A stretch of DNA of 47,405 nucleotides, taken from assembly GCA_947632385.1 (NCBI GenBank), contig CANRPD010000014.1, positions 1 to 47,405 on the forward strand. The letters are read 5' to 3'. Positions within the stretch are counted from its first letter, which is position 1. Every line of letters starts with the position of its first letter. The DNA comes from an uncultured Clostridia bacterium. GTDB taxonomy: Bacteria; Bacillota; Clostridia; Oscillospirales; Acutalibacteraceae. This document shows, piece after piece, positions 1-47,405 of the stretch. A model generated the notes under the pieces. It was not told the DNA's origin and ran no database searches. It saw only the letters and a program-made list of their open reading frames with translations. Made by a program: the position numbers and the translations under genes.

Positions 1-86
1 CCCCTCGTGAGAAACTCCTCTCTTTCTTCTCTAATCCTTTCCCTTCCACTGTCCAATATCATTGACAAACCTACACCGCCAAAATT

Positions 87-458
87 TTATGTTCTGTGCA
101 GGTCCCCGCGGCGATAGAGCTCGCACAGGGCCATGGCCGGAACGGCCAGCAGACACCACAGCAGGGAATAGGGCAGGCAGATCTGGCCCAGCAGGTTCAG
201 CGGGACCCGGGAGTAATCCCAGACGTTCAGGCCGATCCAGCGGTTGCACACGAATCCCACGGTGAACTCCACCCCGGTGATGAGGCAGGAGGCCGCGACA
301 CACCGCAGCACCAGCGGGCACCGCCGCATTTTTTCACAGCAGATCTTGTTGATGAGCAGCAGGCACAGGCCCCCGGCCAGGGCCATGGACGCGTGGGTGC
401 GGCCTCTCCAGATCATTTCCAGCGTCGGGTACGCGCAGCTGCCGGTCAAGAAGATCAA
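87..458 (-). CDS. small multi-span membrane protein, putative ABC-transporter type IV family
   Basis: About 123 residues, largely hydrophobic, with three to four probable membrane segments. It carries the motifs WRGRTHASMALAGG near the N-terminus and VWDYS followed by PLNLLGQICLPYSLLW near the C-terminus. I recognise these from the small 'putative ABC-transporter type IV' family (PF06541-like), whose function is not established. The reading frame runs open further upstream to about 716, but that part is non-hydrophobic and antisense to the galE leader. I therefore place the start at the TTG at 456-458; the TTG at 447-449 is also possible. No well-spaced ribosome binding site supports either. 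A GGGAGG lies next to an ATG at 478-480, but in another frame. The gene diverges from galE. Family call moderately sure, start unsure. Confidence 0.6.
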   Translation of the reverse strand: MIFLTGSCAYPTLEMIWRGRTHASMALAGGLCLLLINKICCEKMRRCPLVLRCVAASCLITGVEFTVGFVCNRWIGLNVWDYSRVPLNLLGQICLPYSLLWCLLAVPAMALCELYRRGDLHRT

Positions 459-590
459 TCCGTCCCGTCCCGTGTGACATTCCTCCCTCGTTTGCGATGG
501 GAGATAGTTTTCCCGCCGGGGCCGGGAATAACCGTCAGGTGGAGCGATTTTGGCGGGGGTGTACATTTTTCTTTTCTTTGAGGGAACCGC

Positions 591-619
591 TTGTTTTTTT
601 GCGGAATTTTTTCTATAAT
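591..619 (+). promoter_or_regulatory. predicted sigma-A promoter for galE
   Basis: A -35 box TTGTTT at 591-596 and a perfect -10 box TATAAT at 614-619 are separated by 17 bp. Transcription would start near 626 and leave a leader of about 75 nt before the galE ATG. Confidence 0.65.
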
Positions 620-699
620 GGTCCCAGGGAAGGATCCGATCCGGACCTTCATTTTGCGTCGTACAGTGGATGTGAAAACGGAAAGGCAGGTCATCAAAC

Positions 700-1722
700 A
701 TGAAAGTGCTGGTCACCGGAGGAACCGGGTATATCGGCAGCCATACCAGTGTGGTCTTATTGGAGCAGAATTACGAAGTGGTCATCGTGGACAATCTCTG
801 CAACAGCAAGGAGATGGTGGTGGACCGCATCCAGGCCATCACGGGGAAACGGCCGGTCTTTTACCGGTGCGATCTGCGGGACGAAGCCCGGCTGGAGGAG
901 ATCTTCCGGGCGGAAAGGCCCGACGCCGTGATCCATTTTGCCGGGCTCAAGGCGGTGGGCGAATCGCCCAAGGTCCCTCTGAAATATTACGACAACAATC
1001 TGTCCTCCACGCTGACCCTGCTTCGGGTCATGGAGGCGTTCGGCGTTCGGAACCTGGTCTTCAGCTCCTCGGCCACCGTGTACGGCGACCGGGCCACGCC
1101 GCCCCTGCGGGAGGACGCCCCGCTGGTGTTCTCCGCCACGAATCCCTATGGGTTCACCAAGATCATGATCGAGCAGATCCTCACCGACTACTGCAAGGCC
1201 AACCCGTCGTTCAACGCCGTTTTGCTGCGGTATTTCAATCCCGTGGGCGCCCACGAGAGCGGCACGATGGGCGAGGATCCCTCGGGCATCCCCAACAACC
1301 TGGCGCCGTACATCACCCAGACCCTGGTGGGCAAGCGGGAGAAGCTGCACATTTTCGGGAACGATTACCCCACGCCGGACGGCACCTGCATCCGGGACTA
1401 TATCCACGTGATGGACCTGGCCAAGGGCCATATGGCCGCCATCGGGCTGTTTGAGCGGGGCGGCTGCGGGCTGAAGGTCTACAATTTGGGCACCGGCCAC
1501 GGCTTCTCCGTGCTGGAGGTGGTCAATGCCTTTTCCCGTGCGGCGGGCAAGCCGGTGCCGTATGTGATCGATGGCAGGCGGGAAGGGGATCTTCCCGAAA
1601 GTTATGCCGACTGCGAAAAGGCGTATCGGGAGATGGGCTGGAAGGCCGAGAAGACCCTGGACGACATGTGCCGCGACGCGCTGCGGTGGCAGGAGAAGAA
1701 TCCCAATGGCTATGCGGAATGA
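700..1722 (+). CDS. galE: UDP-glucose 4-epimerase
   Basis: 340 residues, the usual length for GalE. It interconverts UDP-galactose and UDP-glucose in the Leloir pathway, in the cytoplasm, with bound NAD. The N-terminal Rossmann motif GGTGYIG is at residues 7-13. The short-chain dehydrogenase/reductase catalytic residues are visible as S124 in FSSSATVYG and Y150xxxK154 in NPYGFTK. The start ATG follows GGAAAGGCAGG. It is the first gene of a run with maf, yunB, ligA and galK; galK, the other Leloir gene, lies four genes away and no galT is in the window. The last 17 bases overlap maf. Confidence 0.96.
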   Translation: MKVLVTGGTGYIGSHTSVVLLEQNYEVVIVDNLCNSKEMVVDRIQAITGKRPVFYRCDLRDEARLEEIFRAERPDAVIHFAGLKAVGESPKVPLKYYDNNLSSTLTLLRVMEAFGVRNLVFSSSATVYGDRATPPLREDAPLVFSATNPYGFTKIMIEQILTDYCKANPSFNAVLLRYFNPVGAHESGTMGEDPSGIPNNLAPYITQTLVGKREKLHIFGNDYPTPDGTCIRDYIHVMDLAKGHMAAIGLFERGGCGLKVYNLGTGHGFSVLEVVNAFSRAAGKPVPYVIDGRREGDLPESYADCEKAYREMGWKAEKTLDDMCRDALRWQEKNPNGYAE

Positions 1723-2284
1723 ATCTCCCATCGTCCTGGCCTCCCAATCGCCCAGCCGGAAGATGCTGCTGGAACGGGCCGGGCTGCGGTTTGACGTGGT
1801 GGTGTCCGGAGTGGATGAGACCGTGCCCGAAGCGCTTTCCCCCGGGGAGCTGGTGGAGCATCTGGCGCAGCAGAAAGGGGCCGCTGTTTTGCCCCTGCGC
1901 CCGGAAAGCACCATTATTTCTGCGGATTCGGTGGTGTGCATCGACGGGCTGATCCTGGGCAAGCCCAAGGACGACGAGGATGCGGTGGCCATGCTGCACC
2001 GGCTGTCCGGGCGCACCCACCAGGTGGTCACCGGTGTGTGTCTGCTGGTGAACGGCCGAAAAGAGGTCTTCCATCAATCCACGGATGTGACCTTTTACCC
2101 GCTGAGCGACAGGGAGATCCGGGAGTATGTGGCCCGCGGGGAATCCAGAGGCCGTGCCGGGTCCTATGGCATCGAGGGGATCGGAGTGATCCTGGTGCAG
2201 TCCATTCGGGGGGACTATGCCAATGTGGTGGGCCTGCCGGTGGCGGAAACGATCCGGCGTCTGCGCCGGATGCTGGAGGCGTGA
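1706..2284 (+). CDS. maf: Maf family nucleoside triphosphate pyrophosphatase
   Basis: 192 residues. Maf proteins hydrolyse non-canonical or modified (d)NTPs, and dTTP/UTP in one subgroup, to the monophosphate; in Bacillus, Maf is linked to septum formation. The family signature SQSPSRKMLLERAGL lies close to the N-terminus, followed by ISADSVV with its conserved Asp and by LGKPKDDEDA. I take the ATG at 1706 because an AGGAG at 1691-1695 lies 10 nt upstream. The frame is open further 5', but that part shadows galE. The start overlaps the galE stop, suggesting translational coupling. The substrate subclass cannot be decided from this reading. Confidence 0.93.
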   Translation: MAMRNESPIVLASQSPSRKMLLERAGLRFDVVVSGVDETVPEALSPGELVEHLAQQKGAAVLPLRPESTIISADSVVCIDGLILGKPKDDEDAVAMLHRLSGRTHQVVTGVCLLVNGRKEVFHQSTDVTFYPLSDREIREYVARGESRGRAGSYGIEGIGVILVQSIRGDYANVVGLPVAETIRRLRRMLEA

Positions 2285-2342
2285 ACCGGAACCCAAATGC
2301 CCGTTCCTGCGTATGGTGATACGTGGGGGTGGTGTTGTGGGT

Positions 2343-4981
<2,639 letters not shown>

Positions 4982-4998
4982 CGCGGAAAGGAAAAACG

Positions 4999-6234
4999 AT
5001 GGAGATCCAATTTGATGCCCTGTATGGGCCGGAGGCAGAAAGCCAGCGGAAGCGGTATGGGGTGATCCTGCGGGGGTTTGAGGAGACCTTTGGCAGCAGT
5101 GCGGGAGGCGTTTGGTTCAGTGCGCCGGGCCGCACGGAGATCGGCGGAAACCATACGGACCACAACCACGGCAGGGTGTTGACCGCTGCCGTCAACCTGG
5201 ATATTGCGGGGCTGGCCAAGCCCAACGATTCCGGCGTCATTCGGCTGCGTTCCGCAGAATACCAGCGTACCGATCTCGTGGAGCTTTCCGACCTGCAAAA
5301 GCGACCGTCGGAAAACGGCTCCTCGTCGCTGATCCGCGGGATCTGCGCCCGGCTGCAGGAGCTGGGATACCGGGTGGGCGGCTTTGACTGCTATACCACC
5401 AACCGGGTCATGAAGGGCTCGGGGCTTTCCAGCTCGGCGGCCTTTGAGATCCTTGTGGTCACGATCCTGAGCCATCTGTACAATGAGGATCGGATCGATC
5501 CGGTGACCGCTGCGATCGTCTCTCAGTACGCGGAGAACGTCTACTTCGGGAAGCCGTCCGGCCTGTTGGATCAAATGGCCAGCTCGGTGGCGGGCTTTAC
5601 CTCCATCGATTTCCGGGATCCCGCCCATCCGGTCATCCACAAGGTGGACTTTGATTTTGCCTCCTGCGGACATGCCCTGTGCGTGGTGGACACGGGGGGA
5701 AATCACGCCAACCTCACCGACGAGTATACCGCGATCCCTGCGGAGATGAAAGCGGTGGCAGCCTGCTTTGGAAAGGAATTCCTTCGGGATGTGGACCCCG
5801 ATGCATTTTATGACCGGCTGCCGGAGATCCGGGGGGTCACCGGGGATCGGGCGGTGCTGCGGGCCATGCACTTCTTCGATGAGGATCAGCTGGCCGATCG
5901 GGAAGCACAAGCCTTGTCCGCCGGGGATTTCGAGTCCTTCCGGCAGATGATCCGGATTTCGGGCCGTTCCTCGTTCCAAAGGCTGCAAAACGTCTTTGCG
6001 GTCGTTTCGCCCCGGGAGCAGGGGGTCACTCTGGCCCTGTCCCTGACGGAAAAGATCCTGGGAGAGCGCGGCGCCTTTCGGGTCCACGGGGGCGGCTTTG
6101 CCGGGACGATCCAGGCGTTTGTGCCGGTGGAGCTGCTGGAGGACTACCGGAAAGCCATGGAGCGTGTTTTCGGGGAAGGAAGCTGCCACGTGCTGTCGAT
6201 CCGGCAGGCGGGGGGGACCAAGGTCGTTTTGTGA
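4999..6234 (+). CDS. galK: galactokinase
   Basis: 411 residues, a GHMP-family sugar kinase that phosphorylates galactose at C1 with ATP. The galactokinase signature GRTEIGGNHTDHNHG lies at about residues 44-58, the ATP-binding glycine/serine loop GSGLSSSAAFE at 140-150, and the C-terminal GHMP motif GGGFAGTIQAFVP near residue 370. The start ATG follows GGAAAGG. It closes the galE-to-galK run and is followed by a hairpin at 6254-6280. Galactose use would also need galT or another uridylyltransferase, not seen in this window. Confidence 0.94.
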   Translation: MEIQFDALYGPEAESQRKRYGVILRGFEETFGSSAGGVWFSAPGRTEIGGNHTDHNHGRVLTAAVNLDIAGLAKPNDSGVIRLRSAEYQRTDLVELSDLQKRPSENGSSSLIRGICARLQELGYRVGGFDCYTTNRVMKGSGLSSSAAFEILVVTILSHLYNEDRIDPVTAAIVSQYAENVYFGKPSGLLDQMASSVAGFTSIDFRDPAHPVIHKVDFDFASCGHALCVVDTGGNHANLTDEYTAIPAEMKAVAACFGKEFLRDVDPDAFYDRLPEIRGVTGDRAVLRAMHFFDEDQLADREAQALSAGDFESFRQMIRISGRSSFQRLQNVFAVVSPREQGVTLALSLTEKILGERGAFRVHGGGFAGTIQAFVPVELLEDYRKAMERVFGEGSCHVLSIRQAGGTKVVL

Positions 6235-6253
6235 TCGGTCCGGAAAGCGGTAT

Positions 6254-6290
6254 GGAGCCACTGGTTTACCAGGAGGCTCCTTCTCCGTCT
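6254..6290 (+). terminator. possible terminator after galK
   Basis: GGAGCC at 6254-6259 pairs with GGCTCC at 6275-6280, with an inner CTGG/CCAG stem around a TTTA loop. The tail is only moderately T-rich. Confidence 0.5.
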
Positions 6291-6328
6291 CTGTGGGACC
6301 TAAATATGGGGTGTTTTTCTTGTTTTCC

Positions 6329-6357
6329 TTGCAGGCTGCGACGAAATGTGCTAAAAT
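6329..6357 (+). promoter_or_regulatory. predicted promoter of the miaB-mutSL-divIVA gene train
   Basis: -35 TTGCAG at 6329-6334, 17-bp spacer, and -10 TAAAAT at 6352-6357 preceded by TGC, i.e. an extended -10. It is the only strong promoter I see before the 13-gene co-directional run to 20053. Confidence 0.65.
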
Positions 6358-6396
6358 AATGGGGTACATCATCGTCTAATGAGGGAGTGTTCTCAT

Positions 6397-7794
6397 TTGT
6401 CGGAACCAGCATTGATCCAAGTTCCTTTTTTGGAGGAAGCCGCCCGGCTGATGGCTGAACGGACGTCCGGAAGAACGCCCGTGGCCTTGGTGCGCACCTA
6501 TGGGTGCCAGCAAAACGTGGCGGACGGGGAGCTCATCAAAGGTTTGCTTGATGAAATGGGCTTTTCCTTTACCGAAGACCCGGAACAGGCGGATCTCATC
6601 CTGCTGAACACATGCGCGGTGCGGGAACATGCGGAGGATCGAGTCTTCGGCAATCTTGGCGCTTTAAAAAACGTCAAGCGGCGGCATCCGGGGCTTCTCA
6701 TCGGTGTGTGCGGCTGTATGTCGGAGCAGGCGCAGGTGGCGGAGAAGATCCGGAAGAGCTTTCCTTTTGTGGACATCGTTTTTGGCACCCGGGCGATCCA
6801 TCACCTGCCGGAAATGATGGTCTCTGCGCTTAATGAATCTAGACGCGTTTTCTACAGCGGACAGGGCGATCAGGCGTTCGTAGAAGGCTTGCCGGTGCAT
6901 CGGGACAGCTCCTTTCGGGCCTGGGTGCCTGTGATGACGGGGTGTGACAATTTCTGTTCCTATTGCATTGTCCCCTATGTTCGAGGTCGGGAAAAGAGCC
7001 GGGAGCCAGAGGACATCCTGCGGGACTGCAGAGAACTGATCCAGGCGGGATATAAGGAGATCACCCTGTTGGGGCAAAGCGTCAATTCATACGGGAAAGG
7101 GCTGGATCGGCCCATCAATTTTTCCGAGCTTCTACGGCGCATCGACGCCTTGGACGGCGATTACCGTCTGCGCTTTATGACCTCTCATCCCAAGGACGCC
7201 ACGGAGGAACTCTTTTCCACTATGGCCAACGCCCGGCACATTCCCCACTGCATCCACCTGCCGTTTCAGTCTGGAAACGACCGGGTGCTGCGGGAGATGA
7301 ACCGGCGCTATGACCGACAGCAGTATCTCAATTTGATCCATCTGGCCCGCAGCCTGATGCCGGATATCCACTTCACCTCCGATGTGATCGTCGGGTTTCC
7401 CGGCGAGACCTATGCCGAGTTCCAGGATACGCTTTCTCTGATCCGGGAGGTGAACTTTACCAACCTGTTCACGTTCATCTATTCCCCTCGAGAGGGAACG
7501 GTGGCCGCCAAGATGGAGGACCCGGTATCCCATGCGGAGAAGACCCGGTGGTTTGCGGAGCTGCTGAAGGTCCAGGAGGCCATCGCCGCTGACCGAGGAC
7601 AAAGCATGGTGGGGGAGACCTTGCGGGTGCTGGTGGAGGAGCAGGACCCGAAAACAGGCCTTCTTTCGGGCCGGACAGCAGGTGGTCTTGTGGCCCTTTT
7701 CCCCGGAGAGACCCAATGGGTGGGCCAATTTACCTGGGTCCAGGTGACCGAAGCCCGCGGTCTGCAGCTGCTGGCAAAACAGGTTCGCAGCTAA
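6397..7794 (+). CDS. miaB: tRNA-2-methylthio-N6-dimethylallyladenosine synthase MiaB
   Basis: A radical-SAM methylthiotransferase of about 465 residues. It adds the 2-methylthio group to i6A37 of tRNAs reading UNN codons, downstream of MiaA, which is encoded four genes later. The N-terminal domain holds the three auxiliary-cluster cysteines C37 (TYGCQQN), C73 (LNTCAVRE) and C107 (VCGCMSEQ). The radical-SAM motif is CDNFCSYC, and a C-terminal TRAM domain ends the protein. An ATG at 6379 is in frame, but GAGGGAG at 6381-6387 sits 9 nt before the TTG at 6397. The promoter would leave only about 15 nt before the ATG, so the TTG is preferred. Confidence 0.94.
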   Translation: MSEPALIQVPFLEEAARLMAERTSGRTPVALVRTYGCQQNVADGELIKGLLDEMGFSFTEDPEQADLILLNTCAVREHAEDRVFGNLGALKNVKRRHPGLLIGVCGCMSEQAQVAEKIRKSFPFVDIVFGTRAIHHLPEMMVSALNESRRVFYSGQGDQAFVEGLPVHRDSSFRAWVPVMTGCDNFCSYCIVPYVRGREKSREPEDILRDCRELIQAGYKEITLLGQSVNSYGKGLDRPINFSELLRRIDALDGDYRLRFMTSHPKDATEELFSTMANARHIPHCIHLPFQSGNDRVLREMNRRYDRQQYLNLIHLARSLMPDIHFTSDVIVGFPGETYAEFQDTLSLIREVNFTNLFTFIYSPREGTVAAKMEDPVSHAEKTRWFAELLKVQEAIAADRGQSMVGETLRVLVEEQDPKTGLLSGRTAGGLVALFPGETQWVGQFTWVQVTEARGLQLLAKQVRS

Positions 7795-7861
7795 AAAATG
7801 GTATCGAACCGGGAGAAAACCGGTCAAAATAAATCTCTGAAACAGCGAAAGGAAAAGCAAC

Positions 7862-8266
7862 ATGGATATTATTGAGATCACCCGTCAGTTGGGTCGTGCC
7901 TTGCAGGCCGATGAACGCTTTATCACAGTGCAGCTGGCTCGGCAGCAGAGCGACGAAGACCAGGCGCTGCAGGACGCTATTGGCGAATTCAACCTGAAGC
8001 GGATGGCGATCAACAATGAGGCGCAGAAGGAAAACCGCAGTGAGGAGACCATCAAACGGCTCAACGAAGAGCTGAAGGCTGCCTATACGCAGATCATGGA
8101 GAACGAGAACATGATCCGCTATACAGAAGCGAAAGCGGCCTTTGATGCCTTGGTGCAGGAGGTCACGGGCCTGATTTCCCTCATGGCAGACGGGGAGGAT
8201 CCGGATACCTGCCAGTATCAGGCGGCCTGCAGCGGCAACTGCGCATCCTGCGCCGGTTGCGACTGA
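7862..8266 (+). CDS. YlbF/YmcA family regulator with cysteine-rich tail
   Basis: 134 residues. The body is mostly charged alpha-helix, as in the YlbF/YmcA (Com_YlbF) family. In Bacillus subtilis these proteins form a complex with YaaT that affects RNase Y-dependent mRNA processing, competence, biofilm and sporulation. The last 18 residues hold five cysteines (117, 123, 127, 130, 133) in the pattern C-x5-C-x3-C-x2-C-x2-C, which looks like a metal or iron-sulfur site. The B. subtilis complex is reported to bind [4Fe-4S] clusters. The ATG follows GAAAGGAAAAG. It lies between miaB and mutS, a common place for this family in Firmicutes. Confidence 0.82.
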   Translation: MDIIEITRQLGRALQADERFITVQLARQQSDEDQALQDAIGEFNLKRMAINNEAQKENRSEETIKRLNEELKAAYTQIMENENMIRYTEAKAAFDALVQEVTGLISLMADGEDPDTCQYQAACSGNCASCAGCD

Positions 8267-8298
8267 TCGTATAGTTTCGATCACCAAAGAGGGACGGG

Positions 8299-10911
8299 AT
8301 GGACATGGCGGATTATTCTCCGATGATGCAGCAATACTTTTCCACCAAGGAAAAGTATCCCGATACGATTCTCTTGTTTCGGTTGGGGGACTTTTATGAG
8401 ATGTTTTTTGAGGACGCCGTCACTGTCTCTGGTGAGCTGGACCTGACACTGACCGGCCGAGACTGCGGCCAGGAGGAACGGGCCCCTATGTGCGGTGTTC
8501 CCTTCCACAGCGCGGAGAGCTATATCGCCAAGCTGGTCGCAAAGGGCTACAAGGTCGCCATCTGTGAGCAGATGGAGGACCCCAAGCTGGTGAAGGGGTT
8601 GGTGAAGCGGGATGTGATCCGTGTCATCACGCCGGGCACCGTGCTGGAAAGCAGCATGCTGGATGAGACCAAAAACAACTATCTGTGTTCCTTGTGCGTT
8701 TCCGGGAATACTGCCGGTCTCTGCTTTGCCGATGTTTCTACCGGGCAGATGGTCGCGGAACAGATCCGCGGCAGCCAAGAGGAGGAATTGGTGTATCTGT
8801 TGGGCGACCGATTGGCCCGCTATGATCCCAGTGAGATCTTGCTGGACCCGGAGGCGTCCGGGATCCGTCTGCTCAACCGCTTTATTGAAGAACGGCTCAA
8901 GTGCTTGGTGGACCGGCCGGATGCAGAAGAATATTTGGATCCCCTGCGCGCGGAGCAGACGGTTTCTGCCCAATTCGGCGGGCAGTCCATGGAGGCGCTT
9001 GCTCTCCGGGACAAGCCGCTGGCCGTGTTGGCGGTCAGTGCCCTGCTGACGTATCTCCAAGAAACGCAGATCAACGGATTGGAGCGGTTTACGCAGCTCA
9101 CGCTGGGCGAAGAGCAGTCCGTGATGGGGCTGGATCTGAACGCCCGGTGGAATTTGGAATTGACGGAGACTTTGCGGAACAAAGAACGCCGCGGTTCCCT
9201 CCTATGGGTGCTGGACCACACCAAGACCGCCATGGGCAAACGCATGATCAAAACGTGGATCGAACAGCCCCTCATGAGCCCGGCACGGATCGTGCTGCGG
9301 CAGAATGCCGTTTCGGAATTGTACGAAAATCGAGCGCTGTTGGACGACTTGATGGCCCAGCTTACGGGGATCCACGATCTGGAGCGCATCATGAGCCGCA
9401 TCGTGTACGGTTCTGCCAACGGGCGAGAGCTTCGCTCGCTGTGCAGCGCTTTGGAAAAGCTGCCCGATCTGAAGGCCCTGGCGCTCCAGTGCGGTGCAAC
9501 GCTTTTGCAGACGCTGGCCCAGCAGATCGACCCCCTGGAAGATATCGCGGCGTTGATCTCAGCCGCTGTCGTGGAGGATCCGCCCTTTTCGATCCGAGAA
9601 GGCGGGATCATCCGGGAAGGGTTCAGCGCCGAGCTGGACGAGGTACGACGTGACATGAACGGCGGCACCGAACTGGTCGCGGCCGTTGAGGCTCGCGAGC
9701 GGGCACGAACGGGGATTCCAAAGCTTCGCACAGGCTATAACCGGGTCTTTGGGTACTATATCGAAGTCAGCAACAGCTATAAAGATCAGGTCCCAGAGGA
9801 TTACGTCCGGAAACAGACCTTGGCCAATGGGGAGCGGTATATCACCCGAGAGCTCAAAGATCTGGAGAATCGGATCTTGGGAGCGCATGACCGTTCCGTA
9901 GTGATCGAGAGCCGATTGTTTGAACAGGTGCGGCAAAAGGTGGCCCAGCAGCTGTCTCGGGTACAGACCACTGCCCACGCGGTAGCTGTGCTGGATGTAC
10001 TTGCCTCCTTTGCCTATGTTTCGGTGAAGAACGACTATACCTGTCCGGTCATCAATCTGAGCGGTCGACTGTACCTGAAGGACAGCCGGCATCCAGTGGT
10101 GGAGGCGCTGCTGAAGGATACCCCCTTTGTGCCCAACGATGTGGACATGGATATGCATGATAACCGTGTATCGATCATCACCGGGCCGAATATGGCGGGA
10201 AAATCCACCTATATGCGGCAGATCGCGATCATTTGCGTCATGGCACAGGCGGGGTGCTTTGTCCCGGCAGCAGAAGCGGAACTGGGCGTGGTAGATCATA
10301 TCTTCACCCGGGTGGGCGCCTCGGATGACCTTTCTGCAGGCCAGTCTACATTTATGATCGAGATGACCGAGGTGGCGGATATCCTCAAAAATGCCACTCG
10401 GGACAGTCTGCTGATTTTTGATGAAATCGGCCGTGGCACTTCCACGTTCGATGGAATGAGCATTGCCCGAGCGGTGCTGGAGTACGTTCAGGACAAAAAG
10501 CTCTGTGGCGCGAAGACCCTGTTTGCCACCCACTATCATGAGTTGACCTCTTTGGAGCAGGTGCTGCCCGGCGTGCGGAATTTTAATATCGCCGTCAAAA
10601 AGCGGGGCGATGACATCACGTTCCTGCGGCGGATCGTTCGGGGCGGTGCAGATGACAGCTTCGGCGTGGAGGTCGCTAAATTGGCCGGGGTCCCGGATAA
10701 AGTGATCCGTAGGGCCCGGCAGATCCTGGAAGAGCTTGAAAGCACACAAAATGCAGCTTTGCCGGAGACCAACAGAGAGGAATCCGTGCAGTTGGTGCTG
10801 GATACCACCGACAGTGAAGTGCTGCAAAAGTTGAGAGAAGTGGATGTAAACAGTCTGACGCCCATTCAATGCATGAATGTGCTGTTTGAACTGAGAAATA
10901 TGCTCAAGTAA
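8299..10911 (+). CDS. mutS: DNA mismatch repair protein MutS
   Basis: 870 residues, full-length MutS1. It recognises mismatches and small loops and recruits MutL with ATP. The mismatch-binding Phe-x-Glu is in LFRLGDFYEMF near residue 38. The C-terminal ATPase has Walker A GPNMAGKSTYMRQ, Walker B LLIFDEIGRGTSTFDG and the TFATHYHELT motif. The ATG at 8299 lies 4 nt after AGAGGGA and the ATG at 8305 lies 10 nt after it; either is possible. It is followed 11-17 nt later by mutL. Confidence 0.98.
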   Translation: MDMADYSPMMQQYFSTKEKYPDTILLFRLGDFYEMFFEDAVTVSGELDLTLTGRDCGQEERAPMCGVPFHSAESYIAKLVAKGYKVAICEQMEDPKLVKGLVKRDVIRVITPGTVLESSMLDETKNNYLCSLCVSGNTAGLCFADVSTGQMVAEQIRGSQEEELVYLLGDRLARYDPSEILLDPEASGIRLLNRFIEERLKCLVDRPDAEEYLDPLRAEQTVSAQFGGQSMEALALRDKPLAVLAVSALLTYLQETQINGLERFTQLTLGEEQSVMGLDLNARWNLELTETLRNKERRGSLLWVLDHTKTAMGKRMIKTWIEQPLMSPARIVLRQNAVSELYENRALLDDLMAQLTGIHDLERIMSRIVYGSANGRELRSLCSALEKLPDLKALALQCGATLLQTLAQQIDPLEDIAALISAAVVEDPPFSIREGGIIREGFSAELDEVRRDMNGGTELVAAVEARERARTGIPKLRTGYNRVFGYYIEVSNSYKDQVPEDYVRKQTLANGERYITRELKDLENRILGAHDRSVVIESRLFEQVRQKVAQQLSRVQTTAHAVAVLDVLASFAYVSVKNDYTCPVINLSGRLYLKDSRHPVVEALLKDTPFVPNDVDMDMHDNRVSIITGPNMAGKSTYMRQIAIICVMAQAGCFVPAAEAELGVVDHIFTRVGASDDLSAGQSTFMIEMTEVADILKNATRDSLLIFDEIGRGTSTFDGMSIARAVLEYVQDKKLCGAKTLFATHYHELTSLEQVLPGVRNFNIAVKKRGDDITFLRRIVRGGADDSFGVEVAKLAGVPDKVIRRARQILEELESTQNAALPETNREESVQLVLDTTDSEVLQKLREVDVNSLTPIQCMNVLFELRNMLK

Positions 10912-10928
10912 GAGAGGCTGGTGTGCAT

Positions 10929-12824
10929 ATGCCGAAAATTCAGGTCCTCGATAAGCATGTGGCTGAACTAATCGCTGCTGGTGAAGTGGTGGAACGTCCT
11001 TCGTCGGTGATCAAGGAGCTCGTTGAAAATGCAGTGGATGCCGGTGCCAGCGTGATCACGGTAGAGATCCAGCACGGCGGCGTGACCTTTATGCGGGTGA
11101 CCGACAACGGATGCGGGATCGCCCCGGAAGATGTGCCCGTCGCTTTTCTGCGCCATGCGACCAGCAAGATCGGGGACAGGGAAGACCTGGATGCGATCGC
11201 GACTCTTGGGTTTCGCGGCGAAGCCCTGGCTTCGATTTCTGCCGTTGCCCATGTAGAGCTGCTGACCCGAACCCCTCAGGCGGCCACCGGAGTACGGTAC
11301 ACCTGCGGGGGAGAAGAGCAGCCTACGATCCAGGAAGCAGGGTGCCCCGTGGGGACCACGATTTTGGTGAAGGATCTGTTTTACAATACGCCTGCACGTA
11401 TGAAGTTTTTAAAAAAGGATACAACGGAAGGGAACTCGGTAGCGGGCGTCCTGGATAAAATGGCCCTTTCCCATCCGGAGATCTCTTTTCGCTTTATCCG
11501 AGACGGCAAGGAAACCCTGCGTACGCCGGGGGACAATCAGTTATCCTCTGCGGTTTACGGCGTTTTTGGCAAAGAGTTTCTCAATACGTTGATCCCTGTG
11601 GAGTATGAATACGAACATGTCCGAGTAAGCGGGTATGTTTCTCTGCCCACAGCCAGCCGGCCCAATCGCTCCATGCAGAACTTTTTTATCAACGGAAGGT
11701 ATGTTCGCAGTCGTACGGCGATGGCAGCCGTGGAGGAAGCGTATAAAGGGTCTATTATGACCGGCAAATTTCCGGCGTGCGTGTTGCACTTGTCACTGGC
11801 TTTTGGCGTGGTGGATGTCAATGTGCACCCCGCCAAGCTGGAAGTGCGATTTGTCAACGAACGGCCGATCTTTGATGCGGTGTATCATGCTGTGCGGTCA
11901 GCTTTGAATACCGGCGACCAACCCAAGGTCATGGCCTTCAAGCGGCCGATAGTCCATCCCTATGCACCGGCGCCTGAAACAGGAAGTCAATTGGAGATGC
12001 CTCCACCCGTTCCCACTGAAAAACCTTCTTTTCGGGTGCAGCCGGTCCATCGAGACGTTCCGCTCCGGGACAGCGGGTCGGAGAAAAAGGATTTCTTTGC
12101 TTTTGCACAGATGGCTTTGGAGGAGGACGAGTCCTCTGATCAACTCCCCTCGGCGGTTCGTTCGTTGGAAGAACAGAAGCCCGTGCCTTCCGCTGCAGAG
12201 GAGAATGGATCTCAGGAGCCTTCAAATTCTCAGCCCCTCTCCTTTACGAAAGCGTTTCATTCCAGGATCATTGGGGAAGCGTTCGGTACGTATATCCTGG
12301 TGGAATACAGTGACAGCGAACTGATGCTGATCGACAAGCATGCGGCTCATGAGCGTTTGCTGTACGAACAGTTGAAGGCCTCCGGAGTGGAAACTGGCGC
12401 GCAGAACTTGATCGAACCGGTCCCAGTGACGCTGAGCAAAGAGGAATATACGGCTGTGCTACAAAACGCGCAGCAGTTGACCGAGGCAGGATTTGAGATC
12501 GAAGATTTCGGGACGGGCACCGTCATCGTCCGGAGCATTCCCATGGTGCTGGACGGTCAGGACGCGGCGGACACGGTCATGGAGATCGCCGGGTATCTGG
12601 CAGATTTGAAGAAGGACATCACCCCGGAGCACTTGGATTGGGTGTATCACAATGTCGCCTGCCGTGCCGCCATGAAAGCCGGAGATCATACCAATCCGGA
12701 GATGTTGGTTTCCTTGGCGGAGCAGCTGGAACGTAATCCACAGGTGCGGTACTGCCCCCATGGCCGTCCGGTATACGTTGTGATCAAGCGGCGGGACCTT
12801 GAACGACAGTTTGGCAGGGTGTAA
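10929..12824 (+). CDS. mutL: DNA mismatch repair protein MutL
   Basis: About 631 residues. The GHKL ATPase N-terminus has IAAGEVVERPSSVIKELVEN, DNGCGI and TLGFRGEAL. The C-terminal domain has DKHAAHERLLYE, close to the DQHA-x2-E-x4-E metal site of endonuclease-active MutL, plus CPHGRP near the end. So it should nick DNA, as expected in bacteria lacking MutH. The linker (about residues 330-430) is Pro/Ser/Glu-rich. The ATG at 10929 gives the usual MutL N-terminus (MPKIQVLDKHVAELIAAGE); a GTG at 10923 is also in frame and nearer the AGAGAGG at 10911-10917. Confidence 0.97.
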   Translation: MPKIQVLDKHVAELIAAGEVVERPSSVIKELVENAVDAGASVITVEIQHGGVTFMRVTDNGCGIAPEDVPVAFLRHATSKIGDREDLDAIATLGFRGEALASISAVAHVELLTRTPQAATGVRYTCGGEEQPTIQEAGCPVGTTILVKDLFYNTPARMKFLKKDTTEGNSVAGVLDKMALSHPEISFRFIRDGKETLRTPGDNQLSSAVYGVFGKEFLNTLIPVEYEYEHVRVSGYVSLPTASRPNRSMQNFFINGRYVRSRTAMAAVEEAYKGSIMTGKFPACVLHLSLAFGVVDVNVHPAKLEVRFVNERPIFDAVYHAVRSALNTGDQPKVMAFKRPIVHPYAPAPETGSQLEMPPPVPTEKPSFRVQPVHRDVPLRDSGSEKKDFFAFAQMALEEDESSDQLPSAVRSLEEQKPVPSAAEENGSQEPSNSQPLSFTKAFHSRIIGEAFGTYILVEYSDSELMLIDKHAAHERLLYEQLKASGVETGAQNLIEPVPVTLSKEEYTAVLQNAQQLTEAGFEIEDFGTGTVIVRSIPMVLDGQDAADTVMEIAGYLADLKKDITPEHLDWVYHNVACRAAMKAGDHTNPEMLVSLAEQLERNPQVRYCPHGRPVYVVIKRRDLERQFGRV

Positions 12825-12825
12825 T

Positions 12826-13800
12826 ATGTCGCAACAGGGAAAAAAACGGGTCATCGCGGTCGTAGGCCCCACTGCTTCGGGAAAGACGGCACTGGGCGTG
12901 GCCTTGGCCAGGCAGTTTGACGGGGAGATCATTTCCTGCGATTCCATGCAGATCTACCGTGGACTGCCCATCGGCACAGCTCAGCCGTCTGCGGACGAAC
13001 GAATGGGTGTGCCCTGTCATCTGTTGGGATGCATCGATCCGAGCATGCCATTTTCCGTTTCCGACTTCGTGGCTCTTGCAGGAAACTGTATCGACGAGAT
13101 CTGCTCCCGAAACAGACTTCCTCTGTTAGTGGGGGGGACAGGCTTATATGTACGCTCTCTGCTGCGAGGTTTCGTTTTTCACGAGGAGGCGCAGGATGAT
13201 GCGCTGCGTCGTGAGCTCTTTCAGCGCGCTGACCTGCCGGATGGACCTCAAAAGTTGTTTGCAGAACTGGAAAGGGTAGACCCTGTTTCTGCGGCAAACA
13301 TTCATCCCCATAATGTGAAACGGGTCATTCGTGCTTTGGAATACTGGAAGCTCACGGGAGAACCCTTCTCCAATCAAGCAGAACGCTCCAGAACGCTGGA
13401 AACGCCCTACCGGCATCTGATCCTTTGCCTGGCGTTTCGAGACCGCCAACGGCTGTACAAACGAATCGACGGCCGGGTGGATGCGATGCTGGAACAGGGG
13501 TTGTTGAAAGAGGCGGAAATGGTCTATCGGTTGTATGCGGAAACGCCGACGGCTGCTCAAGCCATCGGATACAAAGAATTCTTTCCCTATTTTGCCGGAG
13601 ACCTTTCTTTGGCCCAAGCGGTGGAGGATGTCAAGCGCGAGAGCCGCCGGTATGCCAAACGGCAGATCACCTGGTTCCATCGAGAACCGGATGCCCAGTT
13701 CGTCTACTGTGACGACTTTGCCCAACCGGAGGACTTGGTGGGGCACTGTGCTTGTCTGCTGCGTGTTTTTTTGAGAACGGAGGACGACCATGATCAGTAA
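12826..13800 (+). CDS. miaA: tRNA dimethylallyltransferase MiaA
   Basis: 324 residues. It transfers a dimethylallyl group to A37 of tRNA, making the i6A substrate of MiaB. The P-loop GPTASGKTALG lies at the N-terminus, followed by the substrate motif SCDSMQIYRG and the segment LLVGGTGLYVRSL. The ATG at 12826 is one base after the mutL stop and is preceded by GGCAGGG. The frame extends upstream to 12799, but that part lies inside mutL. The 3' end overlaps the next gene by 11 nt. Confidence 0.97.
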   Translation: MSQQGKKRVIAVVGPTASGKTALGVALARQFDGEIISCDSMQIYRGLPIGTAQPSADERMGVPCHLLGCIDPSMPFSVSDFVALAGNCIDEICSRNRLPLLVGGTGLYVRSLLRGFVFHEEAQDDALRRELFQRADLPDGPQKLFAELERVDPVSAANIHPHNVKRVIRALEYWKLTGEPFSNQAERSRTLETPYRHLILCLAFRDRQRLYKRIDGRVDAMLEQGLLKEAEMVYRLYAETPTAAQAIGYKEFFPYFAGDLSLAQAVEDVKRESRRYAKRQITWFHREPDAQFVYCDDFAQPEDLVGHCACLLRVFLRTEDDHDQ

Positions 13801-15088
13801 AAAGCTTCAGCGTGCCGGTGCGGCTGTACTCATCGTTTTGGTCGTTTGGTTCGTGGGGTATCAGATGTATCGGGCCGGACATCGCGGTATCGTGACGGAG
13901 CTTGCTATGTACGGCTCGGTCTCCAATGTGCTGCAGGTGGATGGGTACATGATCCGTGGAGAGCAGGTCATTTCAGAACAGCCCTCCGGAGTGCTGGACT
14001 ATCGCATAGCGGACGGTTCACGGGTGGCAAAGGGCGGTGTGATCGCTGATGTATTTTCCAGCGAAAACGACGCGGCGGACCAAAATCGCATTCGTCAGCT
14101 GGACCGCGAGATCAACCTGTTGGAAGAACTTTCGCGCCCCACAGACCTTTTTTCGGTGACCCCATCCATGGTCAACACGCAGATCTACCAGACGGTAGAC
14201 GGCCTGTTGAGCGAGGCCCGAAACAATGACTTTTCCAGAATGGAGGACCTCAAGGAAGATCTGCTTTTGAGCCTCAACCGAAAGCAACTTATTATCGGAG
14301 AAGAATCGGCCGAAGACTATGCCCAGCAGATCCATTCTTTGACGGTGCAGAGAGACGGATTGGCAGCTTCTGCCGGGCAGGCGATCCGCAGCGTGACCGC
14401 TCCCAGAGCCGGTTATTTTGTCAACTCTGTGGATGGATTTGAAGGCAGCGTGTCTATGGATGAGGCTGAGAATCTGACCCCCACTCAGGTGGAGGAGCTG
14501 TTGGCGTCCTCGCCCGGGGAACAGGATGGGATCGGAAAAATCTGTTCGGAATTCGTTTGGTATATCGCCTGTGTCATTCCGGAAGAAGAGATGTGGCGTT
14601 TTGAGGAAGTCGACCAGGTAGAACTGAGCATTCCCTTCGCCAGCTCGGAAGCCTTATCGGCTACGGTCGCGGCGATCAACCCAGATGGAAGTGGCCAGAA
14701 AAATGCGGTGATCTTCAAATGCTCTTCCATGGATCCCGGGCTCCTTTCTGTTCGCAAAGCGGATGTACTCGTCAATGTGCAGACCTACTCCGGTGTGCTG
14801 GTGCGGGAAAGCGCGTTGCGGTTTTGTGATGTGACCTATTATGACTACGATGACAACGGAACTCCCAGGGAAAAAGTAGCTGAGAATGTCAAGGGCGTAT
14901 ATGTGCTCAACGGACGACAGTTGGAGTTTGTTCAGGTTTTTTCTGAGCGCACCGTCAACGGGTACGCCATTTGCAAGACGGAACTGGATGACGATGAACA
15001 AGCCATGCTCGTCACGGAACACACGATACGGCTATACGACAATGTTGTGACAGAAGGGACGGATCTGTATGACGGAAAACCCATTTGA
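13790..15088 (+). CDS. HlyD-like membrane-anchored protein in the divisome cluster
   Basis: 432 residues. A short basic cytoplasmic tail and one membrane helix (about residues 10-27) are followed by a large extracytoplasmic part. A biotinyl-lipoyl-like half-motif, EQPSGVLDYRIADGSRVAKG, then a coiled-coil-rich stretch (about 95-200) and a second beta-rich half around YIACVIPEEE resemble HlyD/periplasmic adaptor proteins. No ABC or RND partner is adjacent. Instead it overlaps miaA (11 nt) and yggS (20 nt) and precedes sepF, a position suggesting a cell-envelope or division role; that is inference. The ribosome binding site is GGAGG just before the ATG. Family call fairly sure, function unknown. 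Confidence 0.7.
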   Translation: MISKKLQRAGAAVLIVLVVWFVGYQMYRAGHRGIVTELAMYGSVSNVLQVDGYMIRGEQVISEQPSGVLDYRIADGSRVAKGGVIADVFSSENDAADQNRIRQLDREINLLEELSRPTDLFSVTPSMVNTQIYQTVDGLLSEARNNDFSRMEDLKEDLLLSLNRKQLIIGEESAEDYAQQIHSLTVQRDGLAASAGQAIRSVTAPRAGYFVNSVDGFEGSVSMDEAENLTPTQVEELLASSPGEQDGIGKICSEFVWYIACVIPEEEMWRFEEVDQVELSIPFASSEALSATVAAINPDGSGQKNAVIFKCSSMDPGLLSVRKADVLVNVQTYSGVLVRESALRFCDVTYYDYDDNGTPREKVAENVKGVYVLNGRQLEFVQVFSERTVNGYAICKTELDDDEQAMLVTEHTIRLYDNVVTEGTDLYDGKPI

Positions 15089-15800
15089 AGACCGGATCGC
15101 ATGCTTTGACAACAATTATCCCCGGGTGCGGGAAGAATTGGCCCGTGCGGCAGAACGTTCCGGCAGGAGACCCGAAGAGATCACTCTTCTTGCCGCCACA
15201 AAGACGGTTCCATTGCCAGTGGTTTGCCATGCGATCGACCAAGGGATCCGCTGTATTGGCGAAAATCGGGTCCAAGAGCTGCTGGAGAAATCCGATGGGA
15301 TCGACCGGAGTCGTTGCGACGTGCAGTTTATAGGACGGCTGCAAACGAATAAGGTGAAATTCCTTCCGAAAAGGGTCAGCTGTATTCAGTCGGTGGATAG
15401 TTTGCGGCTGGCTGCGGAAATCTCTCGGCTTTGCCAAGCTGAGAAGATCCGGATGGACGTTTTGGTGGAGGTGAACATTGGAAGAGAGGAGAGTAAAGGG
15501 GGCATCCTGCCCGAAGCGCTCCTGGCTTTTATCGATCAGATTCGAGAATTTCCCGGGATCCATGTGTCCGGCTTGATGGCGATTCCGCCGGTTTCCGACT
15601 CTGTTTCCCAAAAACTAAAAAATTTTTCTGCAATGAGACAATATTATGTTGACATCGCGTCCAAAAAAATGGATAATGTTTTTATGGATTGTTTGTCAAT
15701 GGGTATGTCCGATGATTTTTCTCAGGCGATCCAATGCGGAGCGACTATGGTTCGGGTCGGTTCAGCTCTGTTTGGGGCGCGAAAGTACGCAGCCCGATAA
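15069..15800 (+). CDS. yggS: YggS/YlmE family PLP homeostasis protein
   Basis: 243 residues, the usual length for the fold-type III pyridoxal-phosphate-binding protein called YggS, YlmE or PLPBP, which buffers PLP and has no confirmed enzymatic reaction. The PLP lysine lies in TLLAATKTVPL. The motifs IGENRVQELLEK, HFIG-like VQFIGRLQTNKVK, SMGMSDDFSQAI and the C-terminal VRVGSALFGAR are present. It overlaps the HlyD-like gene by 20 nt and precedes sepF by 14 nt, the same order as ylmE-sepF in Bacillus. Confidence 0.95.
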   Translation: MTENPFEDRIACFDNNYPRVREELARAAERSGRRPEEITLLAATKTVPLPVVCHAIDQGIRCIGENRVQELLEKSDGIDRSRCDVQFIGRLQTNKVKFLPKRVSCIQSVDSLRLAAEISRLCQAEKIRMDVLVEVNIGREESKGGILPEALLAFIDQIREFPGIHVSGLMAIPPVSDSVSQKLKNFSAMRQYYVDIASKKMDNVFMDCLSMGMSDDFSQAIQCGATMVRVGSALFGARKYAAR

Positions 15801-15814
15801 AGGGAGGTTTTTTG

Positions 15815-16300
15815 ATGGCAGGTTTTCGTGATAAACTTCAAAGGTTGATCCGACCGCCGGATGATGAAGTGGAAGAATACTATGAGGAGGAAGAAGACTC
15901 CGGTGGGTTTGAGGAATCGGATGAGGAGCTTCCTTCTGTGCGTAAGCCGCTGTCCTTTTCTAGTTTTTCATCCCGGACTGAGAACCGGTCAGAACGATCT
16001 TCTTCTGCGCCAAAAAAGACTCAAGGCTCCGTTCGCGTCTATAAGCCGACATCGTTTAGTGAAGATACCCGGGCCATTGCGGACGATCTGATCAAAAGGT
16101 ATACGGTGGTGCTCATTTTGGACCGGGCGGACAAAGAGAACTCCCGGAGGATCGTGGATTTTTTGAGTGGCGTTACCTATGCCAACCAGGGCACCTTGAA
16201 GTTGGTCGCGGCCAACACGGTGGTCATTACGCCCTATAACGTGGACCTTTCCGTGGACGACCTGATGGACGACTTGGATAACGGAAGTGTGTATTTTTAA
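15815..16300 (+). CDS. sepF: cell division protein SepF
   Basis: 161 residues. SepF binds the membrane with its N-terminal amphipathic helix (MAGFRDKLQRLI here) and bundles FtsZ filaments. An acidic, Ser-rich linker (about residues 17-65) is followed by the conserved SepF core with VYKPTSFSEDTRAIADDL, VVLILDRADKENSRRIVDFL and the final GTLKLVAANTVVITP. The ATG at 15815 has AGGGAGG 7 nt upstream; the longer frame to 15734 shadows yggS. ylmG, which usually follows sepF in Bacillus, is absent. Confidence 0.95.
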   Translation: MAGFRDKLQRLIRPPDDEVEEYYEEEEDSGGFEESDEELPSVRKPLSFSSFSSRTENRSERSSSAPKKTQGSVRVYKPTSFSEDTRAIADDLIKRYTVVLILDRADKENSRRIVDFLSGVTYANQGTLKLVAANTVVITPYNVDLSVDDLMDDLDNGSVYF

Positions 16301-16302
16301 CT

Positions 16303-17049
16303 ATGTCCAGGCGGGATGACGGACTATTGGCTGCCCGTGTACAGGATCTTTTGCATCAGGCCCAACATAGACCGGCTTTTTTGGGCTTTTTGGACGAAAC
16401 ACAGGCGGCGACTTGTGAGGATGTCCTGGCCCGCGCTGCTCCCGGTGCAGTGTTGCTATGGGGTGGATATCCCGATGCGGAACGGAAGATAGCGGGCGTG
16501 TTCCCGGATTATCTGGAGCCGATGCCGGAAATGTTTCCCATTGCGCCTATCACCTTTACCTTTCGCAAAGAAGATTCCCTGTCCCATCGGGATTTTCTGG
16601 GCAGCCTGACGGCCCTGGGCGTTGAGCGGGACAGCATCGGAGATATCCTGGTTGGAAAGGGCAGATGTGTGGTTTTTGTCCGAAAAGAGTTGGAGCGCTA
16701 TTTCCTTGAGAATGTAACAAAGATTGGCCGGGTCGGTGTCAGTGGTTTTCCCGGCGCTGAGGAACCGCTGCCTCTGGAGAGAGAGTTCCAGGTGATGACT
16801 GGCGTCGTTGCTTCCCAGCGATTGGACTGTATGGTCGCCTTCCTGTGCCGGATCAGCAGGGAAAAGGCCGCAGGGTTGATCACTGCTGGACTGGTGATGC
16901 GCAATCATCGGGAAACGCTTTCCGTTTCGGAACGGCTCAATGAAGGAGATTCGATTTCGGTTCGGGGAAGCGGGAAGTTTATTATAGATCGTTTGGGTCC
17001 CTTCACTGCTAAGGGTCGATTGTCTGTAAGCTGTAGGAAATTCAAATAA
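16303..17049 (+). CDS. ylmH: YlmH family S4-domain RNA-binding protein
   Basis: 248 residues, with an N-terminal region typical of YlmH (AVLLWGGYPDAERKIAGVFP) and a C-terminal S4 RNA-binding domain containing RLDCMVAFLCRISREKAAGLI and GDSISVRGSGKF. YlmH is reported to act in ribosome rescue and quality control in Bacillus. It starts 2 nt after the sepF stop and ends 13 nt before divIVA, the conserved order. Confidence 0.93.
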   Translation: MSRRDDGLLAARVQDLLHQAQHRPAFLGFLDETQAATCEDVLARAAPGAVLLWGGYPDAERKIAGVFPDYLEPMPEMFPIAPITFTFRKEDSLSHRDFLGSLTALGVERDSIGDILVGKGRCVVFVRKELERYFLENVTKIGRVGVSGFPGAEEPLPLEREFQVMTGVVASQRLDCMVAFLCRISREKAAGLITAGLVMRNHRETLSVSERLNEGDSISVRGSGKFIIDRLGPFTAKGRLSVSCRKFK

Positions 17050-17062
17050 GGGGGAAATATCC

Positions 17063-18079
17063 ATGTTGACCGTCAAAGAGATCAATGAAGTGAGTTTTGG
17101 GAAGGCTGGTTTTTCCGGATATAAGCCGGAAGATGTGGATCGGTTTATCGATGAGGTCGCTGAGGCCTTTCAAGAGCTGGAGAACGAACGAGACGATGCG
17201 TTGAACCGTTTACGGAGCCTCACCGAGGAAAACACTGCTCTTACTTCCAAGAATACGGAATTGCAGGAAAAACTGTCTGTTCTTGCTCAGCGGATCGAAG
17301 CATACCGGGTTGAGGAGGACAGCATCAAGAACGCCATCATCAGTGCTCAAAAATTGGCAAAACAATCCATTCAAGAGGCACAAGACAAGGCAAAGGCCAT
17401 CGTGGAAGAGGCTGAGACCCATGCCAAGCAGATCGTTGAGAACGCCAAAATGGACAATTACAAGGTGATCCAAAGTTATGCAGCCCAAACGGAGGGCAAG
17501 CGGGAAGAGCTGGAAGAGATGAAACGGCAGGTTTCTGCATTCCGTACTTCCTTGATGGAAATGTATAAAAAGCATTTGGAGTGTATCGACCATATTCCGA
17601 GCTTTCGGCAAAAAGAACGTGTAGAGACCCCTTCGATGCCAGAGCCGGAACCAGTTGTAGCAGTAAAAGAGGCTCCTGTTTCCGCTCCTTCTGAACCTGA
17701 ACAGCAGGCTTCCACCAAAGAGCAGCAGAAACAACAGCCCGAGCCGCAGGAGGATCTTCCTGTTCAGCGGGTCCAGACGCAAGCCTCTCAGCCCGCACCC
17801 GAAAAAAACAATCGGCCGACTACGCGTCAGCAGGTTCCGCCTCCGGAAGAAGAACCGCAAATAACGATCAATGATCGGGTAGACTATACAAGGGAGCAGG
17901 TGCGGCCCAGTCCTGCAGTGGATGATTTTCCCGAGGAAGACGACCTGACTGAAGTCGGGATCGATATCCGTTCCTATACCAATATTCCGGAGACGCTGCA
18001 GAAGGAAAAGCAGAATCATTACAGTACTCTGGAGTTCGGCGATGGTGTCGATTTGGGAAACCGTCGCAAGAAAAAATAA
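17063..18079 (+). CDS. divIVA: DivIVA family cell-pole/division protein
   Basis: 338 residues. The N-terminal DivIVA membrane-binding domain is clear (INEVSFGKAGFSGYKPEDVDRF) and is followed by a coiled coil to about residue 165. The rest is a long Pro/Gln/Glu-rich, probably disordered tail with a short acidic patch (FPEEDDLTEVGIDIRSY), making it about twice the length of the Bacillus protein. It should mark curved membrane at septa and poles. The ribosome binding site AAGGGGGA lies upstream of the ATG. The tail may recruit clade-specific partners; that is inference. Confidence 0.94.
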   Translation: MLTVKEINEVSFGKAGFSGYKPEDVDRFIDEVAEAFQELENERDDALNRLRSLTEENTALTSKNTELQEKLSVLAQRIEAYRVEEDSIKNAIISAQKLAKQSIQEAQDKAKAIVEEAETHAKQIVENAKMDNYKVIQSYAAQTEGKREELEEMKRQVSAFRTSLMEMYKKHLECIDHIPSFRQKERVETPSMPEPEPVVAVKEAPVSAPSEPEQQASTKEQQKQQPEPQEDLPVQRVQTQASQPAPEKNNRPTTRQQVPPPEEEPQITINDRVDYTREQVRPSPAVDDFPEEDDLTEVGIDIRSYTNIPETLQKEKQNHYSTLEFGDGVDLGNRRKKK

Positions 18080-18104
18080 GGTGTCGCTCAAAGGAGAAGT
18101 TGAT

Positions 18105-18605
18105 TTGAGATCAAAGCTCCGTTCACATTTTGCGATCGTACTTGCCTTGATTGCTGCGGCTGTTTTACTGGCCATTGATCAGGCTACCAAATTTTTTGTG
18201 CTGCGTGATCTTCAGTCGAAAGGACCGTTCTCCGTAATCGCAGGTTTTCTAGAGCTGGTGTACGTGGAGAATTCCGGTGCAGCGTTTGGCCTGTTCCAAA
18301 ACAACGTACTGGTTCTTTCCATTGTTGCCATTGCAGTCACCATAACGCTTGTTTTTCTGTTGGTCTTTTACCGTAGCCATACAGCATGGAGCCTTCTAGC
18401 CGGAGCCATGCTGCTGGCTGGTGGGATTGGCAACATCATTGATCGGATCCGTTTTGGATTTGTTGTGGACTTCATTCACGTCTTGTTTTTCCCCTTTATT
18501 TTTAATTTTGCCGATTGTTGTATTACGGTTGGAACCGTTTGTTTTGTGATACACGTTCTGCTTGTTTCTCACAGAGAGCACGGGAAGGGGAACGACGACG
18601 GATGA
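18105..18605 (+). CDS. lspA: signal peptidase II (lipoprotein signal peptidase)
   Basis: 166 residues with four predicted membrane helices. LspA cleaves the signal peptide of diacylglyceryl-modified prolipoproteins. The conserved blocks are AIDQATKFFVLRDL, VENSGAAFGLF, GNIIDRIRFGFVVDFIHV (catalytic Asp in VVDF) and FNFADCCITVG (second catalytic Asp). The TTG at 18105 is chosen because AAGGAG at 18091-18096 lies 8 nt upstream; a GTG at 18081 is possible but too close to the divIVA stop. Its stop overlaps the rluD start as ATGA. ileS, often next to divIVA, is missing. Confidence 0.95.
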   Translation: MRSKLRSHFAIVLALIAAAVLLAIDQATKFFVLRDLQSKGPFSVIAGFLELVYVENSGAAFGLFQNNVLVLSIVAIAVTITLVFLLVFYRSHTAWSLLAGAMLLAGGIGNIIDRIRFGFVVDFIHVLFFPFIFNFADCCITVGTVCFVIHVLLVSHREHGKGNDDG

Positions 18606-19531
18606 GTACCCAACGGGATATTGTGGTGGAAGAAGTTGGCACCAGGCTGGATAAGCTGCTGGCCGAACAGTTGTCAGAAATGACGCGGTCCTCTATTCAG
18701 AAACTGTTTGAAGATGGAATGGTCACCTGTGGCGGTGTCGTTCTGCAAAAAAGTGCCAAGCTGGCTCCCGGCGATGTCGTACACGTGCAAATACCGGATC
18801 CGCAGCAGATGGATCTGCTGCCGGAGAATATTCCGTTGTCTATCCCCTATGAGGACGACGACCTTTTGGTGGTGGAAAAACCCAAGGGGATGGTTGTACA
18901 TCCTGCAGCAGGGAATTACAGTGGCACTTTGGTCAATGCCCTGCTGTATCACTGTGGGTCGTCTCTGTCCGGGATCAACGGCGTAATGCGGCCTGGTATC
19001 GTGCACCGCATTGACAAAGACACTAGTGGGCTGTTGTTGGTTGCGAAAAACGATTTTGCTCATACCTGCCTTGCGGAACAGATCAAGACGCATTCTGTTG
19101 TACGAGAATATAGTGCTGTGGTCTACGGAAACCTCCGCGAGGAGGAAGGTACGGTCGATTTGCCCATCGGAAGGCACCCGATGGAACGAAAAAAAATGGC
19201 CATCATCCCGGAAAATGCACGGAATCCCGGACGGCATGCGGTGACACATTTTCACGTTGTTCAGCGCTTTCGAGGGTTTACTCAGCTGACACTGCGTTTG
19301 GAAACGGGACGGACCCATCAGATCCGTGTGCACATGGCTGCTTTGGGACATCCCGTGGCAGGGGATCCCGTATATGGGCCGAAAAAAGTGATCTCATCCT
19401 TATGTGGGCAATGTTTGCATGCAGGGCTCATTGGGTTTGTGCATCCGCGAACCGGAGAATATATGGAATTCTTCGCACCCCTGCCGGATTATTTCGTTGA
19501 TTTTCTAGCACATCTGGAAGCTTTAACATAG
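18602..19531 (+). CDS. rluD: RluA/RluD family 23S rRNA pseudouridine synthase
   Basis: 309 residues. An N-terminal S4 domain (GTRLDKLLAEQL) precedes a pseudouridine synthase domain with the catalytic Asp in HRIDKDTSGLLLVAK. The later motifs ETGRTHQIRVHMAALGHPVAGDPVYG are typical of RluA-type enzymes. It overlaps lspA by 4 nt, as in many Firmicutes. The exact target uridines (RluD-type 1911/1915/1917 or others) cannot be fixed from sequence reading alone. Confidence 0.94.
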   Translation: MSTQRDIVVEEVGTRLDKLLAEQLSEMTRSSIQKLFEDGMVTCGGVVLQKSAKLAPGDVVHVQIPDPQQMDLLPENIPLSIPYEDDDLLVVEKPKGMVVHPAAGNYSGTLVNALLYHCGSSLSGINGVMRPGIVHRIDKDTSGLLLVAKNDFAHTCLAEQIKTHSVVREYSAVVYGNLREEEGTVDLPIGRHPMERKKMAIIPENARNPGRHAVTHFHVVQRFRGFTQLTLRLETGRTHQIRVHMAALGHPVAGDPVYGPKKVISSLCGQCLHAGLIGFVHPRTGEYMEFFAPLPDYFVDFLAHLEALT

Positions 19532-19540
19532 GGGGCAGGT

Positions 19541-20053
19541 ATGGACCAAGAGGAAAAGATATCTGAAGCGAGTGAGGCTTCCTCCAATCTTGAGCAGGGA
19601 AAGGCAGAAGAAACTGAACCGAAACAGCAACATGACCGCTTTTTCTTTGTTGCGGCTGCTGGAATTGCGTTTTGTATTTTGCTTGCCTGTTATTATGCTG
19701 GCCAGCCAATCTCGATTTGGAATGTCAATGTTTCTGCAGCACCTCAGGTGAATTCGTCGGTGGGGTCTGGACTGGATGCGCTTTCGCCCACCGAGGATGA
19801 CTGGAATGAGGGACCATGGGAGCACATTCAGACTGAAACGGAAGAACCGCTGGAAGCAAACAGTATCGATCTCAATACGGCAGACAGCGATCAACTGGAT
19901 CGATTGCCAGGAATAGGTCAAGAGCTGGCGCAACGGATCATGACCTATCGGGAGCAAAGCGGTGGCTTTTCTTCTGTGGAAGACCTTTTGAATGTGGATG
20001 GGATCGGGGAAAAGACTCTGCAAAAAATATCCGAATATGTTTTTGTAAACTAA
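19541..20053 (+). CDS. membrane-anchored ComEA-like helix-hairpin-helix protein
   Basis: 170 residues. An acidic cytoplasmic N-terminus of about 32 residues, one membrane helix (FFFVAAAGIAFCILLACYYAG), an extracytoplasmic linker and a C-terminal helix-hairpin-helix DNA-binding domain (SIDLNTADSDQLDRLPGIG and DLLNVDGIGEKTLQKI). ComEA binds incoming DNA at the surface during natural transformation. comEB, comEC and other competence genes are not nearby. It is the last gene of the train and runs into a strong terminator. A role in DNA uptake is plausible but not shown. Confidence 0.85.
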   Translation: MDQEEKISEASEASSNLEQGKAEETEPKQQHDRFFFVAAAGIAFCILLACYYAGQPISIWNVNVSAAPQVNSSVGSGLDALSPTEDDWNEGPWEHIQTETEEPLEANSIDLNTADSDQLDRLPGIGQELAQRIMTYREQSGGFSSVEDLLNVDGIGEKTLQKISEYVFVN

Positions 20054-20092
20054 ACCCCCAGGCTTTGGGTTGCCCACAAAGCCTGGGGGTTT
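20052..20092. terminator. bidirectional terminator between comEA-like gene and oxidoreductase
   Basis: A perfect 16-bp inverted repeat: the arm at 20052-20067 is complementary to 20077-20092, around a 9-nt loop. It has AAA/TTT ends on both sides and lies between convergent genes. Confidence 0.92.
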
Positions 20093-20104
20093 CCATAACA
20101 TGAA

Positions 20105-21103
20105 TCAGTTTTGATCACCGGGAAAGCAAATGCCCGCGGCATGACGGATCTGTTCCAGTAAAACGGCCGTTTCAAGGCTCAGGCGGCTGCATTGGGCGTA
20201 TTCCTCTGCTGATTCCGCCGGTTGGGAGATGTACCGATAAAAGTCAGCGGCTTCTCGCCCCATGAGGACAGATTTTTCATCGCTGCCGTATAAGTCCAAA
20301 ACGGGGCCGTCACGCTTCAACAATGTTATGTTTGTTAATCGTGAAATGGATTCCACTGCCACGGTCCCCTGTGTGCCTTGAAAATCCGTATTGGCACCCG
20401 CTTGACCCAATTTCGAGCACATCAACAAAACCAGCTTATCTGGATAGTGCAGCGTGACAATATCTGCTCCGTCAATCCCTGTGGAGAGTCTTTGGGTTTC
20501 CACAGAAAAACGGTCCGGTTTGCCAAAAAGGGCAAGCGCTGGATAGACGCAATATACCCCTAGATCCATCAACGCTCCCGCTTCCATCGCCGGGTTAAAA
20601 ATATTTGGGATTTCTTTTCCGGCCAAAAACGCATCCAGTTTTGAGGAACGCTGGCAGAAATCGATGCGCGCAAGAGAGATATCACCAATTTTTTGCAATG
20701 CGTCTTTTAGGATTGCCAGTTGCGGTTGATGGAGGAACATGATCGCTTCCAGAAAGATGACCCCATGCTCTTGAGCGATTCTTTGGAGGAGATCCACCTT
20801 GGCTGATTGAGCGCAAACCGGTTTCTCACAAATCACGTGTTTTCCGTTTTCCAGAAAAAGCTTGCATTGTGAAAAATGCAGGGCATTGGGGCTGGCCACA
20901 TAGACTGCATCGACTGCAGGGCTCTTGGCCAGTTTTTCCAGATCGGTGAATACGAGATCGGTACCATATGGAGCAGCGAAGGTTGCTCCTTTGGCACGGT
21001 CCCTGGAATAGACGGCCTTCAACTGCCACAAGCCGGTATCCAGTGCCCCGCGAATGTATTCCTGCGTGATCCAACTGGTCCCAACGGTTGCAAATCGGAG
21101 CAT
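20105..21103 (-). CDS. Gfo/Idh/MocA family NAD(P)-dependent oxidoreductase
   Basis: 332 residues. The N-terminal Rossmann fold begins with LRFATVGTSWITQEYI, so the usual G-x-G-x-x-G is altered to G-T-S-W-I. The family EKP motif is present in HVICEKPV. The C-terminal domain contains MEAGALMDLGVYCVYPAL. Members oxidise or dehydrate sugars, inositols or related polyols; the substrate is not identifiable here. The ATG follows AAGGAGG by 7 nt and lies 11 nt downstream of the isomerase-like gene, so the two are co-transcribed. A second such pair lies at 36397-38345. Confidence 0.88.
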   Translation of the reverse strand: MLRFATVGTSWITQEYIRGALDTGLWQLKAVYSRDRAKGATFAAPYGTDLVFTDLEKLAKSPAVDAVYVASPNALHFSQCKLFLENGKHVICEKPVCAQSAKVDLLQRIAQEHGVIFLEAIMFLHQPQLAILKDALQKIGDISLARIDFCQRSSKLDAFLAGKEIPNIFNPAMEAGALMDLGVYCVYPALALFGKPDRFSVETQRLSTGIDGADIVTLHYPDKLVLLMCSKLGQAGANTDFQGTQGTVAVESISRLTNITLLKRDGPVLDLYGSDEKSVLMGREAADFYRYISQPAESAEEYAQCSRLSLETAVLLEQIRHAAGICFPGDQN

Positions 21104-21114
21104 ACACAGCCTCC

Positions 21115-21999
21115 TTAATTGGATACTTCGTTCCAGTATCGCTTCAAATTGGCGAGTCCGATGCGCACGGCGTCCACCGGATCCTCCATACCCTCGAATT
21201 CGATTGCAACGGTACCGTCATAGCCTGCGGACTTGAGGATAGACAGGCACTGCTTCACAGGCACATTTCCGTGGCCGATCACCGTTCCGCGCAGATAGTT
21301 CCCGGCCCGTGTCTGAAACGCTCCTTCTCCGGGGGTTGCATCATAGAAGCTTTTCCAAACAAAATCTTTGGCATGGACATACCGGGTGTAGGGTGCCACG
21401 CGAGCAACAGCCAGTGCGGGATCTTCATCGGCGCACATGAAATTTCCCATGTCGCAAAGAAGTCCAAAATTGGGATGATCCACAGCCATGTACAGCTTTT
21501 CTACACGATCAGAGTCCTGGGAGAAAAAGCCGTGGTTTTCCGTCATGGTGGAAACGCCTTTGGTCTGAGCGTACTCAGTCACTTCACGGACGGCCTTCGC
21601 CAGTGTGGGTATCAGACTCTCATAGCTGCGACATTTTCCGGAATTGCGCGGGTAGCCTGCAGTGATGTCGTGGCGCATGCGCGGTGCACCAACTGCAGCG
21701 GCAATGTCCACATAACTCTTGACCCGTTGGATCTCTTTCTGGATATCTCCGTCACTTCCGTTGAGAAAATCTGCACCAATGGCTAACGAAGAGATTTCCA
21801 GGCCTTGCTGATCGCACGCATCTTTGATGGAAGCTGCAGTCTCAAGCATATCCTCTGGGGGGCACCGGAAATTGACAAAATCGACCAGCTCGACCGCATC
21901 AAATCCCAATTCCTTCGCCTTAGCGATACATTCCATGGGGGACAAAGTTTTCTTCATCAGGGCGCTCATAAAACTGTACAGGCTGACAGAAAATTTCAT
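21115..21999 (-). CDS. sugar phosphate isomerase/epimerase family TIM-barrel protein
   Basis: 294 residues of the AP-endonuclease-2-like TIM barrel family (xylose isomerase-like; IolE/IolI relatives). Recognisable features are the opening FSVSLYSFMSALMKKTLS, metal-site-type ENHGFF, LLCDMGNF and VHAKDFVW, and a final YDGTVAIEFEGMEDPVDAVR with the usual Glu. The enzyme likely isomerises or epimerises a sugar or inositol derivative made by the adjacent oxidoreductase. The exact reaction is unknown. The ribosome binding site is AAAGGAAGAG. Confidence 0.88.
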   Translation of the reverse strand: MKFSVSLYSFMSALMKKTLSPMECIAKAKELGFDAVELVDFVNFRCPPEDMLETAASIKDACDQQGLEISSLAIGADFLNGSDGDIQKEIQRVKSYVDIAAAVGAPRMRHDITAGYPRNSGKCRSYESLIPTLAKAVREVTEYAQTKGVSTMTENHGFFSQDSDRVEKLYMAVDHPNFGLLCDMGNFMCADEDPALAVARVAPYTRYVHAKDFVWKSFYDATPGEGAFQTRAGNYLRGTVIGHGNVPVKQCLSILKSAGYDGTVAIEFEGMEDPVDAVRIGLANLKRYWNEVSN

Positions 22000-22046
22000 A
22001 AAGCTCTTCCTTTCTTCATGGGGATAAGTCTCTGCACAATTGCAGC

Positions 22047-23123
22047 TCAGTCGCCAAAACTGATACCGATCTGACGGGCAGCCTGGATTTCAGGGCAATC
22101 AACCGGAACGGTTTTGAGTTTCCCTGCAACATCCTCCAACGGGACTGGGACCGTTTGCCCGTTGACCATACCGACCATCACACCAAAACGTTTTTCTTTG
22201 ATAAACTTGGCGGCGGTTGCACCGAGCTGTGTACACAGCACTCGGTCATAGGCACAGGGACTGCCGCCGCGCTGGAAATGACCAGGGACACACACACGGA
22301 CTTCATTATCGACTTTTTCCTGCAGTTCGTTGGCGATCCGATAGACAATAGAGGGGTACCCCAAGTTCGCCCGTGCCTTTTTGAATTCTTTTTTGCTCAT
22401 CGCTGCCTCTTCTTTTGAGAGTGCGCCTTCCGCAACGGCAAGGATCGAGAATTTCTTCCCGTTTTCCACTCGATTCTTCAATACCTTAGCGACTTTGTTG
22501 ATATCGTAAGGGATCTCAGGGAGAAGAATCACGTCTGCGCCACCGGCAATTCCTGCCGATAACGTCAGCCAGCCAACTTTATGTCCCATCACTTCCACAA
22601 TAAAGATGCGGCCATGCGATGTAGCGGTGGTGTGAATGCGGTCGATCACATCAGTGGCAACTTCCACAGCACTGTGATACCCAAAGGTGATGTCTGTTCC
22701 CCAGACATCGTTGTCAATGGTTTTGGGGAGGTGGACCACATTGAGCCCTTCCTCGCGGAGCAGGTTGGCGGTTTTTTGTGTGCCGTTTCCTCCGAGGATC
22801 GCGAGACAGTCCAGCTTCATCTTTTTATAGTTTTCCTTCATGGCCTTGACTTTGTCGACGCTGTTCTCATCAATGACGCGCATGAGCTTAAAGGGTTGCC
22901 TGGAGGTTCCCAGCAACGTGCCACCCAGGGTGAGGATCCCGGAGAAGTCCGAGGGCTTCATCAGTTTATATTCCCCAAAGATCAGCCCCTTATAGCCGTC
23001 TTTGATCCCGTAGATCTCCACGTTGTCGCCAAATTCTTCATAGAGCCCTTTGGCAATGCCCCGGATGGCAGCGTTTAAGCCCTGACAGTCGCCGCCACTG
23101 GTCAAAATTCCGACTCTTTTCAC
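22047..23123 (-). CDS. pfkA: 6-phosphofructokinase, mixed active-site type
   Basis: 358 residues of the PFKA family, which phosphorylates fructose 6-phosphate with ATP or pyrophosphate. Phosphate-donor determinants are mixed. GGNGT at 111-115 has Gly114, where ATP enzymes have Gly and PPi enzymes have Asp. PKTIDND at 133-139 has Lys134, the residue typical of PPi and some ATP enzymes. N113 replaces the usual Asp. The catalytic TIDND and the MGHKVGWL and PGHFQRGGSP motifs are intact. The start is GTG, with AAAGGGG 9 nt upstream. It follows ppk by 46 nt and probably shares its transcript. ATP use is my first guess, PPi possible. Confidence 0.9.
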   Translation of the reverse strand: MKRVGILTSGGDCQGLNAAIRGIAKGLYEEFGDNVEIYGIKDGYKGLIFGEYKLMKPSDFSGILTLGGTLLGTSRQPFKLMRVIDENSVDKVKAMKENYKKMKLDCLAILGGNGTQKTANLLREEGLNVVHLPKTIDNDVWGTDITFGYHSAVEVATDVIDRIHTTATSHGRIFIVEVMGHKVGWLTLSAGIAGGADVILLPEIPYDINKVAKVLKNRVENGKKFSILAVAEGALSKEEAAMSKKEFKKARANLGYPSIVYRIANELQEKVDNEVRVCVPGHFQRGGSPCAYDRVLCTQLGATAAKFIKEKRFGVMVGMVNGQTVPVPLEDVAGKLKTVPVDCPEIQAARQIGISFGD

Positions 23124-23169
23124 GTTCGTTTGCCCCTTTCAGGTTGATTTATTATCCGAGATCGGCAAG

Positions 23170-25290
23170 CTACTTGCCAGCCGAATCTTCTGCAGAGTGT
23201 ATGGGAATGAGCGGACTGTCCACAGATACCTGCTGTGCCTTCTTCAGGCGCTCCTGAGCGTTTTTGTAGAAGGTGAGCTGGGCGCTGAATGCAGGCCGGC
23301 TGCGGCGGTTCACATGCTGATAGCTTGTGTCAGACTGCATAACACGAGCATTGGTATTGTCGCTCAGGAAAATCTCCAAAGTCTCCAAGACACGTTCCTT
23401 GAGTTCCGAATCACTGACCGGGAAGACCAATTCGACCCTACGATCCAGATTTCGTGGCATCCAGTCGGCACTTCCCAAATAAACTTTCGGGTTGCCTGCA
23501 TTTTCAAAGCGGAAAATGCGACTGTGTTCCAAAAGCTGGCCCACAATGCTGATCACCGTAATATTTTCGCTGATGCCCGGGAGACCCGGGATCAAGCAGC
23601 AAATGCCGCGCACCACCAGACGAATCTGCACGCCAGCCTGGGAAGCCTCGTACAGCAACCGGATGATTTCCGGGTCTACCAGAGAATTGACCTTTGCTGT
23701 GATACCGCTGGGGAGGCCCTTCCGCGCATTTTCCGTCTCCACTTGGATCATTCTGGTAAAGAAGGAACGCATCCCATGCGGAGCCACCACAAAATGCCGG
23801 TACTCTGGCGGACGGGAGTATCCAGTGATCACATTGAACAGGGAGGAGGCGTCTGCACCGTACTGACTGTTGCAGGTAAAAAGGCCTAGGTCCGTGTAGA
23901 TCTTGGCGGTGGAATCGTTATAATTACCGGTGCCTAGGTGCAGATACCGACGAATGCCGTCTTCTTCTTGGCGAACCACCAAAGCGATCTTGCAGTGGGT
24001 CTTGAGACCTTGGAGGCCGTAAATGACATGGCAGCCGGCTTTTTCCAACTGATTTGCCCAGTTGATATTGTTCTCCTCGTCAAACCGAGCTTTCAGTTCT
24101 ACCAAGACGGTGACCTGTTTCCCGTTTTCTGCCGCACGGATCAGGGCTGCTACGATCGGAGAGTGTCCGCTGACTCGATATAGCGTCTGCTTGATAGCAA
24201 GAACATTTTCATCCTCTGCGGCCTGTTCGATGAATTTGACTACACAATCGAAACTTTCGTAGGGGTGGTGGACCAAACGATCTTTTTCGCGAATGGCTGT
24301 AAAGATGTCGTCGTATCCCCAGAAATCCACCGGAAAAACAGGCTTGATGGGTTTGAAGCTCAGACTTTCAAATCCTTCCAGCCCGGCAAACTTGGAGAGG
24401 AAGGTGAGATCCAGCGGGCCGGGGACCGAATAGATCTCTCTCTTTTTGATCTTGAGCTGCTCGACAAGAAAAGCTCGCACATTTTTGTCACAGTTTTGCA
24501 GAAGCTCCAACCGCACCGGTCGACCGCGCTTACGCCGCTTGATGGAACGCTTTACTTCATTCATGAAGTCTTCGGCTTCTTCGTCGATCTCCAGATCGGA
24601 ATCTCGTGTGATTCGGAACGGACAGGCTGCTTTGATGGTGTGCAGCTCGAAGAGCTCATCTAGTTTGTACATGATGACCTCTTCCAAAAGGGTAAAAGCA
24701 CGCCCTTTTTCACTGGGCAGTTCCAAAAAGCGGGGCAAGATCCCTGGGACCTGAACGATGGCGAAACCTTTTTCATTTTCTTTTGTGTCTTTGCTTTTTA
24801 GGAAGACGGCAATATTCAGCGACTTGTTGGAAAGCAGGGGGAAGGGCCGGCTGCTGTCTACCGCCAAAGGCGTCAGCACGGGGAACAGAACTCGTTTGAA
24901 ATATTCCGAAAGAAAATCGAGCTGCTTTTCGTCCATTCGATCACAGGTGAGGAACTCGACCCCTTCCTGGGATAGGGCCGGAAGAATCGAACGGTGCAAT
25001 ACCGCATACTGTCGATCCATAAAGTGATGGGTTTTGTCCTCCAACTGCGTCAGAAGCTCCTCAGGAGTCAAATCAAAGGTATCTTTGGACTTGTATCCGG
25101 AATTGACCTGAGCTTTGACGCCCGCAACACGCACCATAAAGAATTCATCTAGATTAGAACCGGTGATCGACAAAAACCGAAGTCTTTCCATCAACGGATT
25201 TTCCTTTTTGGTGGCTTCCTCCAGTACACGAGCATTAAATTCCATCCAACTGAGCTCTCGGTTATAATACGGGAATTTTTTATCAGGCAC
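23170..25290 (-). CDS. ppk1: polyphosphate kinase 1
   Basis: 706 residues from the chosen start. Ppk1 reversibly polymerises the gamma-phosphate of ATP into polyphosphate. The N-terminal motif YYNRELSWMEFNARVLEEA and ITGSNLDEFFMVRVAG are diagnostic. The phospho-accepting His lies in THCKIALVVR, followed by YLHLGTGNYN. A second HKD-like region contains VYLGSADWMPRNLDRRVE. A GTG at 25299 would overlap the ribosome binding site, so the GTG at 25290, 8 nt after GTGAGG, is chosen. It lies 38 nt downstream of the ppx-like gene. Confidence 0.95.
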   Translation of the reverse strand: MPDKKFPYYNRELSWMEFNARVLEEATKKENPLMERLRFLSITGSNLDEFFMVRVAGVKAQVNSGYKSKDTFDLTPEELLTQLEDKTHHFMDRQYAVLHRSILPALSQEGVEFLTCDRMDEKQLDFLSEYFKRVLFPVLTPLAVDSSRPFPLLSNKSLNIAVFLKSKDTKENEKGFAIVQVPGILPRFLELPSEKGRAFTLLEEVIMYKLDELFELHTIKAACPFRITRDSDLEIDEEAEDFMNEVKRSIKRRKRGRPVRLELLQNCDKNVRAFLVEQLKIKKREIYSVPGPLDLTFLSKFAGLEGFESLSFKPIKPVFPVDFWGYDDIFTAIREKDRLVHHPYESFDCVVKFIEQAAEDENVLAIKQTLYRVSGHSPIVAALIRAAENGKQVTVLVELKARFDEENNINWANQLEKAGCHVIYGLQGLKTHCKIALVVRQEEDGIRRYLHLGTGNYNDSTAKIYTDLGLFTCNSQYGADASSLFNVITGYSRPPEYRHFVVAPHGMRSFFTRMIQVETENARKGLPSGITAKVNSLVDPEIIRLLYEASQAGVQIRLVVRGICCLIPGLPGISENITVISIVGQLLEHSRIFRFENAGNPKVYLGSADWMPRNLDRRVELVFPVSDSELKERVLETLEIFLSDNTNARVMQSDTSYQHVNRRSRPAFSAQLTFYKNAQERLKKAQQVSVDSPLIPIHSAEDSAGK

Positions 25291-25328
25291 GTACAACACC
25301 TCACTATATGTTTTAGTTGAAATCTTTT

Positions 25329-26876
25329 TTACAAAGAGAACTTGACCATCAATTCAGGAAGAAGGCCAAAAACGTTCTTGAATAGCTGCGCGGATTCGCC
25401 AAAAGCCCAGTTTTCCAACAAAGTATCTCCTGCGGCAGTGGCCTTAAAGATCACCCGGTCTCCCTCCAGAGTAAGCTTAAGATTGTTTAACTTCCCTCGA
25501 TGAGATTTATCTAGAGCGTTGGCAATCTGAAAAATGGCAGATAATTTCGAAATGACCAGCTTTTCCTCATCGCTCAACCGGGAAAACTCCGGGTCATCGT
25601 CGCTGGCAAGAAGTTCAGAACCGCTTCCCGCAACGAATGCTGTTTCCAATGTCTCGGTTTTCGAAAGACCAAATAGATCCATTCCTTTAATCAGGTCGAA
25701 AGTACACCGATTGTGCTGACGGACACTGACGAAGCTGCCACAGCTGTGCAGTAAAGAAGCCAGTTCCAAGATCAGTCGTTTGGACGGATCCAATCCGTGG
25801 ACTTTTTTCAGCTTATCGAAGATACGGCAGGAAAGGTCCCGAATGGTTTCTGCGTGCTTCATGTCACAACGGAAGTTTTTGGCAATATTTTCGGCACAAG
25901 CGATAGAGCTTTTTCGGATGAGCATGAGCCGTTGTTCGTCGGTTTTTGGACTTAACGTACATCGAACGACGGCTTCCGTAATGTCTACACAAGGAGAAAG
26001 GGCTACCTTCGCCTTTGGGCAGAACCGCAGCATAGAACGGTATATGGCCAACGCCGTATATAATACGGCTGCCTGATCTTCACTGATCCCGTACCGTAAA
26101 CCGATGCCCTCAGCTGTCATGGAACGCAGCGAAGCATACAGGCTGGCAATATTCTCAGTACTGATTTGGAAGATCGTTTCGGTCTCTTTGGCGTCACACA
26201 GTCGAGCGACCAGACGAATATTGGAGCCGGTCAAGATCAAATTCTGCACAGGAAATTCAGAAAGTACGATACGGTTCAGGGTGTTGTCCAGATATTCTTC
26301 CACCACCGTATGGATATCGTCCGAAATGTCTGTCATGCCCCGGAGAATATCATATAACCGAAGAGCACCCATGGAAATATTTTGGAAATAAACGATCTTA
26401 TTCCCGTCGTAAACTGCAATTCCGATGCTGCCCGGTCCGACGTGTGCGATCATAGAAAGGCCTTCTTTCAAAAGACCAGCATGATCCAGCTGCCCCAAGA
26501 CCTCAGAATAGATGAACGACTTTTCCTGACTGTTTTCCAGCACGGAAACTTCGACCCCATTGCGGACGCGCAGCTGATCCAAGACCAGCGTCCGGTTGGT
26601 CGCTTCGCTCAAGGCTGTACAGGAGATGGTTTTCGGCTTGGGGACATTGTAGGACAACAGGGCGTTGGTAAACTTGCCCAGGACACTGGAGAGTTCTCGC
26701 AAGCTTTCAAAGGAAATAGCACCTTTTTCAAACACATCGTACCCCAAGTGCAGCGGGTATTCCAGGGAATCCAACATTCGCACGGTGCCCTTGCTCCACT
26801 GAGATACGTTCATCCGAACCGTATCTGTACCGATCTCGATGACAGCTGCAATGTTTCCGGTATTCTTTTTGTTCAA
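25329..26876 (-). CDS. ppx: Ppx/GppA-family exopolyphosphatase-like protein
   Basis: 515 residues: an ASKHA-fold Ppx/GppA phosphatase followed by an HD-like helical domain, the Ppx layout. It should hydrolyse terminal phosphates from polyphosphate or pppGpp. The N-terminal phosphate loop reads IEIGTDTVRMNV, against the usual D-x-GSNS-x-R. The HD-type motif reads LLHSCG, where LLHDIG is usual, so the second domain's metal site may be lost. The start is TTG, with GGAGGGG 5 nt upstream. It is the first gene of the minus-strand operon with ppk. Confidence 0.85.
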   Translation of the reverse strand: MNKKNTGNIAAVIEIGTDTVRMNVSQWSKGTVRMLDSLEYPLHLGYDVFEKGAISFESLRELSSVLGKFTNALLSYNVPKPKTISCTALSEATNRTLVLDQLRVRNGVEVSVLENSQEKSFIYSEVLGQLDHAGLLKEGLSMIAHVGPGSIGIAVYDGNKIVYFQNISMGALRLYDILRGMTDISDDIHTVVEEYLDNTLNRIVLSEFPVQNLILTGSNIRLVARLCDAKETETIFQISTENIASLYASLRSMTAEGIGLRYGISEDQAAVLYTALAIYRSMLRFCPKAKVALSPCVDITEAVVRCTLSPKTDEQRLMLIRKSSIACAENIAKNFRCDMKHAETIRDLSCRIFDKLKKVHGLDPSKRLILELASLLHSCGSFVSVRQHNRCTFDLIKGMDLFGLSKTETLETAFVAGSGSELLASDDDPEFSRLSDEEKLVISKLSAIFQIANALDKSHRGKLNNLKLTLEGDRVIFKATAAGDTLLENWAFGESAQLFKNVFGLLPELMVKFSL

Positions 26877-26961
26877 AAAGACCCCTCCAAACTGATCGGA
26901 TTTTCTTGTACCGGATATTCGTTCAGAAATTCATCCTAGCATATAGATGAATCTCGAGTAT

Positions 26962-26990
26962 ATTATAACAAATCTTCACGCAAGTTTCAA
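26962..26990 (-). promoter_or_regulatory. predicted promoter of the ppx-ppk-pfk operon
   Basis: On the minus strand, -35 TTGAAA (26985-26990), 17-bp spacer, and perfect -10 TATAAT (26962-26967). The leader to the TTG start is about 80 nt. Confidence 0.68.
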
Positions 26991-27054
26991 ACCACTTTTT
27001 GGCTTTTTTGATGTCAAATCAAAAAAATTTTTCGAGCCTTTTTTGAAAAAGGGG

Positions 27055-27083
27055 TTGATTTTTGTTTGGGAATTCGCTATAAT
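27055..27083 (+). promoter_or_regulatory. predicted tRNA-Ser promoter
   Basis: -35 TTGATT at 27055-27060, 17-bp spacer, and perfect -10 TATAAT at 27078-27083, placing the start about 10 nt before the tRNA. Confidence 0.72.
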
Positions 27084-27101
27084 ATCAGAGCCATGAGAGA
27101 T

Positions 27102-27187
27102 GGAGAGGTATTCTAATGGTAAGGAGCCACATTGGAAATGTGGTGTGCCGCAAGGCATTGTGCGTTCGAGTCGCATCCTCTCCGCCA
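27102..27187 (+). tRNA. tRNA-Ser (anticodon GGA)
   Basis: 86 nt including an encoded CCA. The acceptor stem GGAGAGG pairs with CCTCTCC. The anticodon arm CCACA-TTGGAAA-TGTGG gives anticodon GGA, reading UCC/UCU. A long variable arm with GCC/GGC stem is the class II feature of tRNA-Ser. The T-arm loop is TTCGAGT. The D-arm is short with AATGGTAA. It is followed at once by a terminator, so it is a single-gene unit. Confidence 0.95.
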
Positions 27188-27217
27188 AAAGCGCTGGTTT
27201 GTTCCGGCGCTTTTTTT
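27188..27217 (+). terminator. terminator after tRNA-Ser
   Basis: Stem AGCGCTGG / CCGGCGCT with a TTTGTT loop, followed by a run of seven T. The arm starts directly after the CCA. Confidence 0.88.
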
Positions 27218-27235
27218 GTCCCATCCATTTTTTGC

Positions 27236-27264
27236 TTGCAACCTGGCTATAAATGCGGTATTAT
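27236..27264 (+). promoter_or_regulatory. predicted asnS promoter
   Basis: -35 TTGCAA at 27236-27241, 17-bp spacer, -10 TATTAT at 27259-27264. The leader is under 40 nt, too short for a T-box. Confidence 0.6.
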
Positions 27265-27299
27265 TGGAACACCAACTTTTTGAAAGAAGAGGATGAAAC

Positions 27300-28694
27300 A
27301 TGAGACGAGATGAGGTCGCTTCTTTTTATGAGGACCTGGACGCTTATGCCGGTAAAACGGTCACTGTTTGTGGTTGGGCGCGGTCCATCCGAGATTCCAA
27401 GACCTTAGGGTTTATTGATTTGAATGACGGCACCTGCTTTAAGGGCATTCAAGTGGTTTTTGAAGATGGGAAGATCAATAATTTTAAGGAGATCGCTTCC
27501 CAGAATGTGGGCGCGGCCCTCCGGGTCACCGGCGAACTGGCCGCCACGCCCGAGGCCAAACAGCCCTTTGAGATCCACGCCAGTGAGATCGTTGTCGAAG
27601 GTGCCTCTGCGCCGGACTACCCTTTGCAGAAAAAGCGTCACTCGGTAGAATTTTTGCGCACCATCGCTCATCTGCGGCCCCGCACCAACCTGTTCAGCGC
27701 GGCGTATCGTATCCGCTCAGCGGCGGCTTTCGGCATCCACAAATTCTTCCAAGAGAACGGGTTCCTGTATATTCACACGCCCATCTTCACAGGCAGCGAC
27801 GCCGAGGGCGCGGGGGAGACCTTCCAGGTCACCACGTTGGATCTGGAGAACGTGCCCCGAACGGAGGACGGCCATGTAGACTACAAGCAGGACTTCTTTG
27901 AGAAGAAGATGTCTCTTTCCGTCAGCGGCCAGCTGGAGGCCGAGATCATGGCCATGGCTTTCTCCAAGGTGTACACCTTCGGGCCCACCTTCCGGGCGGA
28001 ACATTCCAATACCCCCCGCCACGCTGCGGAATTCTGGATGATCGAGCCGGAGTTTGCTTTTGCGGACCTCAACGACGATATGGATGTGATCGAGGCCTGC
28101 GTCAAGTATGTGATCAACTTTGTGCTGGCAACGTGCCCGCAGGATATGAAATTCTGCAACAGCTTTGTGGATAAGGGTCTGGTGGAACGCCTGCAAAAGG
28201 TGGCTGCCGCCGATTTCGCCCGAATCACCTACACCGATGCTATCACGATTTTGGAGAAGCACAACGATCAGTTCGAGTATAAAGCCGTCTGGGGAGGGGA
28301 TATCCAGACCGAGCACGAGCGGTACCTGGCAGAAAAGCATTTCGGCAAGCCCGTATTCGTCACCGATTACCCCAAGGACATCAAAGCGTTTTATATGCGT
28401 CTGAACGATGACGGAAAGACAGTGGCTGCCACCGATTTGATGGTGCCGGGTATTGGCGAGCTGGTGGGCGCCAGCCAGCGTGAAGAGCGTTTGGATGTGC
28501 TGGTGGAGCGTATGCACGAGCTGGGCCTCAAGGAGGAAGACTACTGGTGGTACTTGGAGCTGCGGAAGTTTGGCGGCAACAAGCACGCCGGTTTCGGTAT
28601 CGGTTTTGAGCGGTTGGTGATGTACCTCACGGGCATCTCCAATATCCGCGATGTTCTTCCTTTCCCGCGTACCACTGGATCTGCGGAGTTCTAA
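27300..28694 (+). CDS. asnS: asparaginyl-tRNA synthetase
   Basis: 464 residues, full-length class IIb aminoacyl-tRNA synthetase that charges tRNA-Asn. The N-terminal OB fold starts with [20 protein letters not shown]. The asparagine-type catalytic domain has [17 protein letters not shown], motif 2 around [20 protein letters not shown] and motif 3 [26 protein letters not shown]. The ATG follows AAGAGGATG. It precedes the PHP phosphatase gene by 1 nt. Confidence 0.97.
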
Positions 28695-28695
28695 A

Positions 28696-29529
28696 ATGTA
28701 CCGTTGTGACTATCATGTGCATACCGAATTCAGTGACGATTCTGTATATCCCATGGAAAACGTGGTGCAGGATGCTATTCGGTTGGGTTTGGACGAACTC
28801 TGTTTTACGGATCATGTGGACTACGGCATCAAAGACGATTGGGATTCTGGGGTGACCATTCGGTACCGGGACGGAGCGCCCTATGCAAACGTAGATTATC
28901 CTCGGTATGTGGACTTGTTTTCAGTACTGAAAGAAAAATATGCCGGACAAATTTCACTGAAGCTCGGGTTGGAATTCGGGATGCAGTGCCATACGATCCC
29001 TCAATATGAGTCTCTGTTTGCTCGATATCCCTTCGATTTTATCCTTCTTTCGGTCCACCAGGTGGATGATCAGGAACTGTGGACCCAGGATTACCAGGCA
29101 GGGAAGACTCCGCAGGCATATAACGAAGGATACTATCGAGAGCTGCTACATTTGGTCCAGCGCTATCACGCGTACAGTGTTTTGGCACATCTGGACTTGA
29201 TCACCCGGTACGATCGACAGGGCCCCTATCCGCTTGAGAAGATCCAGCCCATTGTGGCAGAAATATTACGAACGGCCATTGTAGATGGAAAAGGGATCGA
29301 GTTCAATACCTCTTTTCACAGGTATGGCCTTCGGGACACAACGCCATCTGTGGAAATCCTTCGCTTATATCGGGATTTGGGCGGGAAGATCATAACGATT
29401 GGCAGTGACAGCCATGCGCCTTCCCATCTTGGTGCATACATGGAGGAAGCTATTGGATTCCTAAAGGGTCTTGGTTTTACAGAGTTTTGTACGTATGAAA
29501 AGATGCGACCCATTTTCCACAAATTGTGA
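28696..29529 (+). CDS. PHP-domain histidinol-phosphatase family protein
   Basis: 277 residues of the PHP family (HisJ/HisK-type histidinol-phosphatase, histidine biosynthesis step, or a related phosphoesterase). Metal-binding motifs are DYHVHTEFSDDS at the N-terminus, CFTDHVDYG, LAHLDLITRYD and GSDSHAPSHLG. The ATG at 28696 is one base after the asnS stop, so translation is probably coupled. No other his gene is near, so the substrate assignment is only by family. It ends before a terminator at 29561. Confidence 0.85.
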   Translation: MYRCDYHVHTEFSDDSVYPMENVVQDAIRLGLDELCFTDHVDYGIKDDWDSGVTIRYRDGAPYANVDYPRYVDLFSVLKEKYAGQISLKLGLEFGMQCHTIPQYESLFARYPFDFILLSVHQVDDQELWTQDYQAGKTPQAYNEGYYRELLHLVQRYHAYSVLAHLDLITRYDRQGPYPLEKIQPIVAEILRTAIVDGKGIEFNTSFHRYGLRDTTPSVEILRLYRDLGGKIITIGSDSHAPSHLGAYMEEAIGFLKGLGFTEFCTYEKMRPIFHKL

Positions 29530-29560
29530 TGTTGTTCCACACCTTGTTCATGAACTGAAA

Positions 29561-29600
29561 GAAAGCCTCAGGACAAAATGTTCTGAGGCTTTCGTTTTTT
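29561..29600. terminator. bidirectional terminator between PHP gene and purF-like gene
   Basis: GAAAGCCTCAGGACA at 29561-29575 pairs with TGTTCTGAGGCTTTC at 29579-29593 (one G-T pair). A T-rich run (GTTTTTT) follows on the plus strand. The genes converge here. Confidence 0.88.
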
Positions 29601-29614
29601 GTATGAAGGACGCT

Positions 29615-31021
29615 TCATTCTTTCCCGTCCCAGCAGTAGGTACAGAGCTTGCATTTCGGAAGACCGACGGAATCCACCAGGTCATCCAAACGATGATAAC
29701 GCAAACTGGTGAAGTTTTGCTCTTTGCATATGTTTTCGACCATGACGCGGTATTCCTGCGTCTCGGGATCGGAATAGCGTTCGATGTTGTCGGGTTCTTC
29801 GGTCCCTTCCAGCTTTTTCACCACACGGCGAGCGATCAGATCCATGAGAGACGCAGAACGGGAGAAGTTTAAGTACTTGCACCCATAGAGCAGGGGAGGG
29901 CAGGCCGGCCGAACATGAACTTCCCGCGCACCGTGCTGATAGAGGAAATCCGCGGTCTCCCGCAGTTGAGTTCCACGAACGATGGAGTCGTCGATCAGCA
30001 CCATGCTCCTGCCTCGGATCAGGTCGTGGACGGGAAGCAGCTTCATATGCGCGATCAGGTCCCGCTGACTCTGCATCGTCGGCATAAAAGAACGGGGCCA
30101 GGTGGGCGTATACTTGATCAGCGGGCGAGAGAATGGGACGCCGGATTGATTGGCGTAACCGACCGCATGGGCCGTTCCGGAGTCGGGCACGCCTGCCACC
30201 ACATCGGGCTCCACGTCATCCCGTTTGGCCAGACGAGCGCCGCAGTTATAGCGCATCTGCTCCACGTTGATTCCTTCATAGCTGGAAGCAGGATAGCCGT
30301 AATACACCCATAAAAAGGCACAGATTTTCATCTCGTTTCCAGGACGGATCAAGGTTTGCACACCCTCGGGCGTAACGGCGGCGATCTCACCAGGCCCCAG
30401 CTCGCGTTCATCTGAATATCCCAGATTTAAGTAAGCAAAGCTTTCGAAAGAGACGCAGAACGCATTAGCTTTTTTTCCAATGCAGACCGGCGTGCGGCCC
30501 AGCCGGTCACGGGCCGCTAAAATGGCGTTTGGGGTCAAGAGCAAAACAGTCATAGAGCCATCGATCAGTTCTTGAGCATACTGGAGGCCTTCGATCAGGT
30601 TTGCCCGTTGGTTGATCACGGCTGCTACGAGTTCAGTGGCGTTGACTTCTCCTCCGCTCATTTCCAGGAAATGGGAGTGCCCGCCTTTGAAGAGCGTTTC
30701 GACCAACTGCTCCGTATTATTGATCTTTCCAACAGTGACGATCGCATAGGTGCCGTGATGGGACCGTACGATCAGAGGCTGGGGTTCATAATCGGAGATA
30801 CTGCCAATGCCCATATGTCCGGACATATCGGTAACATCTTTGTCAAATTTGGTTCGGAAAGGTGAGTTCTCAATATTGTGGATCGCACGGTCGAATCCTT
30901 TTTGAGGATCGTATACCGCCATGCCCGCACGGCGTGTGCCCAGGTGGGAATGATAGTCCGTGCCGAAAAACAAATCGAACATACAGTTCTCTTTGGATGC
31001 CACTCCGAAAAAGCCACCCAT
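29615..31021 (-). CDS. PurF-like phosphoribosyltransferase with inactive glutaminase domain
   Basis: 468 residues, aligning end to end with glutamine PRPP amidotransferase (PurF). The C-terminal half looks functional. The PRPP motif VLIDDSIVRGTQ is at 342-352. GVPDSGTAHAVGYA is conserved. Cysteines at 234, 381 and a C-x2-C-x2-C cluster at 457, 460 and 463 match the [4Fe-4S] ligand regions of Bacillus PurF. The N-terminal Ntn-glutaminase is degraded. The protein begins MGGFFG where PurF has the Cys nucleophile (MCG...). The catalytic-site Arg position is Gly71 (GHMGIGS). The HNG oxyanion motif reads TVG at 96-98. It cannot use glutamine as PurF does; ammonia or another nucleophile is inferred. 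Monocistronic. Confidence 0.88.
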   Translation of the reverse strand: MGGFFGVASKENCMFDLFFGTDYHSHLGTRRAGMAVYDPQKGFDRAIHNIENSPFRTKFDKDVTDMSGHMGIGSISDYEPQPLIVRSHHGTYAIVTVGKINNTEQLVETLFKGGHSHFLEMSGGEVNATELVAAVINQRANLIEGLQYAQELIDGSMTVLLLTPNAILAARDRLGRTPVCIGKKANAFCVSFESFAYLNLGYSDERELGPGEIAAVTPEGVQTLIRPGNEMKICAFLWVYYGYPASSYEGINVEQMRYNCGARLAKRDDVEPDVVAGVPDSGTAHAVGYANQSGVPFSRPLIKYTPTWPRSFMPTMQSQRDLIAHMKLLPVHDLIRGRSMVLIDDSIVRGTQLRETADFLYQHGAREVHVRPACPPLLYGCKYLNFSRSASLMDLIARRVVKKLEGTEEPDNIERYSDPETQEYRVMVENICKEQNFTSLRYHRLDDLVDSVGLPKCKLCTYCWDGKE

Positions 31022-31062
31022 ACTATCTACCTTCTTTGTTTCAATCCATTTTAAGCGTCAGT

Positions 31063-31091
31063 ATTTTAGCATACTTCCGTCAAAAGTACAA
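31063..31091 (-). promoter_or_regulatory. predicted promoter of the purF-like gene
   Basis: Minus strand -35 TTGTAC (31086-31091), 17-bp spacer, and -10 TAAAAT (31063-31068) preceded by TGC. The leader is about 35 nt, leaving no room for a purine riboswitch. Confidence 0.6.
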
Positions 31092-31199
31092 CCTTTTTGG
31101 CGCAACCCTTTGATTCCTGTGCAAACTGCCTTTTTCAGAACACCGAGAAACGGAAAAACTAAATAAAAACACTATTTTTGAAGGATGGCAAAAATCGAC

Positions 31200-31228
31200 T
31201 TGCATTTTGGGTCCTTTCATAGTACAAT
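31200..31228 (+). promoter_or_regulatory. predicted promoter of the aminotransferase gene
   Basis: -35 TTGCAT at 31200-31205, 17-bp spacer, -10 TACAAT at 31223-31228. It is divergent from the purF-like promoter. I see nothing else in the 278-nt gap between the two genes. Confidence 0.6.
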
Positions 31229-31299
31229 ATGAACCGTTTGAGTCTCAGAAAATGAAGTGCCATTTCCGGGCAAAATTCAATTTAGGCAGGGAGATTGTA

Positions 31300-32583
31300 A
31301 TGAGAATGACCGCATTGGATCGGGATGCTCTGCAGAAAGAGCTGGAAGAGGCCCAGAAAGCCTATCGGACCTATCAAAAAATGGACCTCACACTGAACAT
31401 GGAGCGCGGAAAGCCCTGCGCAAAGCAATTGGATCTGGCTCTGGGCGTGCTGGAGGCGCTGCATGCCAGAAGCGAATTTGCGAATTCTCGGGGAGATGAC
31501 TGCCGAAATTACGGCGTGTGGAACGGGCTTCCTGAAATGCGTGCCATCTTCAGTGATATGATGGGCGTTCCTGCGGAAGACATCATTTTGGGGAATAATT
31601 CCAGTTTGCAAATGATGTTTGACTGTATCTCGCAAGGGTTCACCCACGGGTATGTTGGCTGTGAGCCTTGGTGCAGGCAGGGGGAAGTTCGTTTTCTCTG
31701 TCCGGCGCCTGGGTATGACCGTCACTTTGCGGTCACTGAATATTTTGGTATCCAAATGATCCCCATTCCCATGCTGCCTTCCGGCCCCGACATGGATCTT
31801 GTGGAGCACCTTGTGGCAGAAGATCCGTCTATCAAGGGAATCTGGTGTGTTCCGAAGTATTCCAACCCTACTGGTATCACCTATTCTGATGATACGGTCC
31901 GCAGGTTTGCCTCCCTCAAGCCATCCGCTCCGGATTTCATGATCATGTGGGACAACGCCTACTGTGTCCATGACCTCACTGATACGCCGGATCAGCTTAT
32001 GGACCTGTATAGCGAGTGCGTTCGGTACGGCACGCTGGACCATGTCCTTTTCTTTGCTTCTACGTCGAAAATCTCCTTCCCAGGTGCCGGCGTCGCAGCG
32101 CTGGGGGCCAGTCCTAAAAACATTTTGGCACTCAAAAAGCGCATCACTACCCAAACCATTGGACCGGATAAACTAAACCAGCTGCGGCATATTTTATTTC
32201 TGCACGACATCAATGGTGTCAAGGAACTGATGCAGGGCCACCGTGCAATTTTAGCGCCCAAATTCCAGATCGTGCTGGACACGCTGGAGAGAGAACTGGG
32301 CGACCGGAACATCGCACGCTGGAGCAACCCGAGGGGAGGCTACTTTGTCAATCTGGACGTCATGAGCGGTTGTGCCAAGCGCGTGGTCGAGCTGTGTGCT
32401 CAAGCGGGCCTTTCCTTGACCGCTGCGGGGGCAACTTATCCGTATGGAGCCGATCCCAATGACAGCAATATCCGTATCGCACCCACGTTCCCCCCGGAAG
32501 AGGAACTGCAGCAGGCAATGGATCTGTTGTGTGTTTGTGTCCGGCTTGCGGCTGCTGAGAAGTTGTTGGCAAAGCGTCCGTAA
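31300..32583 (+). CDS. class I/II PLP-dependent aminotransferase (aspartate aminotransferase-like)
   Basis: 427 residues. The N-terminus KMDLTLNMERGKPCAKQLDL and GNNSSLQMMFDCI resemble the PF12897 family of putative aspartate aminotransferases, distinct from classical AspC. PLP-site motifs are WCVPKYSNPTGITYSDD, IMWDNAYCVHDL and the lysine in STSKISFPGAGVAALG. The ATG at 31300 follows GGCAGGGAG; the longer frame to 31207 overlaps the promoter and is rejected. The amino donor is not certain. It converges with the AI-2E-type gene with only 9 nt between stops and no visible terminator. Confidence 0.9.
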   Translation: MRMTALDRDALQKELEEAQKAYRTYQKMDLTLNMERGKPCAKQLDLALGVLEALHARSEFANSRGDDCRNYGVWNGLPEMRAIFSDMMGVPAEDIILGNNSSLQMMFDCISQGFTHGYVGCEPWCRQGEVRFLCPAPGYDRHFAVTEYFGIQMIPIPMLPSGPDMDLVEHLVAEDPSIKGIWCVPKYSNPTGITYSDDTVRRFASLKPSAPDFMIMWDNAYCVHDLTDTPDQLMDLYSECVRYGTLDHVLFFASTSKISFPGAGVAALGASPKNILALKKRITTQTIGPDKLNQLRHILFLHDINGVKELMQGHRAILAPKFQIVLDTLERELGDRNIARWSNPRGGYFVNLDVMSGCAKRVVELCAQAGLSLTAAGATYPYGADPNDSNIRIAPTFPPEEELQQAMDLLCVCVRLAAAEKLLAKRP

Positions 32584-32592
32584 GGTGGGATT

Positions 32593-33690
32593 TTATGCCG
32601 ATGCATGTGGTGTTTCTTCCTCATCTCGGCCTGGCAATAACTCAGGTAAGGCACCGGCCTCCCGTAGAGAAGCATGCAAAGTGAAGAAACCCACCATGTA
32701 GAGCAAGATCCAAAGGCTTTTGCTGACCAGGGAAAAATAGATCGATGCCAGCATGGCCAATGGATGGATCTTGATCGCGCCGGCGATCAGTTTGGGTTCA
32801 ATGATTTGCCGAATCACAGACAGGATGGCCCAACCGACCAGCAAACCGACCGATTGGGCGAGATCTCCGCAGATCAACCGGTAAAGTGCCATCGGACCGA
32901 ACACCAAGCCGGGCCCCAAAACAGGAAGAATATCTGCGGTTGCGGTGATGAATCCGGTCGTGAGTGGATAGGGAAGACCCAAAATGACCAATATGACGGT
33001 CGCTTCGCAGAAGGTGATCAAATACATCAACAGGGAACACAGCAGGTATTTCTGCCCCTTCCCGTTGGAGCTCTTCAATGCATTTTTCGCATAGGAGCGG
33101 GTACGGTCGCTGAAAAGCTGTCGAAAAAAGTCGGTCAATCGATGCAGATCTCTAGCAATAAAAAATGTTGTGAACAGTGTCACGATCAGCATCGTCACGA
33201 TCGTCGGCAGTGAGGTGAGCACTTGAAAAACAGCACCTAAGATACCTGTAAACAAGTCCATGCCGCTGCGCAGCAGATCGAGGATCTCTTCTTTGTTTCG
33301 TTCTAAATATTGAGGGTCCAGTTGCTGAAGAGATTCAGGTATTCGGTTCAGCAGGTCTGCAATCGGTTTTGACCATTTTTCAAAGCCGCCTTGCGACAGT
33401 TGTTCGAAGAGAGCGGTCAATTCCCGAACAGCGTACAATGCGACCAGGCCGATCACACTGAATAAAACGGCCAGGCATATTCCTGTGGAAAGCATACAGG
33501 CCATGGTCGGAGACAGCTTGAACTTTCTTTGAAGCAACTCCACCAATGGACGTATCACCAACGCCAGCAGAATTCCCAATGCAAATGGCAACGTATAGAA
33601 AAAAGTTTTCATCCACAGATAGAACACCAGTGTATACACTGCCCAAAACCGGATCAGTGGAGAAAAACGACGGAGCGCTTTCTTGTCCAG
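32593..33690 (-). CDS. AI-2E family transporter-like membrane protein
   Basis: A polytopic membrane protein of the AI-2E/PerM/YdbI family, with about seven hydrophobic segments including LPFALGILLALVIRPLVELL near the N-terminus and GFITATADILPVLGPGLVF in the family core. Members transport varied solutes, for example Na+/H+ exchange or signal export; the substrate is unknown. The first standard start is the GTG at 33639, which truncates the N-terminus. A perfect AGGAAAGGAGGT lies at about 33700-33711, 9 nt before an in-frame CTG at 33690 that begins LDKKALRRFSPLI, matching the usual N-terminus. A CTG start is therefore proposed. Confidence 0.85.
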   Translation of the reverse strand: MDKKALRRFSPLIRFWAVYTLVFYLWMKTFFYTLPFALGILLALVIRPLVELLQRKFKLSPTMACMLSTGICLAVLFSVIGLVALYAVRELTALFEQLSQGGFEKWSKPIADLLNRIPESLQQLDPQYLERNKEEILDLLRSGMDLFTGILGAVFQVLTSLPTIVTMLIVTLFTTFFIARDLHRLTDFFRQLFSDRTRSYAKNALKSSNGKGQKYLLCSLLMYLITFCEATVILVILGLPYPLTTGFITATADILPVLGPGLVFGPMALYRLICGDLAQSVGLLVGWAILSVIRQIIEPKLIAGAIKIHPLAMLASIYFSLVSKSLWILLYMVGFFTLHASLREAGALPELLPGRDEEETPHASA

Positions 33691-33721
33691 CGTGGGTCGA
33701 CCTCCTTTCCTGCTACACTGG

Positions 33722-33749
33722 ATAGTATGAGCGAAAAAGAGGCCGATAA
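33722..33749 (-). promoter_or_regulatory. weak predicted promoter of the AI-2E family gene
   Basis: Minus strand -35 TTATCG (33744-33749), 16-bp spacer, -10 TACTAT (33722-33727). A low-quality match. Confidence 0.35.
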
Positions 33750-33770
33750 GCCTGCTTACAAAACAGAAAC

Positions 33771-33798
33771 AGAAAAAGCGCCTTCTTGGAAGGCGCTT
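33771..33798 (-). terminator. terminator after the XRE regulator gene
   Basis: A perfect 10-bp stem: AAGCGCCTTC at 33776-33785 pairs with 33789-33798 around a 3-nt loop. It is followed by a T-rich stretch when read on the minus strand. Confidence 0.75.
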
Positions 33799-33814
33799 AC
33801 GCTTTTACAGTTCT

Positions 33815-34069
33815 TTATTTGCTTTCCGTTCCGGTGAGGAGCCAGAAGACGGACACACCCAGAATATCCGAAAGAGCCAGCAATTCAAAATCCGAAACGG
33901 AGCGGATCTGTCCCTCGAGCTTTGAAAGGCCGGAAGCATTTAGATCGACGCCGCGCACCTGCAGCTGTGCAAGCAGTTCTTTTTGCTTCATGCCTTGGCT
34001 TTTCCGGGCCTGCTCTACCCGGGCGCCGATCAAGTTCCTGTTTCCCAAAGGCTGGCTCCTCAGACGCAC
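33815..34069 (-). CDS. small XRE-type helix-turn-helix regulator
   Basis: 84 residues, essentially one XRE/Cro helix-turn-helix domain: NLIGARVEQARKSQGMKQKELLAQLQ then LNASGLSKLEGQIRSVSDFELLALSDILGVSVFWLL. It lacks an effector domain. The start is GTG at 34069, with AGGAGGGAG just upstream. A short inverted repeat TGTAT-n6-ATACA lies about 15 nt before the start and could be its operator. The target genes are unknown; pncB is divergent and is the nearest candidate. Confidence 0.85.
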   Translation of the reverse strand: MRLRSQPLGNRNLIGARVEQARKSQGMKQKELLAQLQVRGVDLNASGLSKLEGQIRSVSDFELLALSDILGVSVFWLLTGTESK

Positions 34070-34218
34070 GGTTCTCCCTCCTGTATTGATTGATACATGC
34101 TTACCTAGACGGTCAATGAACTCGGAAATAGTTCCATATTCATTTTAATGGAAACCTTTTGTAAAATCAACCTGTTTTTAAAAAAAGAGAAGATAGGACG
34201 GGAAAACCCAAAAATACT

Positions 34219-34247
34219 CTGTACTTTTTCCAGAAAGAGAGTATAAT
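34219..34247 (+). promoter_or_regulatory. predicted pncB promoter
   Basis: -10 TATAAT at 34242-34247 with a weak -35 CTGTAC at 34219-34224 and a 17-bp spacer. Divergent from the XRE gene. Confidence 0.5.
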
Positions 34248-34280
34248 AGGACAAATACCCAAAAGAGTGGAGGCCTTTTT

Positions 34281-35735
34281 TTGAATGAACTGATTGCTCG
34301 AGACCGTGGGCTCACCATGCTGACAGATTTTTATGAGATCACCATGGCCAACGGTTACTTCCAAAACGGTTTTCAAGATACGATTTGCTATTTTGACATG
34401 TTCTTCCGCCAGGTCCCGGACTCAGGCGGCTTTGCCATCATGGCTGGAGTAGAGCAGATGGTCCACTATCTGACGGATCTCCACTTTACCTCGGATGACA
34501 TCGCCTATCTGCGCAGCAAGCGCATTTTTGATGAAAAGTTCCTTCACTATCTGGAAGAGTTCCATTTTGCATGTGATGTGTGGGCGATCCCGGAGGGTAC
34601 CCCTATTTTTCCTGGAGAACCCATTGTGACCGTGCGGGGACCCGCACTCCAGGCTCAATTTGTGGAAACCATGATCTTGTTGTGCATCAACCACCAAAGT
34701 CTGATTGCCACAAAAGCCAACCGCATTGTTCGTGCTGCACAGGGCCGTTCGGTCATGGAATTCGGTTCGCGGCGGGCCCAAGGTTTCGACGGTGCAGTGT
34801 TTGGGGCAAGGGCAGCCTATATCGGCGGCTGTTCCGGCACAGCCTGTACTCTGAGTGACAGGCTTTTCGGCGTGCCTGCCTTAGGGACTATGGCGCACAG
34901 CTGGGTGCAGCTTTTCGATACCGAGTATGAAGCTTTCCAGGCATATGCCAAGGCATATCCTGATAACTGTGTCCTTTTGGTGGACACCTACAACGTACTG
35001 AAGTCCGGTGTACCCAACGCTATCAAAGTGTTTGATGAGGTGCTTCGGCCTTTGGGGATCCGTCCCAAAGGGATCCGTATCGACAGTGGAGATATCACCT
35101 ATCTGTCCAGGCGGGCGCGTAAAATGTTGGATGATGCAGGATATCCCGATTGTGCCATTACAGCTTCCAATTCGTTGGATGAATATATCATCCAGGATAT
35201 GCTGCGGCAGGGGGCCAAGGTGGACTCCTTTGGTGTGGGCGAGCGGATGATCACCTCTTCTTCTGAACCGGTGTTTGGTGGGGTTTATAAGCTGGTAGCT
35301 GTTGAGAAGAACGGATCCATCGTGCCGAAGATCAAGATCAGCGAGAACGTGGCCAAGATCACCACGCCATGCTTCAAATCTCTTTGGCGGCTCTATGATC
35401 GAGATACCGACAAGGCCATCGCCGATGTGGTGGCCATGCACGATGAGATCATCGACGACAACCAGCCTTATGTGCTGTTTGATCCGGAACATACCTGGAA
35501 GCGCAAGACCGTGGACAATTTCCGGGCAGTGCGGTTGCAAAAAAAACTGTTCGAAGGGGGAAGATGTCTGTATGAGCCCCGAAATCTGGAAGAGATCAAA
35601 GCCTATTGTCAAGCGCAGGTAGATACCCTTTGGGATGAAGTGACCCGGTTTGAAAATCCACATACGTACTATGTCGATCTGTCACAAAAGCTTTGGGATG
35701 AGAAGAACCGCTTGCTTTCCCAGCGTTCGTATTGA
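34281..35735 (+). CDS. pncB: nicotinate phosphoribosyltransferase
   Basis: 484 residues. It makes nicotinate mononucleotide from nicotinate and PRPP, the entry step of NAD salvage. Conserved stretches are LTDFYEITMANGYF near the N-terminus, EFGSRRAQGFDGA, GTMAHSWVQLF with the conserved His, and IRIDSGDITYLSRRARKML. The start is TTG at 34281, 7 nt after GTGGAGG. The nearby ATG at 34284 is out of frame. The rnpB promoter begins 3 nt after its stop. Confidence 0.94.
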   Translation: MNELIARDRGLTMLTDFYEITMANGYFQNGFQDTICYFDMFFRQVPDSGGFAIMAGVEQMVHYLTDLHFTSDDIAYLRSKRIFDEKFLHYLEEFHFACDVWAIPEGTPIFPGEPIVTVRGPALQAQFVETMILLCINHQSLIATKANRIVRAAQGRSVMEFGSRRAQGFDGAVFGARAAYIGGCSGTACTLSDRLFGVPALGTMAHSWVQLFDTEYEAFQAYAKAYPDNCVLLVDTYNVLKSGVPNAIKVFDEVLRPLGIRPKGIRIDSGDITYLSRRARKMLDDAGYPDCAITASNSLDEYIIQDMLRQGAKVDSFGVGERMITSSSEPVFGGVYKLVAVEKNGSIVPKIKISENVAKITTPCFKSLWRLYDRDTDKAIADVVAMHDEIIDDNQPYVLFDPEHTWKRKTVDNFRAVRLQKKLFEGGRCLYEPRNLEEIKAYCQAQVDTLWDEVTRFENPHTYYVDLSQKLWDEKNRLLSQRSY

Positions 35736-35738
35736 GGC

Positions 35739-35768
35739 TTGACAAGAGGAATGTCTGTCCCGTATAAT
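35739..35768 (+). promoter_or_regulatory. strong predicted rnpB promoter
   Basis: Perfect consensus boxes TTGACA (35739-35744) and TATAAT (35763-35768) with an 18-bp spacer. The start falls at the first base of the RNA. Confidence 0.82.
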
Positions 35769-35773
35769 ACAGG

Positions 35774-36121
35774 TGTGTGAGCAAGCCGGACAGTTGCGGG
35801 TATCGTGCGAAAGCAGGTATCTGAGGAAAGTCCGAGCTCCTCAGGGCAAGAATAACGGCTAACGGCCGCCGGGGGCGACCCCAGGGATAGTGCAACAGAG
35901 AGATACCGCCGGCTTTGCCGGTAAGGATGGAAAGGCGAGGTAAGAGCTCACCGGCGCGGGGGAGACCCCGCGGCCCTGTAAACCCTATTCGGAGCAACAC
36001 CGTGGAGGAACATTTTGCGTTGCCCTGCGCGTTCCAAGGAGGTGGCGTGAGCCGGTCGGCAACGACCGGCCAAGATAGATGACTGTTCAAGACAGAACTC
36101 GGCTTACAGACTTGGTCACAC
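35774..36121 (+). ncRNA. rnpB: RNase P RNA, bacterial class A
   Basis: About 348 nt: the catalytic RNA of RNase P, which matures tRNA 5' ends. Conserved blocks in order are GAGGAAAGTCCGAGCTC, ACAGAGAGATACCGCC, GGTAAGGATGGAAAGGCGAG, GTAAGAGCTCACCG, GATAGATGACTGTTC and CAGAACTCGGCTTACAG. Helix P1 pairs GTGTGA and CAAG at the 5' end with CTTG and TCACAC at 36111-36121. The layout looks like class A rather than the Bacillus class B, which is usual in Clostridia. Confidence 0.95.
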
Positions 36122-36129
36122 GATTTCGA

Positions 36130-36164
36130 GCAGGCTGTTCCCGGAAGGGAACAGCTTGCTTTTT
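36130..36164 (+). terminator. rnpB terminator
   Basis: Stem GCAGGCTGTTCCC / GGGAACAGCTTGC with a GGAA loop and a TTTTT tail. Confidence 0.9.
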
Positions 36165-36313
36165 GCAGGAGATCAGAAGCCTTTTTGCAAATCCGAATCA
36201 ATTTATGTGAAATGCACGCTTTTTTTGAATATCTGACCGCTTCAACTTGAATTATTGTGCATGTTGCTACATCAAACACAGAAAAGTCTGTCTATTTTTT
36301 TACGAAAATTTCT

Positions 36314-36342
36314 TTGCAAAAGTCCAAGACTTGTTCTATAAT
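36314..36342 (+). promoter_or_regulatory. predicted promoter of the second oxidoreductase/isomerase pair
   Basis: -35 TTGCAA at 36314-36319, 17-bp spacer, perfect -10 TATAAT at 36337-36342. Confidence 0.72.
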
Positions 36343-36396
36343 CGGGGTGAAAATCGGGCGGTTTGGGCTGCCCACAGAAAGGTCAGGCGATCAATC

Positions 36397-37449
36397 ATGA
36401 AAGTTGCTGTCATTGGCTGCGGCACCATCGCAAATGCCGCGCACATCCCGGCGTACATGAACAACCCGCAGGCTGAGATCGCATATTTCTGCGACATCTT
36501 ACCAGAACGTGCCCAGGCCGCTGTTGAGAAATATGGGTGCGGCGTCGCTGTGACGGACTATCATCAAGTCCTTGCCGACCCCGAGGTGGAGGCAGTCAGC
36601 GTCTGCACGCCCAACAATGTCCACTCCGTGATTGCCATCGATGCGTTAAAGGCCGGAAAAAATGTTCTGTGCGAAAAGCCTGCGGCCCGTGTCTATTCCG
36701 AAGCTTTGAAGATGCAGCAGGCGCAGCATGAATCCGGCAAGGTGTTGAACATCGGGGTGGTGAACCGTTTCAATGACAGTGTGAACCGCATCAAGGAGTA
36801 CATCGACCAGGGCAAATTGGGAAACATTCACCATGTGTATGTGAGTTTTCGTGCCCACCGTTCTATCCCGGGATTGGGCGGTGCGTTTACCACCAAGGAG
36901 ATCGCAGGCGGCGGCGCACTGATCGACTGGGGCGTGCATTACTTGGATATTGTCATGTACTGCTGCGGTGACCCCAAAGTCAAGACCGTTTCGGGCGAGA
37001 CGTTCTGCACACTGGGCAAAGACATGAAAAACTACGTCTATACCGATATGTGGGCCGGTCCGCCCAAGTATGACGGAGTCTATGATGTGGATGACTCGGT
37101 GACGGCGTTGATCCGTACCGCAGGACCTGTGATCACAGTCAACGGCGCCTGGGCGCAGAACATCGGTGAAGCAGAGCAGTACATCGATTTTATGGGCGAT
37201 AAGGCAGGGATCCGCCTGCACTACGGTTCGGATTTCACCGTGTATACCACGGAAAACGGTGCACTGACAGCTTATACCCCCAAGTTCAATCGTCGGGATC
37301 ACTTCCAGACAGAGATCGACGCCTTTGTGGAGTGCATCCAGACAGGGAAGAAGCTGCCCTCTCACATCGACACTGTGATCGTGACTGCGGAGATGATGCA
37401 GGCTATTTACGACTCTGCAGAGCAGCATCGGGAGATCGTTTTAGAGTAA
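36397..37449 (+). CDS. Gfo/Idh/MocA family NAD(P)-dependent oxidoreductase
   Basis: 350 residues. A canonical Rossmann motif VAVIGCGTIANAAHIPAYM opens the protein, and EKP is present in NVLCEKPAARV. The catalytic domain includes GGGALIDWGVHYLDIVMY with the usual Asp/His. It resembles inositol or sugar dehydrogenases; the substrate is unknown. The ATG at 36397 is chosen over the open frame to 36247, which crosses the promoter. It is followed 50 nt later by an isomerase-family gene. It differs clearly in sequence from the 20105-21103 homologue, so this is not a recent duplication. Confidence 0.91.
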   Translation: MKVAVIGCGTIANAAHIPAYMNNPQAEIAYFCDILPERAQAAVEKYGCGVAVTDYHQVLADPEVEAVSVCTPNNVHSVIAIDALKAGKNVLCEKPAARVYSEALKMQQAQHESGKVLNIGVVNRFNDSVNRIKEYIDQGKLGNIHHVYVSFRAHRSIPGLGGAFTTKEIAGGGALIDWGVHYLDIVMYCCGDPKVKTVSGETFCTLGKDMKNYVYTDMWAGPPKYDGVYDVDDSVTALIRTAGPVITVNGAWAQNIGEAEQYIDFMGDKAGIRLHYGSDFTVYTTENGALTAYTPKFNRRDHFQTEIDAFVECIQTGKKLPSHIDTVIVTAEMMQAIYDSAEQHREIVLE

Positions 37450-37499
37450 GTTTCGGGTAAGTTCTTTCCATCCACATTGTGTTCAAGAAAGGAGAATTC

Positions 37500-38345
37500 A
37501 TGATGTATCCCTTTTCGATCGGCGTGATCCTGGACTCTTTCCGTACAGACATCGCGACAGCGTTGGATAAAGCTCAGGCGGTGGGTGCTGCAGGTCTGCA
37601 GGTTTATGCCACCCACGGGGAGATGTCCCCTGAGGAAATGACGGCAGAGAAACGCAGGGAGTTTCTCAATGCTGTCAAAGATCATGGACTGACGATCTCT
37701 GCGCTGTGTGGGGATCTGGGCAAAGGGTTTGGGGATGCCGAACTCAATCCGGATCTGATCGAGCGTTCCAAGCGGATCCTGGATCTGGCCAAGGATCTGG
37801 AGACCAATATTGTTACGACCCATATCGGCGTTGTACCGGATGACCCGAATCATCCCAGGTATCGCGTGATGCAGGATGCCTGCGGTCAGCTGGCTGGCTA
37901 TGCCGACCAGATGGATGCTCATTTTGCCATTGAGACAGGTCCGGAGAAGGCCAATACACTGTGCGGTTTTTTGGATAGTCTCCATTCTACCGGCGTGGCG
38001 GTGAATCTGGATCCGGCCAATTTCGTTATGGTGACCGGGGACGACCCGGTAGCCGCTGTGTATACGCTGAAAAAGTATATCGTTCACACCCATGCCAAAG
38101 ACGGTCGCCGCCTCTATTATCGGGATCCCGAGGCCCTGTACGGTCTGGCGGAAGAGGATATGCTGGCAGATGCTTCCTATATCGAACTGCCTTTGGGCGA
38201 AGGCGATGTGGATTTCCCGAACTATCTCAAGGCATTGGATGAGATCGGCTATCAGGGCTTCCTGACCATCGAGCGGGAGGTAGGGGACGATCCTGAGGGA
38301 GATATTCGGAAGGCGGTCAAGTTCTTGGAGCAACTGATCCGCTGA
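37500..38345 (+). CDS. sugar phosphate isomerase/epimerase family TIM-barrel protein
   Basis: 281 residues, AP-endonuclease-2-like TIM barrel. Conserved features are SIGVILDSFRTD at the start, VTTHIGVVPDDPNHP, AIETGPEKA, VNLDPANFV, HTHAKDGRRLYY and the final GFLTIEREVGDDP. The His and Glu residues in these blocks probably bind a divalent metal. The start is ATG at 37500, or ATG at 37503 with better spacing from AAAGGAG. It is the partner gene of the upstream oxidoreductase and is followed by a clear terminator. Confidence 0.9.
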   Translation: MMYPFSIGVILDSFRTDIATALDKAQAVGAAGLQVYATHGEMSPEEMTAEKRREFLNAVKDHGLTISALCGDLGKGFGDAELNPDLIERSKRILDLAKDLETNIVTTHIGVVPDDPNHPRYRVMQDACGQLAGYADQMDAHFAIETGPEKANTLCGFLDSLHSTGVAVNLDPANFVMVTGDDPVAAVYTLKKYIVHTHAKDGRRLYYRDPEALYGLAEEDMLADASYIELPLGEGDVDFPNYLKALDEIGYQGFLTIEREVGDDPEGDIRKAVKFLEQLIR

Positions 38346-38361
38346 GTTGGACGCAAATATG

Positions 38362-38391
38362 GGCACTCCCGATGGTTCGGGAGTGCCTTTT
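38362..38391 (+). terminator. terminator after the second isomerase-family gene
   Basis: GGCACTCCCGA at 38362-38372 pairs perfectly with TCGGGAGTGCC at 38377-38387 and is followed by TTTT. Confidence 0.88.
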
Positions 38392-38500
38392 CGTGAGGAA
38401 TCATGCAGGAAAGCTCTATGAACAGCGCTGTTGGGTCCTTTTTGACACTGGCAGCGTGGATCAACGGATTTCGATCCGGTAATAAATGAGGGGAAAGGGT

Positions 38501-39391
38501 ATGGACGAAGGGCAAAACAAAGGGCGGTTGGCGTCCTGGATGACCAAAGAGAACTTGAAAATATTCGGTATTGTCAACCTGGGAACTTTACTGCTCAGTG
38601 TGGGGGTGTACTTCTTTAAATTTCCAAATCACTTTACGACCGGCGGTGTCAGCGGAATCTCCATCATTCTGGGCAAGTTTTTTCCAAATATTTCGTCTGC
38701 CACGTTCGTTGCGGCCATCAATATTATTTTGCTGATCCTGGGGTTCCTTTTTATCGGTCGATCTTTTGGGATCTTGACCGCCTACTGCAGTTTGATGTAC
38801 TCTTTGGAGACATGGCTTTTTGAGTGGTTGTTCCCTATGGATGCTCCTTTTACCGATCAACCCTTGCTGGAGCTCTGCTTTGCTATCTTTTTGCCGGCGG
38901 TGGGTTCCGCCCTGCTGTTTAATTACAACGCCTCCAGCGGTGGGACGGACATTGTGGCCATGATCCTGAAAAAGTATTCCTCCATCGGAGATATCGGGAA
39001 AGCGCTGATGATCAGCGACAGCCTCATCGCCGTTTCTTCCTGCTTCATTTTCGGGATGCAGGTGGGCATGTTTTCTTTGCTGGGTCTTTTCCTCAAATCC
39101 TTTGTGGTCGACTCGGTGGTGGAAAATATCAATCTGTGCAAGTGCTTCTTCATTATCACCACCAAACCGGACGAGATCAACGATTACGTGATCCACAAGC
39201 TGCATCACAGCTCCACGATCCTCCATGCGACCGGCGGGTATTCCCATACGGAAGAAAAGGTGGTCATGGTCGCCTGTCGCAGGCGGGAAGCCGTTTGGCT
39301 CCGGCAAGTGTCCAAGAGGATCGATCCGCATTCCTTTATGCTGATCACCAATTCCAGTGAGATCATCGGAAAGGGATTCCTTGCCGTGTGA
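38501..39391 (+). CDS. YitT family membrane protein
   Basis: 296 residues: five to six membrane helices (for example FGIVNLGTLLLSVGVYFFKF), then a soluble C-terminal DUF2179 domain with KPDEINDYVIHKLHHSSTILHATGGY and VVMVACRRREAVWLRQ. Family hallmarks GGVSGISIIL and NASSGGTDIVAMIL are present. The function is not established. The ATG at 38501 is chosen because GAGGGGAAAGGG precedes it; an ATG at 38486 overlaps that site. In the 155-nt gap before it I see only the preceding terminator. Confidence 0.92.
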   Translation: MDEGQNKGRLASWMTKENLKIFGIVNLGTLLLSVGVYFFKFPNHFTTGGVSGISIILGKFFPNISSATFVAAINIILLILGFLFIGRSFGILTAYCSLMYSLETWLFEWLFPMDAPFTDQPLLELCFAIFLPAVGSALLFNYNASSGGTDIVAMILKKYSSIGDIGKALMISDSLIAVSSCFIFGMQVGMFSLLGLFLKSFVVDSVVENINLCKCFFIITTKPDEINDYVIHKLHHSSTILHATGGYSHTEEKVVMVACRRREAVWLRQVSKRIDPHSFMLITNSSEIIGKGFLAV

Positions 39392-39420
39392 TAGGCACGG
39401 AAAAAGATTTTCGTCACAAT

Positions 39421-39449
39421 TTGCAAATGGGTTCGGGATGTGCTATACT
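39421..39449 (+). promoter_or_regulatory. predicted promoter of the HD hydrolase-ABC transporter operon
   Basis: -35 TTGCAA at 39421-39426, 17-bp spacer, and -10 TATACT at 39444-39449 with an upstream TGC (extended -10). Confidence 0.7.
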
Positions 39450-39501
39450 TCTAGCAGGAAGTCAGCCATTTCGAGCCCGTTTGATCTTTTGAGGTGATTC
39501 T

Positions 39502-40101
39502 ATGGAGAACCGAGAGGCCTATCGGCAGGAATTTTGCAGGATTTTCAAGGAAAAAGTCACCCGTGAGGGCAGCGACCGGCTGTTGAACTGGCTCTCCGGT
39601 ACGGATTTTTTTACTGCGCCGGCCAGCACCAAATACCATGGCGCCTGCGAGTGCGGTCTGGTGATGCACAGCATCAATGTGTATCAAGTCTTGCGGGGGA
39701 AATACTTTGAAGAAGGGGACAACGAGGAGTCCTTTGCCCTGTGCGCGCTTCTCCACGATGTGTGCAAGGCGCAGTTTTACAAGGTTTCCTCCCGAAATGT
39801 GAAAAACGAAGAGACCGGAGCCTGGGAAAAACAACCCTATTATTCCGTAGAGGATATGTTCCCGTATGGGCACGGAGAGAAGTCTGTGTATCTCATCGAG
39901 CGATTTGTGCGCTTGAAACCCGCCGAGGCCATGGCCATTCGCTGGCATATGGGCGGCTTTGATGATGCAACCAAGGGCGGCAGTTTTGCGGTCAGCACGG
40001 CCTTCGATCGGTATCCGTTGGCGGTGAAGCTGCATCTTTCCGACCTGGAAGCAACCTATCTATTGGAGCACGGGACCTCTGCTGTGCGCCGAGGCAGCTG
40101 A
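39502..40101 (+). CDS. HD-domain hydrolase
   Basis: 199 residues with an HD-superfamily metal site: H56 (GLVMHSINVYQ), H85-D86 (ALLHDVCKA), H124 (YGHGEKS), H149 (RWHMGGF) and D181 (LHLSDLEA). The order resembles YhaM-type 3'-5' exoribonucleases and phage-associated HD hydrolases, but no OB fold is attached. The substrate, a nucleotide or RNA end, is unknown. It is first in an operon, 14 nt before the ABC ATPase gene. No phage genes are near. Confidence 0.85.
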   Translation: MENREAYRQEFCRIFKEKVTREGSDRLLNWLSGTDFFTAPASTKYHGACECGLVMHSINVYQVLRGKYFEEGDNEESFALCALLHDVCKAQFYKVSSRNVKNEETGAWEKQPYYSVEDMFPYGHGEKSVYLIERFVRLKPAEAMAIRWHMGGFDDATKGGSFAVSTAFDRYPLAVKLHLSDLEATYLLEHGTSAVRRGS

Positions 40102-40115
40102 AAGGAGGCCGCTCT

Positions 40116-41138
40116 TTGGACGCGATAATCACCAACGAATTGACCAAGCGTTTTCAAACCGTTTCTGCGCTGCAGGGCGTCAATCTTCGTGTGCCAGAAG
40201 GCGTGGCCTTCGCCTGTGTGGGAGGGCCTTCTTCCGGGAAGACCACTTTGATCCGCATCCTTGCCGGCCTTTGCCGGCCAACGTCCGGAGACAGCTTTGT
40301 GCTGGGGATCTCCACGTTTTTTGAATCCGAAAAGCTGCATGGTGTCGCAGGTGCGGTCCTGAATTCCGCGCGCATGTACGATCACATGACTCTTTCCGAA
40401 AATCTGCGTTTTTTTGCCGGCCTCAATGGTGTTGACGAAAACGATGCCATCGATCGGTTATCGCAGCTGCTGCATCGGCTGGATATTTGGGAACACCGGG
40501 ATCAGACGGTGGACAGGCTGACCACTGGCGTTCGGGTGCGGGCTGCCCTGGCCCGTGCGTTGATGAACCGGCCACGGGTATTGCTCATCGACGAACCGGA
40601 TGGGGGGTTGGACCGTGAAACGGCCGATCACATGCGGGAATTGCTTTCCTATTGGGTGACGCAGGAGGGAATGACGGTCCTGCTGTGCACTCGAAACATG
40701 GCCTATGCCCAGTTGCTTGGCAGTCAGTTTGCGGTCATACACCAGGGGGTGCTGCGTGCCTCCGGAGATATGGAAGCACTGCGGGAACGGGCCGGTGTGC
40801 GGTGCCGTGCACTGCTTCGTCTGGGGGAAGGACAGCAGCCGCCCAAAGGGTTTGTCCGGTGCGATGCCGGCTGGCAAAAGGATCTGGACAGCGAAGAAGA
40901 ACTGCCTCGGATCGTCTCCAGGGCGGTATTCGATGGAAAAGAGATTTACGAGGCACGCATCATCCCGCCGACACTGGAGGAACTGTATACGGCTCTTCTG
41001 GAAGGTGGCGCAGAAAGGATCGGTGAACTGGATGGATTCCAAGAAGACAGCGAGGACGGATACAAAGACACAGAGACCGCCCCGGAAGACGGCTCTGAAG
41101 ATCCAGAAGAAGGAAGCCAGGAAACAGGGCTTTTTTAA
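40116..41138 (+). CDS. ABC transporter ATP-binding protein with altered motifs and acidic tail
   Basis: 340 residues. Walker A GGPSSGKTT is at 36-44 and Walker B VLLIDEP, with its catalytic Glu, at 155-161; both are intact. The other ATPase motifs deviate: the Q-loop position reads VLNSARMYDHMT (Asn83 for Gln), the signature reads LTTGVRVR at 135-142 in place of LSGGQ-type, and the H-loop reads CTRNMAYA (Arg193 for His). Like CcmA/DrrA relatives it has a C-terminal extension, here ending in a 35-residue tail with 14 Asp/Glu. The start is TTG, with AAAGGAGG 7 nt upstream. Hydrolysis may be weak or need a partner. Confidence 0.9.
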   Translation: MDAIITNELTKRFQTVSALQGVNLRVPEGVAFACVGGPSSGKTTLIRILAGLCRPTSGDSFVLGISTFFESEKLHGVAGAVLNSARMYDHMTLSENLRFFAGLNGVDENDAIDRLSQLLHRLDIWEHRDQTVDRLTTGVRVRAALARALMNRPRVLLIDEPDGGLDRETADHMRELLSYWVTQEGMTVLLCTRNMAYAQLLGSQFAVIHQGVLRASGDMEALRERAGVRCRALLRLGEGQQPPKGFVRCDAGWQKDLDSEEELPRIVSRAVFDGKEIYEARIIPPTLEELYTALLEGGAERIGELDGFQEDSEDGYKDTETAPEDGSEDPEEGSQETGLF

Positions 41139-41958
41139 ATCCATCGGGCTTTTTTCCTCCATTGAGACCACCTTGATGCGAAAAGACCTCAATGCGATCT
41201 GGCGAAGGAAGGGGATCCGGGCGTTGCTTATGATCATGCCTGCCGTTTTGGTGGTCGTGATCCCGCTGGCCTATTTTGCCACCATCAGCCTGCTGCCGGT
41301 CCCAGAGACCGCTCACAGACCGGAGGTGCTTCTTTCACTGCTCTCCGCTGAGACGGCTGGCCACGGCTATCGGCAGTTTTGGATGGACGCTTTCACCTCA
41401 CTCATGTGTCCTATGCTGTTCCTAGCAGTGCCAATCGTTTGTGCGGTCACTTCAGCCGCCTGCGTTTTTGTCAGCGAAAAAGAAAACCACACCCTGGAGA
41501 CGTTGCTGCTGTCACCCATGAGCAGCCGGTCTATCTTCAATACGAAGATCACGGTGTGCGTGATGGTCACCATCATCATCTCCGTAGTTTCATTTTTTGT
41601 GTTTGCCATCACGGTCTCCGTTGCGGATATCGTAATCTCTGCTCCGTTTTTCATGAGCTTGGAATGGCTGGTCACGCTGTTTCTGCTCATGCCTTCCGTG
41701 ACGCTGTTTTCCGTGGTTTTTGTCACGCTGTTGATCCATCGAGTGGGCAGTGTGGGGGAGTGCCTGCAAACGGTAGGGTATATCCTTCTTCCGTTTTTGG
41801 TTCTGTTTTTGATCCAATTCACTGGCGCGATCCGACTGAACGCGTTGTTTTTGGGTGTGCTTTCGGTCGTTCTTTTCGCTGTTTCGGTGCTTCTTTTTAA
41901 TTTTTCTGCCCGGCGATTTAATGCGGACAGCCTTTTTTCCCGCACTGGTTCCATTTGA
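41032..41958 (+). CDS. ABC-2 type transporter permease
   Basis: About 308 residues: a basic cytoplasmic N-terminus (12 Lys/Arg in the first 35 residues), then six hydrophobic segments. The ABC-2/NatB hallmark EKENHTLETLLLSPMS lies between membrane spans. The ATG at 41032 overlaps the ATPase gene by 107 nt in the +1 frame. The next in-frame ATG, at about 41176 (LMRKDLNAIW), would avoid the overlap but would drop the basic segment. The substrate is unknown; the pair may export a small molecule or ion. There is no clear terminator before the next promoter. Confidence 0.85.
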   Translation: MDSKKTARTDTKTQRPPRKTALKIQKKEARKQGFFKSIGLFSSIETTLMRKDLNAIWRRKGIRALLMIMPAVLVVVIPLAYFATISLLPVPETAHRPEVLLSLLSAETAGHGYRQFWMDAFTSLMCPMLFLAVPIVCAVTSAACVFVSEKENHTLETLLLSPMSSRSIFNTKITVCVMVTIIISVVSFFVFAITVSVADIVISAPFFMSLEWLVTLFLLMPSVTLFSVVFVTLLIHRVGSVGECLQTVGYILLPFLVLFLIQFTGAIRLNALFLGVLSVVLFAVSVLLFNFSARRFNADSLFSRTGSI

Positions 41959-41990
41959 TCCGGCCGCTTTTGACGCGAGCGGATCCCCTC

Positions 41991-42019
41991 TTGACAGCTT
42001 TTATTGGATTTGATACAAT
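41991..42019 (+). promoter_or_regulatory. predicted promoter of the TSCPD gene
   Basis: Consensus -35 TTGACA at 41991-41996, 17-bp spacer, -10 TACAAT at 42014-42019 preceded by TGA (extended -10). Confidence 0.75.
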
Positions 42020-42067
42020 GAAAATATCAGTTATAAGCAATCTTTTTTTCAGAAAGGAGACAAAAGG

Positions 42068-42325
42068 ATGGAGATTTCATACAAACCCAAGGGAGTCTGC
42101 TCCCGCCAGATCGACATCGTTTTGGACGGCGATGTGATCAAGTCCGTCAAGTTCACCGGGGGCTGCAACGGCAATACCCAGGGGGTCGCCGCTTTGGCCG
42201 TTGGAATGACGGCGCAAGAGTACATTGCCCGCTGCAAGGGGATCAACTGCGGTGGAAAAGGCACTTCCTGCCCGGATCAGTTGGCTCATGCGCTGGAAGA
42301 AGCTTTGGAAGCCGCTGTGCATTGA
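42068..42325 (+). CDS. TSCPD domain-containing protein (TIGR03905-like)
   Basis: 85 residues. The protein is the small TSCPD domain alone, as found at the C-terminus of class II ribonucleotide reductases. It has VCSRQIDIVLDGDVI, KFTGGCNGNTQGVAAL, GINCGGKGTSCPDQLAHALEEAL and four or more cysteines that may bind metal. The function is unknown. The ATG follows AGAAAGGAGA. It is monocistronic, with its own promoter and a terminator. Confidence 0.92.
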   Translation: MEISYKPKGVCSRQIDIVLDGDVIKSVKFTGGCNGNTQGVAALAVGMTAQEYIARCKGINCGGKGTSCPDQLAHALEEALEAAVH

Positions 42326-42358
42326 GTCCATATTAGGCTATATTTAGGTGAATAAAGT

Positions 42359-42390
42359 TGGAGGGCGCTGTCAAACGACAGCGCCCTCCA
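42359..42390. terminator. bidirectional terminator between TSCPD gene and microprotein gene
   Basis: A perfect 14-bp stem: TGGAGGGCGCTGTC at 42359-42372 pairs with 42377-42390, loop AAAC. The tails are not strongly T-rich, but the genes converge here. Confidence 0.75.
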
Positions 42391-42404
42391 GTCTTACTGG
42401 GCTA

Positions 42405-42554
42405 TCAGCATCCGCAGCCGTTTCCGCAGCCGTTCCCACAGCCGCAGCCATCGTTTGCCGTAGCGTATCCGTTGCCGCCAAAGCCGCAGCCGCCGCAACA
42501 CAGCAGGATCAGCACGATGATGATCACCCAAGTACAACCGTTATTACCGCACAT
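42405..42554 (-). CDS. 49-residue Cys/Gly-rich membrane microprotein
   Basis: Sequence layout: MCGNNGCTW, a hydrophobic core VIIIVLILLCC, then a Gly/Cys tail ending in repeats of the form GCGNGCGNGCGC. It holds 11 cysteines in 49 residues. The start ATG at 42552-42554 has a perfect AAAGGAGG 9 nt upstream, which supports translation. The frame is open further 5' but lacks a site there. The hydrophobic-plus-Gly layout recalls the small spore-coat-associated YjcZ/Sscc-type proteins, but the cysteines are unusual. The function is unknown; metal binding or disulfide cross-linking in the spore coat is a guess. Confidence 0.75.
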   Translation of the reverse strand: MCGNNGCTWVIIIVLILLCCGGCGFGGNGYATANDGCGCGNGCGNGCGC

Positions 42555-42703
42555 AGAATTGTGCCTCCTTTCGTTTACAGTCCATCCTATGTGGGTCTGG
42601 GAAAAGTGTTCCGGATGATAAAAACGCAAAAAAAATTGGAGATCGTGAGAAATTGGAAGAAAATGAAAGCATTCGAGAGATTTTGAGCCATTTTGAACCT
42701 AGA

Positions 42704-42720
42704 TTTGACTTTTATTGACC
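42704..42720 (-). promoter_or_regulatory. CtsR box, upstream and inverted
   Basis: Read on the minus strand this is GGTCAAT-AAA-AGTCAAA, a 7-3-7 heptad repeat with one mismatch to the CtsR consensus RGTCAAA-NAN-RGTCAAA. It abuts the -35 box. Confidence 0.65.
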
Positions 42721-42748
42721 TTGAATTTGCTGCGAAAACGTGTATAAT
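42721..42748 (+). promoter_or_regulatory. predicted ctsR operon promoter
   Basis: -35 TTGAAT at 42721-42726, 16-bp spacer, perfect -10 TATAAT at 42743-42748. It is bracketed by two CtsR boxes. Confidence 0.72.
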
Positions 42749-42751
42749 TAA

Positions 42752-42768
42752 AGTCAAAGAAAGTCAAA
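42752..42768 (+). promoter_or_regulatory. CtsR box, downstream and direct
   Basis: AGTCAAA-GAA-AGTCAAA matches the CtsR heptad-repeat operator exactly. It lies 4 nt after the -10 box, over the transcription start, so binding should block initiation. Confidence 0.92.
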
Positions 42769-42817
42769 GGCAAAAAACGAACTGAAATGTTATTGGGTTT
42801 TGGAAAGGGATGAGGAG

Positions 42818-43270
42818 ATGCGAATCAGCGACAGCGTGGCAAACTATATTTTACAGTTGCTCAATGCAGCGGACGGCACTGCAGAGATCCAGCGAAACGA
42901 GCTGGCCAATCTGCTGGGGTGCGTCCCCAGCCAGATCAATTATGTGCTTTCGTCCAGATTTACACCGGAACAAGGGTACTTGGTCGAAAGCCGGCGAGGC
43001 GGCGGCGGGTACATCCGCATCACCCGGATGCAGATCACAACGTCGGATATGATCATGCACATCATCAATGCGGTGGGGGATGAGCTGGACGCGGGAACGG
43101 TCCGTGCCATGTGTGAAAACATGGTCTACAGCGGCGTATTGGGCCGCACAACAGCGGCAGTGGTCCAGGCTGCTACCTCCGAGAAGGCACTGGTCCAGGT
43201 CCCCAGAGAGCTGCGCGACCGTGTCCGTGCTGCGATTTTCAAAAATGTTTTGCTTGCTGCCAGAATGTGA
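42818..43270 (+). CDS. ctsR: heat-shock transcriptional repressor CtsR
   Basis: 150 residues, the typical length. CtsR represses clp genes and is released by heat and by McsB. The winged helix-turn-helix has MRISDSVANYILQLL, RNELANLLGCVPSQINYVLSSRFT and the glycine-rich wing GYLVESRRGGGGYIRI, which senses temperature. A C-terminal dimer domain follows (VYSGVLGRTTAAVV). The ATG at 42818 lies 7 nt after AAAGGGA; a TTG at 42800 is also in frame. Its own promoter has two CtsR boxes, implying autoregulation. Confidence 0.97.
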   Translation: MRISDSVANYILQLLNAADGTAEIQRNELANLLGCVPSQINYVLSSRFTPEQGYLVESRRGGGGYIRITRMQITTSDMIMHIINAVGDELDAGTVRAMCENMVYSGVLGRTTAAVVQAATSEKALVQVPRELRDRVRAAIFKNVLLAARM

Positions 43271-43300
43271 CGCACATACTACCCAAAGGAGGTTATTCTT

Positions 43301-43813
43301 ATGATCTGTCAGGTTTGCGGAAAGAAAATGGCTACGACGCACGTAAAAAGTATTGTGAACGGAAAGCTGACCGAGCTGCACCTCTGCGACGATTGCGCTC
43401 GAGAACAAGGCTACAGCGGATGGATGAATCCCTTCAGCTTCGACTTCGGCAACATGCTGGGCGGACTGTTGGGTGGTGTGAAGTCCGGTGGAGAGGTCAA
43501 ACGCTGCGAGAAATGCGGAGCCAGCTTTGAAGAGATCGCCGAATCCGGGAAGATCGGCTGTGCCCATTGTTATGAGACCTTCCGGGACCGGCTATTGCCC
43601 ATGATCCAACGGATCCACGGCACGGCAGTCCATAAGGGCAAGGTCCCTGGGGGCTCCGCTTTGCGGGTCGTGGAAGAAAACAGCAAGATCGTTCCCGCCC
43701 GTTCGGCTTTGGAAGAAAAACGCAGAGAGATGCAAAAGGCCATCGAGGCCCAGGAGTTTGAGAAAGCCGCGGTGCTCCGCGACGAGATAAAGGAGCTGGA
43801 AAAAGGTGAATAA
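43301..43813 (+). CDS. mcsA: McsA, zinc-binding activator of the McsB arginine kinase
   Basis: 170 residues. Four CxxC pairs (C3/C6, C29/C32, C69/C72, C87/C90) form two zinc sites. A C-terminal UVR motif follows (ALEEKRREMQKAIEAQEFEKAAVLRDEIKEL region). McsA activates McsB and links it to ClpC. The ATG has AAAGGAGG upstream. It overlaps mcsB by 8 nt. Confidence 0.96.
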   Translation: MICQVCGKKMATTHVKSIVNGKLTELHLCDDCAREQGYSGWMNPFSFDFGNMLGGLLGGVKSGGEVKRCEKCGASFEEIAESGKIGCAHCYETFRDRLLPMIQRIHGTAVHKGKVPGGSALRVVEENSKIVPARSALEEKRREMQKAIEAQEFEKAAVLRDEIKELEKGE

Positions 43814-44846
43814 TTCGGTCAAATGGTATGAAAAAGAGGGCCCGGTCCGCGAAGAGGTCGTCAGCACCCGGGTGCGCCTTGCCAGAAACCTGCGTCAATA
43901 TCCCTTTTCCTGTCGAGCCACCGCCCAGCAAAAGGCGGAGATCGAAGAGAAAGTCAAGAGCGCCTTGTTGTCCGGAAACAGCATCCTTTCCCGCGAATTC
44001 CGCTTTGTCCCCTTGGAGGATCTAAACGAGATCCAATCCATGTCCTTGGTCGAACGGCATGTAGTCAGTCCCGAGTTTATCGCCGATCCGCGGGGAAAGG
44101 CTGTTTTGGTCAACGAGGACGAAAGCGTGTCCATCATGATCAACGAGGAGGATCATTTGCGCATCCAGGTGATGGGCAGCGGGCTGACGCTCAAAGAGAC
44201 GGCAGAGACCGCCGACCGGTTGGACACCCTGCTGGGGGAGACCTTGGACTTTGCTTTTGACCCGCAGCTGGGCTACCTGACCCAGTGTCCCACCAACCTG
44301 GGGATCGGGATGCGCGCTTCGGTGATGCTCCATCTGCCCGCCTTGACGGCTACGGGCGCCATGAACCGGTTGTTTGCCAGCCTGTCCAAGCTGGGTATGG
44401 CGCTGCGCGGGTCCTACGGAGAGGGCAGTAAAGTGGTCGGGGACATGTATCAGCTTTCCAACCAGATCACCTTGGGGCTCAGCGAGGCGGAAGCCCTGGC
44501 CAATTTGAGCAGCATTTCCGATCAGATCATTGAACAGGAGCGCAAAGCAAGGCAGCAGCTGTTGTCCGGACTCTCCGCCCAGGATAAAGTTTTCCGTGCG
44601 GCCGGGGTGCTGAAAAGCGCACGGCTGCTCTCCAGCGAAGAGTGCATGGAGCTGCTCTCTCTGGTACGGCTGGGCCTGACAGGCGGCCTGCTCCATGGAT
44701 TGGATTTTGCCGCCTTGAACAGCCTCTGTGTAAAGCTCCAGCCCAATACACTTTCCGCAAACAGCAATGTGCCGCTGGACGAGGCCGCCCGGGATACTCT
44801 GCGGGCCACGGTCGTCCGGTCGGCTCTGGAAACCATCAAGGAGTGA
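43806..44846 (+). CDS. mcsB: protein arginine kinase McsB
   Basis: 346 residues of the guanidino-kinase (creatine kinase-like) family. It phosphorylates arginine on misfolded proteins and on CtsR, marking them for ClpCP. Motifs are STRVRLARNLRQYPF, VNEDESVSIMINEEDHLR and the catalytic CPTNLGIGMRASVMLHLP. RGSYGEGSKVVGDMYQLSNQ belongs to the phospho-arginine-sensing C-terminal domain. The start is GTG at 43806, inside the end of mcsA, so translation is coupled. Confidence 0.97.
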   Translation: MNNSVKWYEKEGPVREEVVSTRVRLARNLRQYPFSCRATAQQKAEIEEKVKSALLSGNSILSREFRFVPLEDLNEIQSMSLVERHVVSPEFIADPRGKAVLVNEDESVSIMINEEDHLRIQVMGSGLTLKETAETADRLDTLLGETLDFAFDPQLGYLTQCPTNLGIGMRASVMLHLPALTATGAMNRLFASLSKLGMALRGSYGEGSKVVGDMYQLSNQITLGLSEAEALANLSSISDQIIEQERKARQQLLSGLSAQDKVFRAAGVLKSARLLSSEECMELLSLVRLGLTGGLLHGLDFAALNSLCVKLQPNTLSANSNVPLDEAARDTLRATVVRSALETIKE

Positions 44847-44851
44847 GTGCA

Positions 44852-47305
44852 ATGATGTATCATTTCAACGGATTTACCGAAAAAGCCAACAAGGCCTTGA
44901 ATTTGGCCGTAGAAAGCGCCCAGGATATGGGCCATGACTATGTCGGCAGCGAACATGTCGTGCTTGGCCTGCTGAAGGAAGGGACCGGCGTGGCCAGTAC
45001 CGTCCTCAACAAATTGGGGGCTACCGCCGAAGCCTATGAGAGCCTGATCCGGGAACGGGTGGGCACCGGTGAACCGACCTCCCTTTCGCCCAACGCCTTC
45101 ACACCCCGTACCAAGCAGATCCTGCAAATAGCCGCCATGGCAGGCGCCCGGCTGCACAACTCCTATGTGGGCACCGAACATTTGCTGATCGCCGTTATGG
45201 AGGATGAATCCTGCTACGGGATGCGGTTTCTGCATCAGCTGGGAGTCGAATCCAGCCGGATCGTCTCCGAGCTTTCGGCATTGCTCAACAACACCACCTT
45301 TGCCGCTGGGAATGGAGAGGCCCAGGCCGCAGGGGAGAATCAGCCCCGGGGCGAAGGCAAGGCCCTGGACCAGTTTGGGCGTGACCTGACCAAACTGGCT
45401 GCCGAGGGGAAGATCGACCCGGTCATCGGCCGGGAGCAGGAGATTGAACGGGTGATCCAGATCCTTTCCCGGCGGACCAAGAACAACCCGGTGCTCATCG
45501 GCGAACCCGGTGTGGGCAAGACCGCTGTGGCAGAAGGACTGGCTCTCAAGATCTATTCCGGGGACGTCCCGGATCTCCTGAAAGGCAAGCGCATCGTTTC
45601 CTTGGACCTGACCGGCATGGTTGCCGGCACCAAATACCGGGGCGATTTTGAGGAACGGATCAAGAGTGCCATCGACGAGGTGAAAAACGACGGCAGCGTG
45701 ATCCTCTTCATCGATGAGCTGCACACGATCATCGGAGCCGGTTCCGCCGAGGGCTCCACGGACGCCGCCAATATTTTGAAACCCGCCCTGGCTCGAGGCG
45801 ATTTCCAGGTCATCGGCGCGACGACGATCGAAGAATACCGAAAGCACATCGAAAAAGACGCCGCTTTGGAGCGTCGCTTCCAGCCGGTCACCGTGGATGA
45901 GCCCAGCGAAGAGGAAGCTGTGGCGATCCTAAAGGGGCTGAAGGACCGGTACGAGGCCCACCACAAGGTCACCATCACCGATGAGGCCATCGACGCTGCC
46001 GTGACGCTGTCTGCACGGTATATATCCGACCGCTTCCTGCCGGATAAGGCCATCGATCTCATCGATGAGGCCGCCTCCCGTGTACGGCTCAGGACCTTTA
46101 CAGCGCCGGAGGACCTGCAGGATCTGGAAAAACAGATCAAAGAGATCGAAAGCGAAAAGGCCGCTGCAGTCAATTCTCAGGACTTTGAGCATGCGGCTGC
46201 CCTGCGGGATCAGCAGAAGGCGCTGCAAGAGCGCCTGGAGAAAGAAAAAGACGAGTGGGCCGCCCGCAACGAGCGAAACAACTCTGTGGTGGGGCCCAGC
46301 GACATCGCGGATATCGTGTCCATGTGGACCGGTGTTCCGGTGACGCAGCTGACGGAGGAAGAGAGCCAGCGCCTGCTCAAGCTGGAAGATACCCTGCACA
46401 AGCGCGTGATCGGCCAGCAGGAGGCAGTCACCGCCATTTCCAAGGCCATTCGCCGGGGAAGGGTCGGGCTGAAGGACAAGAACCGCCCCATTGGCTCCTT
46501 TATCTTCCTGGGGCCCACCGGCGTGGGCAAGACCGAGCTCTGCAAGGCTTTGGCCGAGGCCATGTTCGGTGACGAAAAAGCCATGGTGCGGTTCGATATG
46601 TCCGAGTATATGGAGAAGCACACCGTATCCCGCCTGGTGGGGTCTCCTCCCGGCTATGTGGGGTATGATGAAGGCGGCCAGCTCACCGAAGCGGTCCGGC
46701 GCAAGCCCTATTCTGTGGTGCTGTTCGACGAGATCGAAAAGGCCCATCCGGATGTGTTCAACATCCTGCTGCAGATCCTGGAGGACGGCCGTGTCACCGA
46801 TTCACAGGGGAAAACGGTGGACTTCAAAAACACAGTGATCATCATGACGTCGAACGTAGGTGCCCGGTTGATCACGGAAAAGCAGCAGAGCCTGGGCTTT
46901 ACGGAGTCCTCCAGCGATTCCGGGGACTTTGAGCGCATCAAGGAACTGGTGATGCGGGAACTCAAGAACCTGTTCCGGCCCGAATTCCTCAACCGGGTGG
47001 ACGACATCATCGTGTTCCACAAGCTCACCCGGGAGGACACCACGCAGATCGCCGAAAAAATGCTGGGGACGCTCCAGGAAAAGCTGCGGGAGATGGAGAT
47101 CGACATGGAGTTTGCCCCCGAGGCGGTGGACGCCGTTGCCCAGAAGGGGTACGATCCCGTCTACGGAGCCCGTCCTTTGCGCAGAGTGATCCAAAGCGAC
47201 ATCGAAGATGCCGTCTCAGAGCGCATGCTGGAAGGGACTGTCACCGCCGGCAAACGGTATCGCTGCAGTTTTGCAGAAGGCAAGTTTACCTTTACCGAGC
47301 AATAA
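44852..47305 (+). CDS. clpC: ATP-dependent Clp protease ATP-binding subunit ClpC
   Basis: 817 residues, full length. An N-domain with two Clp repeats ([17 protein letters not shown] and [19 protein letters not shown]) binds phospho-arginine and adaptors. AAA1 has Walker [14 protein letters not shown] near residue 217 and Walker [20 protein letters not shown] middle UVR-type coiled coil ([16 protein letters not shown]) precedes AAA2, which has Walker [14 protein letters not shown] near 553. The ATG at 44852 follows AAGGAG; the next codon is also ATG. It starts 5 nt after mcsB. Confidence 0.97.
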
Positions 47306-47365
47306 CGATGCAAAAGGAGCCCCGGTCGTTTCGGCGGGGGTCATAAGAAAGGTTTATCAAGTTTT

Positions 47366-47405
47366 GCAGGGACGGCATGATTTCGGTCATGCCGTTTCCT
47401 GCTTT
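47366..47405 (+). terminator. terminator after clpC, cut by the window end
   Basis: CGGCATGA at 47373-47380 pairs with TCATGCCG at 47387-47394. The stem is extended by GCAGG (47366-47370) with CCTGC (47398-47402) and followed by TTT at the edge. I see no gene in 47306-47365. Confidence 0.75.

Follow-up and report, generated by a model that had tools for sequence, protein, structure and literature searches.

A bacterial clade of PurF-like proteins without a glutaminase site that probably starts purine synthesis from free ammonia

The stretch of DNA analysed here (47,405 nucleotides; "the window") is contig C14 of a Clostridia draft genome of 1.96 Mb that is 97.8% complete. It carries an intact gene for a PurF homologue (Table 1), located within an open frame of 480 codons on the minus strand, a point omitted from an earlier sequence-only reading. 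Residues 3–383 match Bacillus subtilis PurF (phmmer, E = 1.4e-47), and homology over most of the length of the frame rules out a chance ORF. With the profile of canonical Bacillus-type PurF (TIGR01134) the protein scored 197.7 bits, far short of the curated cut-off of 350, which the PurF-like members listed in the 80-genome comparison described below do not reach either. In Pfam, GATase_7 passed its threshold and the PRTase domain narrowly missed its own.

Seven of the eight neighbouring frames match NCBIfam profiles, namely those of an RNA degradosome polyphosphate kinase, an exopolyphosphatase-like protein (below cut-off), asnS, a HisJ-family phosphatase, an aspartate aminotransferase of type Ic, the sporulation protein YtvI and a nicotinate phosphoribosyltransferase. 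Searches by tblastn with 14 reference proteins found no match to purA, B, C, D, E, H, L, M, N or O, carA or carB elsewhere in the 47-kb window, and the gene therefore stands alone there. The earlier statement that it lies away from pur genes thus holds for this window and fails for many relatives, in which the gene is pur-linked. The same reading had given it a promoter of its own; a consensus scan at the gene returned none, and inspection by eye suggested a weak candidate, TTGTAC-17-TAAAAT, at 31091–31063. Neither a riboswitch nor any other Rfam match was found in 6 kb of the window or around eight unlinked PurF-like copies. A terminator-like hairpin of 15 pairs is seen at window positions 29561–29593, between the converging HisJ-family and PurF-like genes.

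Table 1. Features of the PurF-like gene in the window
Feature	Position	Strand	Remark
PurF-like gene	29615..31021	-	468 aa, stop codon included; predicted glutamine-independent PRPP aminotransferase
AAGAAGG, likely ribosome-binding site	31030..31036	-	read by eye
Codon 2, Gly in place of the catalytic N-terminal Cys	31016..31018	-	alignment
Shortened glutamine loop GHMGIGSISDY, residues 68-78	30788..30820	-	canonical HVRYSTT segment with Arg/Tyr missing
Thr-Val, residues 96-97, in place of the oxyanion-hole His-Asn	30731..30736	-	alignment
Cys234, candidate Fe-S ligand 1	30320..30322	-	conserved in 183/183
Rebuilt PRTase flag loop KYTPTWPRSF, residues 303-312	30086..30115	-	canonical KN(R)Y..R(T)F
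PRPP-binding loop VLIDDSIVRGTQ, residues 341-352	29966..30001	-	alignment
Cys381, candidate Fe-S ligand 2	29879..29881	-	conserved in 183/183
Cys460-x-x-Cys463, candidate Fe-S ligands 3 and 4	29633..29644	-	each conserved in 181/183

In canonical PurF one domain splits ammonia off glutamine, and a channel carries it to the PRTase site. For residue counts, 183 PurF-like members, the window protein included, were aligned with 15 canonical PurFs. Because resemblance to the window protein was the criterion for collecting the members, their uniformity is in part a product of selection; the start codons of some relatives were set by motif. Residue 2 is Gly in 172 members and Ser in the other 11, and Cys is absent from the aligned nucleophile column as well; both translation and alignment thus bear out the earlier claim that Gly2 stands in for the nucleophile. 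Inspection by eye found no Cys hidden in a propeptide: 12 in-frame codons separate the ATG from the preceding stop, and none of them encodes Cys. A wrong start or a sequencing error in the second codon is ruled out by these codons and by the Gly or Ser at residue 2 of all 183 members, none of which has a Cys among its first three residues.

The rest of the glutamine site has gone too. According to PMC7953260, R73 of E. coli PurF forms a salt bridge with the glutamine carboxylate, and Y74 and I335 wall the ammonia channel. The segment corresponding to Arg73/Tyr74 is shortened and both residues are absent across the family; six of the 183 members carry one Arg ahead of the loop, at position 69. 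The earlier assignment of Gly71 to the active-site Arg was imprecise: an ungapped phmmer alignment does set G71 opposite this Arg, and in our alignment it falls on a pre-loop Gly/Ala. V97 was correctly placed opposite the oxyanion Asn, which is replaced by Val, Ile, Thr, Ala or Leu in the PurF-like members. The glutamine-pocket Asp (of SDTE, position 128) is Asp in only two of the 183, and the Arg of LQHRGQE is Leu in every one. The loss of the glutaminase is hence larger than first described, since the pocket Asp has gone and the flag loop is rebuilt. No glutamine-dependent PRA formation is predicted from these residues. New invariant residues (D22, Y23, S25, L27, H48, R56) occur in the dead Ntn domain.

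The PRTase half retains its PRPP and pyrophosphate loops. The PRPP loop of the window protein, VLIDDSIVRGTQ, is present as had been read; DDSIVRGTQ occurs in 180 of the 183 members, and D344, D345, R349 and S281 are found in all of them, as are K303 and R310. The flag loop reads KYTPTW.RSF, with YTPTW in 177 of 183. Residues 234, 381, 460 and 463 correspond to the Bacillus-type Fe-S cysteines, the cluster itself being predicted. Of the ligands listed in the sequence-only reading these four stand and C457 does not, since it is Cys in 92 of 183 members and mostly Asp or Glu in the others. Three further cysteines, at 13, 189 and 374, are conserved in 165, 171 and 180 of 183, respectively. Across the 183 sequences, which come from two phyla, 104 alignment columns are at least 98% invariant.

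An AlphaFold model of the protein (pLDDT 70.8, weak in the PRTase region) was used for the overall fold only. Foldseek placed the PurF structures 1ao0 and 1gph in its top two ranks at a TM of about 0.7, as obtained with a model of modest confidence; identity with 1ao0 in the structural alignment was 26%. Compared with canonical Bacillus-type PurF (TIGR01134; 1ao0, 1gph), the PurF-like protein thus shares the fold, the PRPP and pyrophosphate loops, the four Fe-S cysteines and, in some relatives, the place in the pur operon, whereas it lacks the catalytic Cys, the Arg/Tyr loop and the pocket Asn/Asp and has a rebuilt flag loop. The earlier description of a PurF homologue that lost its glutaminase and kept its PRPP and Fe-S sites is confirmed.

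The host has a second, canonical purF (C16:29372–30715, 474.3 bits), in whose frame as listed the Cys follows a 15-residue leader. The PurF-like protein is thus not the only PurF of the host. The gene order on contig C16 is purF-carA-carB. A purE-purM-N-O-H-D cluster without purF lies on C8, and inspection by eye saw no PurF remnant between its purE and purM, the 410-aa frame at that place being unlike PurF. The decisive evidence is the genome content of relatives and not that of the window's host.

At least 589 of the 592 pattern-matched stretches in the contig collection encode PurF-type relatives. The best 80 of these are 70–81% identical and come mostly from Lachnospiraceae and other Clostridia. 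An even draw from the phylum gave 299 genomes, our own included, of which 17 carry a PurF-like member scoring at least 612.8 bits; no other listed match exceeded 200.7 bits, and with no intermediates in that draw the clade is sharply set apart. Within the window's class it was found in 121 of 391 genomes, a count that includes six partial genes at or below 515 bits. Records of Parabacteroides, Bacteroides and Phocaeicola carry members with 48–49% identity, and Peptoclostridium carries one with 57%. Where annotated, these genes are called 'amidophosphoribosyltransferase' or 'hypothetical protein', and we found no published work on the bacterial clade in the open-access PMC literature.

The gene was also met in one IMG/VR contig filed as viral (L132, 56% identity) and in four records of a plasmid collection; a viral or plasmid origin was considered and not adopted. 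Three of the four plasmid records are Bacteroidota 'plasmids', and the two annotated ones look chromosomal, given their ribosomal-protein genes or eno. The gene that follows PurF-like is pepT in Peptoclostridium and in two Bacteroidota records, with gcvT coming next in the latter (L133:9001–12783, L134:9001–12904, L135:9001–11800); the link to pepT hence spans two phyla.

For comparison of genome content we used 80 of the 120 positives of the class other than our own genome, all at least 90% complete; 11 further positives of equal completeness were left out. A canonical purF above cut-off was present in 56 of the 80, and in the other 24, mostly drafts, none was found at E ≤ 1e-40, a limit at which a poorer-scoring purF fragment would escape. 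These 24 were searched for purD and purM together with our own genome and seven others. All 24 contain purD, and 23 contain purM (the exception being G671), so that by the genes tested they are not purine auxotrophs. Sixteen genomes with neither kind of PurF detected (15 no-match genomes of the phylum draw and one of the class draw) served as a control and yielded purM once, as a contig-edge piece; the control is weakened by the 10 of these genomes that are less than 90% complete, and among the other six purM was found in one. Judged by genome content, the PurF-like protein would provide the first step of the pathway in genomes that show no canonical PurF.

All 16 other carriers of the phylum draw have a further PurF match, which confines the purF-less carriers to part of the sampled range. 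On a quick tree of 109 sequences the label of purF absence changes 14 times, at least seven of these changes being forced by starred branches, so the switch to the purF-less state seems to have been repeated. One case, G486, looks like an assembly gap, as its near-identical sisters have purF. That the gene is a functionless, redundant pseudoenzyme or decaying duplicate might be suggested by the loss of one active site and by the canonical purF of the host; the many invariant columns across two phyla, the presence in nearly a third of the class genomes and the occurrence alone in 24 of 80 argue against this, and we consider it extremely improbable.

In seven of the 24 purF-less genomes (G314, G347, G372, G534, G545, G596, G597; G534 being a single-contig genome) the PurF-like gene occupies the purF slot of the pur operon, in the order purE-(purC)-PurFlike-purM-(purN)-(purO)-purH-(purD)-purL, with purB inserted in G534. 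NCBIfam cut-offs were passed by purE, purM, purN, purD, purL and AICAR formyltransferase in G347 and by purC and purB in G534. The PurF-like gene lies outside this slot in the remaining 17, following purC in G569 and G657 and carB in G438. In 13 further purF-less pur clusters no purF separates purE from purM: the two are immediate neighbours in 12 and flank purC in the remaining cluster (G494). Overall, the gene directly precedes purM in 20 of 97 loci (7/24 in purF-less genomes, 11/56 in those with both PurFs, 2/17 in the phylum draw), and G481, which has both PurFs, shows the order purC-PurFlike-purF-purM. A pur or car gene lies within 4 kb on the same strand at only 12 of the 24 purF-less loci, 16 of the 56 with both, 9 of the 17 of the phylum draw and 15 of 80 named loci; these counts cover the 80 named and the 97 genome-draw loci, all of which were recovered. 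At L140 the pur operon contains a PurO-like IMP cyclohydrolase (11674–12384; 53.5 bits against a cut-off of 150) followed by an AICAR formyltransferase without a cyclohydrolase domain (12408–13592), amounting to a split PurH in Clostridia.

Two other roles considered in the sequence-only reading can be weighed against this context. A PRPP, perhaps redox, sensor could regulate PurF, CarB or transcription, with PRA arising from side reactions in the purF-less genomes. Such a role would suit the association of the gene with carB or, in other lineages, with purB/purA, and PurF-independent PRA formation in Salmonella has been published (PMC3485032). However, 15 of the 16 genomes with neither PurF lack purM (10 of the 16 being less than 90% complete), which suggests that side reactions do not normally sustain the pathway; moreover, the PurF-like protein takes the place of purF in the operon and many of its PRTase residues are invariant. 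A sensor is therefore very unlikely. The same low likelihood attaches to a neofunctionalised PRTase with a different product, formed by transfer of phosphoribose to some nucleophile instead of ammonia. The wholly different and near-invariant flag loop could mean another nucleophile, and the conserved Cys374, Cys13 and Cys189 and the pepT neighbour shared by Peptoclostridium and two Bacteroidota records (pepT-gcvT in the latter) might be read likewise, but this would leave unexplained both the operon slot and the purD and purM of the purF-less genomes. Neither role would supply the first step that these genomes are missing. The term 'neofunctionalised' is probably too strong as well, since the product is most likely still PRA and the nitrogen donor alone would differ.

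A second glutamine-fed enzyme, the carbamoyl phosphate synthetase pair CarA and CarB, shows a related pattern. A carB without adjoining carA lies beside the PurF-like gene in G186, G211, G097, G011, G438 and G482, and 1.3 kb upstream of it in G611; G211 holds two copies of the pair (C49 and C67; L118, L119). In a tree of 29 chosen CarBs, with one G211 copy used, the PurF-like-linked CarBs form one side of a branch with 100% support. The same side holds three CarBs located less than 3 kb from a PurF-like gene (G378, G511, G524) and five unlinked second CarBs including the C3 copy of the host, and the second CarBs of two PurF-like-free genomes (G300, G312) fall outside it. In the host one CarA is accompanied by two CarBs, all outside the window (C3:9427–12567; C16:24944–30715), and the lone C3 CarB groups with those beside or near PurF-like genes in other genomes.

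CarA and CarB were surveyed in the 24 purF-less genomes, in 36 of the 56 with both PurFs and in 20 PurF-like-negative genomes picked from the phylum and class lists. CarB without any CarA was found in 9/24, 0/36 and 0/20, respectively (Fisher, purF-less genomes: 9e-5 against the 36 and 6e-6 against the 56); on independent pairs the CarA association is not significant, about two of seven running in the same direction and none in the opposite one. Seven of the nine CarA-less CarBs form another CarB group in the tree. CarA is missing in 12 of the 24 purF-less genomes, three of which also lack CarB, and both are missing in four of the 20 PurF-like-negative genomes. PurL still has its glutaminase Cys in all 12 of the purF-less clusters inspected, which means that these cells have not given up glutamine throughout. 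Both sets occur in the window's host and in the closed genome G482, where purF-carA-carB lies at C1:862968–868599 and carB2-PurFlike at C1:2557983–2562634; the sisters of G482 in the same genus, G438 and G611, show only carB2 and the PurF-like gene, without purF or carA. We tentatively suggest, at somewhat less than even likelihood, that gut Clostridia (and Bacteroidota for the PurF part) possess an ammonia-fed entry into nucleotide synthesis, made up of a dead-glutaminase PurF and a lone CarB, that stands beside the glutamine-fed purF-carA-carB set and has replaced it in some lineages.

The glutaminase might also have become a separate protein that docks onto the PurF-like protein, PRA formation then remaining glutamine-dependent in the cell. 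The retention of the dead Ntn domain would fit, and its new invariant residues could be a docking or ligand surface. Yet inspection by eye of the recurrent neighbour clusters listed in a survey of 98 loci (six without usable centre) revealed no such glutaminase, CarA, which is the sister pathway's own glutaminase, is absent from half of the purF-less genomes (nine of those without it keep CarB), and the stretch forming the glutamine site and channel wall is dismantled. We regard this arrangement as unlikely.

Taken together, the PurF-like protein is probably a glutamine-independent PRA synthase that aminates PRPP with free ammonia, its product, donor and regulation being those we infer. Use of free ammonia, one of the options in the sequence-only reading, is well supported by relatives in which this is the sole PurF, several of them with the gene inside complete pur operons; it probably starts purine synthesis from ammonia, because some carriers without another copy keep the rest of the pathway. 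The Ntn glutaminase domain would be kept as a dead scaffold, with the type I PRTase domain and the Fe-S cysteines retained; the glutaminase site and part of the channel wall are dismantled and the PRPP-binding residues intact. In the simplest reading, free ammonia would then aminate PRPP to PRA, and the gene context would follow from this step. In genomes with two PurFs, such as the host, the PurF-like protein may be a condition-specific second isozyme starting purine synthesis when ammonia is plentiful; in others it would be the only enzyme found for the first purine step. E. coli PurF with its Cys replaced is still able to use ammonia, as reported in PMC3261824.

Parallels to this arrangement exist. 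One is crenarchaeal PurF', a PurF paralogue without the N-terminal Cys encoded near pur genes, for which Brown et al. (2011; PMC3261824) propose an ammonia-dependent role, calling for experimental testing. In contrast to the situation here, where no canonical purF was found in 24 of 80 genomes, each crenarchaeon studied has one according to that paper. What is new here is the bacterial clade and its distribution, together with the rebuilt flag loop and those genomes that show the PurF-like protein alone. CPS I also keeps a dead glutaminase domain. Its relation to glutamine-dependent CPS II, as outlined in PMC6022934, is likewise that of a glutamine-fed enzyme gone over to free ammonia, although in a different enzyme and pathway, and no homology is claimed.

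By standard teaching, glutamine is required for the first committed step of purine synthesis. Pairs of enzymes serving one step are known from AsnA and AsnB and from the ammonia- and glutamine-dependent NAD synthetases; these have unrelated folds or no glutaminase domain, whereas the PurF-like protein keeps a dead one. If our reading is correct, this widespread clade, carried by many gut bacteria, would explain the 'missing purF' of otherwise complete pathways and call for correction of the annotations as amidophosphoribosyltransferase or hypothetical protein. The 2011 proposal for crenarchaeal PurF' would become testable in easier organisms, and the clade would offer a system for studying how an amidotransferase sheds its glutaminase. 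For the carriers, nucleotide supply would be tied to ammonia in the gut, and glutamine analogues would be predicted to spare this step.
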